The notes beneath the pieces were generated by a model. The model did not search any database, had not been told where the DNA came from, and saw only the letters and a list, made by a program, of their open reading frames with translations. A stretch of 64,000 bases of DNA from an uncultured Latescibacterota bacterium (GTDB taxonomy: Bacteria > Latescibacterota > UBA2968): assembly GCA_951812755.1 (NCBI GenBank), contig OX638329.1, positions 5,481,563 to 5,545,562 of the forward strand, read 5' to 3'. Within the stretch, counting starts at the first letter, position 1. Every line of letters starts with the position of its first letter. Made by a program: the position numbers and the translations under genes. Below are positions 1 to 64,000 of this stretch, one piece after another.

Positions 1-600
1 ACCCTCGCCAGCCGCTCGACCATCTTTATCTCGGCCTATCCCTTCTTCACCGCCTCGTTTGCACACATCTTTATACCGGGCGACAAAATCAGCACGCGCA
101 AAATGACCGGCATGGTATTGTCTTTTCTCGGCGTGGTAATCATCTTTGCCGAAAGCCTATCACTCGGCGAATATCAACATCTCCTGGGCGACATCCTCGT
201 CATCGCAAGTGCCGCTCTGCTCGGTGCCCGCCAGGTTTATCTCAAGCGTCTCGTCCAGAACATACACCCCGGAAAAGTCTTGATCTGGCAATCCGCCCCC
301 AGCGTACCCATCTTTTTTTTCCTCAGCGCGCTTTTTGAAACACAGGCTATCCAATTCGATATCCGCGTCCTGAGCGCCGTTCTCTATCAGGGTCTCGTCG
401 TCGCGGGATTTTGCTTTATCCTCCTCACAAGCCTGCTAAAACGCTATTCGGCCAGCCGCCTCTCTGTATTTGGATTCATCACCCCAATTGTCGGCGTCGT
501 CATCAGCAACCTCCTCCTCGGCGACCCCATCTCACCCATCCTCCTCCTCAGCCTCGCGCTCGTGGGCATCGGCATCACCATTGTCAATACGTCACAGTGA
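1..600 (+). CDS. EamA/DMT-family transporter, C-terminal part (5' end outside window)
   Basis: The reading frame is open from base 1, so the start lies outside the window; 199 residues remain. They form about six hydrophobic helices with short polar turns, the pattern of the second half of an EamA (drug/metabolite transporter superfamily) inner-membrane permease. A basic turn (RKMTG) precedes the repeat. Family members move small metabolites such as amino acids; the substrate cannot be read from this fragment. The gene ends 88 bases before the stop of the convergent sulfatase gene, and no clear terminator was seen between them. Confidence 0.85.
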   Translation, partial: TLASRSTIFISAYPFFTASFAHIFIPGDKISTRKMTGMVLSFLGVVIIFAESLSLGEYQHLLGDILVIASAALLGARQVYLKRLVQNIHPGKVLIWQSAPSVPIFFFLSALFETQAIQFDIRVLSAVLYQGLVVAGFCFILLTSLLKRYSASRLSVFGFITPIVGVVISNLLLGDPISPILLLSLALVGIGITIVNTSQ

Positions 601-688
601 GTCTCTCCCAAACGAATAGCCTATCAATCTATGCGGTCTCATTATACGCCGCAAGAAAAAATTGGTTTCAGAACCCAATGTACGCGCT

Positions 689-2068
689 TTACTCGAGCCG
701 AATATCCGGCAACTCAAAATCATCGCCCGTGTCTTCAATCCACTGTGCGAGGCGCTTATGGCACCTCTCCTTCTCCTTCTGGAACGCCCTGTTATAAACG
801 TAATTCGCCTGTTCGCACGGATCATCTGCCGTATTGAAAAGCAACCAATCATTACCCGGTGTACAGGCGTATTTCCACCCATCTCGCATCACCACAGCCC
901 GCCACGCCTTGTTCACAGTGTGCGAATGCATCTTTCGGGGAATCTGCTGCAAATACGCCGAGTCGGGCTCTGCGTTTCTATCGGATTTGCCCTTGAACTC
1001 GGCGGCATTGCTGGAAATACAGTGACCCGAATAATCGTATCCGACCATGCCCTCGGGAACGAGAATACCGCAAAGTCCCAGCGTAGTAGGCGCAATATCC
1101 ACGTGATTGATCACCGCATCGGTAGATCCCGTATTCATATTAGCACCTCCCCCCACTTTGCCAATAATAAACGGAATGCGGACCGACTCTTCCCACGGCG
1201 ATGATTTGCCAGTCTGCGCGTGGCTCCACAGCATATCGCCGTGATCAGAAAAGAAAATCACATAAGTCTCCCGATCAACACCCATATCTTTGAGAGCCAT
1301 GCGAATCCGCCCCACATTATAATCCAGATTCTCCACCATCGCGTAATAACCCGCATGATCCAGAGTTGCCCGCTCGCGGATCCAGGGAACATCCGGCACA
1401 TTGCGCCGAAGCTGAATATCCGACGGATGAATCCGAGGCGCACCGCGATCCGGATTGGTGGGTGGCACAAAGGGACTGTGGGGCGGCTGCACCGAAAGCA
1501 CGGCAAAAAACGGCTGATAGTCTTCTTCACCATTCACATGATCCACAAGATGGTCTAATAACAAGGTCGTCAAACTATCGGTTTCGTATCCGTCCAAACG
1601 CCGGGGCGTTTCGCCCTCCGAACCATAAACATAGCACTCGTTCTGATTGTTATTGTTTTCATATCCCATCCAGTACTGAAAATTCCCCCTGCGCTCGGGA
1701 GGCACATAGTTCTCCCGCGCATTAGATCCATCCACATGCCACTTGCCGACATAAGCCGTGTGATACCCCGCGTCATTAAAAGGCATAGCAACAGTCGGAA
1801 TCGCCGGATCCAGCGGAGACGGCGTCTGCGTCACCCCATTCTGATGCGGATAAGTACCCGTCAGCAGCGCACCGCGGAAAGGCGAACACCACGGCGCACC
1901 GGAAACCGCGCAGTCAAAACGCATGCCCTCTCGCGCGAGATTGTCAATATTCGGCGTAAACACATTGGGATCGCCCCGATAGCTCAATGCATGTGCGCGG
2001 TGTTGATCGCCAAAAACCCAGATCACATTCGGCCTGCGTACAGGGCGAAACGCAAATTGCTCATTCAT
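689..2068 (-). CDS. Type I sulfatase (arylsulfatase family)
   Basis: This 459-residue protein belongs to the alkaline phosphatase-like sulfatases, which hydrolyse sulfate esters. The N-terminus has the metal-binding start VFGDQHRAHAL, and the formylglycine motif is CSPFR at residues 61-65 (C-x-P-x-R), followed by GALLTGTYPHQ. A second metal-binding stretch is FFSDHGDMLWSH near residue 270. Cys61 should be converted to formylglycine by an FGE enzyme. There is no obvious signal peptide, unlike most polysaccharide sulfatases, so it may be cytoplasmic or poorly predicted by eye. It is alone in its transcription unit. The substrate is unknown; carbohydrate sulfate is the usual role in genomes with many such genes. 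Confidence 0.93.
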   Translation of the reverse strand: MNEQFAFRPVRRPNVIWVFGDQHRAHALSYRGDPNVFTPNIDNLAREGMRFDCAVSGAPWCSPFRGALLTGTYPHQNGVTQTPSPLDPAIPTVAMPFNDAGYHTAYVGKWHVDGSNARENYVPPERRGNFQYWMGYENNNNQNECYVYGSEGETPRRLDGYETDSLTTLLLDHLVDHVNGEEDYQPFFAVLSVQPPHSPFVPPTNPDRGAPRIHPSDIQLRRNVPDVPWIRERATLDHAGYYAMVENLDYNVGRIRMALKDMGVDRETYVIFFSDHGDMLWSHAQTGKSSPWEESVRIPFIIGKVGGGANMNTGSTDAVINHVDIAPTTLGLCGILVPEGMVGYDYSGHCISSNAAEFKGKSDRNAEPDSAYLQQIPRKMHSHTVNKAWRAVVMRDGWKYACTPGNDWLLFNTADDPCEQANYVYNRAFQKEKERCHKRLAQWIEDTGDDFELPDIRLE

Positions 2069-2138
2069 AGTAAAAACCTTTCGAGTTGATTTGAAATAAT
2101 AAATATGTTATTGTTAAATTTCATGTGGGAAATTACTT

Positions 2139-2324
2139 AGAAGCTGTTTTAAAATTAATACCTGATGTTACGCATGTCCGGCGTTTTGTCATGCTGAGCG
2201 TAGCCGAAGCATCTTTTCCACCTAAGTTGGTAAGAGATTCTTCGACTCCGCTGCGCTCCGCTCAGAATGACAGGGCAATAGCGCATCGCCGAGAAGGGGC
2301 AAAATGAGTTTTAAAACAGTCTCT
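2139..2324. mobile_element. MITE-like palindromic element (repeat family 1, copy A)
   Basis: This 186-base non-coding block is bounded by imperfect 16-base inverted repeats (AGAAGCTGTTTTAAAA at 2139-2154 and its near complement at 2309-2324). Inside is a second, nested pair of arms, GTCATGCTGAGCG (2188-2200) and CGCTCAGAATGAC (2259-2271), with the core GATTCTTCGACTCCGCTGCG. The same core occurs at 24932-25088 and 52867-52994. It carries no ORF, which fits a miniature element moved by an enzyme encoded elsewhere, or a REP-type palindrome. Its right end abuts the truncated toxin codons. Confidence 0.7.
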
Positions 2325-2409
2325 CAAAAAGACACAAAAGACGCCAAAACGCGAACTCGACAAAGCCATCCAACGCATGAACGAGGTAAAATCACATGAA
2401 AAGGTGTAA
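2323..2409 (+). pseudogene. HigB-type toxin, C-terminal remnant
   Basis: In the frame ending at the TAA of 2407-2409, the translation reads LKKTQKTPKRELDKAIQRM and then NEVKSHEKV. This matches the conserved C-terminal end of HigB/RelE-like (phage Gp49-like) toxins, where KKTQKTP is followed by a helix of this type. There is no start: the frame is closed by a TGA at 2305-2307, and the homology begins right at the inner edge of the MITE-like element. The remnant overlaps the start of the antitoxin gene by 14 bases, the normal higB-higA arrangement. I infer that insertion removed the toxin's catalytic part. Confidence 0.65.
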
Positions 2410-2743
2410 AACTGCGACAGCAGTTCAACAAAAAGCTCCTGAAGCATACAACCCTGTTTCCCATGCCGAAGTCAAGGCCAGTGCATTCAAAGACCAGAAA
2501 TTTCGCGCTGAATACGAACGCATTGGCCCAGATTATGAATTGCTCGATCTCTTACTCTCTGCCCGCAAACAAGCCGGTATGACGCAACGAGAGGTCGCCG
2601 CCGCAATGGGCATCAAAAATCCCGCCATCGCTCGTTTGGAATCATCATCTGCAACCCATTCGCCCAGTTTGAGAACCCTGCGCAAATATGCCGAAGCTGT
2701 GGGCTGTGAGCTAAAAATTGCATTTGTCCCCAAAGGCTCCTAA
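2396..2743 (+). CDS. XRE-family HTH antitoxin (HigA-like)
   Basis: A 115-residue DNA-binding protein. The helix-turn-helix lies at about residues 53-90 (LLSARKQAGMTQREVAAAMG, then IKNPAIARLES), followed by SLRTLRKYAEAVGCELKIAF, the typical end of HigA/XRE antitoxins. The gene overlaps the end of a HigB-like toxin remnant, so this is the antitoxin of a type II module whose toxin has been destroyed. It probably still represses its own promoter, but that promoter would now lie inside or beyond the inserted element. It ends convergently against the PHP hydrolase gene, with a 4-base overlap of the two stops. Confidence 0.88.
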   Translation: MKRCKTATAVQQKAPEAYNPVSHAEVKASAFKDQKFRAEYERIGPDYELLDLLLSARKQAGMTQREVAAAMGIKNPAIARLESSSATHSPSLRTLRKYAEAVGCELKIAFVPKGS

Positions 2744-5280
2744 TGCTCGTGCCCGTGATCATGCAAGGGCGTATGGTCGTGATAAATACCATGCTTGTGC
2801 ATCTGTTGATGCAAGCGATTGTGCGCAGCCTCCAGCGTAGCGCGCATCTGTTTCAGACGTCTTGCCTCAGGCCGCGGTGCGAGCGTATCCAGATAGGCAA
2901 TTGCCCCTTCGATCTGTTCCAAAACCGTCGTAGCATCCGCCTGTGAAAAAATCGGTTTCTCCGCCACAACCACCTGCACAGCACTCGTGTGTGCAGCAAT
3001 CTCGCCGTGCTGCCCCTTATAACTTCCGCGCACCCGCAGTGCAATCCACGTCGAATCTTCCACCCGTACCTCTGCACTTCCCGACGCAGACAGGCTCTTA
3101 TCCACATTCACCTGCTCGTGCGTCAGCCCGCCCACAACGATCTCGACCTGATCAATTGGCAAACGCACCGACGCCACCTCCCACGTCACATTGACCGTCC
3201 CGCCAGAAGCGGGCAACTGCACCCGTGAGCCGGGAGCCTTCCCCTCCACCTGAATCTCCGCCAGAGGTCCCACCGTCACAAATGTATGACCCGCTTTTGT
3301 CGCCGCCATCCAGTTCTCATAGCTAAACTCGCGATCTCCCAAATGCGTATAAGTACGCACCCCGCCGAGTTGCGACGCAGCCGCCATCTTATCCGACCCA
3401 CCCACAACCGGTATGTGGTATCCCAAATTCAAATAGCGGTACCAATCGGCAATCCCATAGGGATTAATCTGTGCATTGTGCGGATTAAACGTCATCATCT
3501 CCATCGCGTGGATCAGACCCAGCACAATATCTGCTGCGCGTTCACACTGTGGATTTGGACCGTGCGGCATCACCACCAGCCCACCCTGATCAATGCACTG
3601 CTGCGCCCACTCGGCCATCGTGACTTCCTGCGCGTCGCCCAGCGCGGATTCCGACGGCCCGCCCGAACACAGCGGATGAATCATAAGCCCCGAATAGCCC
3701 AGCAGCGAAATATGCCCGAGCACCTGCATGCGATTCTCAGTTCCAACGCGCACGAGAAACTCGCCATCCCCGCCAAAATCCCGCGCGCCAAAAGTCGTCT
3801 TGCCATCAAAATCCGACACATTGCTAAACATTTCCCCCCACTGGCTCGCCAGCAAATTCACCACATTTACGCCCTCGCCCTCACCTTCCAGAAGCGCCGT
3901 CTGCGGACTCAAAAAATGCACATGCGTATCGGCTGTCACCCAACCCTTTTCCCGCCACTTGAGCACGCGATCAATCTCAAATGTAATCACATCAGTATCG
4001 GGACCAATCGTAAACTTCTCGCGGATTGGCGCAATCTCATATCCCTTCTGAATATCGACATACACATCGCCCAAAGGCAAATCTGCCACGCATTCCCCCG
4101 GAATATAACAATACTGATTCAATCCATTGACATATTCGCCGTAATTATCCTCAAACCAGTGCGGATTCACCTTCCGATGATATCCCTTCGGCGGCAAATA
4201 TTCCCCAGCCTCGCCGTGCATGTGCAACCGCACAGCAACCGGCATTTCTGTTCCTTTCTCCACCACGCGAATTGCGACCGGACGATGTGCGGGCTGCACC
4301 TCGACAATCTGCCTTGCATCTGCCAAATCGTAAACCTGCGCCTCCCCATCCCCCTCCACATAAAGCTTCCCCTGCGGGTGTGCGATATACTCAACAACCA
4401 CCGCAGAAGAAGACCGCTCGGGCTGCACATCCACCTCCGCGCTCAACCACCGTTCCGCATCGTAATCCAGCACAGCCCGCGCAGACATCACCACGCCCAG
4501 ATCGATATCTATATCTTCGAGCGCGCCATTTCCGTTCAACTGCGCGCCCTCGGGCAATTCCAACTTCAATTTTTGGCGCACACCCGGTCGCAACGGATGA
4601 TCAACGACCTGCGTATGCGTTATCCCCAGCACCAGTGACCGCTCATTTTTGGGAGTAAGCATCAGACACCGAATGGGTTTTTCCGGATTGGGATTGGGCA
4701 GCGCATAAACCCACAGCTTTATGCGCCCGCCATCTCGTCCCGAACTATGCCGCGTCTCGGCGCGACCATAAGCCGATGCAGGACGCCGTCCCAGACCGTG
4801 TTCATCCGTCGCACCCATCACAACCCCTGGTTTCGCCGCAGGCATCGCTGCAAATGCACTTGCCCCCCACCCAATACGGGACTGTTGAATCGCAAACCGG
4901 CGCAAAATACGCGTCGCCTCGGCCTCGCCATCTGCATATTCCAACACGTAATCCGACACGTGATCGCCAAGTTCATTGCCATCCATAGCAAAATCGGCCA
5001 GCCCCTCCTGATAATTACTCACGCGATTTTCGACCCCGTGTAAAAACACCACATAGCTCGCCTTCACACCGCCCATATCAACGCGCACAGTATCGCCATC
5101 GAGCAATATACCATTCGGTTCGCCTGGCGCGCCCAATTCAAATGGCATCCCAAGAACAGATTGCCTACCATACATCGCACCCAAATCTTCGCCACCAAAC
5201 CCATCCAATTGCACGCGATCTACATTGTAATTTTCCGCCAGCGAAACAGGCGTAAAATGTTCAGATGGGGGAATATTCAT
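2740..5280 (-). CDS. CehA/McbA-like PHP-fold metallohydrolase with large N-terminal region
   Basis: This 846-residue protein has its metal-dependent hydrolase part in the second half: WVTADTHVHF (His453, His455), VVMPHGPNPQ near 580 and VGGSDKM near 650, the scattered His/Asp ligands of CehA/McbA and PHP-type phosphoesterases. The first ~440 residues are beta-rich and look like carbohydrate-binding or accessory domains. The C-terminus is His-rich (HKHGIYHDHTPLHDHGHEH) and could bind metal. No signal peptide is visible. It is the last gene of a minus-strand run with IolD-like, PhyH and SGNH enzymes, which suggests a role in breaking down a modified sugar or polyol. The exact reaction is unknown. 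Confidence 0.8.
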   Translation of the reverse strand: MNIPPSEHFTPVSLAENYNVDRVQLDGFGGEDLGAMYGRQSVLGMPFELGAPGEPNGILLDGDTVRVDMGGVKASYVVFLHGVENRVSNYQEGLADFAMDGNELGDHVSDYVLEYADGEAEATRILRRFAIQQSRIGWGASAFAAMPAAKPGVVMGATDEHGLGRRPASAYGRAETRHSSGRDGGRIKLWVYALPNPNPEKPIRCLMLTPKNERSLVLGITHTQVVDHPLRPGVRQKLKLELPEGAQLNGNGALEDIDIDLGVVMSARAVLDYDAERWLSAEVDVQPERSSSAVVVEYIAHPQGKLYVEGDGEAQVYDLADARQIVEVQPAHRPVAIRVVEKGTEMPVAVRLHMHGEAGEYLPPKGYHRKVNPHWFEDNYGEYVNGLNQYCYIPGECVADLPLGDVYVDIQKGYEIAPIREKFTIGPDTDVITFEIDRVLKWREKGWVTADTHVHFLSPQTALLEGEGEGVNVVNLLASQWGEMFSNVSDFDGKTTFGARDFGGDGEFLVRVGTENRMQVLGHISLLGYSGLMIHPLCSGGPSESALGDAQEVTMAEWAQQCIDQGGLVVMPHGPNPQCERAADIVLGLIHAMEMMTFNPHNAQINPYGIADWYRYLNLGYHIPVVGGSDKMAAASQLGGVRTYTHLGDREFSYENWMAATKAGHTFVTVGPLAEIQVEGKAPGSRVQLPASGGTVNVTWEVASVRLPIDQVEIVVGGLTHEQVNVDKSLSASGSAEVRVEDSTWIALRVRGSYKGQHGEIAAHTSAVQVVVAEKPIFSQADATTVLEQIEGAIAYLDTLAPRPEARRLKQMRATLEAAHNRLHQQMHKHGIYHDHTPLHDHGHEH

Positions 5281-5292
5281 AATACACCTCGT

Positions 5293-7155
5293 CTATAAGA
5301 AATACCGCTCATTTTTCACCATGACCTCAAACTCCTCTCTCGCCTTCTGCACCTCTTCCACCGTCGAAACCTCGGCAACCGGCACATCCCACCAGCTCTC
5401 GTAGCCCGGCACGCGCACCTCGCGATCTACCTCCACGGCAATCACCGTCGTGCGATCTATAGTTCGCGCCTCTTCAATCGCCCTCATCAACCCCTCTTTG
5501 CCTTCGGGTCGCAACACATAAGCACCCAAACTCTCGGCATTTGTCGCCAAATCGGTCGGCACATTCTCGCCATCCAATTGCCCGGTCCGTTCATCGCGCA
5601 TCCTGTACTCTGTCCCAAACTCATGCGCGCCCACAGCATCTGACAACCCCCCGATACTCGCAAATCCGTGATTGTCCAGCAGCACAATATTCAGCTTAAT
5701 CCCTTCCTGCACCGCCGTCGCAATCTCCTGCGCCATCATCAAATACGATCCATCCCCAACCATCACATACACCTCCCGGGAGGGATCGGCCATCTTAATA
5801 CCCAACCCCCCGGCAATCTCGTATCCCATGCACGAATATCCATACTCGAGGTGGTACCCCTTGGGATTGCGCGTCCGCCACAACTTGTGAAGATCGCCCG
5901 GCATACTGCCCGCCGCACAAATCATGACATCTTCGGGTGCCGAACCTTCATTCACTGCGCCAATCACTTCACCCTGGCTCAAAATGGGCCGATGTCCCAA
6001 ATTGTAAATGCGATCCACCTCTGCCTCCCACTCATCCCGAAATGCGGCAACCCGCTGTGTCAAATCCCCCGATACGCGATAGCCCTTTACCGCCTCTGCA
6101 AGTTCCTCCAACACCACCCGCGCATCGCCCACCAGCGGCAGTGCCCCGTGTTTGGCCGCGTCAAATTCCGCCACATTAATCGCGATAAATTTCACATCCG
6201 GATTTTGAAACGCCGTCTTTGAAGCCGTCGTAAAATCGCTCAACCGCGTGCCAATAGCGATCACCAGATCCGCTTCTCGCGCGACAATATTCGCCCCCGG
6301 TGTCCCCGTCACACCTACCGCACCCAGATTATTGGCGTGGTCGTAATTAAGCGACCCCTTGCCCGCCTGTGTCTCCCCCACTGGAATACCCGTCTGCTCG
6401 ACAAATGCCGCCAGCGCGTCTGTTGCCTCGCTGTACAACACACCCCCACCCGCAATCACCACAGGTTGCACACTCTCCCGAATCCACGCCGCTGCTTTTG
6501 ACACCAGATCGCGATCCGCCCGATTGCGCGGCACCACCCACACCCGTTTTTCAAACAACGCTTCGGGATAATCAAACGCCTCTGTCTGCGTATCCTGCGG
6601 ACAGCACAGCGTCACAGCACCCGTCTCAACAGGCGACGTCAAAACCCGCATCGCCTCGGGCAATGCCAAAATCGCCTGATCTGCCCGATTCAACCGATCC
6701 CAGTACCGCGACACCGGCTTAAAACAATCATTCACAGAAATATCCTGCGACGCATTGGACTCCAACTGCTGCAACACAGGCGCCACATTTCGCCGCGCAA
6801 AAATATCACCCGGCAGCAACAACACCGGCAAACGATTAATCGTCGCCGTCGCCGCGCCCGTCACCATATTCGTCGCCCCCGGTCCAATCGACGTCGTACA
6901 CGCCAGCGTACCCAACCGATTCTTCATCTTGGCATAAGCCGCAGCCGTATGCACCATCGCCTGTTCATTGCGCGTCTGATAATACCGGAACTCATCGCGA
7001 TACTCATGCAGCGCCTGACCGATCCCCGCCACATTTCCATGTCCAAAAATACCCGACATCCCCGCAAAAAAGGGCTGTTCAACCCCATCGCGCGAAACGT
7101 ACTGCGCCTTCAAAAACTGAACAATCGCCTGTGCCATTGTCAATCGTCGCGTCAT
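5293..7155 (-). CDS. iolD: Thiamine-diphosphate enzyme, IolD-like (trihydroxycyclohexane-1,2-dione hydrolase family)
   Basis: A 620-residue ThDP-dependent enzyme of the acetolactate synthase superfamily, closest by pattern to IolD, which opens the ring of 3D-(3,5/4)-trihydroxycyclohexane-1,2-dione in myo-inositol breakdown. The opening MAQAIVQFLKAQYV, the FFAGMSGIFGHGN segment and YYQTRNEQAMVHTA are typical of IolD, and the ThDP/Mg motif GDGSYLMMAQEI...LLDN lies near residues 470-500. I prefer the ATG at 7155 (MTRRLTM), 8 bases after GAGG, over an upstream TTG. No iolB, iolC or iolE lies nearby, so the true substrate may be a related cyclic or linear diketone. It sits 12 bases upstream of the PHP hydrolase gene. 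Confidence 0.85.
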   Translation of the reverse strand: MTRRLTMAQAIVQFLKAQYVSRDGVEQPFFAGMSGIFGHGNVAGIGQALHEYRDEFRYYQTRNEQAMVHTAAAYAKMKNRLGTLACTTSIGPGATNMVTGAATATINRLPVLLLPGDIFARRNVAPVLQQLESNASQDISVNDCFKPVSRYWDRLNRADQAILALPEAMRVLTSPVETGAVTLCCPQDTQTEAFDYPEALFEKRVWVVPRNRADRDLVSKAAAWIRESVQPVVIAGGGVLYSEATDALAAFVEQTGIPVGETQAGKGSLNYDHANNLGAVGVTGTPGANIVAREADLVIAIGTRLSDFTTASKTAFQNPDVKFIAINVAEFDAAKHGALPLVGDARVVLEELAEAVKGYRVSGDLTQRVAAFRDEWEAEVDRIYNLGHRPILSQGEVIGAVNEGSAPEDVMICAAGSMPGDLHKLWRTRNPKGYHLEYGYSCMGYEIAGGLGIKMADPSREVYVMVGDGSYLMMAQEIATAVQEGIKLNIVLLDNHGFASIGGLSDAVGAHEFGTEYRMRDERTGQLDGENVPTDLATNAESLGAYVLRPEGKEGLMRAIEEARTIDRTTVIAVEVDREVRVPGYESWWDVPVAEVSTVEEVQKAREEFEVMVKNERYFL

Positions 7156-7277
7156 TTTTAACCTCAATAACGTTGTTGGAGCGGCATCCCTGCCGCGATC
7201 AGGGTCGGGAAAAGGATTTCCCTCCTACGCGACTATGAGAACCTGAATAATATTTTATTTATCATACACAAAGCAGA

Positions 7278-8048
7278 TCACACCAATACATCCGGCCGAT
7301 CATGCACACCGGGAGACGCCAAAATCCGCTTCTGTTGCTCGGTCAACCCCTCATAAACCGAACAATCGTACCCCTTTGGCGCAGAAATCAAATGCCCTGG
7401 ACCGTATTTGTAAAGCAACACCCTGCGCTCGTGGTCTGCCCGCCACGGCAATGTGCCGTGTACCAGTGCCTCCGTAAAAAAGATCGCATCGCCCGCTTTT
7501 GCCTCTGGCTGGACAACATAGTGCGGAACCCGCTCAAACCGCTGCACATCGCGCGGCAAATCCACCCTGAAATTGCTCTTGTGACTACCCCGCACACAGG
7601 CAAACCCACCATCCCCCGCATCTGCATCCGACAACACATACGTCAACACCGACAACCCACACTGCATCACGCCATCTCGATATCTATAATAATGGTGAAA
7701 CAAATTCGGCTGCCCGCCGTGCAAACTACCTCGCCTCCCATTCTTCATCATAAAAATGGCATAATCGTGATCCAGGCGGAACCTCGGTCCCAGAAATTCA
7801 ATCAGATAAGGCAACACTTTGGGATGATCGATTAAATCTCGACACGCCACATCCCAATCTATAATACTCGGTGCGCGGCGCACACCTCTGGCATTGCCAA
7901 AAGCTCCATCTGCCTCCACATCTCCGTAATCCCTGGGAAATTCTCGGTCCGCCACCGCATTGAGCACTTCCAACTCCTCGCGACTCAACACATCTTTAAT
8001 CACCAGATACCCGTCGAGGTCAAACATGAACTTTTCTTCTGGGGTCAT
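7278..8048 (-). CDS. Phytanoyl-CoA dioxygenase (PhyH) family protein
   Basis: A 256-residue Fe(II)/2-oxoglutarate-dependent oxygenase of the PhyH family. It begins MTPEEKFMFDLDGYLVIKDVLS, the usual opening of the family, and carries VRGSHKSNF and, towards the C-terminus, VHGTLPWRADHERRVLLYKY, which supplies the distal His and the Arg that binds 2-oxoglutarate. These enzymes hydroxylate small molecules and are very abundant in sponge and marine uncultured lineages. The neighbours are an SGNH hydrolase 9 bases upstream and the IolD-like gene downstream, so it is likely part of the same catabolic unit. Substrate unknown. Confidence 0.9.
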   Translation of the reverse strand: MTPEEKFMFDLDGYLVIKDVLSREELEVLNAVADREFPRDYGDVEADGAFGNARGVRRAPSIIDWDVACRDLIDHPKVLPYLIEFLGPRFRLDHDYAIFMMKNGRRGSLHGGQPNLFHHYYRYRDGVMQCGLSVLTYVLSDADAGDGGFACVRGSHKSNFRVDLPRDVQRFERVPHYVVQPEAKAGDAIFFTEALVHGTLPWRADHERRVLLYKYGPGHLISAPKGYDCSVYEGLTEQQKRILASPGVHDRPDVLV

Positions 8049-8057
8049 ATTACACTC

Positions 8058-9194
8058 CTATCGATAGGGCAATGGTTTTGGATCGAGCCATTCTACAATT
8101 CGATCTTTAATCGCCCATGCAAAAAAGAAATTTCCACGCGGCGTGTGATGCCCGATATAATACGGTTTCAAAAACGCCTGTACATCCCCCCGATATGTCG
8201 CGTACTCCTCCCGAAAAGCATCGCGCAAATCGATCACCGGCACATTCTTTGTCGCCAACCAGTCCAAAAACGTCTGGTCAAAAAGCGGCTCACTTTCTAA
8301 TGCCCGAGCTATATTACTCGAACCAAATGACAAAATCACCAGCAGTTTCTTCCCATTTGCCTTTGTAAATGCCTCGGCTTTTTCAATCACAAACCGCGTT
8401 GCAAACAAAGCAGCCTCGGTATGCAAGCCATAGACCTCGGCATCTGATCCCGCATTCTCGAGTTCTCCCCCCATACCCTGCGCCATAGCCGACGCATCTT
8501 CCACACTGCCTCTGCGCGCCATAACCGTATGCAAAATCGGATCATCGCCAAAAGTCTCCCACACCCAATCCGCATCGCACAGCCGATAGAGTTCCTCGGG
8601 CGTCTTGCACAAATTCTCGCGCTCTTCCACAGTACCACTTTCCAGATTCACGCGCAAATGCGGCAGCGTAAACCGCCCCTGCCGTCCCATGCGAATGGAC
8701 CGCCACGCGTCCAAATTGCGAAAGTGGTCGTCGTCCCACACATTCAAAATCACATACTCGGCGGGATATTCCCGCTCCACAATCAACATTCGCCGATACG
8801 CCTGATACACACTGTGCCCGCCAATGCCGTAATTGCGAACAGGTTCCAGCAGATGCGCCGCCAAATACTCCTGCCACGTCTCCCCATTGCTCACCTGATC
8901 GCAATGCGTAAAACTATTCCCATACGTATGGATGCGACACGGGCGATCCGCATAATTGACCACCTGCCGCGCACCGTCTTTCTCATAAGCGTAAAACCCA
9001 CGAGAATCATCCACACCACCCCCGCGAAACCCATCGCAGACCACCCATCCAATTTCCGGATCAAACGCCGACTGTGCATTATTACACATAATCCTCGCCA
9101 ACTCTGCCGGCACATCTGCCCTGACAGGCGTCACAAAATGATCCACCATCTCGTGCGTCGGCATAATCGACTCCAAATATTCGCGTCCTGTCAT
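8058..9194 (-). CDS. SGNH/GDSL-type hydrolase
   Basis: About 378 residues. The region THTYGNSFTHCDQVSNGE-like (RIHTYGNSFTHC) supplies the nucleophile block (GNSF in place of GDSL), NYGIGGHSVYQAYRR the second block, and GHHTPRGNFFFAWAI near the C-terminus the catalytic His region. These features fit the SGNH hydrolases, which remove acyl groups from carbohydrates or lipids. I take the ATG at 9194 (MTGREY), because GAGG lies 8 bases upstream; a GTG at 9224 is possible. The next gene downstream is PhyH. A deacylase would fit the sulfatase and acyltransferase neighbours, but this is inference. Confidence 0.75.
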   Translation of the reverse strand: MTGREYLESIMPTHEMVDHFVTPVRADVPAELARIMCNNAQSAFDPEIGWVVCDGFRGGGVDDSRGFYAYEKDGARQVVNYADRPCRIHTYGNSFTHCDQVSNGETWQEYLAAHLLEPVRNYGIGGHSVYQAYRRMLIVEREYPAEYVILNVWDDDHFRNLDAWRSIRMGRQGRFTLPHLRVNLESGTVEERENLCKTPEELYRLCDADWVWETFGDDPILHTVMARRGSVEDASAMAQGMGGELENAGSDAEVYGLHTEAALFATRFVIEKAEAFTKANGKKLLVILSFGSSNIARALESEPLFDQTFLDWLATKNVPVIDLRDAFREEYATYRGDVQAFLKPYYIGHHTPRGNFFFAWAIKDRIVEWLDPKPLPYR

Positions 9195-9214
9195 CTCCAT
9201 ATCCTCATATCTTT

Positions 9215-9240
9215 GGGCGACCACAGGGGATCGCCCCTAC
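9215..9240. repeat. Intergenic hairpin repeat, family 2 (GTAGGGGCG...CGCCC)
   Basis: A short inverted repeat reading, on the minus strand, GTAGGGGCGATCCCC followed by TGTGGTCGCCC, so that GGGGCGA pairs with TCGCCC. Variants with the same outer arms lie at 21214-21237, 38325-38348, 45652-45674 and 47009-47033. The DNA up to 9341 carries no gene; it contains AT-rich words (tagtgtacttagtggatt) that recur in complement at 45546-45575. The copy just overlaps the alternative start region of the SGNH gene. Confidence 0.75.
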
Positions 9241-9341
9241 GTTCTTTCCTTCGTGTTTCTTAGTGTACTTAGTGGATTTCACATCTCACGCCTTTCATCT
9301 GTGTACATCTGCGTAAAACGCTCAAATTACTCGCGTTTTTT

Positions 9342-9833
9342 CTACGGATCGTCTCGCTTCCTGATCAACCGGGCAGGTGTACCTCCAACCACCGAATACG
9401 GTTCCACATCGCGCGTCACAACTGCGCCCGCACCCACAATACTGTGCGCGCCAATACGCACCCCGCCAATAACCACGGCATTGGCTCCAAACCACACATC
9501 ATCTTCTACGACAATCTCCCGCTTTTGCACCCTTTGTTGCACCATCGGATTATCGATTCGATCGTACCCGTGGCCCACGCTCGCAAAAACCACATGTGCC
9601 GCCACCGCCACATAATTGCCAATAGTCAAAGGCCCGTACAACACGCTATACGGCGCAAAATGAGTATGACTGCCAATATCGACCCACGCACCACAGGGAT
9701 TCACAAACACCCCATTGTGAAACGCCACATCATCCCCAATACGCACCAATTCTGGATGCCGAATATCGACCAGCGGATCAAAGTGAACCGACTCGCCAAT
9801 CGCCTTAAATGCCGACCTGTCTATCTCTAACAT
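9342..9833 (-). CDS. Hexapeptide-repeat acyltransferase (LbetaH fold, WcaF/LacA-like)
   Basis: A 163-residue left-handed beta-helix acyltransferase. Repeating [LIV]-G-x4 turns run through it (IGDDVAFHNGVFV, IGSHTHFAPYSVLYG, IGNYVAVAAHVVF, VEDDVWFGANAVVIGGVRIG), closed by GAGAVVTRDVEPYSVVGGTPARLI, the signature end of LacA/WcaF-type O-acetyltransferases. The trimeric enzyme would move an acetyl group from acetyl-CoA to a sugar. The start at 9833 follows GAGG by 8 bases; the longer frame would overlap the sulfatase. It follows the sulfatase gene after 10 bases and is probably cotranscribed with it. Confidence 0.88.
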   Translation of the reverse strand: MLEIDRSAFKAIGESVHFDPLVDIRHPELVRIGDDVAFHNGVFVNPCGAWVDIGSHTHFAPYSVLYGPLTIGNYVAVAAHVVFASVGHGYDRIDNPMVQQRVQKREIVVEDDVWFGANAVVIGGVRIGAHSIVGAGAVVTRDVEPYSVVGGTPARLIRKRDDP

Positions 9834-9843
9834 AAGAACATCC

Positions 9844-11277
9844 TCAAAGCGTCCCATGAGCCAAATGCTCATCCAGAGCGGCACTCAGCCGCTGAAAGAC
9901 CTGGGGAAATTCGGCGGCGACATCGTCCCTCTCATTGCGCTGCAGATCGAACAGCAACTGGGGACGCTCGCGCTGAAGGCGCTCCGTCTCATTGAGCGGC
10001 ACATGCATCGGTTCGAAGACATCGCCCCCGACACGCTTTGCCGGATCATAGCCGCGAACCAGTTTGAAACGCCCATCGAAAACCATGCGCCAGGCACTCA
10101 GGCCGGAAAATACCAGGTCTCGATGCCTGCGTGCGCGGGTGCCGAGATAATCGACAAGAGAACAGCTGTCGAGATCGTCACCGGGTGTCAAGCCGCCCCA
10201 CTCGAGGAAACTGGCGGTCAGGTCGAGAGTCGTCATCGGAGCGTCGTCGCGTCCCGAAGCCCTCACGCCCGGCCCAGCGATCACCAGCGGAACCCCCACC
10301 GAGGCCTGCAGGGGTGACAACTTCTGCCACTGGTCGTAATCGCCGAGCATCTCGCCATGGTCGCTGGTGAAAACAATGACAGTGTCGTCGAGATCGCCCC
10401 GCGCGCGCACTCGCGCGACGAGACGCCCGAGGCAAGAATCGAGATGTTCGACAGTAGCAGCCCAGTTGCGGCGCACCTCCTGGTGCGTGTCGGGCGCGAT
10501 ATCCTCGGTGTTGAACAGAGGAGGAGGAAACTCGACGGACGGCTCGCGGTACCATCGGTGCATCGACTCGGTGATATCCCATGGATGATGGGGATTCTGC
10601 AGATTCACCTCCAAATACCACGGCCTGTCGTCGGGCGCCCGATCCAGAAGGGTGAGCGCATTGTTGGTGATCCAGGTATCGAAGTACGCATCGTCGGGAA
10701 GTGTCGTCGGGAAAGTAGCCGTCCACACGCCCTCCCGGCTTCGGCGCGCGTAATCGGCAATGTGCTCCTCTGCCAGACCGCGCGCGTGCAAAAACGCCAT
10801 GTACGCATCCTGAGGCACCATCTCGTTATTGCGCATCAAAATGGTCGCCTGGTTCAGCCCAGCATTGAAAATGGCGTCGGAAAATCCCCATGCCTCCATG
10901 CCCTGGCACCCATCCACACCACAGTGGAACCTGGGCGGATTCCCCGATTGATTATTGCCCACGTGGTGTTTGCCAGCCCCCATAACGTGGTATCCGGCCT
11001 CGTCGCGCAGGCGCAGGTGGTACTTGAACATATTATCGGGAGCATAAGTGCTATTGCCCCACACGCGCGTGCGATCATATTCCTGCCCGGCCACCAGGCA
11101 GGCGCGTGACGGGGCGCAAACGGGCGACGGGCAAATTGCGTTGGCAAGCCAGGTGCCGCGCCTGGCGAGTTGCCGCAGATGCGGCGTGCGCACCGGAATG
11201 TCGGGGTTCATCTCGACCCACTCTGGCCGCTGCTGATCAGTCTGGACAAAAAGTATGTTAGGCCGTTTATCCGGCAT
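9844..11277 (-). CDS. Type I sulfatase (CxPSR)
   Basis: A 477-residue sulfatase. Metal ligands are at FVQTDQQRPEW near the N-terminus and VFTSDHGEMLGDYDQWQK near residue 305; the formylglycine motif is CAPSRACLVAG at residues 54-58. The C-terminal region (SAWRMVFDGRFKLVRGYDP) is the usual subdomain. No signal peptide is evident. By eye, its codons end in G/C more often than those of its neighbours, which hints at separate acquisition. It is followed at 10 bases by the hexapeptide acyltransferase. The 113 bases upstream, to the antitoxin-like genes, contain only a 29-codon ORF that I do not trust. Confidence 0.95.
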   Translation of the reverse strand: MPDKRPNILFVQTDQQRPEWVEMNPDIPVRTPHLRQLARRGTWLANAICPSPVCAPSRACLVAGQEYDRTRVWGNSTYAPDNMFKYHLRLRDEAGYHVMGAGKHHVGNNQSGNPPRFHCGVDGCQGMEAWGFSDAIFNAGLNQATILMRNNEMVPQDAYMAFLHARGLAEEHIADYARRSREGVWTATFPTTLPDDAYFDTWITNNALTLLDRAPDDRPWYLEVNLQNPHHPWDITESMHRWYREPSVEFPPPLFNTEDIAPDTHQEVRRNWAATVEHLDSCLGRLVARVRARGDLDDTVIVFTSDHGEMLGDYDQWQKLSPLQASVGVPLVIAGPGVRASGRDDAPMTTLDLTASFLEWGGLTPGDDLDSCSLVDYLGTRARRHRDLVFSGLSAWRMVFDGRFKLVRGYDPAKRVGGDVFEPMHVPLNETERLQRERPQLLFDLQRNERDDVAAEFPQVFQRLSAALDEHLAHGTL

Positions 11278-11390
11278 GCGTATTCACCCTTGCAGGATGG
11301 TATGGCCCAATTCGTCCAACAAGGCCAATGTCGGTTTTTGCGAGTCATCCCATTCGAGATGTGAAGTTGCCATTATGCATTCAATCTGAT

Positions 11391-11630
11391 TCAAATATCT
11401 ACTGTAAGAACTTTGCCCACTTCGCGTAGAGGCGTTTCACCTGCTTTCAACTTTTGTGTCACCTCTTCCAAATACTGCATTGTTTGCCGGTCATAATACC
11501 GTTCACCACACGTCCCGCAAACCGGTACATGGATCGGCACATAGACAATATCTAAACCGACTTTTACCTCTTCCTTGACATCCTTAGAGCAAATATCATC
11601 GCTGTGACATACGATACATTCAAGCGGCAT
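11391..11630 (-). CDS. YgiT/MqsA-type zinc-finger protein
   Basis: A 79-residue protein with two CxxC knuckles: CIVCHSDD at residues 5-12 and VPVCGTCGERYYD near 40-52, followed by the helix YLEEVTQKLKAGE and the short PLREVGKVLTV end. This is the N-terminal zinc-binding domain of MqsA/YgiT antitoxins without the XRE DNA-binding domain. It overlaps the upstream YgiT-type gene by 11 bases and is the last of five small antitoxin-like genes. No MqsR or DUF4258 toxin is next to it, so any partner would be in trans. Confidence 0.8.
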   Translation of the reverse strand: MPLECIVCHSDDICSKDVKEEVKVGLDIVYVPIHVPVCGTCGERYYDRQTMQYLEEVTQKLKAGETPLREVGKVLTVDI

Positions 11631-11841
11631 ACTCAATGACCTCCAACTTCGATGCCGTATCAACAGCTTCAAGAATTGTTTCGACGCGTTCCATAACAAA
11701 ATCATCCAACAAAAATTCACGACACTGGCTGCATTGATGGATGGGCAAGTCTTCGACAATCACAATTTTTTTATTCGTCACCTTAAAAGGCAAATTTGTC
11801 ACAACAGACTCCAATTTAGCACCACAAACATGACATTTCAT
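11620..11841 (-). CDS. YgiT-type zinc-finger protein (second copy)
   Basis: A 73-residue protein with CHVCGAKL at the start and HQCSQCREFLLDD in the middle, giving four cysteines for one zinc, then a helix (VMERVETILEAVD) and a short tail. It belongs to the same YgiT-type zinc-finger family as the next gene but is clearly diverged from it. Its ATG overlaps the TGA of the upstream HicB-like gene (ATGA), and its end overlaps the next start, so translation of the group is probably coupled. Proteins of this type are usually antitoxins to small RNases. Confidence 0.8.
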   Translation of the reverse strand: MKCHVCGAKLESVVTNLPFKVTNKKIVIVEDLPIHQCSQCREFLLDDFVMERVETILEAVDTASKLEVIEYAA

Positions 11842-12011
11842 AACACTTCTCTACCAAACGTCTCGATATGAAATCGAATGGCAGATTTTATATCCGCCAA
11901 AGCCTCTTCATAAGTACCCCCCTGCCCAACGACGACCCCTTTCAATCCGAGCGGATACCCCACATAACCATCGGCATATCTTTCAACGACAATTCTAAAA
12001 TTTCTCACCAT
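11838..12011 (-). CDS. HicB-like small protein, 57 aa
   Basis: This short gene encodes MVRNFRIVVERYADGYVGYP and continues LGLKGVVVGQGGTYEEALAD to IKSAIRFHIETFGREVL. The beta-beta pattern with GYVGYPLGLKGVVVGQG, then EEALADIKSAI, is the HicB/UPF0150 antitoxin fold, which normally binds the HicA toxin. It starts after GAGGAAGAT, a good ribosome binding site, and overlaps the YgiT-type gene by 4 bases. No HicA (a double-stranded-RNA-binding-like protein of about 60 residues) is encoded next to it on either strand. Confidence 0.75.
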   Translation of the reverse strand: MVRNFRIVVERYADGYVGYPLGLKGVVVGQGGTYEEALADIKSAIRFHIETFGREVL

Positions 12012-12019
12012 ATCTTCCT

Positions 12020-12187
12020 CTATATTCCCAATTCAGCACGCACCTCTAAGCACTCTTTGATCGCTTCCAGCACATTCTTCTCAGCTTCTTCCTCAGTCTT
12101 ACCCTGGCTCACACACCCTGGAATTGACGGACATTCCGCGATATATACACCATCCTCATCTGTATAAATTGTGATCGTGAATTTCAT
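12020..12187 (-). CDS. HicB-family antitoxin-like protein, 55 aa
   Basis: A second HicB-type gene, 8 bases upstream of the first. It reads MKFTITIYTDEDGVYIAECP, then SIPGCVSQGKTEEEAEKNVL and EAIKECLEVRAELGI. PSIPGCVSQGKTEEEAEKN is the family hallmark. As in the neighbour, there is no C-terminal DNA-binding domain and no HicA partner. Stand-alone HicB-like proteins of this size are common in cyanobacteria and uncultured lineages and may not all be antitoxins. Probably cotranscribed with the DUF433 gene upstream. Confidence 0.82.
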   Translation of the reverse strand: MKFTITIYTDEDGVYIAECPSIPGCVSQGKTEEEAEKNVLEAIKECLEVRAELGI

Positions 12188-12196
12188 CTGAGTCTC

Positions 12197-12391
12197 CTAT
12201 CTCTGTATCGTTGCAGCATATTCCAAAACCCCATTCACGTCTTCAACTGTTAATACTGGATACGCCTCTACAATTTCTCGATGTGACATATTGTACGCGA
12301 GCAAGCCTAAAATATGCTCAACACTTAATCGCGTACCTTCAACAACTGGTTTACCACCCAGAATACCTGGATCTGAAATAATGCGTTTCAT
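12197..12391 (-). CDS. DUF433 domain protein (antitoxin-like)
   Basis: A 64-residue protein, MKRIISDPGILGGKPVVEGT, then RLSVEHILGLLAYNMSHREI. The GGKPVVEGTR motif with the following helix-turn-helix (VEHILGLLAYNMSHREIVEAYP, LTVEDVNGVLEYA) is diagnostic of DUF433, usually the antitoxin partner of DUF5615 PIN-like toxins. Here the downstream gene is HicB-like rather than DUF5615, so the module is missing its usual toxin. It is the first of the small-gene run and lies 13 bases after the stop of the PLP enzyme gene, so it may belong to that transcript. Confidence 0.85.
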   Translation of the reverse strand: MKRIISDPGILGGKPVVEGTRLSVEHILGLLAYNMSHREIVEAYPVLTVEDVNGVLEYAATIQR

Positions 12392-12404
12392 GTTTTATCT
12401 CCTA

Positions 12405-13496
12405 TCAAGCCCCCTTTAACACCTCCCGCAATCGCCTTGCAACAATCACATCCTCCCCTTGCTCCATCATATAGGACATCACTTCCACCCCATTTTCATG
12501 GGTGAACATCTCAATGCGCGGATCGCCATCTGACAACTGCTGCTGGACCTCCTCTGGCGCAATCGGTAAAACTGTGCGATCCCAGTGGACCTCCAGAATC
12601 GGCGCCACATTAGACCGCCCGGGATCTCGCACCCGCGTCGTCACCGACGGCAAATCCGCAACCGCACTGCCAATCACCTGCAACCACTGCTCCCACTCTG
12701 CCCACTCGGCATCGTGATCGCGCTGCACCCACTTCTCCACCGCCGCCAGCAACCCCATCACCTCCTCCTTGCCCGCCTTCATCGCCCGCCCCAGCGAATG
12801 ATGCGGCGCGCCATTGACAAACGCCGCCTGCAAAATATCCTTTCGCCCCAGCACCAACCCCGACGACTGGGGACCCCGCAAACACTTGCCCCCGCTATAA
12901 GCCACAACATCTGCACCCGCTTGCAAATACGCATTGGGCACATCTGGCCGCTCTGCCGCGGCATCCACAAATACCGGCACACCCTTGCGATGACAAATCG
13001 CCACCACATCTTCAAGCGGAATATCGCTATGATCCGTTTGATCCCCAAAAAACGCAAACATCGCCGTGCGATCATCAATCGCTAAAGAAAGCGCGTCGTG
13101 ATCTTCCACCTCCACCATCTCCACGCCCACCGCCCGAATCGCATGCGTATAAATATGCAAATGCCCCGGCTGATACAACACCCGATTCTTCATCCCCGTT
13201 GTATCGGGCAATTGCACGATCTTATCCGGATCATCACCCGCCACACACGCCGACGTCACCTGCGTCAGTGCCGCGGCGCATCCATTTGTCACCAGCCCCC
13301 ACTCGCATTGCATCAACTCGGCAATACGCGCCCCCACCGCATCCATCAACTCATCCAAATGCACATACGCCTTCGCCGCTTCCATCATCGCCTCGCGCAC
13401 CTCGGGCAACATCAGCGAACCGCTAATAATCGTATATGTCCCGCGACAGTTAATCAACGGCCGCACGCCGATTGAACGATAGGTAGGAATAGCCAT
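12405..13496 (-). CDS. SelA-fold PLP-dependent enzyme (aminotransferase class V-like)
   Basis: A 363-residue PLP enzyme. IGVRPLINCRGTYTIISGSL at the N-terminus, EWGLVTNGCAAALTQVTSAC for cofactor phosphate binding, FVDAAAERP for the Asp that contacts the pyridine ring and YSGGKCLRGPQSSG for the Schiff-base Lys place it in the SelA/D-glucosaminate-6-phosphate ammonia-lyase group. It lacks the N-terminal domain of true SelA (about 460 residues), so I do not call it selenocysteine synthase, although the window holds two likely selenoproteins. The ATG at 13496 follows GGAG by 8 bases. It lies 14 bases after the Nramp-like transporter gene and is probably cotranscribed with it. Likely a lyase or racemase on an amino sugar or amino acid. 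Confidence 0.8.
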   Translation of the reverse strand: MAIPTYRSIGVRPLINCRGTYTIISGSLMLPEVREAMMEAAKAYVHLDELMDAVGARIAELMQCEWGLVTNGCAAALTQVTSACVAGDDPDKIVQLPDTTGMKNRVLYQPGHLHIYTHAIRAVGVEMVEVEDHDALSLAIDDRTAMFAFFGDQTDHSDIPLEDVVAICHRKGVPVFVDAAAERPDVPNAYLQAGADVVAYSGGKCLRGPQSSGLVLGRKDILQAAFVNGAPHHSLGRAMKAGKEEVMGLLAAVEKWVQRDHDAEWAEWEQWLQVIGSAVADLPSVTTRVRDPGRSNVAPILEVHWDRTVLPIAPEEVQQQLSDGDPRIEMFTHENGVEVMSYMMEQGEDVIVARRLREVLKGA

Positions 13497-13510
13497 AATC
13501 GCTCTCCACA

Positions 13511-14920
13511 TCATGCGAAATAGCGCGTGTATAAAATATAAATAGCCAGACCAATCATCAGGAGAAAACAGAACCACAACAACAGATCGGTCTTCAAAGA
13601 CGGTTTCAGACGCTGGTCGAGATGTCTATAGCGCAAATACAACGTCCCCCCGGCAATCAGAGGAAACTTAATTGCCCCAAACAAATGCCCCATAGTCAGC
13701 ATCCAAACCGGATTTTGAAAAAAGAAATACGCCAGAGAAGTCACCAGAGGAGACACCACCGCCCAAATGCGCAAAATCCGAATCCGCGTTTTATAATCAT
13801 TGCGCTCAATCAAACCCATCACAGACATCCCATCCGCAAAAATGCGCACACCACCACCCAGACCGGATATCGCCGTTGAATAAAGCACAAAAAAAGCACC
13901 CACCATAAACAACCAGAACGCCCATTCGCCAAGCGTCTGCGTGTACATATTGGACAGCACTGGAATCGTCTCCAATCCATCGGGTTGTTTATTCAGCCGA
14001 TACAACACCCCCGCGCCCAGCATATAAAATGGAATCGTCGCACAGGTCAGCAAGCCCAGTGTCAAAAGCACATCGGTTTGCATCACCCGGATCCATCCCC
14101 TCGCGCGCTGAACCCAGGCATCGGACTGATCTGCCGGTCCCGAAAAACGCGCATAGCCCTTTTCCACACACCAATACGTATAGGCCATCTGTTCGCCCGA
14201 CCCCACCCCGGTCCCCCCATACATCGCCAGCGCGGCCAACAATGCAAAAGCAGGAAAACCAAACGTCAGCCCACCGCGTACCTCTTCCCAGGTAATCGCA
14301 TATTCGGTCAACTGCAGCAAAATAGCACAAGCGACCGTGATAAAAGTAAAAATGACCACCAGAACCGTCATCAACCTTTCGAGAAACCGATACGTCCCGG
14401 TCAGAATAATCACAGACGCCGTACCAGCCAGAATAACCGTCCACCATTCCGAGCCAAGAGAAGGCAGAGCCATGTGAATCGCCTGACCAGCACCCCCGTA
14501 AATACCACCGCTGATCAACTGCCCGGGAATAATCCAGAGCAACCAAAAATAGATATACCACGACACCTTCCGCCCGTTAAACGCGGGCAGTTTTCCCGGC
14601 AATCGGTTAAAAGCGTGCAAAAAGGGTTCGCCAGAAGCAACCGAAAAACGCGACAGTTCCGCCTGCACAATATTCTTGCTCCAGCAACTCACCAGCACAA
14701 ACCAGAGCATTGAAAATCCCACAATAGAACCCAAGTTCGTCGTCAAAATAATCTCACCAGAACCCACCACAGACCCCACCAGGATCAACCCCGGACCGAG
14801 AAACTTCAGCGTACCGCGAAGCCCTTGTGGGGGTTCCTGAACCGCCCGTGGATCCAGCGCGTAGAGATCTGGATTTTCATCTTCTCCCGATGGTTGCACA
14901 GTTTTGGATTCTTCCGGCAT
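13511..14920 (-). CDS. Nramp-like (NRMT) transporter
   Basis: A 469-residue inner-membrane protein with about 11 hydrophobic helices. The first helix reads GPGLILVGSVVGSGEIILTTNLGS: GSGE stands where classical Nramp manganese/iron transporters have DPGN, and no MPH motif is visible in helix 6. The family is right but the metal site is changed, as in Nramp-related proteins that move Mg or Al, or in divergent members of unknown substrate. I use the ATG at 14920, preceded by GGGAGGG. A strongly structured leader ending in a terminator-like hairpin lies directly upstream, so expression is probably controlled by attenuation. The PLP enzyme gene follows. Confidence 0.8.
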   Translation of the reverse strand: MPEESKTVQPSGEDENPDLYALDPRAVQEPPQGLRGTLKFLGPGLILVGSVVGSGEIILTTNLGSIVGFSMLWFVLVSCWSKNIVQAELSRFSVASGEPFLHAFNRLPGKLPAFNGRKVSWYIYFWLLWIIPGQLISGGIYGGAGQAIHMALPSLGSEWWTVILAGTASVIILTGTYRFLERLMTVLVVIFTFITVACAILLQLTEYAITWEEVRGGLTFGFPAFALLAALAMYGGTGVGSGEQMAYTYWCVEKGYARFSGPADQSDAWVQRARGWIRVMQTDVLLTLGLLTCATIPFYMLGAGVLYRLNKQPDGLETIPVLSNMYTQTLGEWAFWLFMVGAFFVLYSTAISGLGGGVRIFADGMSVMGLIERNDYKTRIRILRIWAVVSPLVTSLAYFFFQNPVWMLTMGHLFGAIKFPLIAGGTLYLRYRHLDQRLKPSLKTDLLLWFCFLLMIGLAIYILYTRYFA

Positions 14921-14933
14921 ATACCCTCCCTGT

Positions 14934-15030
14934 AAAAACAAAAAGCCACCCGGTATGCACAGCGCATTTTCAGGCAGTCCCAGACCATTGGCACTACTGA
15001 CCTTGTGCTGCGCATGCGACTCGCGGGTGG
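14934..15030 (-). promoter_or_regulatory. Structured leader with terminator-like stem, candidate riboswitch/attenuator
   Basis: Between infA and the Nramp-like gene the minus-strand RNA can fold into a stacked structure. CCACCCG (15030-15024) pairs with CGGGTGG (14952-14946), inside it ATGCGCAGC pairs with GCTGTGCAT (one G-U), and an apical arm pairs GGTCAGT with ACTGCC around a bulge. The outer stem is followed at once by a T tract (CTTTTTGTTTTT), then the GGGAGGG ribosome binding site of the transporter. It could be the infA terminator, but its size, layering and position suggest a ligand- or metal-sensing leader. I could not match it to a known class by eye. Confidence 0.55.
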
Positions 15031-15055
15031 TTATTTATGTGCCGATTTTGAGTAT

Positions 15056-15361
15056 CTAACGGCGGCGACGCGACCTGCGTCCACCGCGACCGGGGCGCCG
15101 ACCTCCGCCTCCTTGCGTACTCGGAGGAGGTGGACCACCTGTTCCAGAATCTCGAAATGTAATGCGCCCCCGGTTCAGATCATAAGGTGAGGTCTCAATC
15201 GTGACCGTATCGCCCACAACAATGCGAATATTAAAACGGCGCATTTTGCCGGACGTATAACCGAGAATCTGATGTCCCCCCTCAATCTCAACCTTGTATT
15301 GCCCATCGGGCAATATATCGACAATCGTTCCTTCCAGTACAACTTTTTCTTCTTTTGCCAT
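15056..15361 (-). CDS. infA: Translation initiation factor IF-1 with Arg/Gly-rich tail
   Basis: A 101-residue protein. Residues 1-70 are a clear IF-1 OB fold: MAKEEKVVLEGTIVDILPDG, YKVEIEGGHQILGYTSGKMR, then VGDTVTIETSPYDLNRGRITFR. IF-1 normally ends here at about 72 residues. This one continues for about 30 residues of Gly/Pro and then Arg/Gly (GGGGRRPGRGGRRSRRRR), a basic low-complexity tail that could bind rRNA or mRNA. The start follows a perfect GGAGG. No ribosomal-protein genes are near, so it is outside the usual infA-rpmJ context. In many bacteria a second IF-1 copy exists; that cannot be judged here. Confidence 0.9.
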   Translation of the reverse strand: MAKEEKVVLEGTIVDILPDGQYKVEIEGGHQILGYTSGKMRRFNIRIVVGDTVTIETSPYDLNRGRITFRDSGTGGPPPPSTQGGGGRRPGRGGRRSRRRR

Positions 15362-15534
15362 AAAACCTCCGACTATGGGATGGATAAACCGACCACTATC
15401 CCTTTTACACAAACTGGGATGCACGCGGGCCGACAAATAAAGCCTGAACTTCAGTAAGATATAAGAGAAAATTTATGTCCACAAGTATTTTTGACACGCG
15501 ACCAATTTCCAAATTTTACACCCGATCGCACAAC

Positions 15535-16719
15535 TCAAAAAATGCGATAATTCAGGGCAAAAAGAAGGCTTTGTCTAAATGGCGACCCTTCTTCTTTGGA
15601 AATTTGCTCAATAGCCGTCAAACTAATTTTATTTTCGACAAAAAATGTGAAACTGATATTTGAAATATGTCTAAACCTCGCATCTTGATCGCGTTTTTTG
15701 TTGATGTGCAGTGTATTGGAGGACACAAAGGCAATTCTATTGGTAATTTCGTAGATAAAATCGACATTCTGCCGGATATTATACTCTCGCCTGAAATAGT
15801 CCCTCTTGAATGGGGTATCCAATTTGAAATCCGTGTTGACCTGCATTCGCCAACTGATAGGTCGGGAATACCGCATATTAATGGCTAAAGCTGGAGGAGG
15901 CCGTTCTATGTCTTTATCCCTGGTCTGTAATTGATACTGAACCCCCGCATTGATATCCCAACCAAAAAACCGGTCGCTGATCTGCTCCTGTGTGAGTACC
16001 TCGCGCATACGCAAGATGCCAATAGGACCAATATTGCCACCCCCGGTCACAAGACCGGTTTTGTCAATTTCGCTGCTCATATCTTCATACCAATAGCTCA
16101 CATAGGTACGGCTACCGTAGATATTGCGGTACTCAGCTTCTTTTTCGATAATTTGCCCAAGCGTGATCATCGTGTCTTTGGGCAGAAAATCGCTAATAAC
16201 GCCTTCTTCGAACAAAAAGTCTTCGATACGCACGGCTTTGCGCAGAGCGGTAGCATTGATAAATCGGCCATAACCAAGACCTATAATGACATCACTCTGC
16301 GGACGATCAAAGCCCTTACGCATCAAAGCGTCGGGACTGACAAAATAGAAAAACTTATTGGTTTCCCGAAAATACTTTTGAACCTGTATATCGAGATTCA
16401 TATCGTAAGTACCAGTGCGCTCAGAATCTTCAAATGAAAATTGGCGAAAATACGATGCCGAAGTGAGCGCATCAATAAAATACGCAAAGGGCAGGGAAGT
16501 GTAGAATTTTTTATACACAAGGCCGATTTCGCCCTGTTCGTGTACAACTTCTTTGCCCTCGGTCGTCAAATTAAAACTCAACAAATCAATGCGTAGATTA
16601 TCCACCCGGCTCACCGGCACTTTGTAGTCGGTGACCGAAACATTTTGCGCCTCTGCCGATGCTGTAAGTGCTGCAAGCATACAGCAGACAAGTGCCTTTA
16701 ATAGATATTGTGCATCCAT
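15535..16719 (-). CDS. Predicted outer-membrane beta-barrel protein
   Basis: A 394-residue exported protein. The start at 16719 (MDAQYLLKALVCCMLAALTA) follows GGAGGCTGCTC and gives a signal peptide cleaved after SAEA. The rest alternates polar and aromatic residues in amphipathic strands and ends in a terminal Phe (FALNYRIF), the C-terminal signal recognised by the BAM complex. No enzymatic motif is seen and I do not recognise the family. It lies downstream of the DUF3047 gene, with 74 bases between them, and is likely cotranscribed. A porin or surface structural role is inferred. About 170 bases to IF-1 carry no feature I can support. Confidence 0.7.
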   Translation of the reverse strand: MDAQYLLKALVCCMLAALTASAEAQNVSVTDYKVPVSRVDNLRIDLLSFNLTTEGKEVVHEQGEIGLVYKKFYTSLPFAYFIDALTSASYFRQFSFEDSERTGTYDMNLDIQVQKYFRETNKFFYFVSPDALMRKGFDRPQSDVIIGLGYGRFINATALRKAVRIEDFLFEEGVISDFLPKDTMITLGQIIEKEAEYRNIYGSRTYVSYWYEDMSSEIDKTGLVTGGGNIGPIGILRMREVLTQEQISDRFFGWDINAGVQYQLQTRDKDIERPPPALAINMRYSRPISWRMQVNTDFKLDTPFKRDYFRREYNIRQNVDFIYEITNRIAFVSSNTLHINKKRDQDARFRHISNISFTFFVENKISLTAIEQISKEEGSPFRQSLLFALNYRIF

Positions 16720-16793
16720 GAGCAGCCTCCGCGATAAGCTATTTGTCAGTCCAGCAGGTCGTTCCCAAGAAGAACGAACCTGATATCCGCTCT

Positions 16794-17765
16794 TCATTCT
16801 GTATTCTCCGGGTTCTTTTTAACTGTGGGCCTCGGAATGATAAAGATAATATCATCGTAATCCGCTGCGACAACTGTCCCCGTATTATTTGAATCGGTAA
16901 GCAGTGCTAAAACATCGACTGGACGGGGATCACCACCGAACAAACGGCGATAGTCTTGATATGCATTCACTTCTTCCCAAACCCATTTTTTTGAATCATC
17001 TGTACCGCTACGCAACACAATAGTATATTGCCTGCTGCTCTCAATGACCGTGCCTTTGGGAAGTGTTGCACTCCAGATATATTTGAGTCTTTTGGCTAAC
17101 ATATTTGTCCCAAAAATCAGCCGCACAGCAGCGGCACTGTCATTTTTGTCGTCGTCGGTCTCATCAGACCCCTCTGGTAAATTGTGTACCCGCCAGCGCC
17201 AGCGCAATTTTTGGAATGAACGCAAACTGACGTTGATTTCTCTGCCGCGATACGTGACCTTTGCTTCTCTCCCAAAATTTACGGCACCGCCTTTTGTCTT
17301 CGCGGTAAGATAATGGTTATTGTCTTCTTGTAAGATCCGATAGTAAACATCTTCTTTTTTAGTTTCGCTAAATCGCCAGCCCGACCGTCCTTCCCAGATC
17401 TTATCGGGATAAGAATTCAAAAATCGCGGATAGTCAAAGGTATCGAGAACACGAGTGGAGTCCCCTGCAGGCGTGACCCAGTGGGCAGGTGGTTGCGAAG
17501 GATCTGTTATTTTGAGTGTAGTCGAAGGATCGAGATCTAACCTGGATGGATCGGTCATTGCAGGATCCGTCGAGAGCAGAGAGTCAACGACCGTAGAATC
17601 AACAGATACAGAGACAACCGGTTGAACGCCCGTAGAATCGGAACCGGCAGCAAAGCATATGCTGTATCCAAAATCAATAACAAAGACCACGAGCACGCAC
17701 AGTCTGAGAACCATGTTTATCAAGTATATGCTGATAAAGTCAGTATGGGAACGCAATCCCATCAT
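16794..17765 (-). CDS. DUF3047 family exported protein
   Basis: A 323-residue protein matching the DUF3047 pattern: WRFSETKKEDVYYRILQEDN, LRWRWRVHNLPEG, then AAAVRLIFGTNM, LKYIWSATLPKGTVIES and VVAADYDDIIFI. These proteins are secreted and of unknown function. Here a Ser/Asp/Thr-rich linker of about 60 residues precedes the domain. The start is unclear: an ATG at 17765 overlaps the upstream stop, while Met18 (17714) begins a cleaner signal peptide, MVLRLCVLVVFVIDFGYSIC ending FAAG. It is followed by the beta-barrel gene, suggesting an envelope pair. Confidence 0.75.
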   Translation of the reverse strand: MMGLRSHTDFISIYLINMVLRLCVLVVFVIDFGYSICFAAGSDSTGVQPVVSVSVDSTVVDSLLSTDPAMTDPSRLDLDPSTTLKITDPSQPPAHWVTPAGDSTRVLDTFDYPRFLNSYPDKIWEGRSGWRFSETKKEDVYYRILQEDNNHYLTAKTKGGAVNFGREAKVTYRGREINVSLRSFQKLRWRWRVHNLPEGSDETDDDKNDSAAAVRLIFGTNMLAKRLKYIWSATLPKGTVIESSRQYTIVLRSGTDDSKKWVWEEVNAYQDYRRLFGGDPRPVDVLALLTDSNNTGTVVAADYDDIIFIIPRPTVKKNPENTE

Positions 17766-18640
17766 CCAACCCCGCCGTAACCAATAAAAAATCGACTTTT
17801 ATAAAGTTGATTTTCCACATTGCTGGTGACAGCCGATAGAAATCCAGAACGAGCTGCGGCTGCACCCCAATTGCCATATTTGTCAATGGCGATATAAGCC
17901 ATCTGAAAGGGACGCGCAGAGGGAACGCGCGCAATGAGATGTTGTACAACAGCTTCGCAGGCTTCCTGCGGCGATTTGCCCTGCCGCATGTGTTCAACAA
18001 CAGCAAACGACCCGCAGGTCCGAGCAATTTCCTCACCGCGACCAGTAGCCGCGGCAGCACCTGCGTCATTATCTGTATAAAGGCCCGAGCCAATAAGCGG
18101 TGAATCGCCGACGCGGCCGGGCAACTTAAACGCCGCACCGCTTGTAGTACAGGCCGCCGCGAGATTTCCGTGCTGGTCAAGCGCGATCATGCCAATAGTA
18201 TCGTGGACATCTGCGGGAGGACCTGTTCGCTCCCTTTTCCACTTTTTCCAGGCTCTTCGCCCGTGCTCGGTAAGCATATTGCATTCTTCAAAGCCCTGTG
18301 CACGAGCAAATTTCAGCGCGCCATTGCCCACGAGAAAAACGTGATCGGTTTTCTCCATCACGCGCCGCGCCACAGCAGTGGGCGTGGCAATCTTTCTAAG
18401 TCCAGCCACCGCACCATAACCGAGGTTGCGTCCGTCCATAACCGCGGCATCGACTTCGACCTCACCCTCGGCATTGGGATATCCGCCGAATCCAACGCTC
18501 CTGACCGCAGGATCGCGTTCCGCCACTTCGACACCCCGCACAACAGCATCGAGCGCAGAGCCACCGCTTTTCAAAATTTCCCAGGCGGGCTGATTAGAAG
18601 CGAGACCAAATCGCCATGTGGATACAACAATGTGGGACAT
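17762..18640 (-). CDS. N4-(beta-N-acetylglucosaminyl)-L-asparaginase / isoaspartyl peptidase (Ntn-hydrolase)
   Basis: A 292-residue Ntn-hydrolase of the glycosylasparaginase family. VDAAVMDGRNLGYGAVAGL and the autoprocessing site DVHDTIGMIALD, with the nucleophile Thr148, are clear; after self-cleavage Thr148 becomes the N-terminus of the beta subunit. RVGDSPLIGSGLYTDNDAGA binds the substrate amino acid. The enzyme cleaves GlcNAc-Asn or asparagine-type bonds. No signal peptide is visible at the chosen start (MSHIVVSTWRFG), although many homologues are exported. It lies 32 bases after the amidohydrolase gene and overlaps the DUF3047 gene by 4 bases. Confidence 0.92.
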   Translation of the reverse strand: MSHIVVSTWRFGLASNQPAWEILKSGGSALDAVVRGVEVAERDPAVRSVGFGGYPNAEGEVEVDAAVMDGRNLGYGAVAGLRKIATPTAVARRVMEKTDHVFLVGNGALKFARAQGFEECNMLTEHGRRAWKKWKRERTGPPADVHDTIGMIALDQHGNLAAACTTSGAAFKLPGRVGDSPLIGSGLYTDNDAGAAAATGRGEEIARTCGSFAVVEHMRQGKSPQEACEAVVQHLIARVPSARPFQMAYIAIDKYGNWGAAAARSGFLSAVTSNVENQLYKSRFFIGYGGVG

Positions 18641-18672
18641 CGCCTTCTTTCTATCTGAATTTTGAACCTTTT

Positions 18673-19968
18673 CTATTCTCCCATCGCCCGATAAATCGCA
18701 TCTCGCGTACCTTCGAGATCAAAACACTCGTACTGGTTGTCGTACATCACACGCGACGCAATATGCATGGCCTGTGACTCGGTCAGATAGCCCTCTTCCA
18801 CTTCTGCTTCGAGGGTTTTGTCAAGCCAGAAACGGGTTTGAAATGCGTAAGCAGCGGCGCTGGTGGGCCAGCGCGTATCGCCACCAAAAACAAAGAGCTT
18901 GTTGATAGGAGCACCGTGGATAAATCGGCGGACAAAGTCGCCTGAAGCATAGGGATTGATAGACCAGGCCCAGCACAGATCTGCCCAGACATTTTTGTAG
19001 TGCTTGGTCAACGCAATGAGTTCATCGCTATAGGGATAGGCAATGTGCATAAGCACAAAGCGAGCGTCGAGATACTTAGCCAAAAGCGCGCAGAGATTGC
19101 CAGATTTGATGCGGTCAACAGGCATGCGATTATTACCGGCATAATAGCCCGTATGGATTTTGAAAGGTAAATTGTGTTCAATAGTCAGTTCCACACCGCG
19201 TGCCCAGCACCAGTCGCCAAGGCACAATCGCATCGCTTCGGAAACATTATTATTTGAGCTAAGCGTGGCGTAAAGCGCGCGTTCGACATCGCCGCGAGCG
19301 CGCGCTTGCCAATTGAGGGTGCGATTATACGCATGTTGGGCTTTAACCGCAATAGCACAAGGCGCATGTTTCTCAAATATAGCCTCCATCGCCTTCTGAA
19401 GAGAATCGAGATCAACCACGGTAATACCGGTATCTTGGGCAATGGCTTCCTGGTCTATCTGTCCACTGCAAAACCCCGCCCATGAGAGATCGTAAAGAAA
19501 AAAGTCGGGACCAGATTCGTCGGGAGCGCAGGGCCAGGAAGAATCATCTGTTTGAATATGGTCGAGATTCGCGACTTCGCGCAGCAAATTGTAGCGACCG
19601 CCGGGAGTACGCAGTTCGGTCAATTTTTCCTGTGCAGGTGCAAGCACATCGGGCGTGAGTTCGTCAAAACCATACACATCGGTGACAATGCGCCGCACAG
19701 CCTCGCCATAACCCGTGTATTGCGTGGCCTCCCACGCCGCGCGAACACCTTCAAAACGCCCGGCAAGGTCTGGGTCTGAAGCATCTGTGAGACGCCTCAG
19801 GGCTTCCTGTGATGCACCAGCCGTAATGAGATCAGCAGGCACATAATTGCCAAAGAGATCCTGCAATACGTCGGGACCATCGTCAAGCCAGTCAGGCTCC
19901 CGACGAAGATGCTCGTGCGTATCGCACAGCGCGGTCTGTTTGATATGTTCAGACAAGTTGGTGGTCAT
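18673..19968 (-). CDS. Amidohydrolase-superfamily protein (glucuronate isomerase-like fold)
   Basis: A 431-residue protein with the metal site of the amidohydrolase superfamily: CDTHEHL (His18, His20) at the start, then NLPFKIHTGYY, FVLMHIAYPY and the late Asp in VFGGDTRWPTS. The long insert and helical C-terminus resemble uronate isomerase and related amidohydrolase-2 proteins. Whether it isomerises a uronate or hydrolyses a lactone or amide is open. It is 16 bases after an SDR gene and upstream of the glycosylasparaginase gene, so a role in sugar-acid or amino-sugar breakdown is plausible. No signal peptide. Confidence 0.8.
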   Translation of the reverse strand: MTTNLSEHIKQTALCDTHEHLRREPDWLDDGPDVLQDLFGNYVPADLITAGASQEALRRLTDASDPDLAGRFEGVRAAWEATQYTGYGEAVRRIVTDVYGFDELTPDVLAPAQEKLTELRTPGGRYNLLREVANLDHIQTDDSSWPCAPDESGPDFFLYDLSWAGFCSGQIDQEAIAQDTGITVVDLDSLQKAMEAIFEKHAPCAIAVKAQHAYNRTLNWQARARGDVERALYATLSSNNNVSEAMRLCLGDWCWARGVELTIEHNLPFKIHTGYYAGNNRMPVDRIKSGNLCALLAKYLDARFVLMHIAYPYSDELIALTKHYKNVWADLCWAWSINPYASGDFVRRFIHGAPINKLFVFGGDTRWPTSAAAYAFQTRFWLDKTLEAEVEEGYLTESQAMHIASRVMYDNQYECFDLEGTRDAIYRAMGE

Positions 19969-19984
19969 GTATTTATTCCTTTCA

Positions 19985-20752
19985 TCATCTCGCGATTTTC
20001 AACCAATATCCCCCATCCACACTCAACACCGTCCCCGTAATATAGTCGGCAGCGTCGGAACAGAGAAACGCGGCGGCATTGGCAATATCTTCCGGCGTCC
20101 CCAGACGCTTCCAGGGCAGCGTGGTGGCAGCCTCGCGGATCTGTTCTTCAGTCGCATATTGACGCTCACCGGGCGTGTCGATATACCCGGGCGTAATCAC
20201 ATTGGCGCGAATGCGGTGATCGGTAAGCTCGTTGGCAATAGTCGCCGACATCTGATTGATCCCTGCCTTCGCTGCATTATAGGGCAATGAGGTCGGAAAG
20301 GGAATATTGGACAAAACAGAACTAATAAAGAGAATCGCCCCGCCATCGCCCTGTTTGACCATCTGGCGGGCACCGGCCTGCGCCATGTGGAAAGCCCCCC
20401 AAAACGTGACCTCAAGCGTGCGACGCGCACCTTCTAATTCCAGATCAATAAAAGGTTCGCGCTTGCTGTAATACGCATTGGAAACCACAATATCGAGACG
20501 CCCAAATCGCTCAACCGCGGCAGCGACCATCGCATCCACCGCATCGCGATCAGACACATCTGCTCCATAGACGAGCGCATCGGACCCCGCACTGCGAATC
20601 TCAGCAACGACCTCCTCAGCCTCGTCGGGATGCGTGCGATAATTGACCACAACCTTTGCGCCCGAACGCCCCATCCGAAGGGCTATACCGCGCCCAATAC
20701 CGCGCGACGCGCCAGAAATAAGCGCGACCTTCCCATCTAAATTAATATTCAT
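19985..20752 (-). CDS. Short-chain dehydrogenase/reductase (SDR)
   Basis: A 255-residue classical SDR. The NAD(P) loop is SGASRGIGRGIA, the acidic adenine pocket GADVSD, the catalytic Ser in LFISSVLS and the Tyr-Lys pair in YNAAKAG; TGTVLSVDGGYWL closes the fold. Arg after the first strand (VVVNYRTHPDE) suggests NADPH use. The start at 20752 follows AAGGAG by 6 bases; the longer frame would run back into the VOC gene. It overlaps the VOC gene by 4 bases, so the two are translationally coupled. Resembles enoyl-ACP reductase FabL and 3-ketoacyl reductases, so the substrate is uncertain. Confidence 0.92.
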   Translation of the reverse strand: MNINLDGKVALISGASRGIGRGIALRMGRSGAKVVVNYRTHPDEAEEVVAEIRSAGSDALVYGADVSDRDAVDAMVAAAVERFGRLDIVVSNAYYSKREPFIDLELEGARRTLEVTFWGAFHMAQAGARQMVKQGDGGAILFISSVLSNIPFPTSLPYNAAKAGINQMSATIANELTDHRIRANVITPGYIDTPGERQYATEEQIREAATTLPWKRLGTPEDIANAAAFLCSDAADYITGTVLSVDGGYWLKIAR

Positions 20753-21174
20753 AAAGAACTCCTTGGCAGACCGGTACCCGGCCACTGATCATCGCTGGAC
20801 GTAATATCTACCGTGATGCCATCGGGATCCTCCACTTTGAAAGCACCCTCTTCGAGCTTGTCCGCAGCCAGGGGCTGCTTACCGCCCAGACCATCGGAAA
20901 AAATCTCGTAACCCATATCCGTCAAACGCCGCGCCGCAGCTTCCAGATTGGGAACCCGAATACCAATATGCAGATAATCCAGCATCCCGCTGACGTGCTC
21001 TGGGCGAGAAGGTCCATTGTGCTGAAAAATGCGAAAATTGTGATATCCATCGGTCAGATCAAAAGATTGACCTCGATCTTGAACAAGACGCAAACCCAGG
21101 CCATCTCGCCAGAAGCGGATGGTCTCCTCAATATCTGTGGCGCGCACGCCAATATGAACAAGTGTAGTAGCCAT
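20749..21174 (-). CDS. VOC-family protein (glyoxalase/bleomycin-resistance/dioxygenase fold)
   Basis: A 141-residue protein. LVHIGVRATDIEETIRFWRD and LDYLHIGIRVPNLEAAARRL are the two beta-alpha-beta-beta-beta halves of a vicinal oxygen chelate domain, and KVEDPDGITVDI supplies the last metal ligand Asp. His7, a residue near His91 and the C-terminal acidic residue would bind the metal. The start at 21174 follows a strong AGGAGG. It is the first gene of the SDR-amidohydrolase-asparaginase run. Could be a lyase, epimerase or ring-cleaving enzyme. Confidence 0.88.
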   Translation of the reverse strand: MATTLVHIGVRATDIEETIRFWRDGLGLRLVQDRGQSFDLTDGYHNFRIFQHNGPSRPEHVSGMLDYLHIGIRVPNLEAAARRLTDMGYEIFSDGLGGKQPLAADKLEEGAFKVEDPDGITVDITSSDDQWPGTGLPRSSL

Positions 21175-21213
21175 GATGGTATTCCTCCTATTGAAGATTA
21201 ATCTGTGTATCCT

Positions 21214-21237
21214 GGGCGAAACATGCCTCGCCCCTAC
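21214..21237. repeat. Intergenic hairpin repeat, family 2
   Basis: GGGCGAAACATGCCTCGCCC followed by CTAC, an imperfect palindrome with the same arms as the copies at 38325 and 45652. The rest of the gap to 21325 includes words such as tttttatctgtgttatctgcg, similar to 9290-9313, and a second small inverted repeat, GCAGGGACATGCCTGCGG (21301-21318). No gene. Confidence 0.75.
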
Positions 21238-21325
21238 GCCTCTGTGGTTTCTCGCCTTTGTTTTTATCTGTGTTATCTGCGTCCATCCCTGCTTACACCC
21301 GCAGGGACATGCCTGCGGATTTGCC

Positions 21326-23077
21326 TCACCGCTGATCCCATAATTGCTGCATCTCCGCACTCGATTTGAGCAACTCGTCCAGCGTCCCCACACCCTCAAT
21401 ACGACCATTTTTCAGAACGACAATTTGATCTGCGCGGCGAAGCGCGGGACGGCGGTGAGAAACCACGAGACAGGTAGCCCGGCGGTTTTCAAAAACGCGC
21501 CGCCAAAGAACGCGCTCGGTTTCCACATCCAGCGCAGAAGACAGATCATCAAAAACCAAAAGTTCGGGATCGCGGATAAACATACGCGCGGCAGCAGTGC
21601 GCTGAATTTGACCGCCGGAAAGTTTGACACCGCGCGGCCCAACAATCGTATCCAGGCCGTTTTCAAGGGTGGGAATATCGGTCTCCATGACGCCATTGTA
21701 AAGCGCGTGTTCGAGTGCTCGTGGATCATCGGGCAATCCCAAAAGAATATTATCGCGCAGAGACTCGCTGAAAAGACGCGGGATTTGCGGCGTATAAGCA
21801 CAGCGCGGAGGCGTAAAAAAAGTTTTGGGATCCGCCACCTTCTCACCATTCCAGTAAATATCCCCACTCGCAAGCGGAAGAACACCGAGAAGTGATCGGA
21901 TAAGCGTGGTCTTTCCCGATCCGATTTGCCCCGTAATAACCGTAAACGATCCAGCGGGGATGACGATGTCAATATCGTAAATGCCATTTTCAGATTTGGG
22001 ATAAGTATATGTCATATTGCGAATGGTAAGTGCGTTGAGCCTGTCAGATTCCACACGGGATGGCAACACCAGTCCATCGGGTTCTCTATTGAGATAAACA
22101 TCTGTGTGTTGAGAGATGCGTTCGCGGGGCATATCTTCAATAGTATAAGCCATCCGAAAATAAGAAACTTCGGCGCGTTTGTGATTGGTGAGAATGGTCC
22201 CAAGCAGGGAACCGCTTCGGGCGACCTGACCGACATAAGTAGCAAAAAGTGCCATATCGCCAACCGTGAACGCACCCGACTTCATTTTTTCCGCCACGAG
22301 AATCAGAATAACGCCCGTGGCAATATGCCCCAGATTGAAATTGATCGAACTGAGAATCTGAGTAAAAAGATTGTCGATAAGAGTAGAAATGCGGCGCGCA
22401 TCATTGAGTTGCCGAAAGCGATCAATCACATGGGCTTGCGTGGTAGCAACTTTGACAGCGAGAATAGATTGAAACATCTCATTGATAAAATTGGTGGATC
22501 GCTCTGTTGCTATGCGCTGTGCGGTGCGGTATTTGTGAATATAGTTGCGGGCAAAATCGACAACAATAACCACCCCTATCGCCGGTATAATCGTGATAAA
22601 AGTGATATAGGGATCGATTTTCGACATATAAGAAATGGCGAGTACCGCAAAAACGAGATTGCCCCACATATGGATGTAGCGATCGAGATATTGAATAATG
22701 CCCAATACATCGTCGCGGAATCGGTTGGTCACTTCACCAGATGCGGTAGAAATCTGTCCCGGGTCTCGAACCTCGAGAATAGCAGTCATAAGATTTTTCC
22801 GCAAAAGCGTTTCAATAGCATACCACCAGCGCGGCCAGGCAAAAGCTGAACCGAGAAGGGCGATGCGATCGCCAATCTCAACGGCGACAAAAAGGGCGAC
22901 AAGCGACCAGGCGGTAAACCCCGCTTCGGCCTGACCAGTGAGCGCGTCAAAAAAACCCTTCATAATAACGCCCGCGAGAAAAGGCGCAATATCGTCAATA
23001 CCGCGAAAAAATATCGTGGCAAAAAAAAGTCCGGGACGATACTTGAGCAATCGCCATGTCGTTTGGCCCATCGTCAT
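21326..23077 (-). CDS. ABC exporter half-transporter, degenerate-site subunit
   Basis: A 583-residue fused membrane-ATPase protein. Residues 1-320 hold six helices of a type IV exporter; the ATPase has Walker [10 protein letters not shown] (383-391), signature LSGGQ (486-490) and H-loop His541. The Walker B reads LLVFDD (506-511), so Asp511 replaces the catalytic Glu. Its partner gene, immediately upstream and overlapping by 4 bases, has an intact Walker B but an altered signature. The pair therefore makes one active and one degenerate ATP site, as in TM287/288, BmrCD and LmrCD. It probably exports lipids or drugs. Confidence 0.93.
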
Positions 23078-24834
23078 GCGATAAGTTCCTCCAACCCCGT
23101 ATTGAGCAGGCGAGAAAACTGCGAATTCGGATCTGCGACGAGATCTGTGCGAAGGCCAAATTCCCCCACCTGCCCGTCGTCGAGAATGAGGATATTATCC
23201 ACGCGCTCTACGGTCTCAAGGCGATGCGCAATAATAATACCCGTGCGATCCTGCAACAGGCGTTCCACTGCAAAGTTGATATTCTGCTCCGTTGCGGGAT
23301 CGAGCCGCGATGAGGGCTCGTCCAAAATGACCAGGCCGGGGTCCTTGAGGAAAACGCGGGCAAAGGCGAGCAATTGGGCTTCACCGGCCGAGAGGCTACT
23401 TGCGGCAAGTTCTGTCTCCAACCCCTCGGAGAGAGACGCATACCACGCACCAAGGCCGAGGTCGTCGAGCATGGCGACGATTTTTTTGTCCGGAACACCG
23501 GGCCGAAAAAGGGTGAGGTTGTCGCGTACGCTCGCATTGAAAAGTTGCACATCCTGCGTAACAAGACCGACGTGCTGCCGCAAATCGTCGAGAAAAATGT
23601 CCCGGATATTTTGATCGCCAATGCGGATTTGCCCGCGCTGAATATCGTAAAAGCGAAAGAGCAAACGGGTAATAGTGGTCTTGCCACTGCCCGTGCGCCC
23701 CAACAGACCGAGGGTTTTGCCCGAATCGAGAGAAAAGGAAATATCCCGCAAAATCGGATCGCCAGGATTGTACGCAAAATGGACATTGTCAAACGCAATA
23801 CCCAAAGGCGCTACCTTGAGTTTCTCGGAAGGAGTAGCTAATTTCTCATTCCCATCCTGAATGCCGGTCTGGATGCGGTGAAGTTCTTCAATGCGTTTAA
23901 GCCCAGCAGTGGCGCGTTGTAAATCGTTAATTTGCTGGCTAATTTGAAAAAGCGGTTCGCGCAACATCGACGTATAGTGAAAAATGAGAAAAACCGCGCC
24001 AATTGTAAACGTACCCTCCCGATAAAGCCAGATACCCATGCCCATTGCAAGTGCGTAACCGAGCGCGAACATAATGCCGGTAATCGCACGCAATCCCTCG
24101 CTCATTAACTCGGATTTCTTCACGCGGGCAAAAACGCCGTTATTGACCTTGTAAAACCGATTCACGGTATAGTCACCTGCGCCATTTGTGCGGATGTCTT
24201 CAAGGCCGAGCAACCGCTCTTCGATAAAGCCGTACAGGCGCGCATAACTTTCGCGTTCGGCCGTATAAATGGGCACGGCAATATTGCGCGTGAGATTAAA
24301 AACAATAAAAGCGAGAATTGAAAAAGCAGTCAGAGCTGCGCCCACGCGCCAATCTTCGCGGAAGACGAGAATGAGGACGCCCAAAAGAAAAAATGAGCTT
24401 CCAATAACATGGATGACAAATTGGGAAAAAAAATTGGAAAGTGCCGTCGTATCGCCGTCAACGCGCTCGATCATCTCGCCCGGGGTGTGCGCGTGGTGAA
24501 AGCCCATATCGAGATTGAGACAGTGGTGCGCGAGCGTATTCCGCATCTGATTCGTTGCGCGCCAACCCACGTCCTGGCCGAGATAAGAACTCACGATTTG
24601 CACGCCCTGGCGAATAATGCCAACGGCGAGAAAGGCGATACCCGCCCATACCAGATTTTGCACGGCACCATCTGCCTGCGCCGTATCGATGAAATATCGA
24701 ATAATTTGGGGATTGAGCAGATTGAGACCAATGCCGGTGAACATGAAAACGCCGAGAAAAACAACGCGCTTCCAATGGGGGCGAAGATAGTGTATCAGGA
24801 GGGTGGCATAATGCCTGAGAGGGACGCGTTCCAA
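23074..24834 (-). CDS. ABC exporter half-transporter, catalytic-site subunit
   Basis: A 586-residue half-transporter: six membrane helices (residues 20-300), Walker [10 protein letters not shown] (379-387), Walker B LVILDE with Glu506, H-loop His537, and an altered signature LSAGE (481-485). It pairs with the downstream subunit. Its Walker A/B faces the partner's canonical LSGGQ to form the hydrolysing site, while its own LSAGE faces the partner's Asp511. The start appears to be TTG at 24834 ([13 protein letters not shown]), with only a weak ribosome binding site; a run of eight T on the coding strand sits just upstream. First gene of the two-gene operon. Confidence 0.93.
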
Positions 24835-24931
24835 AAGGATTCCCGAAGTGAGAAAAAAAATCGACGCCCAAAAAGATCAAAGTTCTTGAAAATTAAGATG
24901 TCGCATGTTAATTTCCAAACGAAATTTAATC

Positions 24932-25088
24932 ACTGATGTTACGCATAGGCACGATATAATGCGCCTGTCATTCTGAGCGTAGCGCAGCGGAGTCGAAGAA
25001 TCTCCTACTAACGCTGGTGGAACAGATGCTTCGGCTCCGTTCCACTCCGCTCAGCATGACAAAAACGCCAGACCTGCGTAACATCAGT
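24932..25088. mobile_element. MITE-like palindromic element (repeat family 1, copy B)
   Basis: 157 bases bounded by perfect 14-base inverted repeats, ACTGATGTTACGCA (24932-24945) and TGCGTAACATCAGT (25075-25088). The interior has GTCATTCTGAGCGTAGCG and, in complement, CGCTCAGCATGAC arms, shared with copies A and C; copy A carries one end (CTGATGTTACGCAT at 2162). The element has no ORF. It fills most of the 312-base gap between the ABC exporter and the DUF6883 gene; the remainder is AT-rich with no gene I can support. Confidence 0.75.
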
Positions 25089-25146
25089 CACTAACACTGT
25101 AATCCAGCTTGTCTTTGAGTAATTTGAACAATATATTTTACCGTAA

Positions 25147-25478
25147 ATGAAACTACCGAATAGAGAAAAAGCGCATATACCTCGAGAAAAAATCCTTGAT
25201 TATCTCCTTTCGCCGACACATCGAGATGGAAAACCCAAGCATGATTTTTTATTCGATTTGGATTTACACGGGAACACTGGGAACAATTAGCAGATGTTTT
25301 AATCCAACATGCCCAATCTCATGATGTCCAGGCATTTTTTGAAACACCTTTTGGCTATCGATATATTATTGAAGGAGTCATTATGTGTCCCGATGGTCGC
25401 CAGCCTGTAATTTTAAGTGTTTGGTTTATTGATGCAAGTGGCAATGCGCCCCGACTGGTGACTGCGTATCCAGCTTGA
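25147..25478 (+). pseudogene. DUF6883 gene, frameshifted
   Basis: The first frame reads MKLPNREKAHIPREKILDYL and continues LSPTHRDGKPKHDFL, then runs to a TAG. The family sequence continues instead in the next frame as FFIRFGFTREHWEQLADVLI, later PFGYRYIIEG, CPDGRQPVILSVWFID and LVTAYPA. The two halves join at a run of six T (25245-25250), where seven would keep the frame, so one base is missing. This may be a real inactivation, a slippery phase-variable tract, or a sequencing error. DUF6883 proteins are small and often sit next to DUF4926, as here, and such pairs look like toxin-antitoxin or immunity modules. Confidence 0.75.
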
Positions 25479-25500
25479 TAAATGTAATTTGAGGATAGCT

Positions 25501-25734
25501 ATGAAAACCATACAAGAACACGATCAGATTATCTTAATGCGTAATTTGACAGAATTTGGCCTTTGCCTGGGCGATATAGGAACTGTTGTACTTGTACATC
25601 AAGCAGGTCGTGGTTATGAGGTAGAATTTCTCACATTGGATGGGAAAACCATTGGCGTCACAACATTGATGGCTGATGAAATACGTCCAATTGGTAGCCG
25701 AGAAGTAGCTCACGCACGGTTGCTGAATACTTAA
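25501..25734 (+). CDS. DUF4926 family protein
   Basis: A 77-residue protein, MKTIQEHDQIILMRNLTEFG, then LCLGDIGTVVLVHQAGRGYE and VEFLTLDGKTIGVTTL. It is a small SH3-like beta barrel typical of DUF4926: the GDIGTVV and GYEVEF motifs are clear. I choose the ATG at 25501, after GAGGATAG, over 25489. It lies 22 bases after the broken DUF6883 gene, its usual neighbour. If the pair is a toxin and its neutraliser, this intact partner next to a broken one is what would be expected after the toxic half was lost. Confidence 0.8.
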   Translation: MKTIQEHDQIILMRNLTEFGLCLGDIGTVVLVHQAGRGYEVEFLTLDGKTIGVTTLMADEIRPIGSREVAHARLLNT

Positions 25735-25758
25735 ACTCTCTTGAAGATTCTACCCCGA

Positions 25759-27045
25759 ATGTCTCCCAAACTCATTCCCCTTATAAAAAACACGGGCCTC
25801 GACATCCATCGGGAAAAATCCGCCGCAACATTCCCCGGCAACCTTCCCTTTCTTCAGCCCGAAGCCATCCGCGAAAACGGCGACTGGGCAAATCTTCCCC
25901 CCGACGCCATAGACTTTGCAATCCGCGCCGCCAAACAAATCGCCGCCGATCCCGACCTCGCGCACATGGCATGGCATGCCCATCGCCTCCTCTTCATCGA
26001 CAAAAGCACTCAGAACTCCGCAACCCGCGACTGGCCCCTCCTCGCGCCCGTACTCGGCAATTACTGCGGTGCCTTTTATCTCCTCATCGCACTCTCGGGC
26101 ATACCGCAACTCCGCACCTTCCACCAATCGCGCAACATACCCGAACACATCACCCGCTTGACTTGCCGTGACACGTACGTCTGGGCGCAGCAATACCACG
26201 ACATCGGCGTTTTCAAAAACGATCGTTTCTTTCACCCCGGCGACCCCGACGCCTGGGGACTATGCACGCGCATCTTACCCTGGCTGCTCGGCCATCTCAA
26301 CGGCGACCTCTATCGCGTAGGGCGCTTGCAATACAAAATTGGCCCCTTTCGCCAGAAAATGCGCGCGTACCGCCATCGCGCCTCTACGCAAATATGTCTC
26401 CTGTGCGAATCCGGATTGGAATTTCGCACCGACGGCAACTTCAATGGCGCGGGCGGACGAGAAGACCCACATACCTGGACATCCGAACTCGTCGAAACCG
26501 CAACCCATATCACCGGCAATCTCATTCACCCCAACGGCCACGCACAACGCCAGCCGGTCAGCCTCTCGCGTTCTCACTGGAATTGCGTCCTCACCGAAGG
26601 TGATTCCATCCTCGAAATTCACATCCCCGAAGACGGACCAATGGCATTTGATCTGTGCGGCGAATCCCTCCGCCAGGTCGCCGAATTCTTCCCCAAACAC
26701 TTCCCCGACCGTCCCTTCAAGGCGATCTGTTGCACATCCTGGTTGCTCGACCCCACATACCAGCACTTACTCGCCAAAAATTCCAACATCGCCCGCTTCC
26801 AGCGCGAATGTTATCTCTTTCCGCTCAACTCACGCAGCAAGCACAGCGGCCTCGACCGCATCTTCGGTCCATACTCCCACGACCTCTCCACAGCCCCACG
26901 CGACAGCAGCATGAGAGCCGCAGTACTCGATCACATAGACAACGGCGGCGCGCTCATCAGCGGCGGCTGCCTCCTCTGGACAGACCACCTCGACAAGTGG
27001 GGCACCCAATTCTACCTCCATCAACACCCCATTCCCCAAAGTTGA
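25759..27045 (+). CDS. Acyltransferase-domain protein (GNAT-like C-terminal domain)
   Basis: A 428-residue protein with two parts: a helical N-terminal domain (CRDTYVWAQQYHD, GHLNGDLYRVGRLQYKIGPF) and a GNAT-like C-terminal domain (DSILEIHIPEDGPMAF, AEFFPKHFPDRPFKAICCTS, WLLDPTYQHLLAKNSNIARF). This is the arrangement annotated as acyltransferase domain-containing protein in actinobacteria and many environmental genomes, presumed to transfer an acyl group to a small molecule. The start is uncertain: the ATG at 25759 has no clear ribosome binding site and a TTG lies at 25741. It shares the plus strand with the isomerase and dehydratase genes that follow, but the link is not proven. Confidence 0.75.
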   Translation: MSPKLIPLIKNTGLDIHREKSAATFPGNLPFLQPEAIRENGDWANLPPDAIDFAIRAAKQIAADPDLAHMAWHAHRLLFIDKSTQNSATRDWPLLAPVLGNYCGAFYLLIALSGIPQLRTFHQSRNIPEHITRLTCRDTYVWAQQYHDIGVFKNDRFFHPGDPDAWGLCTRILPWLLGHLNGDLYRVGRLQYKIGPFRQKMRAYRHRASTQICLLCESGLEFRTDGNFNGAGGREDPHTWTSELVETATHITGNLIHPNGHAQRQPVSLSRSHWNCVLTEGDSILEIHIPEDGPMAFDLCGESLRQVAEFFPKHFPDRPFKAICCTSWLLDPTYQHLLAKNSNIARFQRECYLFPLNSRSKHSGLDRIFGPYSHDLSTAPRDSSMRAAVLDHIDNGGALISGGCLLWTDHLDKWGTQFYLHQHPIPQS

Positions 27046-27076
27046 CATCACCCCAAACGCACATTACCTTTCGCCC

Positions 27077-27238
27077 ATGCCCAACACCCCCGACATCACC
27101 GTACCCGCCGAAGCACTCTCTGGCCGCCTCACATCCGAAAGCATGATCACATCTGGTCTGCTGTGCATCTTTCTCCTCGCCTTCTCGCGCTGGTTCTGGA
27201 AACGCGGCCTTAAAAATTACTCCGGCGCATCGGCATAA
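27077..27238 (+). CDS. Small predicted membrane protein, 53 aa
   Basis: A short frame encoding MPNTPDITVPAEALSGRLTS followed by a single hydrophobic helix (MITSGLLCIFLLAFSRWFW) and the basic end KRGLKNYSGASA. The helix plus RGLKxYSGASA end resembles the last segment of ABC-2 type permeases, so this may be a remnant of such a gene or a genuine single-span protein. No good ribosome binding site is seen. It lies between the acyltransferase and the isomerase genes. Confidence 0.35.
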   Translation: MPNTPDITVPAEALSGRLTSESMITSGLLCIFLLAFSRWFWKRGLKNYSGASA

Positions 27239-27331
27239 TAGCACTCCCCCTGCCCGTTTGACTTTCCAGATTCTATCGGCTATTTTATCCCCTGCTCTCA
27301 ACACCAAACAATACATATAAGGAGTTACAGA

Positions 27332-28990
27332 ATGGCCTACCAACTTCCCGAACTCGCCGAACCCGAAGCACCTGAAAAAAACGAAGTCGTACTCATTGCC
27401 AACGGCGACCTGCGCTTATCTGCCAACCAGATGTGCTGGCCCGCACAAGAAGCAATGGAAACAACCATTATAGCCGCAATCCAACGCGAAGGATGGACAG
27501 TCCGCCGCGGACACCCCTACAAACAAGACCAAGAACACGGCTTTATTGGATCGCAAAAAGAGGGCATGGCCGTCTTCAAAAATATCCATCCCGACGCCTC
27601 CCTCATCGTAGCCGAAGCCGTCTGGCAATACAGCCACCACGTGCTTCACGGCCTGATCTCACACCGCGGCCCCATCCTCACCCTTGCCAACTGGTCTGGA
27701 CAATGGCCCGGCCTCGTCGGCATGCTCAACCTCAACGGCTCCCTCACCAAAGCCGGCGTTGCATACAGCACCCTGTGGAGCCTGGACTTTACTGACGACT
27801 TCTTCAAACGCGGCCTGCGCGAATGGCTCACCAGCGGCAGTGTCACCCACGACACCTCCCATGTACGCGACGCCAACACCTTCCGCCTGCCCGAAGCCGA
27901 AGCCCAACTCGGACAGGCACTGGCCGAACAACTCCAGCGCGAAAAAGCCATTATGGGCGTCTTTGACGAAGGCTGCATGGGCATGTTCAACGCCATCATC
28001 CCCGATCACTTGCTCAATCCCACAGGCGTCTTCAAAGAACGCCTCTCGCAATCTGCTCTCTGGGCAGAAATGCAAACCGTCACAGATGCAGAAGCCAGCG
28101 CTGTTCGCGCCTGGCTCGAGCGCAAGGGCCTCACCTTTGTCACCGGCACAAACGCCACCGATGAACTCACCCACGACCAGATCGCAATGCAATGCAAAAT
28201 GTACATTGCCGCCGTACGCATTGCCGATGACTTTGGTTGCGCCACCATTGGCATTCAATATCAACAGGGCCTCAAAGACCTGTGCCCGGCATCTGATCTG
28301 GTCGAAGGCATTCTCAACAACGCAGATCGCCCCCCGGTCAAAGCACGCGCCAATGGCCAGGTTCTCTACGAAGGCGAGGCACTCCCGCATTTCAACGAAG
28401 TCGATGAATGCGCGGGCCTCGACGGCCTGATTACCAACCGCATCTGGAAAGCACTGGAGCAGCCGCCCGAAAACACCTTGCACGACCTGCGCTGGGGCGA
28501 ACACTATCGGGGAAATGGCATTGACGACTACGTATGGGTCTTTCTCATCTCGGGCGGTGCGCCTCCTGCACACTATATCGACGGCTACAAAGGCACCTCT
28601 TCCGAACGTCAGCCCAGCATGTATTTCCCACTCGGCGGCGGCACTTGCAAAGGCGTGAGCAAACCCGGCGAAATCGTCTGGAGCCGCATCTTCGTCCAAA
28701 ATGACGAACTGCACATGGACATTGGTCGCGGTGGCGTCGTCGAACTCCCACAACGAGAAACCGACCACCGCTGGCGTGCCACCACCCCGCAGTGGCCCAT
28801 TATGCACGCCGTCACCTACGGCATCTCCCGCGACCAGATGATGGCCCGCCACAAAGCCAACCACATCCAGGTCGTTTATGCCGAATCTGCACAGGCCGCC
28901 AACAACGCGCTGGCCGTAAAAATCGCCATGATGCAAGCATTGGGCGTCAAAGTTCATCTATGTGGCAGAAATAACGGATTGGTGGATTAA
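27332..28990 (+). CDS. L-fucose/L-arabinose isomerase-like protein
   Basis: A 552-residue protein related to the L-fucose isomerase family, which interconverts aldoses and ketoses with Mn2+. The Rossmann-like first part contains [20 protein letters not shown] and [20 protein letters not shown] (the latter typical of FucI-like substrate domains), and [19 protein letters not shown] and [18 protein letters not shown] are conserved further on. Its length is between FucI (591) and arabinose isomerases (about 500). It starts after AAGGAG. The next gene, 23 bases downstream, is mannonate dehydratase, so the two likely act on the same deoxy-sugar or uronic-acid pathway. The precise sugar is unknown. 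Confidence 0.8.
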
Positions 28991-29013
28991 CCTTTTTCAA
29001 AGGACCCCTTACT

Positions 29014-29958
29014 ATGAGAATCGCGCTCGTCATCCGCCCGTTCACCGATGAAAACCTCCAGACCGCGCTTCAAATGGACGTAAAAGACGTCGTAACAGTC
29101 TTGTCCAATGCGGGTCCCATCTGGGACTATCTCGCCATCTTGCGCCACAAAAAACGCATTGAAGACCAGGGCTTGCGCTGGTCTGTGGTCGAATCTGTTC
29201 CCATCTCGGACAATATCAAACTGGGCCTTGAAGGTCGCGACCAGGAAATCGACAACTACTGTCAGACCATTCGCAACCTCGGCGCAGCGGGCATTCCCGT
29301 AATGTGCTACAACTGGATGGCTGTCTTTAACTGGATGCGCACCTCAATGACCACCCGCACGCGCGGCAATGCTCTGACCAGCACCTACGACCACAGCGAC
29401 ATGGAAGACGCGCCACCCATCAACGACTATGGCGACATCACCGAAGAGCGCCTCTGGGAAAACCTCGAATACTTCCTCAAAAGAGTTATTCCCGTTGCCG
29501 AAGAAGCCGGTGTCAAACAGGGCCTGCACCCCGACGACCCACCCCTCTCGCCCATTCGCGGCGTTGCCCGCATCATCACCAGCCCCGAAGCATACAATCG
29601 CGTCATCTCTTTTATCCCCAGCGAATACAATGGCCTCACCTATTGCCAGGGCAACTTCAAAGCCATGGGCGCCGATATTCCAGCCACCATTCACCACTTC
29701 AAAGACCACATTCACTTCGCCCACTTCCGCGACCTCCACGGCCAGGTACCCACCTTCTCCGAGTCCTTTCACGACGACGGCGACACCGACATGGCAGAAG
29801 CGATTCGCGCGTACAAAGCAATCGGATTTAAGGGCGTCATCCGCCCCGATCACACGCCCACTTTTGCGATAGATCAGGAAGATACAGGAGGATACAACTT
29901 CCTCGGACGGCTCTATGCGGTTGGGTATATGCGTGGGTTAATACATGGGACGGAGTAA
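29014..29958 (+). CDS. uxuA: Mannonate dehydratase (UxuA family)
   Basis: A 314-residue TIM-barrel protein of the UxuA family, which dehydrates D-mannonate to 2-keto-3-deoxygluconate in glucuronate breakdown. Conserved parts visible are VMCYNWMAVFNWMRT, AGVKQGLHPDDPPLSP, ITSPEAYNRVISF, NGLTYCQGNF and VIRPDHTPTF, which contain the metal-binding His/Cys/Asp set. It is about 80 residues shorter than E. coli UxuA (394), as in many environmental members. It follows the fucose-isomerase-like gene by 23 bases and ends before a strong bidirectional terminator. Confidence 0.92.
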   Translation: MRIALVIRPFTDENLQTALQMDVKDVVTVLSNAGPIWDYLAILRHKKRIEDQGLRWSVVESVPISDNIKLGLEGRDQEIDNYCQTIRNLGAAGIPVMCYNWMAVFNWMRTSMTTRTRGNALTSTYDHSDMEDAPPINDYGDITEERLWENLEYFLKRVIPVAEEAGVKQGLHPDDPPLSPIRGVARIITSPEAYNRVISFIPSEYNGLTYCQGNFKAMGADIPATIHHFKDHIHFAHFRDLHGQVPTFSESFHDDGDTDMAEAIRAYKAIGFKGVIRPDHTPTFAIDQEDTGGYNFLGRLYAVGYMRGLIHGTE

Positions 29959-29980
29959 AAATCCAAAAATCCAAAACAAA

Positions 29981-30012
29981 AAAAGGCTGCGATCTTACGA
30001 CCGCAGCCTTTT
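29981..30012. terminator. Bidirectional intrinsic terminator
   Basis: AAAAGGCTGCG (29981-29991) pairs perfectly with CGCAGCCTTTT (30002-30012), with a 10-base loop. The stem is flanked by A on the left and T on the right, so it can stop transcripts from both sides. It separates the plus-strand uxuA gene from the minus-strand PorV-like gene, which converge here. Confidence 0.92.
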
Positions 30013-30034
30013 GTGTAGCTAATGGGAAAGCTTC

Positions 30035-31051
30035 TTAGAAGCCGATGCCAACAGAGATGCGAATGGGATATTCATCAAGTGCCTCGGCCCTTGAATACGA
30101 TACATCCACACCCATACTCTGATCGCCCAACTTCTGACGCAAGCCTGCACCCACTGTCCAAGACTCGGAGTCATAACCGATCTTGTAACCACCACGCAAC
30201 GCCAGCATGTTCTGTATCCATGCTTCCGCGCCAAAGTGATACCGGTTCACCGAATCCGTGAAGAACATCTGTTCAATAGCCACTGTCAAAGACAGAGGAT
30301 CGCCCAGATTGCCATAGACTTCAGCAGCACCCGACAGATTGAACACCATCGGGAAACGCGCTTTCTGACCAATCACGTCCTGGTCGCCTCCGAGGTTGCG
30401 GAGCGACATACCCAGACGCGTGGAATGGAAGCCCGTGTAAAAGAGCGTGCCAAAATCTATATCATACGAGGAATACGACTGCAAATCCAGGTCTTCCTGT
30501 ACCCAGCGCAAATTACCACCTACACTCAATTTATCGGTCACTTGCTTGGCAATGGTCAGGCCAACAGCCATATCGCCTGCTGTGGCCATGCGACCCGTGC
30601 CTCCGGGTTGAGAGGACGTGGTCTCTTCAAATTCATCTGTGGTAAAATACGCAAAGTTGACTGCAAAGGTCGCCACATTCGTCTTGGCACCAATGGCAAA
30701 CGTGCCCATTGAAGACCCCACAATCCACTTCAGATAAGAAGCTGTCAGCGCGTAGCGCTCAATCTGCGTCGCCCCAGCAGGGTTGTAAAACACAGCCGAC
30801 AGATCATTGCCAACAGACGAATACGCATCGCCCATACCTGCTGAGCGCGCATTGCCCGTCAGCTTTAAGAAACCATAAGACGTGGTCGTAACGCGAGCAT
30901 ACTTAATCAAATCTGTTTCAGGGGGAATCCGCGTCCTATCCACGGGAAAAGGTCCTAATGAATCCTGGGTCGGCCGCTCCTCCTGAGCCTGTGCATACAT
31001 CGGCAGGGCAAGCGCAACAGCCAGACCGAAGAGCAGTGCTTTTTTCAACAT
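30035..31051 (-). CDS. PorV/PorQ-family outer-membrane protein
   Basis: A 338-residue protein with a signal peptide (MLKKALLFGLAVALALPMYA, cleaved near AQA). The family signature GNARSAGMGDAYSSVGNDLS, then AVFYNPAGATQIE, is clear; this is the FadL-like barrel family of PorV, the type IX secretion shuttle, and PorQ. The chain ends in a C-terminal Phe (ISVGIGF), as BAM substrates do. It follows, on the same strand, a large secreted protein with a T9SS-like C-terminal domain, which suggests the two work together in export or surface anchoring. A good AGGAGAAAGACA precedes the start. Confidence 0.9.
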   Translation of the reverse strand: MLKKALLFGLAVALALPMYAQAQEERPTQDSLGPFPVDRTRIPPETDLIKYARVTTTSYGFLKLTGNARSAGMGDAYSSVGNDLSAVFYNPAGATQIERYALTASYLKWIVGSSMGTFAIGAKTNVATFAVNFAYFTTDEFEETTSSQPGGTGRMATAGDMAVGLTIAKQVTDKLSVGGNLRWVQEDLDLQSYSSYDIDFGTLFYTGFHSTRLGMSLRNLGGDQDVIGQKARFPMVFNLSGAAEVYGNLGDPLSLTVAIEQMFFTDSVNRYHFGAEAWIQNMLALRGGYKIGYDSESWTVGAGLRQKLGDQSMGVDVSYSRAEALDEYPIRISVGIGF

Positions 31052-31087
31052 TGTCTTTCTCCTTTTTTATGTCTGACGCTTCGCGCC

Positions 31088-33745
31088 TTACTTGATGATC
31101 ACGAAAGTGCCGGTCTGCGTTATGCCTTCTGAACCCGGCATCAGAGATGTGACCTTCCAGAAATATATGCCCGGGAACATCGCCTCACCAAAGTTAGACG
31201 GACGATTCTCGGCAAGCTGGATATAAGTCACTTCGCCCTTCAGTGGATCCTGGTTGTAGAATGTCCAGATCCGCTGACCCGTCACATCGTAAAGGTCGAT
31301 CTGACAGCGACCCGGCAGATTCGTAAACCGCATATTCTGCTGACGGTTGTACGTATGCAAATCGCTATCCACCTTGAACGGATTGGGAACCACGCGAACC
31401 TGCTCTTCGAGGCGATCAAACACTGCTGCACCTGGAACAACGGGAACAATGCCCGAGCGAGAACCATACACAGCACCCAAAGAGGTGTTCTGCGCGGCTT
31501 CCAGGACCGGTATGTCGCTGTGATGGACCCAGTCATCGTGACCAGAGTCATACATACGCACACTGTACCAGTTGGGGAAGCCAGCATTCGTGCCTTGATC
31601 GTCAAACAGGTACGTGCCGGGAATTTCAGGACCAGCAGCGGGATCGATAGCACCATGCACACCGGGATCGACGTACTGATTGGTCGTTAGCGGAATACCC
31701 GTTGGCCAGGAACCGCTCTTAACCGTTGTCCACGTACGAGAAGGATCATACGAGACACCCGTGGGCAAATTGCCTGCACGCGCATCTTCGAATGAAAACT
31801 CGGTCACATACTCCCACTCACCCTGATATTCCACATTGGAGCGATAGATGCGATACCCGCGCAAGTCCTGTGCCTCGGCGCCAGAATAATCTGGATCCAT
31901 CGCTTCTTCGCCAAAGACACTCCATCGAATCTGCGTCTTGCCCTGAAGGTTGGAATCCCATGCTACCTTTGTATTCGGCGGCTGGTTGGGAAGATCATAA
32001 CCCCAGTTGTACCACTGAATGGCATTTTGAAAGTGATCGAACATCACATCTTCACCGAGGGGAATCTCGGGCTGGCGATCCGCCAAATCCGTAGGCTCAG
32101 ACCCCCTGCCACCGTAGTGGTTCATCCACCCCATGTTGAAGGGCTGCGCATATTTCTTATAATCCGAATACTTGGCGTGATCAGCCGCCAAACCCACCAC
32201 ATAGGCGACCACCACTTTGGCCTTCTCACCTGGTGCCAGCGTGTAAGGTCCATAAGAAACCAGCGTGGTATAATGCCCGGGCGTTTCATTTTCAGCGGTA
32301 TAACCACCATTGGCAACCGCGTCGTAAATCTGAGCATCTCCCGCACGGTCTGGCGAGGGATAGTCAAAGTCATTCTTTGAGCGATAGCCGTGGAAGAGCA
32401 CCGAAGCGGGCTGCTGCATGCTCTCATCGTGCCCTGTGGCCGGATTGTCCTGCGGTGCCACATACATCTCATCATCCACGCCGCCATAGCGCATAAACGG
32501 CGGGAAGGCATCCACAGTGCCCAGGCCAAAATACTGACCGTGCTGAATCATGCCCTCGCGCACCCAGGTCTGCTCGCGGGTATAGCGCTCGCGGGCGATC
32601 GCATAGCGATAGGGATCGCCGAGGTCATTGATCAGATTGGAAATGTGATCGGAGTCCCCATCGTGGTAATACGTCATAAAATGACCGTCATTGGCCAAAT
32701 CGACACCCCGCTGCAAACCAGCAGATCTACCCAGAGCAGAGGTGTAATCCCCACGGCTGACGCCGTTGAGGTAATTGGCTGCCAATGTATTGCGATAATA
32801 ATCATCGCGCGTGTAGTCGCGCGGATGATTCCACGATGTTGACCGCCAGCCAGAAGCCTGGCCCGCGTGGAATCGGTTGGCAAAGGTGATATAAACACCT
32901 TCAGCCGTCGAACCCGAATTGTTCACCACTTCGTTGTCAACGACAAAATACTCATCGTGAGCCGGATGCGCCGTTGAAAACCACTTGCGCGTCCATTCCA
33001 GACCCGTGGCGGAAGAACCACCTTCTTGAATACCGATCATCTCGGGGAAATCATCTTCGGACAGTGATTCTACCCAGGAAGGCGCACTGTACTGCGGCAG
33101 TTCCCCAGAACCAATGCGATTGGCAAAAGGCACATTGCTGTTGTAGCGACCAAAACGGAAGTTCCAGACCACAACAGCCCTATTCGTCCCGGGCGATGCA
33201 TTGGAAATACCGTGGGCTGCGGGCCACCAGTTGGTTCGGCGGTCTGCAACCGTAGATCCCGCGATATTGGGCGCATCCGCACCACTATCTCTGCGAATCG
33301 CCATCGCCCAGTTTCCATCTTCTACAACGCCTACATAGGCTTCGGGCATCTGCGTCATATCGTGGGGGAGACCTATCAGGTCTGAAGAAGTAATACGCGG
33401 ACCAGCATACGTACCGTGTGGGCTGCCACCTGTATTGGAAAGCACCCAGAAGCCTTCTCCACCTGTATTCGACTTGGCATTCCAGCCTTCGCGCTCAGAA
33501 CCGCCCGAATACACCTTGATATTGCGGCCCTGAGGATACGAAAACGAAGACTGTGCCAACTTTGTCTCGTTGTCTTTTTTTCCCGTCATGCCCGGGTTGT
33601 GAAGCGTGTGACCGATCTGACCCCGGGACATCGAGATTCTGGCATTGCCGGGCCATTGAGCCTGAGCCTGTGTGACCAGACCCGCCAAGCACATGCCAAC
33701 TCCGGCGAAAAATCCGGAAGCGTAGAACCATAGCTTTTTGGACAT
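31088..33745 (-). CDS. Large secreted protein with FlgD-like/T9SS-type C-terminal domain
   Basis: An 885-residue exported protein. The signal peptide is MSKKLWFYASGFFAGVGMCL to TQAQAQ. The C-terminus holds a fibronectin-type stretch (LRGYRIYRSNVEYQGEWEYV) and a FlgD-like Ig domain: VVPNPFKVDSD, LPGRCQIDLYDVTGQRIWTF, FPGIYFWKVTS and GTFVIIK. This is the end used for export or surface attachment in T9SS-like systems of the FCB group. The middle has no enzymatic motif I recognise. It is encoded between the TonB receptor and the PorV-like protein, so it is probably the surface partner of that receptor. Confidence 0.78.
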   Translation of the reverse strand: MSKKLWFYASGFFAGVGMCLAGLVTQAQAQWPGNARISMSRGQIGHTLHNPGMTGKKDNETKLAQSSFSYPQGRNIKVYSGGSEREGWNAKSNTGGEGFWVLSNTGGSPHGTYAGPRITSSDLIGLPHDMTQMPEAYVGVVEDGNWAMAIRRDSGADAPNIAGSTVADRRTNWWPAAHGISNASPGTNRAVVVWNFRFGRYNSNVPFANRIGSGELPQYSAPSWVESLSEDDFPEMIGIQEGGSSATGLEWTRKWFSTAHPAHDEYFVVDNEVVNNSGSTAEGVYITFANRFHAGQASGWRSTSWNHPRDYTRDDYYRNTLAANYLNGVSRGDYTSALGRSAGLQRGVDLANDGHFMTYYHDGDSDHISNLINDLGDPYRYAIARERYTREQTWVREGMIQHGQYFGLGTVDAFPPFMRYGGVDDEMYVAPQDNPATGHDESMQQPASVLFHGYRSKNDFDYPSPDRAGDAQIYDAVANGGYTAENETPGHYTTLVSYGPYTLAPGEKAKVVVAYVVGLAADHAKYSDYKKYAQPFNMGWMNHYGGRGSEPTDLADRQPEIPLGEDVMFDHFQNAIQWYNWGYDLPNQPPNTKVAWDSNLQGKTQIRWSVFGEEAMDPDYSGAEAQDLRGYRIYRSNVEYQGEWEYVTEFSFEDARAGNLPTGVSYDPSRTWTTVKSGSWPTGIPLTTNQYVDPGVHGAIDPAAGPEIPGTYLFDDQGTNAGFPNWYSVRMYDSGHDDWVHHSDIPVLEAAQNTSLGAVYGSRSGIVPVVPGAAVFDRLEEQVRVVPNPFKVDSDLHTYNRQQNMRFTNLPGRCQIDLYDVTGQRIWTFYNQDPLKGEVTYIQLAENRPSNFGEAMFPGIYFWKVTSLMPGSEGITQTGTFVIIK

Positions 33746-33861
33746 GGATACTGCTCCTCTATGGAGTGATTGATGACATCTTTACTACTTGCGATCTACT
33801 GCGTTTACCCCGGCGACTTCAAGCGAAAATGTTGACCATCCCCCCTTTCTACGTGAAGCCG

Positions 33862-33889
33862 GTAGTGTGCAGGCGCCCCTGCACACTAC
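33862..33889. terminator. Perfect 12-bp hairpin between receptor and secreted-protein genes
   Basis: GTAGTGTGCAGG (33862-33873) pairs with CCTGCACACTAC (33878-33889) around a 4-base loop. There is no adjacent T tract on either strand, so it may be an mRNA-stabilising or processing hairpin rather than a terminator, or a single copy of a repeat. It lies in the 244-base gap between two minus-strand genes. Confidence 0.5.
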
Positions 33890-33956
33890 TCAAGGTTCTT
33901 TTAATCTGTCATTATAAAATAAACTAACATTGGGAATCAAAAGTTCCCGTTTTTTA

Positions 33957-33982
33957 GAAAGGGCGCGAAAAACCGCGCCCTT
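33957..33982 (-). terminator. Hairpin after the TonB receptor gene
   Basis: AAGGGCGCG (33959-33967) pairs with CGCGCCCTT (33974-33982), loop of six, just after the receptor stop. On the minus strand the tail is TCTAAAAAA rather than a T run, so termination would be weak and some readthrough into the next gene is expected. Confidence 0.6.
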
Positions 33983-33989
33983 CCGCGAT

Positions 33990-36900
33990 CTACCACTTAA
34001 TGCGCAAGCTGAAATTCATCTCGCGCGGAGAATCCCAATAGTTGCCGATATCGTTGATTTCCGGTGCTTGCAGACCCAGCGCAAGAATATCGACATTGGT
34101 AGGCTCTAAGCCCATGATCCCATACTTCTGATAGCGATCGGAATCCCAATCTTCCGGAACCCCGCCAAGGGCATTCTGGCGCCAGTCCTTCTGATTGAAC
34201 AAATTGTAGATCTCCACAGCCACGGTTATGTTCACGCCCGACATCTTGCCAAATACCTTCTCGGCATTGAAGTCTGCACGCGTATGCAGGGGACCCTGAC
34301 GGAATCCCTGAATACCACCCGTGCTATACGTAAACCTGTTACCCGCGTAAAGGCGATACACCAGATTGGCGCGAATACTGCCCAGTGCTCTACCGCCAAA
34401 AGGACCGTAGTTAGATGGCGTCGCAAATAAGAACGTAATCGAACCAAAACTGCGCCGGTCGGCGGTCAGCGGAGCACGCTCGCCAGATTCCTGGTTGTGC
34501 GCCACCGCCAGCGTACCTTCGCCACTTCCCGGATTGCCGGGATGGTTGCCCGCGCGTTCCCAGAATTCCCTGTCTCCATCGTCGTAATGGCCCAGGCTCG
34601 TGCGGGCTTCATCGGCAATAAACTGCGCGCCTTCTGACGAATAGTGAGAATACCACGGAATCCACGACCACGCACCACCGGTGCCGGTGAAATTCACTAT
34701 TCTGGTATGTTGAGTCCGCAAATACTGATTCGCCTGTCTTCCATACTGGATGACATAGTGATCCTCGGGTAACCCTTCGCGACGCGCTTTTTCCTGCAAT
34801 GACACGGGCGACTCTGCACCTGTCGTGGGATCGACATCCCAGGTGTTAAAGTAGTACCCACTGGCTACGAACTGAGAGTCGGGCCATACATCGCGGCGGT
34901 GCGCGCTATTGCGCCCTCCGTCTGCCCACTGCAGGTTGTAGCCCACATTGAACGAGAACATGTTCGAGAATTTCTTGCGCAAATTGATCTCAAAACCGCG
35001 AACATCGCGCCAGTTGCCCGGTCCATGGCCTTGAATACCCGTCACATACTGATGACCTCCTGGATCAATCCACTGCTGTGAGGCGTTTCTGATCTCATTG
35101 CCCGACGCCTTGTAATAAGTCGTCAGACCGAGCACATAATCACCCACAAAGTTCCAGTCTAAGCCCACTTCAAAAGAAGTGGTTTCTTCGGGAGGCAAAT
35201 ACGGAGTGCCGTGCCGTGAGCCAGAATCATTGAACTCGTTGAACTGCTCACCGGGATCAATCGCGCCATTGCCATTCAGATCCCTATCCACGGCTTCATT
35301 GGACGTAAACTGGTTCTGGAACATTTGGCTGAGAGCCGGGCGCTGCGTAAACCGACCGTAGAAAAAGCGCACGAGGCTCTTTTCCGTAATCGGGTGCGAC
35401 ACGCCAACGCGAGGCTGGAATGCTTTAATCGTGGGTCCCTTAGTTGTGGGAATATAGGCGGAACGCGTCATGCCAGTCCAGGGAGCCTTAGCACCGTACC
35501 AGGCATCGGAGTCTTTGATATAGGTATTCGGGAAGAAAAGCTCGCCCCTTATGCCCGCATTCACGATCATTCCCTCAAACTCGATCTTGTCCTGAATATA
35601 GACACCAAAGTCAAGGGGATTGAGGCCCACATTGTTCCCACTGGGCCAGAATGCCGTATCTGTATAATTCTTGGAGAACCAAGTAAGGGTACGGTGCGTG
35701 GGACCATTAGACCACCAACGCTGATACCAGTTGTTGTAGCGAATCACTTCCACGCCGGCTTTCACAAAGTTCTGCTTGTTCACCTGACTGGAAAGATCTG
35801 CCTTAAAGCTCAACCGTTTGTAACTCGACAGGGTCCAGTTGGACACTTCGCGGTAAATCGTGTAGTGACCTGCCGCATCTCTCACGCTGGAAGACGTCAG
35901 AACTTCATCCACGACAGAGTGGGGATGAAAACCCGTTGTGTCGCGGTCCGTCGTCGAATAGGCCAGATTCACTTCGTAGAAGGTCTTGGGAGACAGAGAA
36001 TGCGTCACAGCGCCGTAAAACAACGCATCTGTGGCAATGTAGTTACCCGTTGGATCTACGACGTGTAAAAAGATATTTTTTCCAGCGTTGCGCAAATCCA
36101 ACCTGCCGCCTTCGCTTGGGCCGCTAGAGGTCCCTTCCCTCCTATTGTAAATCCCCCCTGCTCGCAACTTCAAGCTGGGAGAGGCAGAAAACGTCAACTT
36201 CCCTGTATTCCGCGTATTTGGGGGCGTCGTCAAATTGGCATTCAACAATGCCGACGGCTCTTTGCGCCAGACCGTGCTGGCAAAAAATGTCATGTCCTGA
36301 CTCAGTGGACCCGCGATATTGCCATCGATGCGATGTCCCATTTTGCCCGTGTAGTCCAGACGCTTGTGCGCCTGCACGATGTCATTGGCACCATCGCCAT
36401 CCAGATCAGCGGGGATCTCGATCTGCTCTGCAACCCAGGCGGGATTATCCCACTGGTTGCTACCCCGGTGCATGGGCGAATCGTACACATTCGCACCCCA
36501 GTGCTTCTGTCCGGCAGGTGTGAATCGATAATCCAGCATACCGCTGTATGATGAACCACCATCGCGCGTCACCATCGAAACCACACCACCCTGGGCATTG
36601 CCATACTCGGCGTTGTAACCGCCCGTAATCACCTGGAGTTCCTGAACCGCACTCTTGTTCAGGCCTCGCCCAATACCCGAGCGAGCACTCGAAGCAATGC
36701 GAACGCCATCCACGATGTATGCCACATGGTCGGGGTCGCCGCCGCGGATCTGAATCTCATTACCATCGGCATCGATTGAAACACCAGCCTGAAGCTCGAT
36801 GAACTCACCCATATCGCGCACGATGGGCACGGCTTCCAATTCCTCGGCACTCATAATGTACTTACTCGTCGTCTTATCTGGCTCAACGGGCGGGCGCTCT

Positions 36901-37259
36901 GCAATCACCGTGATTTCGCCCAATTCCAGCGTTGCTTCCCGAATCTGGAAATCAACCGTCGTCGTCAAGTCAGTTTGAACCCTGATGTCGGTCTGACGCT
37001 GTGCATCATAACCCACCAGCGAGGCCGTCATCGAATGCGTGCCGGGATCGACGAGCAAAATAAGAAAAAATCCATCGGCATCGGTCACGGCACCGCGCTG
37101 TGTGCCATCGATCACCACATTGGCACCCGGCACTGCCTCACCCGTCTGCGCGTCGCGCACTGTACCCTGCACTTTTCCCGTTGTCGCGGCATAAGAAGCA
37201 CCCGCGCCAACGAGCAAGGACAGTGCAACTATTGAAAGTGTCTTTAATAACTTATGCAT
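33990..37259 (-). CDS. TonB-dependent receptor with carboxypeptidase-regulatory-like N-terminal domain
   Basis: A 1089-residue outer-membrane receptor. After the signal peptide (ends ASYA) comes a CarboxypepD_reg-like domain (GKVQGTVRDAQTGEAVPGAN, then TDADGFFLILLVDPG), then the plug (IQIRGGDPDHVAYIVDGVRI, QELQVITGGYNAEYGNAQGG), then a 22-strand barrel ending FSLRIKW with an aromatic C-terminus. No SusD homologue is present; the neighbours are a small barrel upstream and a large secreted protein downstream. The start is the ATG at 37259, after GGAGGT. It imports an unknown large ligand using TonB energy. Confidence 0.95.
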   Translation of the reverse strand: MHKLLKTLSIVALSLLVGAGASYAATTGKVQGTVRDAQTGEAVPGANVVIDGTQRGAVTDADGFFLILLVDPGTHSMTASLVGYDAQRQTDIRVQTDLTTTVDFQIREATLELGEITVIAERPPVEPDKTTSKYIMSAEELEAVPIVRDMGEFIELQAGVSIDADGNEIQIRGGDPDHVAYIVDGVRIASSARSGIGRGLNKSAVQELQVITGGYNAEYGNAQGGVVSMVTRDGGSSYSGMLDYRFTPAGQKHWGANVYDSPMHRGSNQWDNPAWVAEQIEIPADLDGDGANDIVQAHKRLDYTGKMGHRIDGNIAGPLSQDMTFFASTVWRKEPSALLNANLTTPPNTRNTGKLTFSASPSLKLRAGGIYNRREGTSSGPSEGGRLDLRNAGKNIFLHVVDPTGNYIATDALFYGAVTHSLSPKTFYEVNLAYSTTDRDTTGFHPHSVVDEVLTSSSVRDAAGHYTIYREVSNWTLSSYKRLSFKADLSSQVNKQNFVKAGVEVIRYNNWYQRWWSNGPTHRTLTWFSKNYTDTAFWPSGNNVGLNPLDFGVYIQDKIEFEGMIVNAGIRGELFFPNTYIKDSDAWYGAKAPWTGMTRSAYIPTTKGPTIKAFQPRVGVSHPITEKSLVRFFYGRFTQRPALSQMFQNQFTSNEAVDRDLNGNGAIDPGEQFNEFNDSGSRHGTPYLPPEETTSFEVGLDWNFVGDYVLGLTTYYKASGNEIRNASQQWIDPGGHQYVTGIQGHGPGNWRDVRGFEINLRKKFSNMFSFNVGYNLQWADGGRNSAHRRDVWPDSQFVASGYYFNTWDVDPTTGAESPVSLQEKARREGLPEDHYVIQYGRQANQYLRTQHTRIVNFTGTGGAWSWIPWYSHYSSEGAQFIADEARTSLGHYDDGDREFWERAGNHPGNPGSGEGTLAVAHNQESGERAPLTADRRSFGSITFLFATPSNYGPFGGRALGSIRANLVYRLYAGNRFTYSTGGIQGFRQGPLHTRADFNAEKVFGKMSGVNITVAVEIYNLFNQKDWRQNALGGVPEDWDSDRYQKYGIMGLEPTNVDILALGLQAPEINDIGNYWDSPREMNFSLRIKW

Positions 37260-37274
37260 CAACTTTTACCTCCT

Positions 37275-38048
37275 TTAGTCCCAAAAATAAAACTTGAACC
37301 CGGCACTCAGATCAAACATCTGAAGCGGAAATGCCTTGTCCAGGCCCCATGCATCTCGAGGGCGGAGTTCGCCGAGAATAAAATGATACCGCGCGCGCAC
37401 ATCCAGCGCGATCGTCTGCGTCACATGCGCTTCCAACCCCAACCCCAAAACTGCGGTCACGGCTGTACGCGTATCTTCCTGACGGTCCATCACCACCTGG
37501 GGCAAAATATCGCCCTGGGCATCCACATTCGTCGCATCTACACCGCTGGCATCGGTCGGACTCTGACCGGGCCAAACGATATTTTCTGCTACGGTCTTGT
37601 GATCGTACACACCGCCACCCGCAACGATATAGGGCGAAAAACTCCCCTCATCCATTGAACGGTCCGCATTAAAAAACCACAACCCGGACAATAGCACACT
37701 ATTAAAGCGATTCGTGTGCGCACCATTCGGGTTGATATCTTTGCTGCTATATTGTTTGGCTGTCAAAGCCTTGGGGGACCAGGTAAACTCACCGGTTTCC
37801 AGAGCACCACCATCCATCTGAGTATGGTGAAACTCGGCTTCAACGGTCAGGCGAGCACTGCTCACGCGACTGGCTGTAAGCCCCCATTTATCTACACCAC
37901 TGCCAAACCGCTCACCAAAGGTGAACAGGGGATTCGTATAGCTGACAAAACCGCCCAAACCCCATTTGCCGGCAACCTGTGCCGATGACATGCTTGCCGA
38001 AGCCAACACACCTGCCACGACAAAACTTAAAACTTTAAACCATCTCAA
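37275..38048 (-). CDS. Small outer-membrane beta-barrel protein (OmpW/OMP_b-brl-like)
   Basis: A 257-residue protein with a signal peptide (MRWFKVLSFVVAGVLASASM, cleaved after SSA) and eight or so amphipathic strands, for example KWGLGGFVSYTNPLF, RLTVEAEFHHTQM, FSPYIVAGGGVYDH and TIALDVRARYHFILGEL, ending FDLSAGFKFYFWD. The pattern fits the outer membrane protein beta-barrel domain, without a known substrate. It lies 15 bases upstream of the TonB receptor gene and leads the operon, with AAAGGAGG before the start. Confidence 0.78.
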   Translation of the reverse strand: MRWFKVLSFVVAGVLASASMSSAQVAGKWGLGGFVSYTNPLFTFGERFGSGVDKWGLTASRVSSARLTVEAEFHHTQMDGGALETGEFTWSPKALTAKQYSSKDINPNGAHTNRFNSVLLSGLWFFNADRSMDEGSFSPYIVAGGGVYDHKTVAENIVWPGQSPTDASGVDATNVDAQGDILPQVVMDRQEDTRTAVTAVLGLGLEAHVTQTIALDVRARYHFILGELRPRDAWGLDKAFPLQMFDLSAGFKFYFWD

Positions 38049-38101
38049 AGTGCTACCTCCTTTCGCAAACTGCGAAAAATGAACGACTCAACAACTTTAC
38101 A

Positions 38102-38131
38102 CTATGCAACGCAAAACAAATTTATCTCCAT
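38102..38131 (-). CDS. Possible 9-codon leader peptide
   Basis: In the leader of the outer-membrane operon, the minus strand carries a full-length Shine-Dalgarno sequence (AAAGGAGGTGATGG), 6 bases before an ATG that encodes MEINLFCVA and a TAG. A ribosome binding site this strong without a following gene suggests a translated leader, or ribosome binding that protects or attenuates the mRNA. It could be chance. The rest of 38049-38324 is AT-rich and probably holds the operon's promoter, but I cannot place it. Confidence 0.3.
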   Translation of the reverse strand: MEINLFCVA

Positions 38132-38324
38132 CCATCACCTCCTTTTGTTTGTTATCACATCTGAAACATATAACCCAAAAATAGCCTTTAAGACATAACA
38201 AATAAAAAGTTTGTTTCAAAATTGTTTCCAGAAATTCGATTTAATGTAAAAAAAAGTTATGCGCTATGCAATCATTTTTTTTTACATCTTTTAACAGTTT
38301 AGTAATCACTTACAATGCAAACAC

Positions 38325-38385
38325 GGGCGAGGCATGCCTCGCCCCTACGGCCATTCCACATCGCGTAAGGCCATTCCACATCGCG
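38325..38385. repeat. Family 2 hairpin repeat followed by a 17-base tandem duplication
   Basis: CGGGCGAGGCATGCCTCGCC and CCTAC form a near-perfect palindrome (38325-38348). It is followed by GGCCATTCCACATCGCG twice (38349-38365 and 38369-38385), a 17-base unit repeated with period 20 that ends just before the octaheme cytochrome stop codon. Confidence 0.8.
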
Positions 38386-38389
38386 ATGA

Positions 38390-39583
38390 TCAGTTGCCTT
38401 TCCGCAACCGCTTTGCCTCCGTGCGGATCTTATCCATCTCCATCTTCATCCGCACAATACCCTCCCAATGCGTATAATCTGGCGAATGGTGATACGCCGC
38501 CTTAAATGTGGTCGCGTGATAAAACTTGAACAACCTGAAAAACGCCTGCTCAATCTCCGATGTATTTTCGTACAACTGCTGCCCGCCCAGTTCAAAAGCG
38601 TGTCCAACCACCGGATTGGCTGGACGGTCTTCGGGCATGGGATCCAGCGCGCTTTCATCGTACAGCGCCTTAATCACCGCATAAGACTCGGCAACCAGCG
38701 CGTCTGCCTCGCGCTTAATCGCATCCGCGCGTTCGAGGCTCTCTCGAGAAAACCGATTGGAATGACACGGCGCACACACCTGAAGCATCGCATTCCGATT
38801 CGCTTCAAACGCCTCTTTTGTCAGCCGCTTCATCGCCAGATGCGGCAAAAAATCCTCCTCGAGCACCGCACCCGTAAACACCGCACCCAGCCCGATATTT
38901 GCCACATGCCCGTGATCGCCATTGGGCATGTGACACGTCACGCAACTCGGCGACTTCTCGGCATCTCTATCCATATAGTACAATACCCCGTGAACACTCG
39001 TTTTATACGCCTCCATCACCGGATGATCCGGACCCCCGTGACAAACGGCACAGGCCTCGGGTTCTCGCGCAAGCGCCGCACTAAATTCATGACTCGGATG
39101 ACAGGTGTTGCACCCTCCCACGCTGCCATCGGCAAACCGGGCACCAATACTGTGACACCCCATACACCCCTCTTCTTGCATCGCGCGCGACTGCGCCAAA
39201 AAACGCGCATCTGACAACGCGGCCAATTCCGCATCGGCATGCCCGCTCTCTGCAAATGCCGCAACCTCTTCTTCGTGGCATTTGCCACACATACCTGCGG
39301 ACACCTGTCCTCGAACCGCAAAAACCGTCTCGTGATTATCACCATGACAATCCGCACACCCCACATTGGCCTGAAAATGGGCACTCTCGCGCCACTGTTT
39401 GTCCATGCCCGGATCGATATTTCGATGGCATCCTTCGCACGACTGGTCACTCTGGATGCGCCACAAAAAACCCGGGTGTGCAGCAAACCGAACTGCCTCC
39501 TCCGGCTGCAACATGTAAAACACACCCCAGACGCAACCCAATACCAGCACGCCAATACCGACAATTTTCATCCAGACCTTCAC
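38390..39583 (-). CDS. Octaheme c-type cytochrome, hydroxylamine-oxidoreductase-like
   Basis: A 397-residue exported cytochrome anchored by an N-terminal helix (MKIVGIGVLVLGCVWGVFYM). Eight CxxCH heme sites are present in order: CEGCH, CADCH, CGKCH, CMGCH, CNTCH, CAVCH, CVTCH and CAPCH. The spacing, and the long helical C-terminus after the last heme (KREADALVAESYAVIKALYD, FFRLFKFYHATTFKAAYHHS), match the octaheme hydroxylamine oxidoreductase (HAO) family, including the reductive forms acting on nitrite or hydroxylamine. I cannot tell the direction of catalysis. It starts with GTG overlapping the stop of the upstream multiheme gene and is the last gene of the cluster. Confidence 0.87.
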   Translation of the reverse strand: MKVWMKIVGIGVLVLGCVWGVFYMLQPEEAVRFAAHPGFLWRIQSDQSCEGCHRNIDPGMDKQWRESAHFQANVGCADCHGDNHETVFAVRGQVSAGMCGKCHEEEVAAFAESGHADAELAALSDARFLAQSRAMQEEGCMGCHSIGARFADGSVGGCNTCHPSHEFSAALAREPEACAVCHGGPDHPVMEAYKTSVHGVLYYMDRDAEKSPSCVTCHMPNGDHGHVANIGLGAVFTGAVLEEDFLPHLAMKRLTKEAFEANRNAMLQVCAPCHSNRFSRESLERADAIKREADALVAESYAVIKALYDESALDPMPEDRPANPVVGHAFELGGQQLYENTSEIEQAFFRLFKFYHATTFKAAYHHSPDYTHWEGIVRMKMEMDKIRTEAKRLRKGN

Positions 39584-42327
39584 AATTCACGCCCTTCCAA
39601 TTCGCGCAACAAATCGCGCACCTGCACATTGCCCGGCTCTCGCGCAATCACGCGCCGCAAAACCGCAATCGCACTATCTCGCTGTCCACTTATGGCATAA
39701 GCCTGCCCCATAAACAACTCCAATCCCTGCGCTTCTGGATCCAACACCCACGCTTGCCGATACACAGACAGCGCACCTTCTATATCGCCGCGCTCCTGTA
39801 AAACCGTACCCAACACCGTAAGCGCGGGCACATAAAAAGGATCGACAATCAGCGCATCGACCAAAAGAAATTCCGCAACCTCCAAATCGCCCAAATCAGC
39901 GCGAATAAGTCCCTGCATCGCATACACATCAGCGCGGTTGGCATGGTATTTTTTCGCAACTTCAAAATGGGGTAACGCATCTGCCAGCGCACCCTGCACA
40001 TAGACGCGGTGCCCGGCGGCAAAAGCCGAATCCGATTTTGCAATCCCCACTTCTCGCGCCTGCCTGCCCAATCCAAATAATCCCGTACCCGCATCCTCCA
40101 TTTCCAACGCCCTGCGGTATGCCGCGCGCGCCAATGCCCAATCGCCCGATAGTGCGTGTGCAGTCCCTCTTTCCACCCAATCGCCTATCGGCATCTCGTC
40201 CCACTCATAATCATCGCGCACCTCGCCATCCCCAGCCGAAAACGCCAATAACGCGAGTTGTCGAATCGCCGGTTTGTATCCCGGCGCAATAGCAAGCGCG
40301 CGGCGATAGGATTCGATAGCCCCTGCGCGATCTCCGCTACCCCACCGCGCATTGCCCACAGCGGTATGCAACACGGGCGAACCATCGCGCACATCGTCAA
40401 AAGTAGCATCTGCATAGTGTCCATGGTGCAACAACAACGCACCTGCGCGCAACCGAGAAGTCAAATCGCCCTTCCCCTTCAACAAACCCCTCATCTGCTC
40501 AAAACGCTTCTGTTTTCGCGCCAATCGCGCCAGATCAGCCGCGGTCTCCGGATGCCGCGGATCGAGTCTCGCAACAATCTCAAACTCCCGCCTCGCATCT
40601 TCAAAAAGCCCCTGTGCCTCATACACCTGCCCCAAACTCTCGTGAAAGCCCGGATCGTCGCCCTGCACGCCATACACCACATCGCGATGCTCTTCAAGTG
40701 CCTGGCGAAACGCATCGCCCAGTGCAGAACCATCCGGCAAATAGCCAATATCCATCAACGCGAACGGCACTTGCACCCGCACAATACGCGCCGAATCGGA
40801 CAACGCCTCCAAAAGCGCGGGCAGACCGCGCACATCGCCCAAACGCCCCAGCGAAATCGCCGCTTTCATCCGCACCATCGCATGCGAGTCATCCATCGCA
40901 TCAACAAGTCCTGGCACCGCACGCGCATCTCCCAAACCGCCCAGCAAAGACGCAGCCGTTGCGCGCCACACCGCACTCTCATTCCCGTCGTTTACCAACT
41001 GCATCAACGGCACCTTTTGTCCATTGGCAATCGCCGTTGTACGCGCCACAATTTCGCGCTGATAATCGCCATACCACTGCTTTGCCCACGAAGAAGCCCA
41101 TTGTGGGGACTTGTCGCCGTGACACTGATTGCACGCATTGGGCACACCATTGACCACCGTATTTTCCGGTGCAGGAGAGGCAATGCGGTGATCCGTCAAA
41201 TTTTCGCCCGTCACATAGTGATACGGCATATGGCATTGCACGCACTGATTGCCCACACTGCCCGGGCGGTGATGCCCATGCGCGACCGGGTCGGCTGCAA
41301 TATCACCATGACACGTTTCGCACAACCCCACGCCATTCCGATCCGCCACCAGATCGACATCGCGCGCTGTTCCGTGCGCGTCGTGGCATGTCGTACACGT
41401 CAACTCACCCTGAATATAACACGCACTCATAAAATGCAACGCCGCGGGATACAAATACACCCGGGGCTGTCCATCGGGATAAAAAATCGCCTCATCATCT
41501 GGCAATACCAGAGAATAATAATCGTAAAAATTTTCACCCGGCAAATACCCTGTAGCCACAATCTCCTTGGCGGCATGACACTGCGCGCACACTTCAACAG
41601 CCCGTTCCTTATCCAGCGACCGCAATAACAGCAAATGCAGCGGGGCATTAACTTGCCCGCGCGTCTCATCGTGCTTGCCCGATGGCCCATGGCACGCCTC
41701 GCAATCAATACTCAGACTGCCCACAGTCGTGCGATAAGTATGGGTCGCTACATCGTAGTGTTTTTGCACCCGGCTGGCGTGGCAATCAAAACAGTGAAAA
41801 TTCCACGTGCGTCCCGCGTTCGTCCAATAATAATAATCTTCTCTCGCCAGAGGCCGCGACTGTTCCACCACACCCCCTTCTTGTGCATCGACCCAATCAT
41901 TTGTCGCGCCATCGTGGTACAGGGGCAACACCTGCCACCGCCCATCGGGAAAAGCCGTCAAATAAGCCTGATGCTGCCGCCAGCCAATCGCGTAATCCAC
42001 GCGATATGCCCCAACGCGCCCATCCTCGCCCTCAGTCTCCATATAATACGCATCGCCCCTGCGAAACATGCGCGAACGCACACCGCCATACACATGGGAT
42101 ACATTGCCAAAATCGCCCACAATCGTCGAATCACTCGGCACAGTCATAGCGACACTGTGCAAACTCTGCCGCCACTCGGCATACTTGTCCGTATGGCAGA
42201 TCGCGCATCGCTCCAACCCCGTAAACCCCGGTTCCGAAGCACGCACCAAATTGGGCACCTCGCGTTCCCGACTGCACGACGCGAACACCAGAATCACCCA
42301 TAAAATGTGAAATTTCCCATACCGCAT
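39580..42327 (-). CDS. Octaheme cytochrome fused to HEAT and TPR repeats, lipoprotein
   Basis: A 915-residue protein. The start at 42327 (MRYGKFHILWVILVFASCSR) gives a lipoprotein signal with lipobox FASC. Residues ~25-385 hold eight CxxCH sites (CAICH, CFDCH, CEACH, CAQCH, CTTCH, CETCH, CVQCH, CNQCH), similar to cytochrome c554/nitrite-reductase-like proteins. Then come HEAT-type repeats (ARAVPGLVDAMDDSHAMVRM, GRLGDVRGLPALLEALSD) and about seven TPRs to the end. The heme part probably transfers electrons and the repeats dock partner proteins. It overlaps the HAO-like gene by 4 bases, which strongly suggests they act together. Confidence 0.85.
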   Translation of the reverse strand: MRYGKFHILWVILVFASCSREREVPNLVRASEPGFTGLERCAICHTDKYAEWRQSLHSVAMTVPSDSTIVGDFGNVSHVYGGVRSRMFRRGDAYYMETEGEDGRVGAYRVDYAIGWRQHQAYLTAFPDGRWQVLPLYHDGATNDWVDAQEGGVVEQSRPLAREDYYYWTNAGRTWNFHCFDCHASRVQKHYDVATHTYRTTVGSLSIDCEACHGPSGKHDETRGQVNAPLHLLLLRSLDKERAVEVCAQCHAAKEIVATGYLPGENFYDYYSLVLPDDEAIFYPDGQPRVYLYPAALHFMSACYIQGELTCTTCHDAHGTARDVDLVADRNGVGLCETCHGDIAADPVAHGHHRPGSVGNQCVQCHMPYHYVTGENLTDHRIASPAPENTVVNGVPNACNQCHGDKSPQWASSWAKQWYGDYQREIVARTTAIANGQKVPLMQLVNDGNESAVWRATAASLLGGLGDARAVPGLVDAMDDSHAMVRMKAAISLGRLGDVRGLPALLEALSDSARIVRVQVPFALMDIGYLPDGSALGDAFRQALEEHRDVVYGVQGDDPGFHESLGQVYEAQGLFEDARREFEIVARLDPRHPETAADLARLARKQKRFEQMRGLLKGKGDLTSRLRAGALLLHHGHYADATFDDVRDGSPVLHTAVGNARWGSGDRAGAIESYRRALAIAPGYKPAIRQLALLAFSAGDGEVRDDYEWDEMPIGDWVERGTAHALSGDWALARAAYRRALEMEDAGTGLFGLGRQAREVGIAKSDSAFAAGHRVYVQGALADALPHFEVAKKYHANRADVYAMQGLIRADLGDLEVAEFLLVDALIVDPFYVPALTVLGTVLQERGDIEGALSVYRQAWVLDPEAQGLELFMGQAYAISGQRDSAIAVLRRVIAREPGNVQVRDLLRELEGREL

Positions 42328-42410
42328 AAAAAATGCACCAATAAAAACATGTAAACCGTCACCCCACAAGAGCAACGGCCGCCAATGCGATGACAATAGC
42401 AGTGTTGCGA

Positions 42411-43265
42411 CTAACGCGCCTGCACCTCTCCCCTCGCACACCGAAACCCAATGTGGGCAAATATTTCATAGGTATCAAAATCGTCACGCGACAGAGCCTG
42501 TTCTTCCATAATCAAAACCGTACTCCGCACAAACACGCGGATACTGGGTTGTGGTGAAAACCAACTCCCACCGCGAAGCGTGCGATCTGGCCCATCTTCC
42601 ATACCTGAATTTTGTAAATTCACCGGATTGTGCCTGGGGCTATTTGCATAAAACGTATGCTGGTATTCATCCAGCGTCCACTCCCACACATTGCCCGCCA
42701 TATCCATCGCGCCATAAGGACTTGCACCATCTGGATAGCTGCCCACAGGCATGGGACCCGAACTAAAATTGAAATTACACAGCGATTCACTCGCAGACTC
42801 ATTGCCCCAGGGAAACACGCGCCCATCCGTGCCCGCAGCGGCCAACTCCCACTGCGCTTCGCTCGGCAATTGCAAACCCGCCCACTGGCAGTAATCCCGC
42901 GCCTGAGACCACAAAACTCCCACCGCCGGCTGACTGGGTTGGTCAAACCCCTCTACCCCAAAAAACTGCGGATGTTCACTTCCCGTAGCCTCAACAAAAG
43001 CCGAATACTGTGCGTTGGTCACCTCGAATTTATCGATATAAAATGCATCGAGCATCACCTCGTGCGGCGGACGCTCATTCGAAGGACCATCGCTCGACCC
43101 CATCGTAAAGGTGCTGGCCGGAACAAAAACCTGCACATGCTCCGTGCCCGCAGGCGTGGACACAACAGATTCTTCAATCACATATTCTGGATCGGTCGCC
43201 TTGCTACAAGCCATGGTCAATGCAATACCCAAAACGCCGAATCGATAAACCGTTTTTGGTATCAT
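42411..43265 (-). CDS. Formylglycine-generating-enzyme-like (SUMF1 domain) lipoprotein
   Basis: A 284-residue protein with a lipoprotein signal (MIPKTVYRFGVLGIALTMAC). The domain is the FGE/SUMF1 fold: FTMGSSDGPSNERPPHEVML, FYIDKFEVTNAQYSAFVEAT, LPSEAQWELAAAGTDGRVFP, MDMAGNVWEWTLDEY, RGGSWF and HIGFRCAR. The usual catalytic cysteine pair near the C-terminus is not evident (only one Cys, in GFRCAR), so it may not oxidise sulfatase cysteines and may be a ligand-binding or iron-dependent variant such as those in EgtB-like and regulatory proteins. It starts 11 bases after the YcaO gene stop, with GGAGAATGCA. Confidence 0.87.
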   Translation of the reverse strand: MIPKTVYRFGVLGIALTMACSKATDPEYVIEESVVSTPAGTEHVQVFVPASTFTMGSSDGPSNERPPHEVMLDAFYIDKFEVTNAQYSAFVEATGSEHPQFFGVEGFDQPSQPAVGVLWSQARDYCQWAGLQLPSEAQWELAAAGTDGRVFPWGNESASESLCNFNFSSGPMPVGSYPDGASPYGAMDMAGNVWEWTLDEYQHTFYANSPRHNPVNLQNSGMEDGPDRTLRGGSWFSPQPSIRVFVRSTVLIMEEQALSRDDFDTYEIFAHIGFRCARGEVQAR

Positions 43266-43276
43266 TGCATTCTCCA

Positions 43277-44287
43277 TCAAGTCCAAACAATATAATTGCC
43301 CGAATCCACCATAATGCGATGCACATACGTCTCGATCATGGCGTGATCCCGCTCGTGTTCTGCAGTCTCTAAGCTAAAAGGCCGCAACACCGGAATCTGC
43401 ATCTCTGGATCTGTCCAATCTTGCACATAAACCGAAGATTTCATACCGCTCAACACCACCTGAATATCGGTTATCAAATCATCCGTAAAATGATTGGGCA
43501 AATCCCACAGCGCAATCTCGGCACCAAAAGTCTGCAAATCAGATGCAAACCGCGTTTTGTGACTCTGAACAGTCTCATTAAACGCCCGCTGCAACGCGAT
43601 GCGCCCATCCAAATGCGTACACGTACGCACCAGAGGTCCCAAATCTTTGGGACACACCACCGCGTGAACCGTCGTCACCTTCTCATTTTCCCCCGGCACA
43701 GCCACAGCCAGCATCTTCTCTGTGACGCGAGGGGAAAAACCCGTCAAATTTGGATCGATAAATTGCCGGTGTTCCAATCCGGGCCAGTAAAAATGCCTCC
43801 CCACATCCAGGTGCTCGTGCATCTCCAGCAAACCGTGGAACACGCACTCCAGCACGGTATTGCCCGCCGAGACACCATTTGCCGAATCATTCAAATGCGG
43901 CACATCCGACGCCTTCATATCGGTCGGCACGAGTTCGACATTCGGCGTCAACTCATAAACCGGAGTCTCTCGCCCGCTTGCCAGCGCGTCAAAAAACGAA
44001 ATGCGCTCGACCGCCTCTGCCATCGCCCCGGCCAGCACTTGCTGTTTGGAAAGCCCTTTGCCCATCGTGCGAAGCGCAATCCCCTCCATCAGCGGCCCTT
44101 CGTATTTGCGAAACAGCGCCGACTGCACATAATCCGTATAACAATCGGCGATCCACACCGTATCGTAAAACCGCCGCGCGCGCGTTTGAAACCGACACTT
44201 TTTGGCCAGTGCTGCCCCAAACCGCGCAATGGTCTCCTCAAACGGAACCGTGCGATCCGCAATAACAATGTGATGCGACTCACTCAT
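43277..44287 (-). CDS. YcaO-domain protein
   Basis: A 336-residue YcaO-fold enzyme. GKGLSKQQVLAGAMAEAVERIS carries the ATP/Mg-binding Glu-Arg motif, SANGVSAGNTVLECVFHGLLEMHEHLD the second set (Glu and His), and VRTCTHLDGRIALQRAFNE the third. YcaO enzymes activate peptide backbone amides with ATP to form azolines, thioamides or amidines; others assist protein methylthiolation (E. coli YcaO). No TfuA, dehydrogenase or precursor peptide is adjacent. The upstream gene is a TPR protein overlapping by 4 bases, and E. coli YcaO itself has a C-terminal TPR-like domain, so the two may form one split enzyme. Target unknown. Confidence 0.85.
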   Translation of the reverse strand: MSESHHIVIADRTVPFEETIARFGAALAKKCRFQTRARRFYDTVWIADCYTDYVQSALFRKYEGPLMEGIALRTMGKGLSKQQVLAGAMAEAVERISFFDALASGRETPVYELTPNVELVPTDMKASDVPHLNDSANGVSAGNTVLECVFHGLLEMHEHLDVGRHFYWPGLEHRQFIDPNLTGFSPRVTEKMLAVAVPGENEKVTTVHAVVCPKDLGPLVRTCTHLDGRIALQRAFNETVQSHKTRFASDLQTFGAEIALWDLPNHFTDDLITDIQVVLSGMKSSVYVQDWTDPEMQIPVLRPFSLETAEHERDHAMIETYVHRIMVDSGNYIVWT

Positions 44288-45417
44288 TGCGCCCGTGCCC
44301 GATTCATATCTTCAACCGCCTCGACAAACCGCCCCATTTGCCGAAATGTCTCCGCGCGAAGTTCTCGTGCCCATCCATTTTCCGGATCGATATCCAACGC
44401 CCGCGTAAAGTCCGAAACCGCTGCCTCATACTGCCCCAGCATCCGTCGGGACTCCCCGCGATTTGCCCAAACCCACGCATCTCCATCATCCAGCATCACC
44501 GCCCGATCAAAATCGACCAGCGACGCCTCGAGATCATTTTCCATCCGCAACGCAACACCTCGCCCCATAAGCGCCCACAGATGATCGGGAAAAATCTCCA
44601 GCGCCCGTGTAAAATCGCGTATTGCTTCGGCACTTCGCCCCAATTGTCGCAACATATCACCCCGCGCGGACAACAAATCCGGATCGTCGGGTACCAGAAC
44701 GAGTGCGCGGTCAAAATCCAAAAGCGCGTCCTCCAATTGATCGCACTCTCGCAGCACCTCGCCCCGCCCGATCAATGCCCCCAGATGATCGGGCATCGCC
44801 TTCAGAGCCTGCCCAAACATCTCCATCGCGACCTCAGCTTCACCCGTTAGCCGATAGACCCCCGCCCGTCCGGCAAACGCATCCGGATGCCCATTGCCCA
44901 CCGCAATCGCCCGATCAAAATCGGCCTCAGCCGCATCGAATTGTCCCAATTGCATCAACACATGCCCGCGGCTGATCAACGCACCAAAATAATCTGCATC
45001 CAGCGCCAAAACCCGATTGAGATCCCCCAGTGCTTCCTCAAACCGCCCCATCTCGCGCAGGGTTTCTCCCCGGCTCGCAAGTGTCTGCGTATCTTCTGGA
45101 TCGAGCGCAACAGCCTTTCCAAAACTATCTATCGCCGCATCAAACTGCCCCATCAACCCGCAGGCAATCGCGCGATTGCTCCACACCCATGGATCATTCG
45201 GTGCCAGAGCGATTGCGCGGTCAAAATCCGCAATCGCCGCATCAAATCTCCCCAGTTGCCCATACGCAATCCCGCGATGCACAAACACAACGGGATCGCT
45301 ATCACACACCGCAATCGCCGCATCAAAACCCGCAACAGCAGCTTCTAAATCGCCGTCATCGCGGTGCGCGATTGCGCGCTGAACCACAGCTTCAAAGTCA
45401 TTTAGAGATAAAGACAT
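44284..45417 (-). CDS. TPR-repeat protein
   Basis: A 377-residue protein made almost entirely of about eleven 34-residue tetratricopeptide repeats, for example GRFDAAIADFDRAIALAPND, GQFDAAIDSFGKAVALDPED and GQYEAAVSDFTRALDIDPEN. Neighbouring repeats are highly alike at the DNA level. There is no signal peptide at the chosen ATG (45417, MSLSLNDFEAV), so it should be cytoplasmic, like its partner YcaO. It leads the YcaO/FGE-like/multiheme operon. The 281 bases to the divergent plus-strand gene hold repeats and presumably both promoters. Confidence 0.9.
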   Translation of the reverse strand: MSLSLNDFEAVVQRAIAHRDDGDLEAAVAGFDAAIAVCDSDPVVFVHRGIAYGQLGRFDAAIADFDRAIALAPNDPWVWSNRAIACGLMGQFDAAIDSFGKAVALDPEDTQTLASRGETLREMGRFEEALGDLNRVLALDADYFGALISRGHVLMQLGQFDAAEADFDRAIAVGNGHPDAFAGRAGVYRLTGEAEVAMEMFGQALKAMPDHLGALIGRGEVLRECDQLEDALLDFDRALVLVPDDPDLLSARGDMLRQLGRSAEAIRDFTRALEIFPDHLWALMGRGVALRMENDLEASLVDFDRAVMLDDGDAWVWANRGESRRMLGQYEAAVSDFTRALDIDPENGWARELRAETFRQMGRFVEAVEDMNRARAQ

Positions 45418-45651
45418 AGAAAAAAAAAGTGGGAACCCCGAAACAGCCCAAACGTGAACACAATGTAGATAAACCAACCCCCAAAATCAAGCGCAAACCC
45501 CGTGACATTTTGAACGCGATTTAGTATATTACAGCGGTAAAAGGTAAAATCCACTAAGGACACGAAGAAACACTAAGGGATCGTAGAAGCGATTCCCTTG
45601 TAGTCGCCCGTTAAATATTAAGACGTACCTACCCTTCTTGTATCTTAAAAC

Positions 45652-45674
45652 GGGCGAGGCATGCCTCGCCCCTA
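45652..45674. repeat. Intergenic hairpin repeat, family 2
   Basis: GGGCGAGGCATGCCTCGCCC with trailing CTA, a perfect 20-base palindrome identical in core to the copy at 38325. Upstream, 45546-45575 contains aaaatccactaaggacacga, the complement of a word at 9258-9277, and 45583-45609 a weaker repeat (GGATCGTAGAAGCGATTCCC). The palindrome lies 25 bases before the start of the selenoprotein candidate. Confidence 0.8.
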
Positions 45675-45698
45675 TATCTCACCTTCTGGAGGAACACC

Positions 45699-47003
45699 AT
45701 GAAACACCTGTGTATTTTCTCTCTCGCCCTATTTTTATGCTTATGCACAACGGCTTTTGCCCAGCCCAATCTTGGGGAAAAAGTAGGCGAATTTCAACTC
45801 CAGGCCACCGATGGAAGGTCTTACGGCGTCAATCATTCGACCAACACGGTCTCAGTCCTGTTTTTTGTCGGCCACAACTGAGGAACTTGCATAGGGGCGG
45901 GTCCCGCCTTTGAGACTCAGGTTCACCAACGCAACAAAGACAAAACCGGCGTACAGATCCTCACACTCGACAGATACGATGGCAACCGCGCCCAGGCAAC
46001 ATCCTATCTGACACAATCCAGAGTAACGACGCCCATGCTCACAAATGCCTCTGGCGTCTCCAGAAATCTCGGCACTCGCAACGAAGACATCCTCGTCGTT
46101 GACCAGGGAGGCATCTTGCGCCTCAGAACCACGGCAATCGCCACTGGCTCTCATGACCTGATCAACGCACAAATTGACGCACTTCTCAACAAAACGCCTG
46201 TTATTTCTCTATTTCCAAACGAGCTTTACTTTGGCAGAACCCTTGAAGTGGGGCAGTCCAAGACCGTAGAATTTAAGATCGAAAACACCGGCGCAGGTCC
46301 CCTCGAAATCACCGGATACTCGGCTCCTGAAGGCATCACAATGGAGCCATCTACACTGACCATAGCTCCCGGCGAAAGCAAAACCGTACAATTCACCCTG
46401 ACGCCAACACAAGCCGGCACATTGTCGGGCAAAATCACCCTCCAACACGGCGAACAAAGTATTGGCCCCCTGGAAATACCCGTACTCGACCTCACCATCG
46501 AAGCGCCCCAACTCCCGGTCATTTCACTGGTTCAGGAAAACTTGAGTCTGGGTGAAATTGAAGTAGGTCAGGAAATCACCACAACATTCACCATCACAAA
46601 TACTGGCGCAGGTCCCCTCACCATCACAGACATACAATCCGACATCGCGGGCATTGCACTTTCAGAAACCCAATTAACAGTGCCACCCGGCCAATCTCAG
46701 GACATCACAGTGACTTTCAGTCCGCCAGCCGAAGGTCCAATTACCGGTACCATCGACGTATTCTCAGACGACCCGGAAAAAGCCTCAATCAGCCTGACCA
46801 TCACCGGATCAGCCATCTTCATCCCCGCTGATCCACGCACCGACTTCGATGGTTCGCGCACCATTGACTTTTCGGACTTTCTCCTATTTGTAAGTGCCTT
46901 TGGCACCGCCAATACAACCTTCGACCTCGACGGATCCGGCACTGTTGACTTTCCCGACTTTCTCATATTTGTCTCGAACTTTGGGAAAACAATCAATTCC
47001 TGA
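45699..47003 (+). CDS. Secreted thioredoxin-like protein with in-frame TGA (candidate selenoprotein), two ASH-type Ig domains and dockerin-like EF-hands
   Basis: The frame runs 435 codons if the TGA at 45879-45881 (residue 61) is read as selenocysteine. A signal peptide (MKHLCIFSLALFLCLCTTAF, then AQ) precedes a redoxin fold: GEFQLQATDGRSYGV, VSVLFFVGHN, then U-GTC (U61, C64), IGAGPAFETQ and GVQILTLDRYDG, VVDQGGILRL. This puts TGA at the first Cys of a CxxC motif. Two ASH/choice-of-anchor-D domains follow (VEFKIENTGAGPLEI; TTFTITNTGAGPLTI), then two dockerin-like EF-hand repeats (DFDGSRTIDFSDFLLFVSAF, DLDGSGTVDFPDFLIFVSNF). A SECIS-like hairpin follows the TGA. The start has TGGAGG. The alternative is a pseudogene or sequencing error. 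Confidence 0.8.
45893..45911 (+). promoter_or_regulatory. SECIS-like hairpin after the in-frame TGA
   Basis: AGGGGCGG (45893-45900) pairs with CCGCCTTT (45904-45911), leaving a 3-base loop GTC with G first; the lower two pairs next to the A-T are G-U. Nineteen bases separate the TGA from the loop. Bacterial SECIS elements lie inside the coding region just after UGA, with a loop G near the start and about 16-37 bases of spacing, which this meets. The hairpin also resembles arms of repeat family 2. Confidence 0.6.
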
Positions 47004-47008
47004 AAAAC

Positions 47009-47033
47009 GGGCGGGTTTAAAACCCGCCCCTAC
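47009..47033. repeat. Intergenic hairpin repeat, family 2 (variant)
   Basis: GGGCGGGTTTAAAACCCGCC followed by CCTAC, a perfect palindrome 5 bases after the selenoprotein candidate's stop. It could act as that gene's terminator, although it has no T run after it. Same outer sequence (CGGGC...GCCCCTAC) as the other family 2 copies, but with a different core. Confidence 0.78.
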
Positions 47034-47068
47034 ATACCCCAGGATACATTCCTTTCATATATAACCCC

Positions 47069-47809
47069 ATGCGGGATCATCGATGTTCACCCGTGTCTCT
47101 TTTCATGTCCCACCGCCAAACGCTCATCACCCCATTCAAACGCATCCTCGAAATAGCGGATCGCGACCATCTCTATTTGCCCTTTCAACGCGACAGCAAA
47201 TTGCGGGCAAAACACTTTCCAGGCGCAGGGTCTAAAATCGGGCGAAAAAAACTCATTGACGCATATCTCCAGGAATTTGGCGACACAAACCCCGATGAAA
47301 AATTACTCCAACACGCCACCTATCCCTGGATTCACGGATACGACGCCAGCCTCACGCATATTCTCGACGACCTTCGAAAACATCAAAAAAAAGCACCCGC
47401 CGAACTTTCTGCGGACCGAAGACGCGCACTCGAAAAGAAATTTACCCGCACGGGTGCCGAAGAAATCGCGGCATTTTGGAGCGTATATGCCGCTGCCGAC
47501 AACAGCTATCGCAAAAGCGTCATAGAAATGCTCGCCCGCGTCAAACCTCCCACCCCTCCCACCATTCAGCCAACACAACCTCCGCAACAACCCACAATCC
47601 ACGATTCTCCTCAGACCGAACCCGCCACACAGTCGGGATATGCCTTGATGGGCGCGCTTATCTTCTTTGTCCCCACCCTTATATTTGCTATAATACAATA
47701 CTGGCGACTCCCACACGAAAGCCACTATATCGCCCTATCAATCGCCGGATTTTTTGGACTAATCACCCTCATCTATCTCATCGACTACTTGCGTAAACGC
47801 AACATTTGA
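47069..47809 (+). CDS. Hypothetical protein with two C-terminal membrane helices
   Basis: 246 residues, family not recognised. The first ~160 residues are charged and helical (LIDAYLQEFGDTNPDEKLLQ, LSADRRRALEKKFTRTGAEE), followed by a Pro/Gln/Thr-rich linker (PPTPPTIQPTQPPQQPTI) and two hydrophobic helices (GYALMGALIFFVPTLIFAII; HYIALSIAGFFGLITLIYLI), ending in a basic tail. This is the layout of a cytoplasmic domain tethered to the inner membrane. Start uncertain: 47069, or Met13 at 47105. It abuts the redoxin fusion gene, with a 4-base overlap of its stop and a TTG. Confidence 0.6.
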   Translation: MRDHRCSPVSLFMSHRQTLITPFKRILEIADRDHLYLPFQRDSKLRAKHFPGAGSKIGRKKLIDAYLQEFGDTNPDEKLLQHATYPWIHGYDASLTHILDDLRKHQKKAPAELSADRRRALEKKFTRTGAEEIAAFWSVYAAADNSYRKSVIEMLARVKPPTPPTIQPTQPPQQPTIHDSPQTEPATQSGYALMGALIFFVPTLIFAIIQYWRLPHESHYIALSIAGFFGLITLIYLIDYLRKRNI

Positions 47810-47814
47810 TCACA

Positions 47815-49722
47815 ATGAACAAAGATACCTACCCCCGGCCCCTTCCTGAGAGGAAGGGGAGAAAACCTACCAGCTCCCAGCCCCCAGCCCCCCAGCCCCG
47901 CCTCTCGCCTTTTATCTGGGTCAATCTGAATCATCTGCGGATAACGATCTCCACCTTCCTCTTTCTCACCCTCCCGCTTCGCCTCTGGGCAGCCCCTCTC
48001 CAGATCGGCGACACCCTCAACGATTTTACCCTTTCCGACCTCAACGGATCGCCCATTACCCTCAATCAATTACCTTATAATCGCGCACTCGTCATCATCT
48101 TCAGTTCCGTCGTCTGCCCCGCCTCGCTAAAATACGATATTCACCGCGCAAAAATTCACCAACAGTATGCCCCCAAAGGTGTGCGCCTGATATCTGTAAA
48201 TGCCAATTTTAATGAAACAAACCAGGACATCGAAGAACACTACATCCAAAACCCCGTACCCTTCACTGTCCTGCGCGACCCGCACAACAAACTCGCCGAT
48301 CATCTCGGCGCGACACACACCCCCCACGCCTTTCTCTTTGACGCCCAACGCCGCCTGCGCTACAAGGGCGAAATCGACAACGGCTGGGGCATCCCCGAAG
48401 ACACGACCTCGCGCGGTTTGTGGGACGCCCTGGATGCACTGCTCGCCAACCGCGAAATCGTCACCACCAACCTGCCCAGTTTTGGCTGTGAAATCAGACG
48501 CACACCCCGGCCAACAACCGCAGCTGGCGCTTCGACCCCAACATTTTATCGCGATATCCTGCCCCTGCTCCAAAATCGCTGTCAGAATTGTCATCGCCCC
48601 GGCGGCATCGGTCGCGTGCCCTTTTTCGACTACACAGAAGTACTCGCATGGGCCTATCAGATGCGCGACTCCATCGAAGCCCGCATCATGCCACCCTGGA
48701 AAGCGCGCCCCGAATACGGCGACTTTAAAAATTCCCGCAGCCTCACAGACGCCGAAATCCACACCTTCGCGCAATGGGTCAACGGCGGCATGCCAGAGGG
48801 CAATCCCGCAGACCGCCCCGAACCCATCGCATTTTCCAAAAGCTGGACCCTGGGCACGCCCGACCTGACCCTTGAACCCGAAGCACCCTATCCACTCGAA
48901 GCCTCGGGCCGCGATGAATACCGCTGCTTTGTCTTGCCCACAAAACAGGACACAGGCAACTACGTATCGGCCATCGAAGTACTGCCTGGAGAACGCGAAG
49001 TCGTCCACCACGTCAGCGTGTACATCGATATCTCTGGCAAAGCGCGCCTGCAACAGGAAAACGCGCCCTCGCCTGGATACCCTTGCTTTGGCGGCATTGG
49101 CGTACCCATCTACGAATCCCTGGGCGGTTGGGCACCCGGCAACACCCCCTTTGTCCTTCCAGATGGCACAGGCCGCGATTTACCGCCCAACAGCGACATC
49201 ATACTTCAGATCCACTACCACAAAATTGGTCGCGCCGTAAAAGATCACTCTCGACTGGGAATCTACTTTGCAAAAAAACCCGTACAAAAACAGCTCCGCG
49301 AAGAAGTCATCAACAGCCGCTTGCTCTTCATTCCACCCAACATCAAACAACACAGAGTAACCGGCGCAATCACCATCACCCGCGACCAGCACCTGCTCGG
49401 CATCTTGCCCCACATGCACCTGCTCGGTACAGAAATGAAAATAACCGCGACCTATCCCGACGGCACACACAAACCCTTAATATGGGTCAAGCCCTGGGAC
49501 TTCAACTGGCAAGAGACCTACGTGTACAAAACACCTATCGCACTCCCGCGCGGCACCCGCATCGCGCTCGAAGCCTTTTACGACAACTCTGCCGACAACC
49601 CCCGAAACCCCAACAATCCGCCCAGGCTGGTGCGATGGGGCGAAAAATCAACCGATGAAATGTGTACCGCATTTCTCTATGTCACGCACGATGATGAAAA
49701 CCTAACAGCAGGTAAGAGGTGA
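47815..49722 (+). CDS. Redoxin / cytochrome c / copper type II monooxygenase-like fusion
   Basis: 635 residues, exported. After an odd N-terminal stretch comes a hydrophobic segment (ISTFLFLTLPLRLWAAP), then a redoxin domain (GDTLNDFTLSDLNGSPITLN, VIIFSSVVCPASLKYDI), a single-heme cytochrome domain (LLQNRCQNCHRPGGIGRVPF), and a C-terminal PHM/DBH-like copper domain: VVHHVSVY (first copper site), QIHYH and PHMHLLG with the late Met in DEMCTAFLYV (second site). Such fusions are known in planctomycete-like genomes, annotated as redoxin or ascorbate-dependent monooxygenase, with unknown substrate. The first ~35 codons look like repeat DNA, so the start is doubtful. Probably cotranscribed with the TPR gene. 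Confidence 0.85.
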   Translation: MNKDTYPRPLPERKGRKPTSSQPPAPQPRLSPFIWVNLNHLRITISTFLFLTLPLRLWAAPLQIGDTLNDFTLSDLNGSPITLNQLPYNRALVIIFSSVVCPASLKYDIHRAKIHQQYAPKGVRLISVNANFNETNQDIEEHYIQNPVPFTVLRDPHNKLADHLGATHTPHAFLFDAQRRLRYKGEIDNGWGIPEDTTSRGLWDALDALLANREIVTTNLPSFGCEIRRTPRPTTAAGASTPTFYRDILPLLQNRCQNCHRPGGIGRVPFFDYTEVLAWAYQMRDSIEARIMPPWKARPEYGDFKNSRSLTDAEIHTFAQWVNGGMPEGNPADRPEPIAFSKSWTLGTPDLTLEPEAPYPLEASGRDEYRCFVLPTKQDTGNYVSAIEVLPGEREVVHHVSVYIDISGKARLQQENAPSPGYPCFGGIGVPIYESLGGWAPGNTPFVLPDGTGRDLPPNSDIILQIHYHKIGRAVKDHSRLGIYFAKKPVQKQLREEVINSRLLFIPPNIKQHRVTGAITITRDQHLLGILPHMHLLGTEMKITATYPDGTHKPLIWVKPWDFNWQETYVYKTPIALPRGTRIALEAFYDNSADNPRNPNNPPRLVRWGEKSTDEMCTAFLYVTHDDENLTAGKR

Positions 49723-49757
49723 GACGTAAAAGGTAAGAGGACCACCCTACCCCCTCC

Positions 49758-49788
49758 CTGGATTGCGGCTTAAACCATGCCGCAATGA
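49758..49788. repeat. Intergenic hairpin repeat, family 3
   Basis: GGATTGCGGCTTAAACCATG then CCGCAATGACG: arms ATTGCGGC and GCCGCAAT with an 11-base loop. The same element occurs at 52243-52275 (loop TAAAACCCT). Surrounding bases (49723-49866) carry no gene, only repeated words (gtctcacgtctcgcatctcac). Confidence 0.75.
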
Positions 49789-49866
49789 CGAGTGCCTTTC
49801 TCTTCTCAAGTCTTTGGTCTCACGTCTCGCATCTCACAGCCTTTAACGTCTTACGGACTTTAAAAC

Positions 49867-51462
49867 ATGAAAAAACTCCTCAAACTCAGCATCCTCATCA
49901 CCTTGCTCCACGCGCCCATCTACGCTCAGTGGAACATCGCCGTATTGCCACATGAAAACACACTGCGCGACCCGCAGTGGAATTGGCTCTCCGCAGCCAT
50001 TGTCGAAGGGTATATCAACGCCTATTACCATGTGCCCAAAATACATGCGGTTGACGAAGAATATCTGCGCCACAAACTCGGAGACACGCCAGTAAGCTCC
50101 TCTGATCTCGCGAAAAAATTGGACATCCACCTGATTTTAACCGGGCGTTACGACATTGTGGGATCGCGCATCCAAATCAAAACCGACATGCTTCATACAA
50201 CCACGGGCGAAGTCATCGAAACCTTTACGGGCCAGGCATCCACCTCTGCACCGCTCGACGCCATCTTACCCGTGCTCTACGCCATTCCAGATCAGTTAAA
50301 CGCGACCCTGACACCCCATGAAAAAACCCGTCTGCAAATGCCTATGTTTCACGATGCAGAAGCGCTTCGCCTGGCAACCGAAAGCATGATGGCACTGCAT
50401 CGGGCACTGCGACAATCTCCCATTGACGACGCTCTGCTCACACAAGCCGAAGGCGGCCTGAAACGCGCCGTCCAACGCGATGTCAAAAGCGCGATGCCCC
50501 ACTATTATCTCGGGCGCATCTACGAAACGCGCAACAAAATAGCAGAAGCGGAAAATGCCTATCGCAACGCCCTCAAAATCGACTTTGAACACGTTGTCGC
50601 GCGCTATCGCCTGGCCCTTCTCCTCAAAAAGCGCGGACACACAGAAGAAGCCATGAGCGAACTCGAACAGGCCGTCCAGCAGTCGCCCATAAACCCCGAT
50701 GTTCAGGCAGCCCTATCCGGCATGTTTTTCAACCAATACGCCCAAACCTTTGAAACAATCACTGCCCAACTTCGCCAGGCCATCCAGGCCAACCCGGATG
50801 ATCCCATTGCCTGTTATGAATTGGCCAATGCCTATAACGAACTCGACCGCATCGACGAAGCCACAAAATACTACCACCAGGCCCTACAACGCGATTCCAC
50901 ACTCGCCGATGCACATTTCAAACTCGGCCTGATTGCACACCGCAAAGGAAATCATGAACAAGCCGTTGACCACCTTCAAAAAGCCGCAGCACACAACACC
51001 CAATTCACCCGCGTCCATTTTCGCCTTGGCACTATACTCCACCTGCTCGAACGCCATGACGCGGCGATCAAAGCCTTTACAAAAGCCATCGAAGTCGAAC
51101 CCAATTACGTCATCCCGCGCTATCACCTTGGCCTGAGCTATCTCGCAAACGCGCAGACAGACAGCGCCTATGAAGCCTTTCAGAAATACGCCGAACTCAC
51201 CTCAGACGACCACCGACCGCATTTCCAAATGGCTGAGATCGCTCGTCAAAAAGGAGAAAATGAACGCGCACACAACGGGTATATGCGCGCAATCGCCATC
51301 AGCCCTATCCACATACCGTCACACATACGCCTGGGCTATCTCCATGCCGAGCACCAGCGCTTTGACCTCGCTGTCCAGCAATTGCAAACCGCGCTGCGCC
51401 TGCAACCCGATCACCCCGATGCTGAAAAAATCCTCGCCGACATCGAGAAATGGACGCCATGA
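49867..51462 (+). CDS. Exported TPR protein with N-terminal FlgO/TolB-like domain
   Basis: 531 residues. The signal peptide MKKLLKLSILITLLHAPIYA is followed by a domain of about 150 residues (WNIAVLPHENTLRDPQWNWL, LDIHLILTGRYDIVGSRIQI, then TDMLHTTTGEVIETF) that resembles the FlgO/TolB N-terminal fold found in outer-membrane-associated proteins. Residues ~180-530 are about nine TPRs (YYLGRIYETRNKIAEAENAY, FKLGLIAHRKGNHEQAVDHL). A periplasmic scaffold is likely. It overlaps the aquaporin gene by 4 bases (ATGA), so the two may be coexpressed, although the functions do not obviously match. Confidence 0.82.
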   Translation: MKKLLKLSILITLLHAPIYAQWNIAVLPHENTLRDPQWNWLSAAIVEGYINAYYHVPKIHAVDEEYLRHKLGDTPVSSSDLAKKLDIHLILTGRYDIVGSRIQIKTDMLHTTTGEVIETFTGQASTSAPLDAILPVLYAIPDQLNATLTPHEKTRLQMPMFHDAEALRLATESMMALHRALRQSPIDDALLTQAEGGLKRAVQRDVKSAMPHYYLGRIYETRNKIAEAENAYRNALKIDFEHVVARYRLALLLKKRGHTEEAMSELEQAVQQSPINPDVQAALSGMFFNQYAQTFETITAQLRQAIQANPDDPIACYELANAYNELDRIDEATKYYHQALQRDSTLADAHFKLGLIAHRKGNHEQAVDHLQKAAAHNTQFTRVHFRLGTILHLLERHDAAIKAFTKAIEVEPNYVIPRYHLGLSYLANAQTDSAYEAFQKYAELTSDDHRPHFQMAEIARQKGENERAHNGYMRAIAISPIHIPSHIRLGYLHAEHQRFDLAVQQLQTALRLQPDHPDAEKILADIEKWTP

Positions 51463-52172
51463 ACCTCCTCAAAAAATGTGGTGCTGAATTCATCGGCGCA
51501 TTTGCCATTGTCTTTGGCGGATGCGGAGCCATTGCCATCAACCAGCTATCCGAAGGCGCCATCACCCATGTGGGCATTGCAACGTCCTTTGGCCTCATCG
51601 TCATGACAATGGTCTATGCCACCGGGCACATCTCGGGCGCGCACTTCAACCCCGCCGTCACCACCGCCTTTGCCTTCACACGTCACTTTCCCAAACGCGA
51701 AATCCTGCCCTACATCGCAGCGCAATGTCTCGGTGCCAGCACCGCCAGCGGCATTCACCTCTGGTCCCTCACACCTATCTTAAAAGCAAAACATCCACAG
51801 CAAATCCTCAACCTGGGTGTTACACAACCGATGGATAACCTATTTGCCACAGCTTTCATCTGGGAATTTTTGCTCACCTTCTTCTTAATGCTCGTCATCA
51901 TGGCCGTTGCCACAGACTACCGCGCCACAGGTCAGGCAGCCGGCCTGGCCATCGGCGGCACCATCTGGTTTGAAGCCATGTTTGCCGGTCCGCTATGCGG
52001 TGCCTCCATGAATCCAGCGCGCAGCCTTGGCCCCGCTCTGGCCGCTGGTGATTGGACACATTTTCCCGCTTACGTATTCGGCCCCATTCTCGGCGCAACT
52101 GCAGGCGCGTTTTTTTACGAATTTATCCGCTGCCATTCCGACCCCGGCACAGACGCCAAAGGTTGTTGTTAA
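51459..52172 (+). CDS. Aquaglyceroporin/MIP-family channel (AqpS-like)
   Basis: 237 residues, six membrane helices and two NPA half-helices, HFNPAVTTAF and SMNPARSLGP. It belongs to the major intrinsic protein family. The gene just downstream encodes an arsenate reductase, the same pairing as AqpS-ArsC in Sinorhizobium, where the channel lets arsenite leave the cell. I infer an arsenite efflux channel; glycerol or water transport is the alternative. The ATG at 51459 overlaps the TPR gene's stop; an in-frame ATG at 51450 is possible. The C-terminus has a Cys pair (KGCC) that could bind arsenite. Confidence 0.9.
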   Translation: MNLLKKCGAEFIGAFAIVFGGCGAIAINQLSEGAITHVGIATSFGLIVMTMVYATGHISGAHFNPAVTTAFAFTRHFPKREILPYIAAQCLGASTASGIHLWSLTPILKAKHPQQILNLGVTQPMDNLFATAFIWEFLLTFFLMLVIMAVATDYRATGQAAGLAIGGTIWFEAMFAGPLCGASMNPARSLGPALAAGDWTHFPAYVFGPILGATAGAFFYEFIRCHSDPGTDAKGCC

Positions 52173-52242
52173 AACTTGAAGCAGGCGTCTATTGCATCGT
52201 GGCGTAAGTCATGCCCCATATAGACATGAACAGCAAAACCTT

Positions 52243-52275
52243 CTGGATTGCGGCTAAAACCCTGCCGCAATGACA
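52243..52275. repeat. Intergenic hairpin repeat, family 3, plus short A/T tandem repeat
   Basis: CTGGATTGCGGCTAAAACCC then TGCCGCAATGACAA, the same palindrome as at 49758. After it, 52341-52376 is a low-complexity tandem array of TAATTCT/TAATTCC units ending at the ArsC start codon. The 204-base gap holds no gene. Confidence 0.75.
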
Positions 52276-52376
52276 ATCGCAAGTAAGATTGATATGGGTA
52301 GTCTCCTTTGCCGCGATGAACTAGGATGAAGAGTCTGCTTGTAATTCTTAATTCCTAATTCTTAATTCCTAATTCT

Positions 52377-52817
52377 ATGAACCGCGTACTCATCCTCTGC
52401 ACGGGCAACTCCTGCCGCAGCCAAATGGCACAAGGACTATTTAGCCATCTGAGCAATGGCACTTACGACGCCTATAGCGCAGGCGTCAGCCCCACAACAG
52501 TCAACCCACTGGCCATTCGCGCCATGCGTGAAATCGGCATCGACATATCCCACCACACATCCGACGGCATCGACCTCTATCTCAATCGAGACTTTGATCT
52601 CGTCATCACCGTTTGCGACAACGCCAAAGAAAATTGTCCAATCTTCCCAGGTGCCAAAAACACGCGCCATTGGCCCTTTGAAGACCCCGCCGATGCCCAG
52701 GGCACAGAAGAAGAGCGAATGCGCGTATTTCGCAAAGTGCGCGACCAAATACGCGACAAAATCGCAACCTTCCTCCATACCCCAATAAAAAAAGCCTCGA
52801 GATATCTCGAGGCTTAA
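52377..52817 (+). CDS. arsC: Arsenate reductase, thioredoxin-coupled ArsC (LMW-PTP fold)
   Basis: 146 residues. The phosphate loop CTGNSCRS (Cys8-x5-Arg14) and the relay cysteines Cys80 and Cys87 in VCDNAKENCP are exactly those of the Bacillus/S. aureus type ArsC, which reduces arsenate to arsenite using thioredoxin. HWPFEDPADAQG carries the general acid Asp. The gene follows an aquaglyceroporin gene, consistent with arsenite release by the channel. No ArsR regulator is adjacent. The last nine codons and the stop lie inside a perfect 24-base palindrome that serves as terminator, so the C-terminal KKASRYLEA may be dictated by the hairpin. Confidence 0.95.
   Translation: MNRVLILCTGNSCRSQMAQGLFSHLSNGTYDAYSAGVSPTTVNPLAIRAMREIGIDISHHTSDGIDLYLNRDFDLVITVCDNAKENCPIFPGAKNTRHWPFEDPADAQGTEEERMRVFRKVRDQIRDKIATFLHTPIKKASRYLEA
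52792..52815 (+). terminator. Palindromic terminator overlapping the arsC stop
   Basis: AAGCCTCGAGAT followed by ATCTCGAGGCTT is a perfect 24-base palindrome, preceded by a run of A and followed by TAAAAAATAAAA. It contains the end of the arsC coding sequence and would terminate best for transcripts from the minus side (T-rich tail), with a weaker tail on the plus side. Confidence 0.75.
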
Positions 52818-52866
52818 AAAATAAAACGTGATGTGTGACTTTAAAATAAATGTGCTACTACACCAT

Positions 52867-52994
52867 GTCATGCTGAGGCGGGCGCAATGAATCTTCTGCG
52901 CCCAACACCCGCTAGGCTGACGAAGCATCTGTTACCCATGCACACTGTTGAGGCAGCAGATTCTTCGACTCCGCTGCGCTCCGCTCAGAATGAC
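52867..52994. mobile_element. MITE-like palindromic element (repeat family 1, copy C)
   Basis: Outer arms GTCATGCTGAG (52867) and CTCAGAATGAC (52984-52994), with the shared core GATTCTTCGACTCCGCTGCG, enclose a variable centre (gaggcgggcgcaatgaatct). The ACTGATGTTACGCA ends of copy B were not found. Fills much of the 258-base gap between arsC and the small coiled-coil gene; no ORF. Confidence 0.72.
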
Positions 52995-53075
52995 AGTGCT
53001 CTTATGACCTCTAATCTTGAAGTCACACATGACGTAAAATAAATTAAAATTTCTATGTCGGAGGACTCTTTATCA

Positions 53076-53363
53076 TCATTTGAAATAGATACCGATTATA
53101 CCGCCGATAATCACTGACAAGAGTCCCAATTGCCAATATAATAATTTATCTATACGGTTTGTCGTATTATCTATACGAGTTGATATGGCACGCATATCTT
53201 GTCTATACTCAGCCTGGTCTTTAACCATTTGATCTATGATGCGATCTGATACGGCACGCATGTCTTGTCTATACTCGGCCTGGTCTTTAACCATTTGCTC
53301 TACGATGCCTTCAAGCCGCCCAATGTGCCTATCCGTATCTTGTGATCGGTCTGTGACAGACAT
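53076..53363 (-). CDS. Small coiled-coil membrane protein with 22-residue duplication
   Basis: 95 residues. A soluble helical part (MSVTDRSQDTDRHIGRLEGI) is followed by two copies of a 22-residue unit, QMVKDQAEYRQDMRA then (V/I)S.RI.., encoded by a DNA duplication of period 66. A C-terminal hydrophobic helix follows (LLYWQLGLLSVIIGGIIGIY), ending FK. The coiled coil plus one-span anchor resembles small DUF1640-like or hemolysin-XhlA-like proteins, but there is no phage context. Function unknown. It lies downstream of the DUF262/HEPN cassette on the same strand. Confidence 0.65.
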   Translation of the reverse strand: MSVTDRSQDTDRHIGRLEGIVEQMVKDQAEYRQDMRAVSDRIIDQMVKDQAEYRQDMRAISTRIDNTTNRIDKLLYWQLGLLSVIIGGIIGIYFK

Positions 53364-53390
53364 ATCCCGTTCCTTCTCGCGTTAGTAAAT

Positions 53391-53441
53391 TTTACAATAT
53401 CGACCTGCGCCGTATCCCCTATGTGAACAATCACACGCCAG
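53391..53441 (-). pseudogene. Fragment duplicated from the DUF6807 gene
   Basis: These 51 bases match 54885-54935 inside the C-terminal end of the DUF6807 gene at 46 positions; all five differences are transitions. In complement the fragment encodes the same WRVIVHxGDTAQxDI stretch. The DUF262/HEPN cassette lies between the two copies, so either the cassette entered a longer DUF6807 homologue or the fragment was duplicated as the cassette moved in. Confidence 0.7.
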
Positions 53442-53458
53442 TACTGTGATATATGGTT

Positions 53459-53701
53459 TCAAGAGTTACATTGATCTTCAATTAACTCGACCACCATTAG
53501 GGCATTCTGATAATAGCGCTGAATCGTTGTATAAGTGATGCCTACATTTTCGCCATGTGCTATGAGATCTCTGTTCGCCTTGATACCGTCAATAGCGTCC
53601 TTTGGTTCGCCTTCAGTCAATGATTTCAGTTCGTCGGTGGAATTAAAGGCCCCAAGCAATTGTAATATCCGCTCCATGTTAGGGCTTTGGAAAGAATTCA
53701 A
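53459..53701 (-). CDS. HEPN-like protein, probably the C-terminal half only
   Basis: 80 residues: MNSFQSPNMERILQLLGAFN, then LTEGEPKDAIDGIKANRDLI and AHGENVGITYTTIQRYYQNA. The Rx4H motif in NRDLIAHG is the active-site signature of HEPN RNases, and the flanking text is that of the RiboL-PSP-HEPN/MAE_28990 group. Family members are about 190-200 residues, so roughly the first half is missing, cut where the DUF262 stop falls 1 base upstream. It may be inactive, or a minimal HEPN unit that dimerises. HEPN proteins are commonly coupled to DUF262 genes in defence modules. Confidence 0.65.
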   Translation of the reverse strand: MNSFQSPNMERILQLLGAFNSTDELKSLTEGEPKDAIDGIKANRDLIAHGENVGITYTTIQRYYQNALMVVELIEDQCNS

Positions 53702-53702
53702 C

Positions 53703-54761
53703 CTATGCCAGGGTAAGCCTTTGATTAACTATCCTCGTCTGTGCAGTGCCTCCAAAAGTTGTTTGACGGTAATCCTCGTTTTCCATAAGAGCATCATAAG
53801 CTGCCTTTAGTTCTTTATCATTTAGAATAGCACCTTGTTCTAACCTATCCGCGATGCCCACAGCGACGGAATCGAAAACTGCCGCTATAAATCTTCCTTT
53901 CGATGGCTTGAATGCGTTCGGACCCAACTGAATGTGAACCGTTTCCATCGTGTTCTCAAATACTGACCTGATTTCTCCTTCTGACTGTCTTGTCAGGTTC
54001 CTGTTACTCCCCATGTACTTATTCAAGAATTGCTTCAAGGGACTCTTATAATTTTTTCTATCGAAGTACATAGCTAGAAATCTGAGAATAAGTTCCTGAT
54101 CTTTCATTCTATTGCTAACCTTGCCGTAGAGCTTGCGCCATGTGTGGTTACAATTGAGATCTTGCAACAAATCATTAAACGCACCATGGTACATCGCCAC
54201 TCGAATTTCCTGTGGCTGCAAATGCTTGCCGCCCATGTTTAGCCGCTCAAAGACCTGATAAACACTGCTATTATCATCCGAATGCTTATCCTGGCGAATA
54301 ATAGTCGCATGCAAAATAGCATCGTCAAGTCTGCGGCGGTCTTCGGGTTCGAGTGACTCGTAAGTTTTGCCTAAAAAATGTGACTTTTTCCCTAATCCTG
54401 TCAGTGCAAATGTTTTTTCTGTATCAGCAAATTTTCCATCATAAAACGAACGAAGACTCACTAATCGTTGTTGTCCATCAACAATGATTAATCTTTTTGT
54501 ATCTTCTTCTCTTGACAGAAATATGCCCGGTACGGGCAGACCAAGTAATAAAGACTCCACAAATCTCGACGCTGTTTCCTCATCCCAAACGAACGCACGT
54601 TGAAAAGATGGCACAAAAATATCACCCCGTCGAAGTCGGCTGACCAAACCATCAATAGTGAAATCAGCACCATAACTCGTTATAGAGTATTCAAAAGGTA
54701 TGATTTCTTCAGACGAATCCTCTTCTACATCGTCAACAATAACATCTTCTTGAAAAGCCAT
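53703..54761 (-). CDS. DUF262 domain protein (GmrS/ParB-like)
   Basis: 352 residues. The DUF262 hallmarks are clear: DGLVSRLRRGDIFVPSFQRA, FVESLLLGLPVPGIFLSRE, and the nucleotide-binding/nicking motif IVDGQQRLVSL, then VFERLNMGGKHLQPQEIRV. DUF262 is the GmrS half of GmrSD type IV restriction enzymes and the core of several phage-defence proteins; it uses NTP for control. No DUF1524 (HNH nuclease, GmrD) domain is present here. The HEPN-like gene immediately downstream is the likely effector. The AT content is visibly higher than in neighbouring genes, suggesting horizontal transfer. Confidence 0.88.
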   Translation of the reverse strand: MAFQEDVIVDDVEEDSSEEIIPFEYSITSYGADFTIDGLVSRLRRGDIFVPSFQRAFVWDEETASRFVESLLLGLPVPGIFLSREEDTKRLIIVDGQQRLVSLRSFYDGKFADTEKTFALTGLGKKSHFLGKTYESLEPEDRRRLDDAILHATIIRQDKHSDDNSSVYQVFERLNMGGKHLQPQEIRVAMYHGAFNDLLQDLNCNHTWRKLYGKVSNRMKDQELILRFLAMYFDRKNYKSPLKQFLNKYMGSNRNLTRQSEGEIRSVFENTMETVHIQLGPNAFKPSKGRFIAAVFDSVAVGIADRLEQGAILNDKELKAAYDALMENEDYRQTTFGGTAQTRIVNQRLTLA

Positions 54762-54838
54762 CTGACCCCTCCTAACATTTAAAAAAATAACCAGTCAGTT
54801 AGCTATCGTCAACCTATCTAAGATCATTTTTTTGCAAT

Positions 54839-55927
54839 CTATGCCCATACCACACGCGGTCCATCCACATAATCCAAAAAGCGATTTGCAATATCGGCCT
54901 GCGCCGTATCTCCTGTGTGAACAATCACGCGCCAGCGAAACGTCATTGACTCGCCTTCGGGCATAAGGTGATCGGGTTTGAACATCCAGCAATTGGGCGC
55001 AAACAACCCATAACCGCGCACATGCCATGTGGTTGGATATCGGAAATTCTGCGGATGATCAAAAATGGCAAACCCCGCCACCTCATCGTCCACAGGACCG
55101 TAGTAATCCATCCAGTGAGAAGGCAGCGACCAGCACCCCGTCTCATCCGTCGCGCCATAGGCATTGCGCATCTGCCCATCGGCATTGGCATCCATCGACG
55201 GATTCACGCGAATACACAAAAATCCACCCTCCTTCGTATCCCCAATCGTCACAGCCCCGTGAGAAGCCTTGAGCGTAAGCGCAATATCCATAACCGCGGC
55301 ATCTCGTCCCGAATCGTATAGCCGATACGAACGACTATCGCTCATCAGCGCGCGGTCGCCCTCATACCACGTATTTTCCGAAGCGATCACCAGGGACAGG
55401 GGATTGTGCGAAATAGAAATATCATCCTGCGCCGTGCGCCCATATCCCGGTTGATTGGGCCGCTCGTTCCAGCAATCCACTCCATTTATAGCGCCCTGCA
55501 TCAAAGTCAAACCCCGCTGCCAGGGGTGTTCCCCCTCCCCCCATGCCGCCATTGGCTCGCGCAGCATATTGGTTCCATTCGGCGTCAAAATCGGATTGAT
55601 AACCGGCTTGGGATAATCCGTCGTATGGTGAAACGTCATAAATGGCGAACCCGACAGAGAAACACTGAGTTTGCCATCTGCATCGTACGACGAAATCCCC
55701 GCAGCCGCATCTGCACTATCCAATGCCAATACCTCAAAACTCGCTTCCTCACCCCCGCCCAGCGCGGGCAGATTGACGTGATACACAGGCGCAGACGGAT
55801 CGCGCTCGGCAATCAGCACCTCACCTCTACCCTTCAACTGCAACAACGGTGCTTCACATCCCTCTGGGGCGGAAAAGCTCGCCAGATGCGCCGGACGAGA
55901 ACGCGGAATTGAAAGCGTCAATTTCAT
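54839..55927 (-). CDS. DUF6807 family protein (annotated PmoA-like)
   Basis: 362 residues. The pattern FMTFHHTTDYPKPVINPILT, GEGEHPWQRGLTLMQGAING, WVNERP-like (CWNERPNQPGYGRT) and VAGFAIFDHPQNFRYPTTWH is that of DUF6807, a beta-sandwich family often labelled PmoA (the name is misleading: it is not methane monooxygenase) and found in sulfatase- and glycosidase-rich genomes. No signal peptide. Probably binds or hydrolyses a carbohydrate. A 51-base copy of its 3' part lies beyond the DUF262/HEPN cassette. Confidence 0.82.
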   Translation of the reverse strand: MKLTLSIPRSRPAHLASFSAPEGCEAPLLQLKGRGEVLIAERDPSAPVYHVNLPALGGGEEASFEVLALDSADAAAGISSYDADGKLSVSLSGSPFMTFHHTTDYPKPVINPILTPNGTNMLREPMAAWGEGEHPWQRGLTLMQGAINGVDCWNERPNQPGYGRTAQDDISISHNPLSLVIASENTWYEGDRALMSDSRSYRLYDSGRDAAVMDIALTLKASHGAVTIGDTKEGGFLCIRVNPSMDANADGQMRNAYGATDETGCWSLPSHWMDYYGPVDDEVAGFAIFDHPQNFRYPTTWHVRGYGLFAPNCWMFKPDHLMPEGESMTFRWRVIVHTGDTAQADIANRFLDYVDGPRVVWA

Positions 55928-56120
55928 ATCTCAAAACTCCTCACAGTGTGAAAGTGAAAAAAATGTCCTGCTATTGAAAAAAACGACCAAAAAACGACCA
56001 AAAAACGACTCATATTTGGCACTACGTCACTACTGCAAACACCGTGCCATATAAAGGATCATTTTCAGAGCATAGTCCATTTTTGGACAAAGCCGGAATT
56101 AAAAAACTCGGTAAATTTAC

Positions 56121-56148
56121 TTGACACTCGTATAAAATACGCTATACT
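56121..56148 (+). promoter_or_regulatory. Sigma-70-type promoter with palindromic operator
   Basis: TTGACA (56121-56126) and TATACT (56143-56148) with a 16-base spacer. Inside the spacer, CGTAT-AAA-ATACG (56129-56141) is a perfect inverted repeat, a good candidate operator. The methyltransferase read from here has an N-terminal helix-turn-helix and could repress itself. Upstream, ACGACCAAAAA is repeated three times (55982-56010). The rest of the 252-base gap shows no gene. Confidence 0.8.
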
Positions 56149-56203
56149 AAGCAAACATTACTTTTATAATGTTCAAACCTTGCAAAACCCCGAAAGGCTT
56201 CCT

Positions 56204-58480
56204 GTGAATAAACAATCAGAATACCTCACGATAAAAGAAGCGGCAAAGCTTCTTGGCGTTACTTCTACGACCCTCCGCAATTGGGATAAATCGGGAAAAC
56301 TCGTCGCTGAACGGCATCCAATAAATGGCTATCGTCTTTATTCACTGGACCGGATGATGGAACTTGTGCGTGAACAAGGAACGGTCTATCAAACTCGAAT
56401 GCCAACAGTTACCCCATCAGTCATTCAACCTACGCTTTTCCCCATTTCCCCTACACCCCCACAGTTAGATATCCGTGCCTTTCGCCTGTTGATTCGCCAA
56501 ATGAGCAGTGCTTTTCGAGACTCTATGGGGGGCGGTTTGCTAGAACGCTTTGAAGAAATTTCTAAATTGTTGTACTGTAAACTTTATGATGAACGAAAAA
56601 ATTTATCATCCAATCGCAATACGACATCTTTCTTGCGGATTCCAGGAGAATCTTTTGAGGAAACCTATGAAAGAATAACCTTGCTTTATCGTCAAGCCAT
56701 TGAACAACTACCCGATGTGTTCACAAATGGACACCGAGAATTGAGTGATGACAAAAAGGCTATGGTGACCGTAGTTGAATTGTTACAAGACATACAACTT
56801 TCTAACCTTTCAGAGGATATAAAAGGAGTTGTATATGAAGAATTGATTCGGAACACCTTTGATAAATCCGACAATCAACAATTCTTTACTCCCCGTCAAG
56901 TTGTCCACTTCATGGTTGAATTTATGAAACCTCGTCCGGATCAAGTAATCTGTGATCCTGCCTGCGGAAGCGGTGGTTTTCTCATTGAAACCGCTTCCTA
57001 CATGAGAAAGCATAGAGAGAATAAGTCCCAATTGATTGGGCTGGAAATTGACAGAAGAATGGCCTGGACTGCACAAATGAACCTGCTCATGCATGGAGAT
57101 GGGCGAGGAACGATTTATCATCTCAGGGATGGTGGATCACTCGCTTTTTCAGATCATTTAAACGAAATTGTCCCACCCAATAGCATAGATTTGATTTTAA
57201 CCAATCCGCCTTTTGGAAGTGATTTTTCCGATCTAACTTCTCTATCTCAGTACGAGCTTGGAAAAAATAAAACTTCCAGACGTAGAGGTGCTCTTTTTAT
57301 TGAACGCTGTCTGAATTGGCTGAAACCTGGCGGACGACTGGGCATTGTTATTGATGATAGTATCCTAAATGGCAAAACCAATACGGATGTACGTCAGTTA
57401 ATCATGCACCAATCTATTATTGAGGCAGTAGTAAGTCTGCCAGATGTGACGTTCATGCCCTATGCAACAGCAAAAGCATCCATACTATTTTTGCATAAAA
57501 AACAGGATGTCAATGAAACTCAGCCTCCTATTTTTATGGCACACGCAGAGCATGTGGGACGGAAAGCCAATGGAGACCCACTATATGCAGAACATCGAGA
57601 TGATAACGGACAACCTGAGATGCAGGATGAACTGCCCTTTATTCTGAAAAATTGGATCAACTATCTCGCACATGGAGAACAGGCACTTACACACTTAGCT
57701 CCAAAGATATTTATATGCTCTCCCGATCAATTTAAAAATACGGAGCAAGGAATCAGGCTAGATGTTCCATTTCACCATCCTTCTCGTAAAATTGCGGAAG
57801 AAATACTCAACCGTTCTATTTATCCCACACCCAAATTAGCAGAGCTTGTCATTACGCGTAATATAACAGCCATTCCCGCCAAGCAAGACCCCGACGAAAT
57901 TTGGAACTATATCGGGCTTGCGAACATAGTTCCGGATAAAGGAGAATATACGGTGTCTCAAATGCTGGGAAGACAGATAAAAAGTAACGTCCGCCTGTAC
58001 CGTGAGGGAGATATCCTTTTTTCCAAATTGCGACCTGAATTGCGTAAATGCGTTCTAATTCGAGATGATGAAAATGAAGGATTTGCTTCTTCCGAATGCT
58101 TGATATTTTGCACTCTTGAAAGCGCGATAGACGATCCAGACCTATCAGAAGAAGCCTCTAAAATATTACCAACAGTAAAATGGCAAATTGATAAAGAATA
58201 CCTGGCCTTCTTGTTGAGAAGTGATATTATTTTTGGTCAAATTGTATATCAAATTACTGGTGTTGGAAGACCTCGCGTCAATCAATCTGCTATTCTGAGT
58301 CTAAAAATTCCACTTCCCCCTTTATCTGTTCAACACGAAATTGTTACCACATACAAAATGGCCTGGAAACATTTTATCAATTGCCGCGAAAGAAGCAGAA
58401 TGATTTTAGAGGAAGGCGAGGAAACGCTCAAAACAGCAGAGGCGCATATTCGGGAGAACCTGTGTCCGAATAAAAATTGA
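56204..58480 (+). CDS. N6-adenine DNA methyltransferase fused to an N-terminal HTH and a C-terminal HsdS-like specificity domain
   Basis: About 758 residues. A MerR/excisionase-type HTH opens it (YLTIKEAAKLLGVTSTTLRN, ending in a WDKSGKLVAERHPINGYRLY wing). The HsdM-like methylase core has VICDPACGSGGFLIE (motif I, AdoMet) and LILTNPPFGS (motif IV, NPPF). The C-terminal ~200 residues resemble a type I S-subunit target domain (IWNYIGLANIV, GDILFSKLRPELRKC, GVGRPRVNQSAIL). A GTG at 56204 after GAAAGG is the likely start; a TTG lies at 56180. It faces the candidate nuclease gene tail to tail. It resembles type IIG/I-like M-S fusions without the nuclease. Confidence 0.88.
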   Translation: MNKQSEYLTIKEAAKLLGVTSTTLRNWDKSGKLVAERHPINGYRLYSLDRMMELVREQGTVYQTRMPTVTPSVIQPTLFPISPTPPQLDIRAFRLLIRQMSSAFRDSMGGGLLERFEEISKLLYCKLYDERKNLSSNRNTTSFLRIPGESFEETYERITLLYRQAIEQLPDVFTNGHRELSDDKKAMVTVVELLQDIQLSNLSEDIKGVVYEELIRNTFDKSDNQQFFTPRQVVHFMVEFMKPRPDQVICDPACGSGGFLIETASYMRKHRENKSQLIGLEIDRRMAWTAQMNLLMHGDGRGTIYHLRDGGSLAFSDHLNEIVPPNSIDLILTNPPFGSDFSDLTSLSQYELGKNKTSRRRGALFIERCLNWLKPGGRLGIVIDDSILNGKTNTDVRQLIMHQSIIEAVVSLPDVTFMPYATAKASILFLHKKQDVNETQPPIFMAHAEHVGRKANGDPLYAEHRDDNGQPEMQDELPFILKNWINYLAHGEQALTHLAPKIFICSPDQFKNTEQGIRLDVPFHHPSRKIAEEILNRSIYPTPKLAELVITRNITAIPAKQDPDEIWNYIGLANIVPDKGEYTVSQMLGRQIKSNVRLYREGDILFSKLRPELRKCVLIRDDENEGFASSECLIFCTLESAIDDPDLSEEASKILPTVKWQIDKEYLAFLLRSDIIFGQIVYQITGVGRPRVNQSAILSLKIPLPPLSVQHEIVTTYKMAWKHFINCRERSRMILEEGEETLKTAEAHIRENLCPNKN

Positions 58481-58492
58481 ATCAGATTCATT

Positions 58493-59257
58493 TCAGAGGC
58501 GATTTCTATTTGAACGATCATCAATTTCTTTTAGAAATTGCAAAAAATCTTTCATAGATTTGCTCAATATATCCGGATTCCGACGCGATGGATGAATAAT
58601 TCTCCATAACTTTCCATAATTTCCCGGATCGGGTACATAGTTACCTGTTCGGGAGCTAGGAACATATACGTGCCCGTCTTCAACTTTACCACCCGTTATT
58701 TCTAACCGGATATCGCGTTCCTTCGCAATTTCGCCAGCAGGAATGATGCAGCAGGCAAAAATGTGAGGGTATTCACCGATTATTTTTTGTCTTTGTATTA
58801 AATTCCGCCACTCCCAACCTATTAGCAAAAGCAAATCTTCTTCAGAATTGATCTGTACCGTTGGCGTACTGAAGCGTGCCGCCTGTTCATCGGAGTCAGC
58901 ATCAACCGCTTTCATTTCTATCCGCAACAAGATAGACAATGCCTGATCGCGAAAATAGAAGTCAGGGTATTCATGTGCGACAGAAAATGTCAAAAAGTAC
59001 TGATCCCCATATCTCTCTTTGAGCAAATGCACTGCCTCCGTACTCAACGCATACTCCAGCATAGTTCCTATACGAGTTCGATAGCTGGAGAGTTGTCTTC
59101 GATCCTCAGGCAAAGGTTCAATATCACGAGGCTGCTTGACCAACCTTTCTGGACTGAAACGGGTATTGACTCGATTGGCCGCCTGACGAAATAGATTCGT
59201 CAAATATTCTGCAATTTCGTCTATTTCAGAGGCCAAAATTTCAGGAAGCGTAACCAT
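58493..59257 (-). CDS. Candidate restriction endonuclease, PD-(D/E)xK type
   Basis: 254 residues, family not recognised. The arrangement Glu68, PD at 98-99 (HEYPDFYF) and ExK at 114-116 (RIEMKAV) is the catalytic set of PD-(D/E)xK nucleases. The helical N-terminus and the region ARFSTPTVQINSEEDLLLLI, GWEWRNLIQRQKI are compatible with a restriction enzyme. It lies 12 bases beyond the end of the methylase gene on the opposite strand, a common type II layout. I infer that it cuts the site the methylase protects. There is no direct homology evidence. Confidence 0.6.
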   Translation of the reverse strand: MVTLPEILASEIDEIAEYLTNLFRQAANRVNTRFSPERLVKQPRDIEPLPEDRRQLSSYRTRIGTMLEYALSTEAVHLLKERYGDQYFLTFSVAHEYPDFYFRDQALSILLRIEMKAVDADSDEQAARFSTPTVQINSEEDLLLLIGWEWRNLIQRQKIIGEYPHIFACCIIPAGEIAKERDIRLEITGGKVEDGHVYVPSSRTGNYVPDPGNYGKLWRIIHPSRRNPDILSKSMKDFLQFLKEIDDRSNRNRL

Positions 59258-59278
59258 AAGAATGCATTCCGATATATT

Positions 59279-61615
59279 TTAAGGATTCAGCTCCAATCTG
59301 CTCTCTAAATTCCCCACTATATCTTCCCAATCCATCAGCAGCGGATGGTACTCATCGGCAGCCCACAATTCGGACTGCGTACGATAATTTGGACTGAGCG
59401 GATGCCCCGACTGTCCGCCTGCCGCCGTCGCCACACTCTGCGCCGGATTGCTCATATCCACCACCATCCGATAGGTCGAAAGCGACCCAACCTCAAACAG
59501 CTTGCCAAAATTATACCCCGTCGCGCGCACAGTTCCCGTACTCCCCGACGATTCAAAAGGTCCCACATCAAACATCTTTGACAACGCCCCACCATCACTC
59601 AAGGGATGCCGAAAAGTTACAGTGTGCAACCTTCCCCAGCGCCACTGCGATTTGCGCGGACCCACGCGTCGGCGCAACCAATCGCGCGCGTCGCCCAATG
59701 CCGCATGCACCTCCCCATCCAGATCCCAATCGTCCGGCGTCCACCCCAACGCCTGGCCCGTCAACACCTGCCGCGCCACACTGCCACCCCGCCCCACCAC
59801 CAATTGAACCACATCGTCGGGAAACCGAACCCGCACCACCCTACGCACCCAGTGCTCCCAAAAAGCCGTAAACACCGTAGCTGAAACCGAATCAACCGAA
59901 TACGCGCCATCCCATTCGCGCAATAACTCACCCAGATCGCGCAAGCGTTTATTTCCCGCTCTCAGTGCAATATCTGCAACTATCGGCGCCAGATCTTCCC
60001 CTCGCCCGTGAACGACATCGGCATGAATAGCACCCGTACTCTCCTGTGTATGCGTCTCCAATTCCTCAATACGCGCCTTAATCCGCCGAAACCGATACCC
60101 CTCCGACCACGAACCCAGCGACAGATAAGGACCGCGACCACCCCACGGCGGATTATTTGCCGTCGCCACCCAATTGCGCTCGGGATCCACCAGATGCGGC
60201 AACTCGTCAAAAGCATGCGGCGCGCCCCATTCGTGATCCGGATCACGGAATCCAAAATCCCCCACCTTGCGCTTTGGCACATGCCCAACCGCGTGATATC
60301 CAAGCCGCCCATCGGAATCGGCAAACACAAAATTCAAAATGGGCATCGGCCATTGGGCGAGCGCATCCAAAACCTGCGCGACATTTTTTGACCGCATCAG
60401 CCCCAGCATCGCCTCAAATCCCGTAGTCGCCTCAGACCCTATCCAGCGCATAGACAGCACGGGTTGCTCACCCTCATCTACCGCAGGCACAAACTCATTG
60501 ATAACCGGGCCGCGACGAGATCGGCGAATCATCAACACATCCGCTGCGGCATCGCGCACGGGAATCGCCTGCTCCTCCACCTCAAACGCATGCCATGCAT
60601 CGCCATCCCGGTACAAATTCTCATCTTCTGCCGACACATCTTCAACGTACAAATCCCGCACCGAAGCCGAGTGATTGGTCACGCCCCACGCCGTATCGCG
60701 CGTATGCCCCAGATAAATACCCGGCGTCCCCAAAAAAAACGCGCCCACCGCATCCATACCCGGTGCCCGCACCTGCGCCTGATACCACTGCCTGCACAAA
60801 CTCACATCATTGTGCGGATCCGTTGCCAGCACGGGTTTGCCATTCTCTGTCCGCTCGCCTCCAATCACCCAATTATTGCTGCCAATCCCCGTATCGTATC
60901 CCCCCACACCAGCCGGTTCATCAGACGGAACAATGGTCTCTTCTGAAGCCTCTGTAGTCAAAAACAAATCGAACAAATCGGGAGGCAAATGGCGTTTGGC
61001 CGCCTCATTCACCGCAACCGCACTCAGCCGCCCCGTCAGCATCCACCACCGCCATTTCCATATCGCAATCGAATCCACCACCGTCCACGGCGCGGGATCG
61101 TAATCCAGCAAATCAAACTCGACACAACGCCGATCCCCCATCGCTTCCATCCACGCATTAATACCGCCGCCCAGCGACTGCAACACCATCTTCACCTCAT
61201 CCGACATCGCCGAAGCCGCCCCCTGTGCCGCGCGCGTCAAACCAATCGTTCGATGCAAGCGATCCTGCGCCAGATAATCAACCCCCAAAATCTCCGACAA
61301 CTGCCCATGTGCCAACCGCCGCATATAATCCATCTGCCACAGCCGATCCTGCGCCATAGCATATCCCAGCGCAGTAAAACAATCCGCCATCGAAGCCGCT
61401 TCGATATGCGCCACACCCCACCGGTCGCGCAACACCGTCACCGGCTGATCCACCGGTGCTTTGACCGTCTCCTGCGCGTTGGGCAATTTTTGGCGCAAAA
61501 ACCGCCGTTGAAAATCCAGAAACGACCTGCGCGAAATCCCCAATTTCTCCACTGCCTCATCAACAGTTATATCCCCGCGCATCGCCTGCATCAAAATAGT
61601 TTTTCGATCTGCCAT
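59279..61615 (-). CDS. Penicillin-acylase-family Ntn-hydrolase with N-terminal HTH-like segment
   Basis: 778 residues. The acylase is clear: VTVLRDRWGVAHIEAASMAD, ALGYAMAQDRLWQMDYMRRL, the spacer, and the autocleavage site GIGSNNWVIGGERT, where Ser246 becomes the N-terminal nucleophile of the beta chain; LATDPHNDVSL and GVTNHSASVRDLY follow. Such enzymes hydrolyse amide-linked acyl groups, including acyl-homoserine lactones. Unlike normal members it has no signal peptide. Instead the first 45 residues (MADRKTILMQAMRGDITVDE, then AVEKLGISRRSFLDFQRRFL) look like a helix-turn-helix of transposase type. The ATG at 61615 follows GGAGGGG. Next gene upstream: a sulfatase, 22 bases away. Confidence 0.87.
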   Translation of the reverse strand: MADRKTILMQAMRGDITVDEAVEKLGISRRSFLDFQRRFLRQKLPNAQETVKAPVDQPVTVLRDRWGVAHIEAASMADCFTALGYAMAQDRLWQMDYMRRLAHGQLSEILGVDYLAQDRLHRTIGLTRAAQGAASAMSDEVKMVLQSLGGGINAWMEAMGDRRCVEFDLLDYDPAPWTVVDSIAIWKWRWWMLTGRLSAVAVNEAAKRHLPPDLFDLFLTTEASEETIVPSDEPAGVGGYDTGIGSNNWVIGGERTENGKPVLATDPHNDVSLCRQWYQAQVRAPGMDAVGAFFLGTPGIYLGHTRDTAWGVTNHSASVRDLYVEDVSAEDENLYRDGDAWHAFEVEEQAIPVRDAAADVLMIRRSRRGPVINEFVPAVDEGEQPVLSMRWIGSEATTGFEAMLGLMRSKNVAQVLDALAQWPMPILNFVFADSDGRLGYHAVGHVPKRKVGDFGFRDPDHEWGAPHAFDELPHLVDPERNWVATANNPPWGGRGPYLSLGSWSEGYRFRRIKARIEELETHTQESTGAIHADVVHGRGEDLAPIVADIALRAGNKRLRDLGELLREWDGAYSVDSVSATVFTAFWEHWVRRVVRVRFPDDVVQLVVGRGGSVARQVLTGQALGWTPDDWDLDGEVHAALGDARDWLRRRVGPRKSQWRWGRLHTVTFRHPLSDGGALSKMFDVGPFESSGSTGTVRATGYNFGKLFEVGSLSTYRMVVDMSNPAQSVATAAGGQSGHPLSPNYRTQSELWAADEYHPLLMDWEDIVGNLESRLELNP

Positions 61616-61637
61616 AGTCCCCTCCAATACCTCAATC

Positions 61638-63095
61638 TCACCGTTCGCGATAAGAATTGGAATTTGGATCGTACCACGCGAACAATCGCTCCTGCAAATC
61701 CGCGCAAATACCTGCAAAATCTCGATTGTCAATCAAATTGATACACTCGCCCGGATCATTTTCCAAATCGTATAATTCATGCCCCGAACCCCCATCATTA
61801 TAAACGTACTTAAACCGTTCAGCCCGCACCATATATTGGGGCACATGAGAGCGCAACCCGTGCTCGGAAAACGCAGCATCGGGACCTGGGGTATCGGGAT
61901 CGCGCACAATACGGGCAAAACTCTTCGCATCCATCACTTCACAAGCCCCATCAAAATCCACCAGCGTCGTCCGATCGGGCAACGACAACCCACACAACTC
62001 TGAAAGCGTGGGATATAGCCCAAAATATTCGGTCAACGCAGAAGCCACCTGCCCCTCTGGAAAACGAGAAGGACAACTCACAATCAAAGGCACTTTCACC
62101 GCAGGCTCAAACAGACAAAACTTTTGATACAACCCGTGATCACCGCCCATCTCGCCGTGATCCGAAGTATAGACCACAATCGTATCATCCACCAGCCCCA
62201 ACTCCTCCAGTCCATCCAGCACATGCCCGATGCAATAATCGACAAAAGATAGATTGCCCATATACCCCGCCTTATGCGCCCGAAGCCGCTTTTCACCCAT
62301 TCCCTGAGTTCTATCAATCCGTTGTTGTATATGCCCTGGATATTGCGTGATATCCCCTACCTCCGCCATATCTATCGATCCCGGCGGAAACTGCTCTGCC
62401 CATTCGCGAGGCGGGTAAAAAGGTGGATGGGGCTTCATAAAACTCGCCACCAGAAAAAACGGCTGATCGCGATATTCGCGCATAAACTTCACAGATTCGC
62501 GCGCCACAAACATATCCAGATGATCCTCGGCATCGAGCGGCGAAGCCGTACTCGAAAAATCCCACCGCGCCACATTGCCCGCCCACGGACTTGCGTCATC
62601 CCACAGCACCGACACATCGGGAAACCCACTTCCCGTATCAAAAACCGAATTGAAAAACCCCTCGCCTATCGCGTGATTGGCAATCTCATTCGCATAATGC
62701 CCGACCTTCGGGCCCAAATACATCAACCAATCGTTAATCGACAAATACGACGCAAACCCGTGATTATGTGCATCGTTAAAATGCATCTTGCCGATCAAAC
62801 TCGTCAAATATCCGTGATCCGCAAAATGATGTGCCACCGTGCGATACCGCCAATCCAGCCGATCACTATTGTTAATTGCCCCCGTATTGTGTGCGTACAA
62901 ACCCGTCAACAGCGACATCCGCGAAGCCGTACACACCGGATAGGGACAATAAGCATTCTCAAACCGCACCCCCCGCGCAGCCACGCGATCTATCATCGGC
63001 GTAGGCACCGTATTATTGCCGGCACACGTCATCCAATCCGCGCGGTGCTGATCGGTCATTAAAATGAGAACATTGGGGCGATTATTGTGATTCAT
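61638..63095 (-). CDS. Type I sulfatase (CxASR)
   Basis: 485 residues. LILMTDQHRADWM binds metal, PYPVCTASRMSLLTGLYAHN carries the formylglycine motif CTASR (Cys55; Ala in place of Pro, a known variant), and VVYTSDHGEMGGDHGLYQKF is the second metal site. KSFARIVRDPDTPG and YDLENDPGECINL, then LQERLFAWYDPNS, are standard C-terminal parts. No signal peptide. It lies between the penicillin-acylase-like gene and the rhodanese gene, and its substrate is unknown. With the genes at 689 and 9844 it makes three sulfatases in the window, each with a different neighbourhood. Confidence 0.95.
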   Translation of the reverse strand: MNHNNRPNVLILMTDQHRADWMTCAGNNTVPTPMIDRVAARGVRFENAYCPYPVCTASRMSLLTGLYAHNTGAINNSDRLDWRYRTVAHHFADHGYLTSLIGKMHFNDAHNHGFASYLSINDWLMYLGPKVGHYANEIANHAIGEGFFNSVFDTGSGFPDVSVLWDDASPWAGNVARWDFSSTASPLDAEDHLDMFVARESVKFMREYRDQPFFLVASFMKPHPPFYPPREWAEQFPPGSIDMAEVGDITQYPGHIQQRIDRTQGMGEKRLRAHKAGYMGNLSFVDYCIGHVLDGLEELGLVDDTIVVYTSDHGEMGGDHGLYQKFCLFEPAVKVPLIVSCPSRFPEGQVASALTEYFGLYPTLSELCGLSLPDRTTLVDFDGACEVMDAKSFARIVRDPDTPGPDAAFSEHGLRSHVPQYMVRAERFKYVYNDGGSGHELYDLENDPGECINLIDNRDFAGICADLQERLFAWYDPNSNSYRER

Positions 63096-63121
63096 GAAAT
63101 GATCTCCAATCTGAAAAAAAC

Positions 63122-63946
63122 CTATTCCTCAGGCACTTCGACCGGCAAATCCAGCCGGTCACCCCACTCTTTCCACGACCCGATATAATTTCGGACCTTC
63201 TCATAACCCAGCAACCGCAATGCCAGGTACGTGTGGGAAGAGCGGTACCCACCCTGTCAGTAAGGCACGATTTCCTTATCGGGCGAAATCCCCACAGCCT
63301 CGTACATCGCCCGCAATTCATCCGCTGGCTTAAACGCCCCCGTCTCATCCAGATTGTTCACATACTCAACATGCACAGCACCTGGAATAGCACCCCCTCG
63401 CGCAGCCCGCACATTGCGCCCGAAATACTCATCGTCACCCCGCGTATCCAGAGGCACAACATCCTCGCGTCCCAAAAGACCATTTAAGACATCTGCCCCC
63501 ATGTGACGCCCCGGCACCGCGGCTGTGACAAACTCCGCAGCCTCAGCCTCCTCACAATCCGTCGTCAACTCATAGCCCTGGGCCTGCCACGCATTGCACC
63601 CCCCATCCAGCACACACACATCGCGATGGCCCAGATATTCACAAATCCACAAACCGCGCGCCGCGCGCACCCCGGAATCATCTTCATACCAGACCACCGT
63701 CTTATCCGTGCCAATACCCCGATTGCCGAATAAATAACCGAGCATCCACATAAACGCCTCAAAAGCCTGCTCGCGGGTATCGTTCAGGCTGATTGAATAA
63801 AGATCCAGATGAAGCGCACCCGGAATATGCCCTGCAACATAAGCATGTGTCGGCCGCGTATCCACAATACAGACATCGGCAGCCCTCTCATACAAATCCC
63901 GCGGCGAAATCAACAACTCGGGATTCGCATACCCTTTATCGCTCAT
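63122..63946 (-). CDS. Rhodanese-type sulfurtransferase with TGA at the catalytic cysteine (candidate selenoprotein)
   Basis: A two-domain rhodanese of 274 residues if the TGA at 63257-63259 is read as residue 230. Domain 1 ([20 protein letters not shown]) is the inactive one; domain 2 ([27 protein letters not shown]) ends KEIVPY, then TGA, then [20 protein letters not shown] and [20 protein letters not shown] before TAG at 63122. In the family this loop reads YCQGGYRS with the sulfur-carrying Cys, so TGA replaces exactly that codon. The ATG at 63946 follows AAGGAGG. Hairpins just downstream could serve as SECIS but are less convincing than that of the other candidate. Thiosulfate or mercaptopyruvate would be the donor. 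Confidence 0.8.
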
Positions 63947-64000
63947 TTTCACCTCCTTGCAAAACGCGAATAGACGAATAGACGGAGCGGGGTACAACTG

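Follow-up and report, generated by a model that had tools for sequence, protein, structure and literature searches.

Reviews of prokaryotic selenoproteins list UxxC members of the AhpC-TSA and redoxin families (PF00578, PF08534), in which selenocysteine (Sec, U) precedes a cysteine, and also a DUF1573 selenoprotein with a UGC motif (PMC9312934, PMC13188914). The Prx-like and 'Redoxin family protein' selenoproteins resemble the protein analysed here in their redoxin fold, their UxxC motif and the use of Sec for the first Cys of CxxC, but in the parts of these reviews available to us they are given no ASH, dockerin-like or T9SS-type tail (PMC9312934, PMC13188914). The DUF1573 selenoprotein OS_HP2 (NF041425, motif UGC) has the same type of Ig domain (DUF1573/ASH); its Sec motif, however, is listed for the DUF1573 protein itself, whereas here Sec lies in a separate redoxin domain, and NF041425 scores 59.9 on our ASH region, below its cut-off of 100. 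The periplasmic oxidoreductases TlpA, ResA and DsbE are alike in fold (TM about 0.8), in the position of CxxC and in having a signal peptide; unlike them, the present protein carries a multi-domain tail, lacks proline at the cis-Pro position and has Sec where they have the first Cys. The ResA model NF002854 gives the heads 36-52 bits, below its cut-off of 170, and none of the heads tested against NCBIfam reached a selenoprotein cut-off. A cluster of redoxin, TlpA and DUF6029 genes in Flavobacteriaceae (L060, L121) encodes a homologous head of the same clade with the same two neighbours and, in L060, the conserved barrel Cys pair, but its redoxin has Cys for Sec and is short, without an ASH tail.

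An earlier, sequence-only reading of this DNA knew of no described architecture of this kind, and nothing like it appears in the portions of the selenoprotein reviews that were accessible; a text search of a 2026 review found no such fused, multi-domain, secreted or dockerin-bearing architecture. The open literature (subscription journals being outside its scope) yielded neither such an architecture nor a relevant link between Latescibacterota or Latescibacteria and selenoproteins. UxxC redoxin selenoproteins are known; what the accessible review text does not contain is the architecture, its phylum-wide expansion and the partnership with a barrel.

The locus lies in a 64,000-nucleotide stretch (the window) of the genome of an uncultured Latescibacterota bacterium, assembled as a single contig of 6.53 Mb. 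Frame translation gives an ATG, 60 codons, a TGA, 373 codons and a terminal TGA (Table 1); the frame is otherwise open, which confirms that two in-phase frames are split by a single TGA. With this TGA read as U the protein is MKHLCIFSLALFLCLCTTAFAQ...VLFFVGHN-U-GTCIGAGPAFE..., so the joint FFVGHN-U-GTCIGAGP is as the earlier reading had it and the motif is U61-G-T-C64. A script listing, in which homology was not part of the scoring, returned seven TGA-split UxxC/CxxU patterns with long flanks in the window, this one among them. We consider it very probable that this gene encodes a genuine exported selenoprotein whose TGA is decoded as Sec, because the genome holds the Sec machinery, TGA recurs site-specifically 54 times, Cys homologues fall within the clade and hairpins exceed those of shuffled sequences.

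Table 1. Features of the selenoprotein gene (window positions) and of DUF6029 barrel genes (positions within the named loci).
Feature	Position	Strand	Basis or remark
Putative selenoprotein gene, 434 aa with U61	45699-47003	+	Terminal stop TGA 47001-47003
TGA read as selenocysteine 61, U-G-T-C, N-end of helix alpha1	45879-45881	+	54 aligned TGA; Flavobacteriaceae Cys homologues; Sec machinery
SECIS-like hairpin AGGGGCGG-GUC-CCGCCUUU, G first in loop	45893-45911	+	Folding; shuffles
Signal-peptide-like N-terminus MKHLCIFSLALFLCLCTTAFAQ	45699-45764	+	Read from sequence directly
Thioredoxin/redoxin-fold head, residues about 24-167	45768-46200	+	AhpC-TSA; PDB profiles; Foldseek
ASH/HYDIN-type Ig domain 1, residues about 170-268	46206-46503	+	PF22544; PF15780; NF012200 choice_anch_D; model
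ASH/HYDIN-type Ig domain 2, residues about 272-373	46512-46817	+	Pfam; NCBIfam; model; Foldseek
C-terminal dockerin-like EF-hand motif pair, residues about 380-434	46836-47000	+	EF-hand_1 and dockerin_GC, both sub-cut-off
DUF6029 barrel, RRxGxACxxGxCY in last loop	L110 3103-4635		Next to TlpA
DUF6029 barrel, RRxGxACxxGxCY in last loop	L072 1727-3271		Next to TlpA
DUF6029 barrel, RRxGxACxxGxCY in last loop	L060 3913-5358		Next to TlpA

Pfam matches and an AlphaFold model (mean pLDDT 88) bear out the claim that one frame holds a signal-peptide-like N-terminus, a redoxin (at about residues 28-165 by these matches), two ASH Ig-like domains and an EF-hand tail; in the model U61 opens helix alpha1 of a redoxin fold, and two beta-sandwiches and a pair of EF-hands make up the rest. 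The head scores 25.6 bits with Pfam AhpC-TSA (PF00578), against a gathering score of 26 and 58.3 for a Cys homologue. Its profile matches in the PDB are 2ls5, 3kcm and ResA, and Foldseek gives TM scores, normalised to the target, of 0.77 to 2ls5 and 0.80 to the DsbE protein 3gl3. Two of the invariant columns in the head alignment are U61 and C64. No proline is found at the cis-Pro position in that alignment, nor a P-T before the VVD..G strand, a feature that sets the head apart from TlpA/ResA and may alter substrate handling. The ASH/HYDIN Ig models are well exceeded (PF22544, 91.4 against a cut-off of 25.5; NF012200, choice-of-anchor D, 104.6 against 45), and by Foldseek these domains resemble ciliary HYDIN-type proteins and the CEP192 SPD-2 domain. 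The tail scores 24.2 bits with EF-hand_1, just under the cut-off of 25.4, and 23.1 with dockerin_GC (NF041540), below 29, which a paralogue passes with 34.0. About 110 similar EF-hand dockerin-like stretches occur in the genome, along with four weak matches above cut-off to cohesin PF00963 (best 38.8 bits). The surface anchoring proposed by the earlier reading has indirect support from the exchangeable export tails and an outer-membrane partner; the role of the dockerin-like domain may be in export or assembly instead.

A check of the assembled genome for selABCD had been proposed, and all components were found: selA (580 bits) beside selB (385 bits), selD (365 bits; G000:C1:5934980-5935903, L020) and, immediately downstream of selD, tRNA-Sec (73 bits, anticodon TCA). 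From its own in-frame TGA (CGG-U-ASK), SelD is predicted to be a selenoprotein itself. Across the phylum, tRNA-Sec occurs in 32 of the 34 genomes with a U-redoxin, as against 10 of the 30 without one (P = 2e-7 phylum-wide, 0.04 within the class), values that are inflated because related genomes are not independent. Just upstream of selD (about 5.936 Mb, G000:C1, L020, reverse strand) is a TlpA-like ORF with an in-frame TGA, FFMWASW-U-GCRAQLPGW; its top NCBIfam match is WAxxUGC_long, with a score of 144.7 bits where the cut-off is 300, and it is likely to be a further selenoprotein.

Using the three heads of this genome as queries against 64 Latescibacterota genomes and mapping the aligned site, we found an in-frame TGA at exactly this site 54 times, in 46 distinct DNA sequences and 34 genomes. 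The concern that raw reads might lack the TGA is thereby answered, since read errors would not place the same codon at 54 sites in 34 separate assemblies. Two of the three copies are tandem paralogues at 5.759-5.761 Mb, with TGA at the same site (GWS-U-GSC and GYG-U-PSC) and the same type of Ig plus EF-hand tail; a T-box leader (RF00230, 103.7 bits) lies near them (L015 1104-1356, - strand). Near-identical homologues are present in MAGs titled Candidatus Latescibacterota and in one labelled Gemmatimonadota. A search of plasmids gave no homologue. Homologues had been expected to keep Cys or Sec at the position of U61, and they do. Intact Cys homologues occur in two Flavobacteriaceae genomes (GYS-C-PTC in L060, GNE-C-PSC in L121) and nest within the clade of all U proteins (FastTree support 0.996), apart from ordinary TlpA-like proteins. 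The sole Cys copy found in the phylum is broken (G027 L099, G027:C34:80500-84500): it reads G-TAA-D-C-T-G-C, with the in-frame TAA two codons before the Cys and the ASH part in another frame.

The hairpin predicted to follow the TGA is present, but not 19 bases after it as proposed: its stem starts 12 nt and its loop 20 nt past the TGA. GGU(C) stands 19-22 nt past UGA in all three paralogues of the genome, the same spacing and loop as in Escherichia coli fdhF. Folding of the 42-mer, a suggested check, gives a weak signal against dinucleotide shuffles (z = -0.94); against synonymous-codon shuffles the energy of the hairpin has P = 0.004 and its stem length P = 0.07. Taken by itself the window hairpin is only moderately improbable, and the proof is the family-wide evidence. 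RNAalifold found no common structure across all U sites, and we therefore used a null in which the codons from +1 to +42 were replaced by synonymous ones drawn at random according to codon frequencies in the family itself (500 shuffles). A stem of at least 5 bp with G as one of the first two bases of its loop was found at 80% of U sites, whereas shuffles averaged 15% and never exceeded 33%, and the mean folding energy from +9 to +32 was -9.1 kcal/mol, compared with -4.7 kcal/mol in shuffles (sd 0.31). At Cys sites the energy shift was smaller (-2.9 against -1.9) and the frequency of stems (15% against 6%) lay inside the shuffle range. As judged from these sequences, selection for a SECIS is shown at U sites, without a clear equivalent at Cys sites. 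The covariance that had been sought is visible in one subgroup, where seven pairs are 90% standard, a share that drops to 33-47% if the pairing is shifted by as many as 3 columns, and where paired changes occur from G-C to U-A in two sequences and from C-G to A-U in one; it does not extend to a single consensus because stem register and position vary among subgroups. An Rfam scan of the selenoprotein gene matched no family.

If the TGA were an ordinary stop, the locus would encode a peptide of 60 residues, and the ORF behind it would either go untranslated or have a start of its own; or the locus would be a pseudogene. The code is standard and TGA does act as a stop for most genes here, among them the selenoprotein gene at its own end, but the intact orthologues have no other stop at the site in 54 TGAs from 34 assemblies, the frame is conserved on both sides, and the Sec machinery and SECIS selection contradict termination, all of which makes this explanation highly improbable. 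The truly decayed copy, L099, looks quite unlike these genes, with a TAA and frame changes. A stop by chance or in a pseudogene was ruled out by the 54 aligned TGA sites. Readthrough or reassignment of TGA as another residue, such as Trp, would leave the frame equally open, and yet TGA normally terminates genes in this genome, as in the selenoprotein gene itself, the replacement seen in Flavobacteriaceae is Cys and not Trp, the Sec system is complete and no strong hairpin signal accompanies the Cys sites; we give it next to no weight. Decoding as Sec, the reading we prefer, would fall to SelB and tRNA-Sec, acting at the hairpin that closely follows the UGA.

The same head is borne on different tails across the phylum. 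In the taxonomic order to which the window's genome belongs (families f1 and f2) it precedes a run of ASH domains, numbering from 1 to about 11, and then an EF-hand dockerin-like pair. Many heads of family f4 carry instead a Por_Secre_tail / type IX type A sorting domain, which scores above its cut-off in the f4 member that was tested, and some f4 members have no recognisable tail. Because one head type bears such exchangeable export tails, the protein is suggested to work outside the cell body. One gene in G039 (L045 82-1998, -) joins a U-redoxin head to TSGLPDYDYFFDD, a YSNPGYDLLG stretch and then a sorting-type tail; named by eye, its middle domain looks like a serine beta-lactamase.

The gene adjoins genes for a TlpA-like protein (WCKPC) and a DUF6029 protein in f2, in most f4 genomes and in G027 of f1, and the Flavobacteriaceae Cys homologue is flanked by the same two neighbours. 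Of the 34 genomes with a U-redoxin, 32 have a DUF6029 barrel gene, and of the remaining 30 only 4 do (P = 2e-11 for the phylum, 3e-6 within the class, both inflated by the same relatedness of genomes). A C-x4-C near the C-terminus is found in every barrel copy read to its end, L060 included, and supplies the sole cysteines in many of them; the loop peptide with the Cys pair is RRGGTACTSGTCY. The barrel model has about 24 strands (pTM 0.72, mean pLDDT 74), with the Cys pair between the last two long strands, and resembles outer-membrane barrels in Foldseek. In the usual topology of outer-membrane barrels such a last loop faces outside, and the DUF6029 barrel presumably follows it, with its last loop extracellular. 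Our search found no published function for this barrel, the literature match concerning polysaccharide-export barrels. In the window's genus the TlpA-barrel pair lies elsewhere (G000:1.323 Mb, against 5.53 Mb for the window) with no U-redoxin beside it; because the gene left the TlpA-barrel operon there, we infer a partnership in this genus by inheritance.

The protein would be a thiol/selenol-disulfide exchange enzyme beyond the inner membrane, with a TlpA/ResA-like head in which selenocysteine U61 replaces the attacking thiol and Cys64 is the resolving residue. U61 would attack a disulfide or other oxidised substrate, C64 would resolve the selenenylsulfide and a partner in the TlpA-barrel pathway would recycle the head, which would be borne on the ASH Ig-like stalk, the dockerin-like domain probably helping to export the protein or to attach or assemble it on the outside of the cell. 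The head most likely acts at or past the outer membrane. Whether the redoxin shares an outer-membrane pathway with the periplasmic TlpA (WCKPC) and the DUF6029 barrel is, in our estimate, evenly balanced. The protein might instead contain Sec and yet be a TlpA-type reductase of the periplasm or a peroxide-reducing Prx-like enzyme, unlinked to barrel or surface; we hold this possible, at less than even chances. It would account for the likeness of the head to ResA/TlpA/AhpC-TSA and for the gene's place away from the barrel in the window's genus, and the available review text counts UxxC Prx-like proteins among the selenoprotein families (PMC9312934, PMC13188914). It accords less well with a cis-Pro position lacking proline, with long Ig stalks and T9SS-type or dockerin-like tails, which are unusual for a periplasmic TlpA, and with the operon shared with the barrel in most other families and in Flavobacteriaceae. 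The outer-membrane pathway could go as far as a selenol/thiol relay across that membrane, from periplasmic TlpA to barrel Cys pair to surface-displayed Sec redoxin or the reverse, carrying reducing or oxidising equivalents. We think such a relay unlikely; if true, it would be selenium-based disulfide chemistry outside the cell envelope.

Exported multi-domain bacterial selenoproteins have received little attention, and an annotation pipeline that ends every gene at TGA would break up most members of this family. Its spread through the phylum (34 of 64 genomes) points to a selenium-dependent extracytoplasmic redox system, and the link to the barrel is a first functional lead for DUF6029, including in Bacteroidota.

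Two features of the surrounding DNA may be added. Palindrome-like GC-rich elements, perhaps REP-like, flank the gene (ACGGGCGAGGCATGCCTCGCCCCTA, ACGGGCGGGTTTAAAACCCGCCCCTA at window 45650-45675 and 47006-47033). The adjacent gene (window 47806-49719) encodes a redoxin domain without CxxC (VVCPASLKY) joined to copper type II monooxygenase domains.
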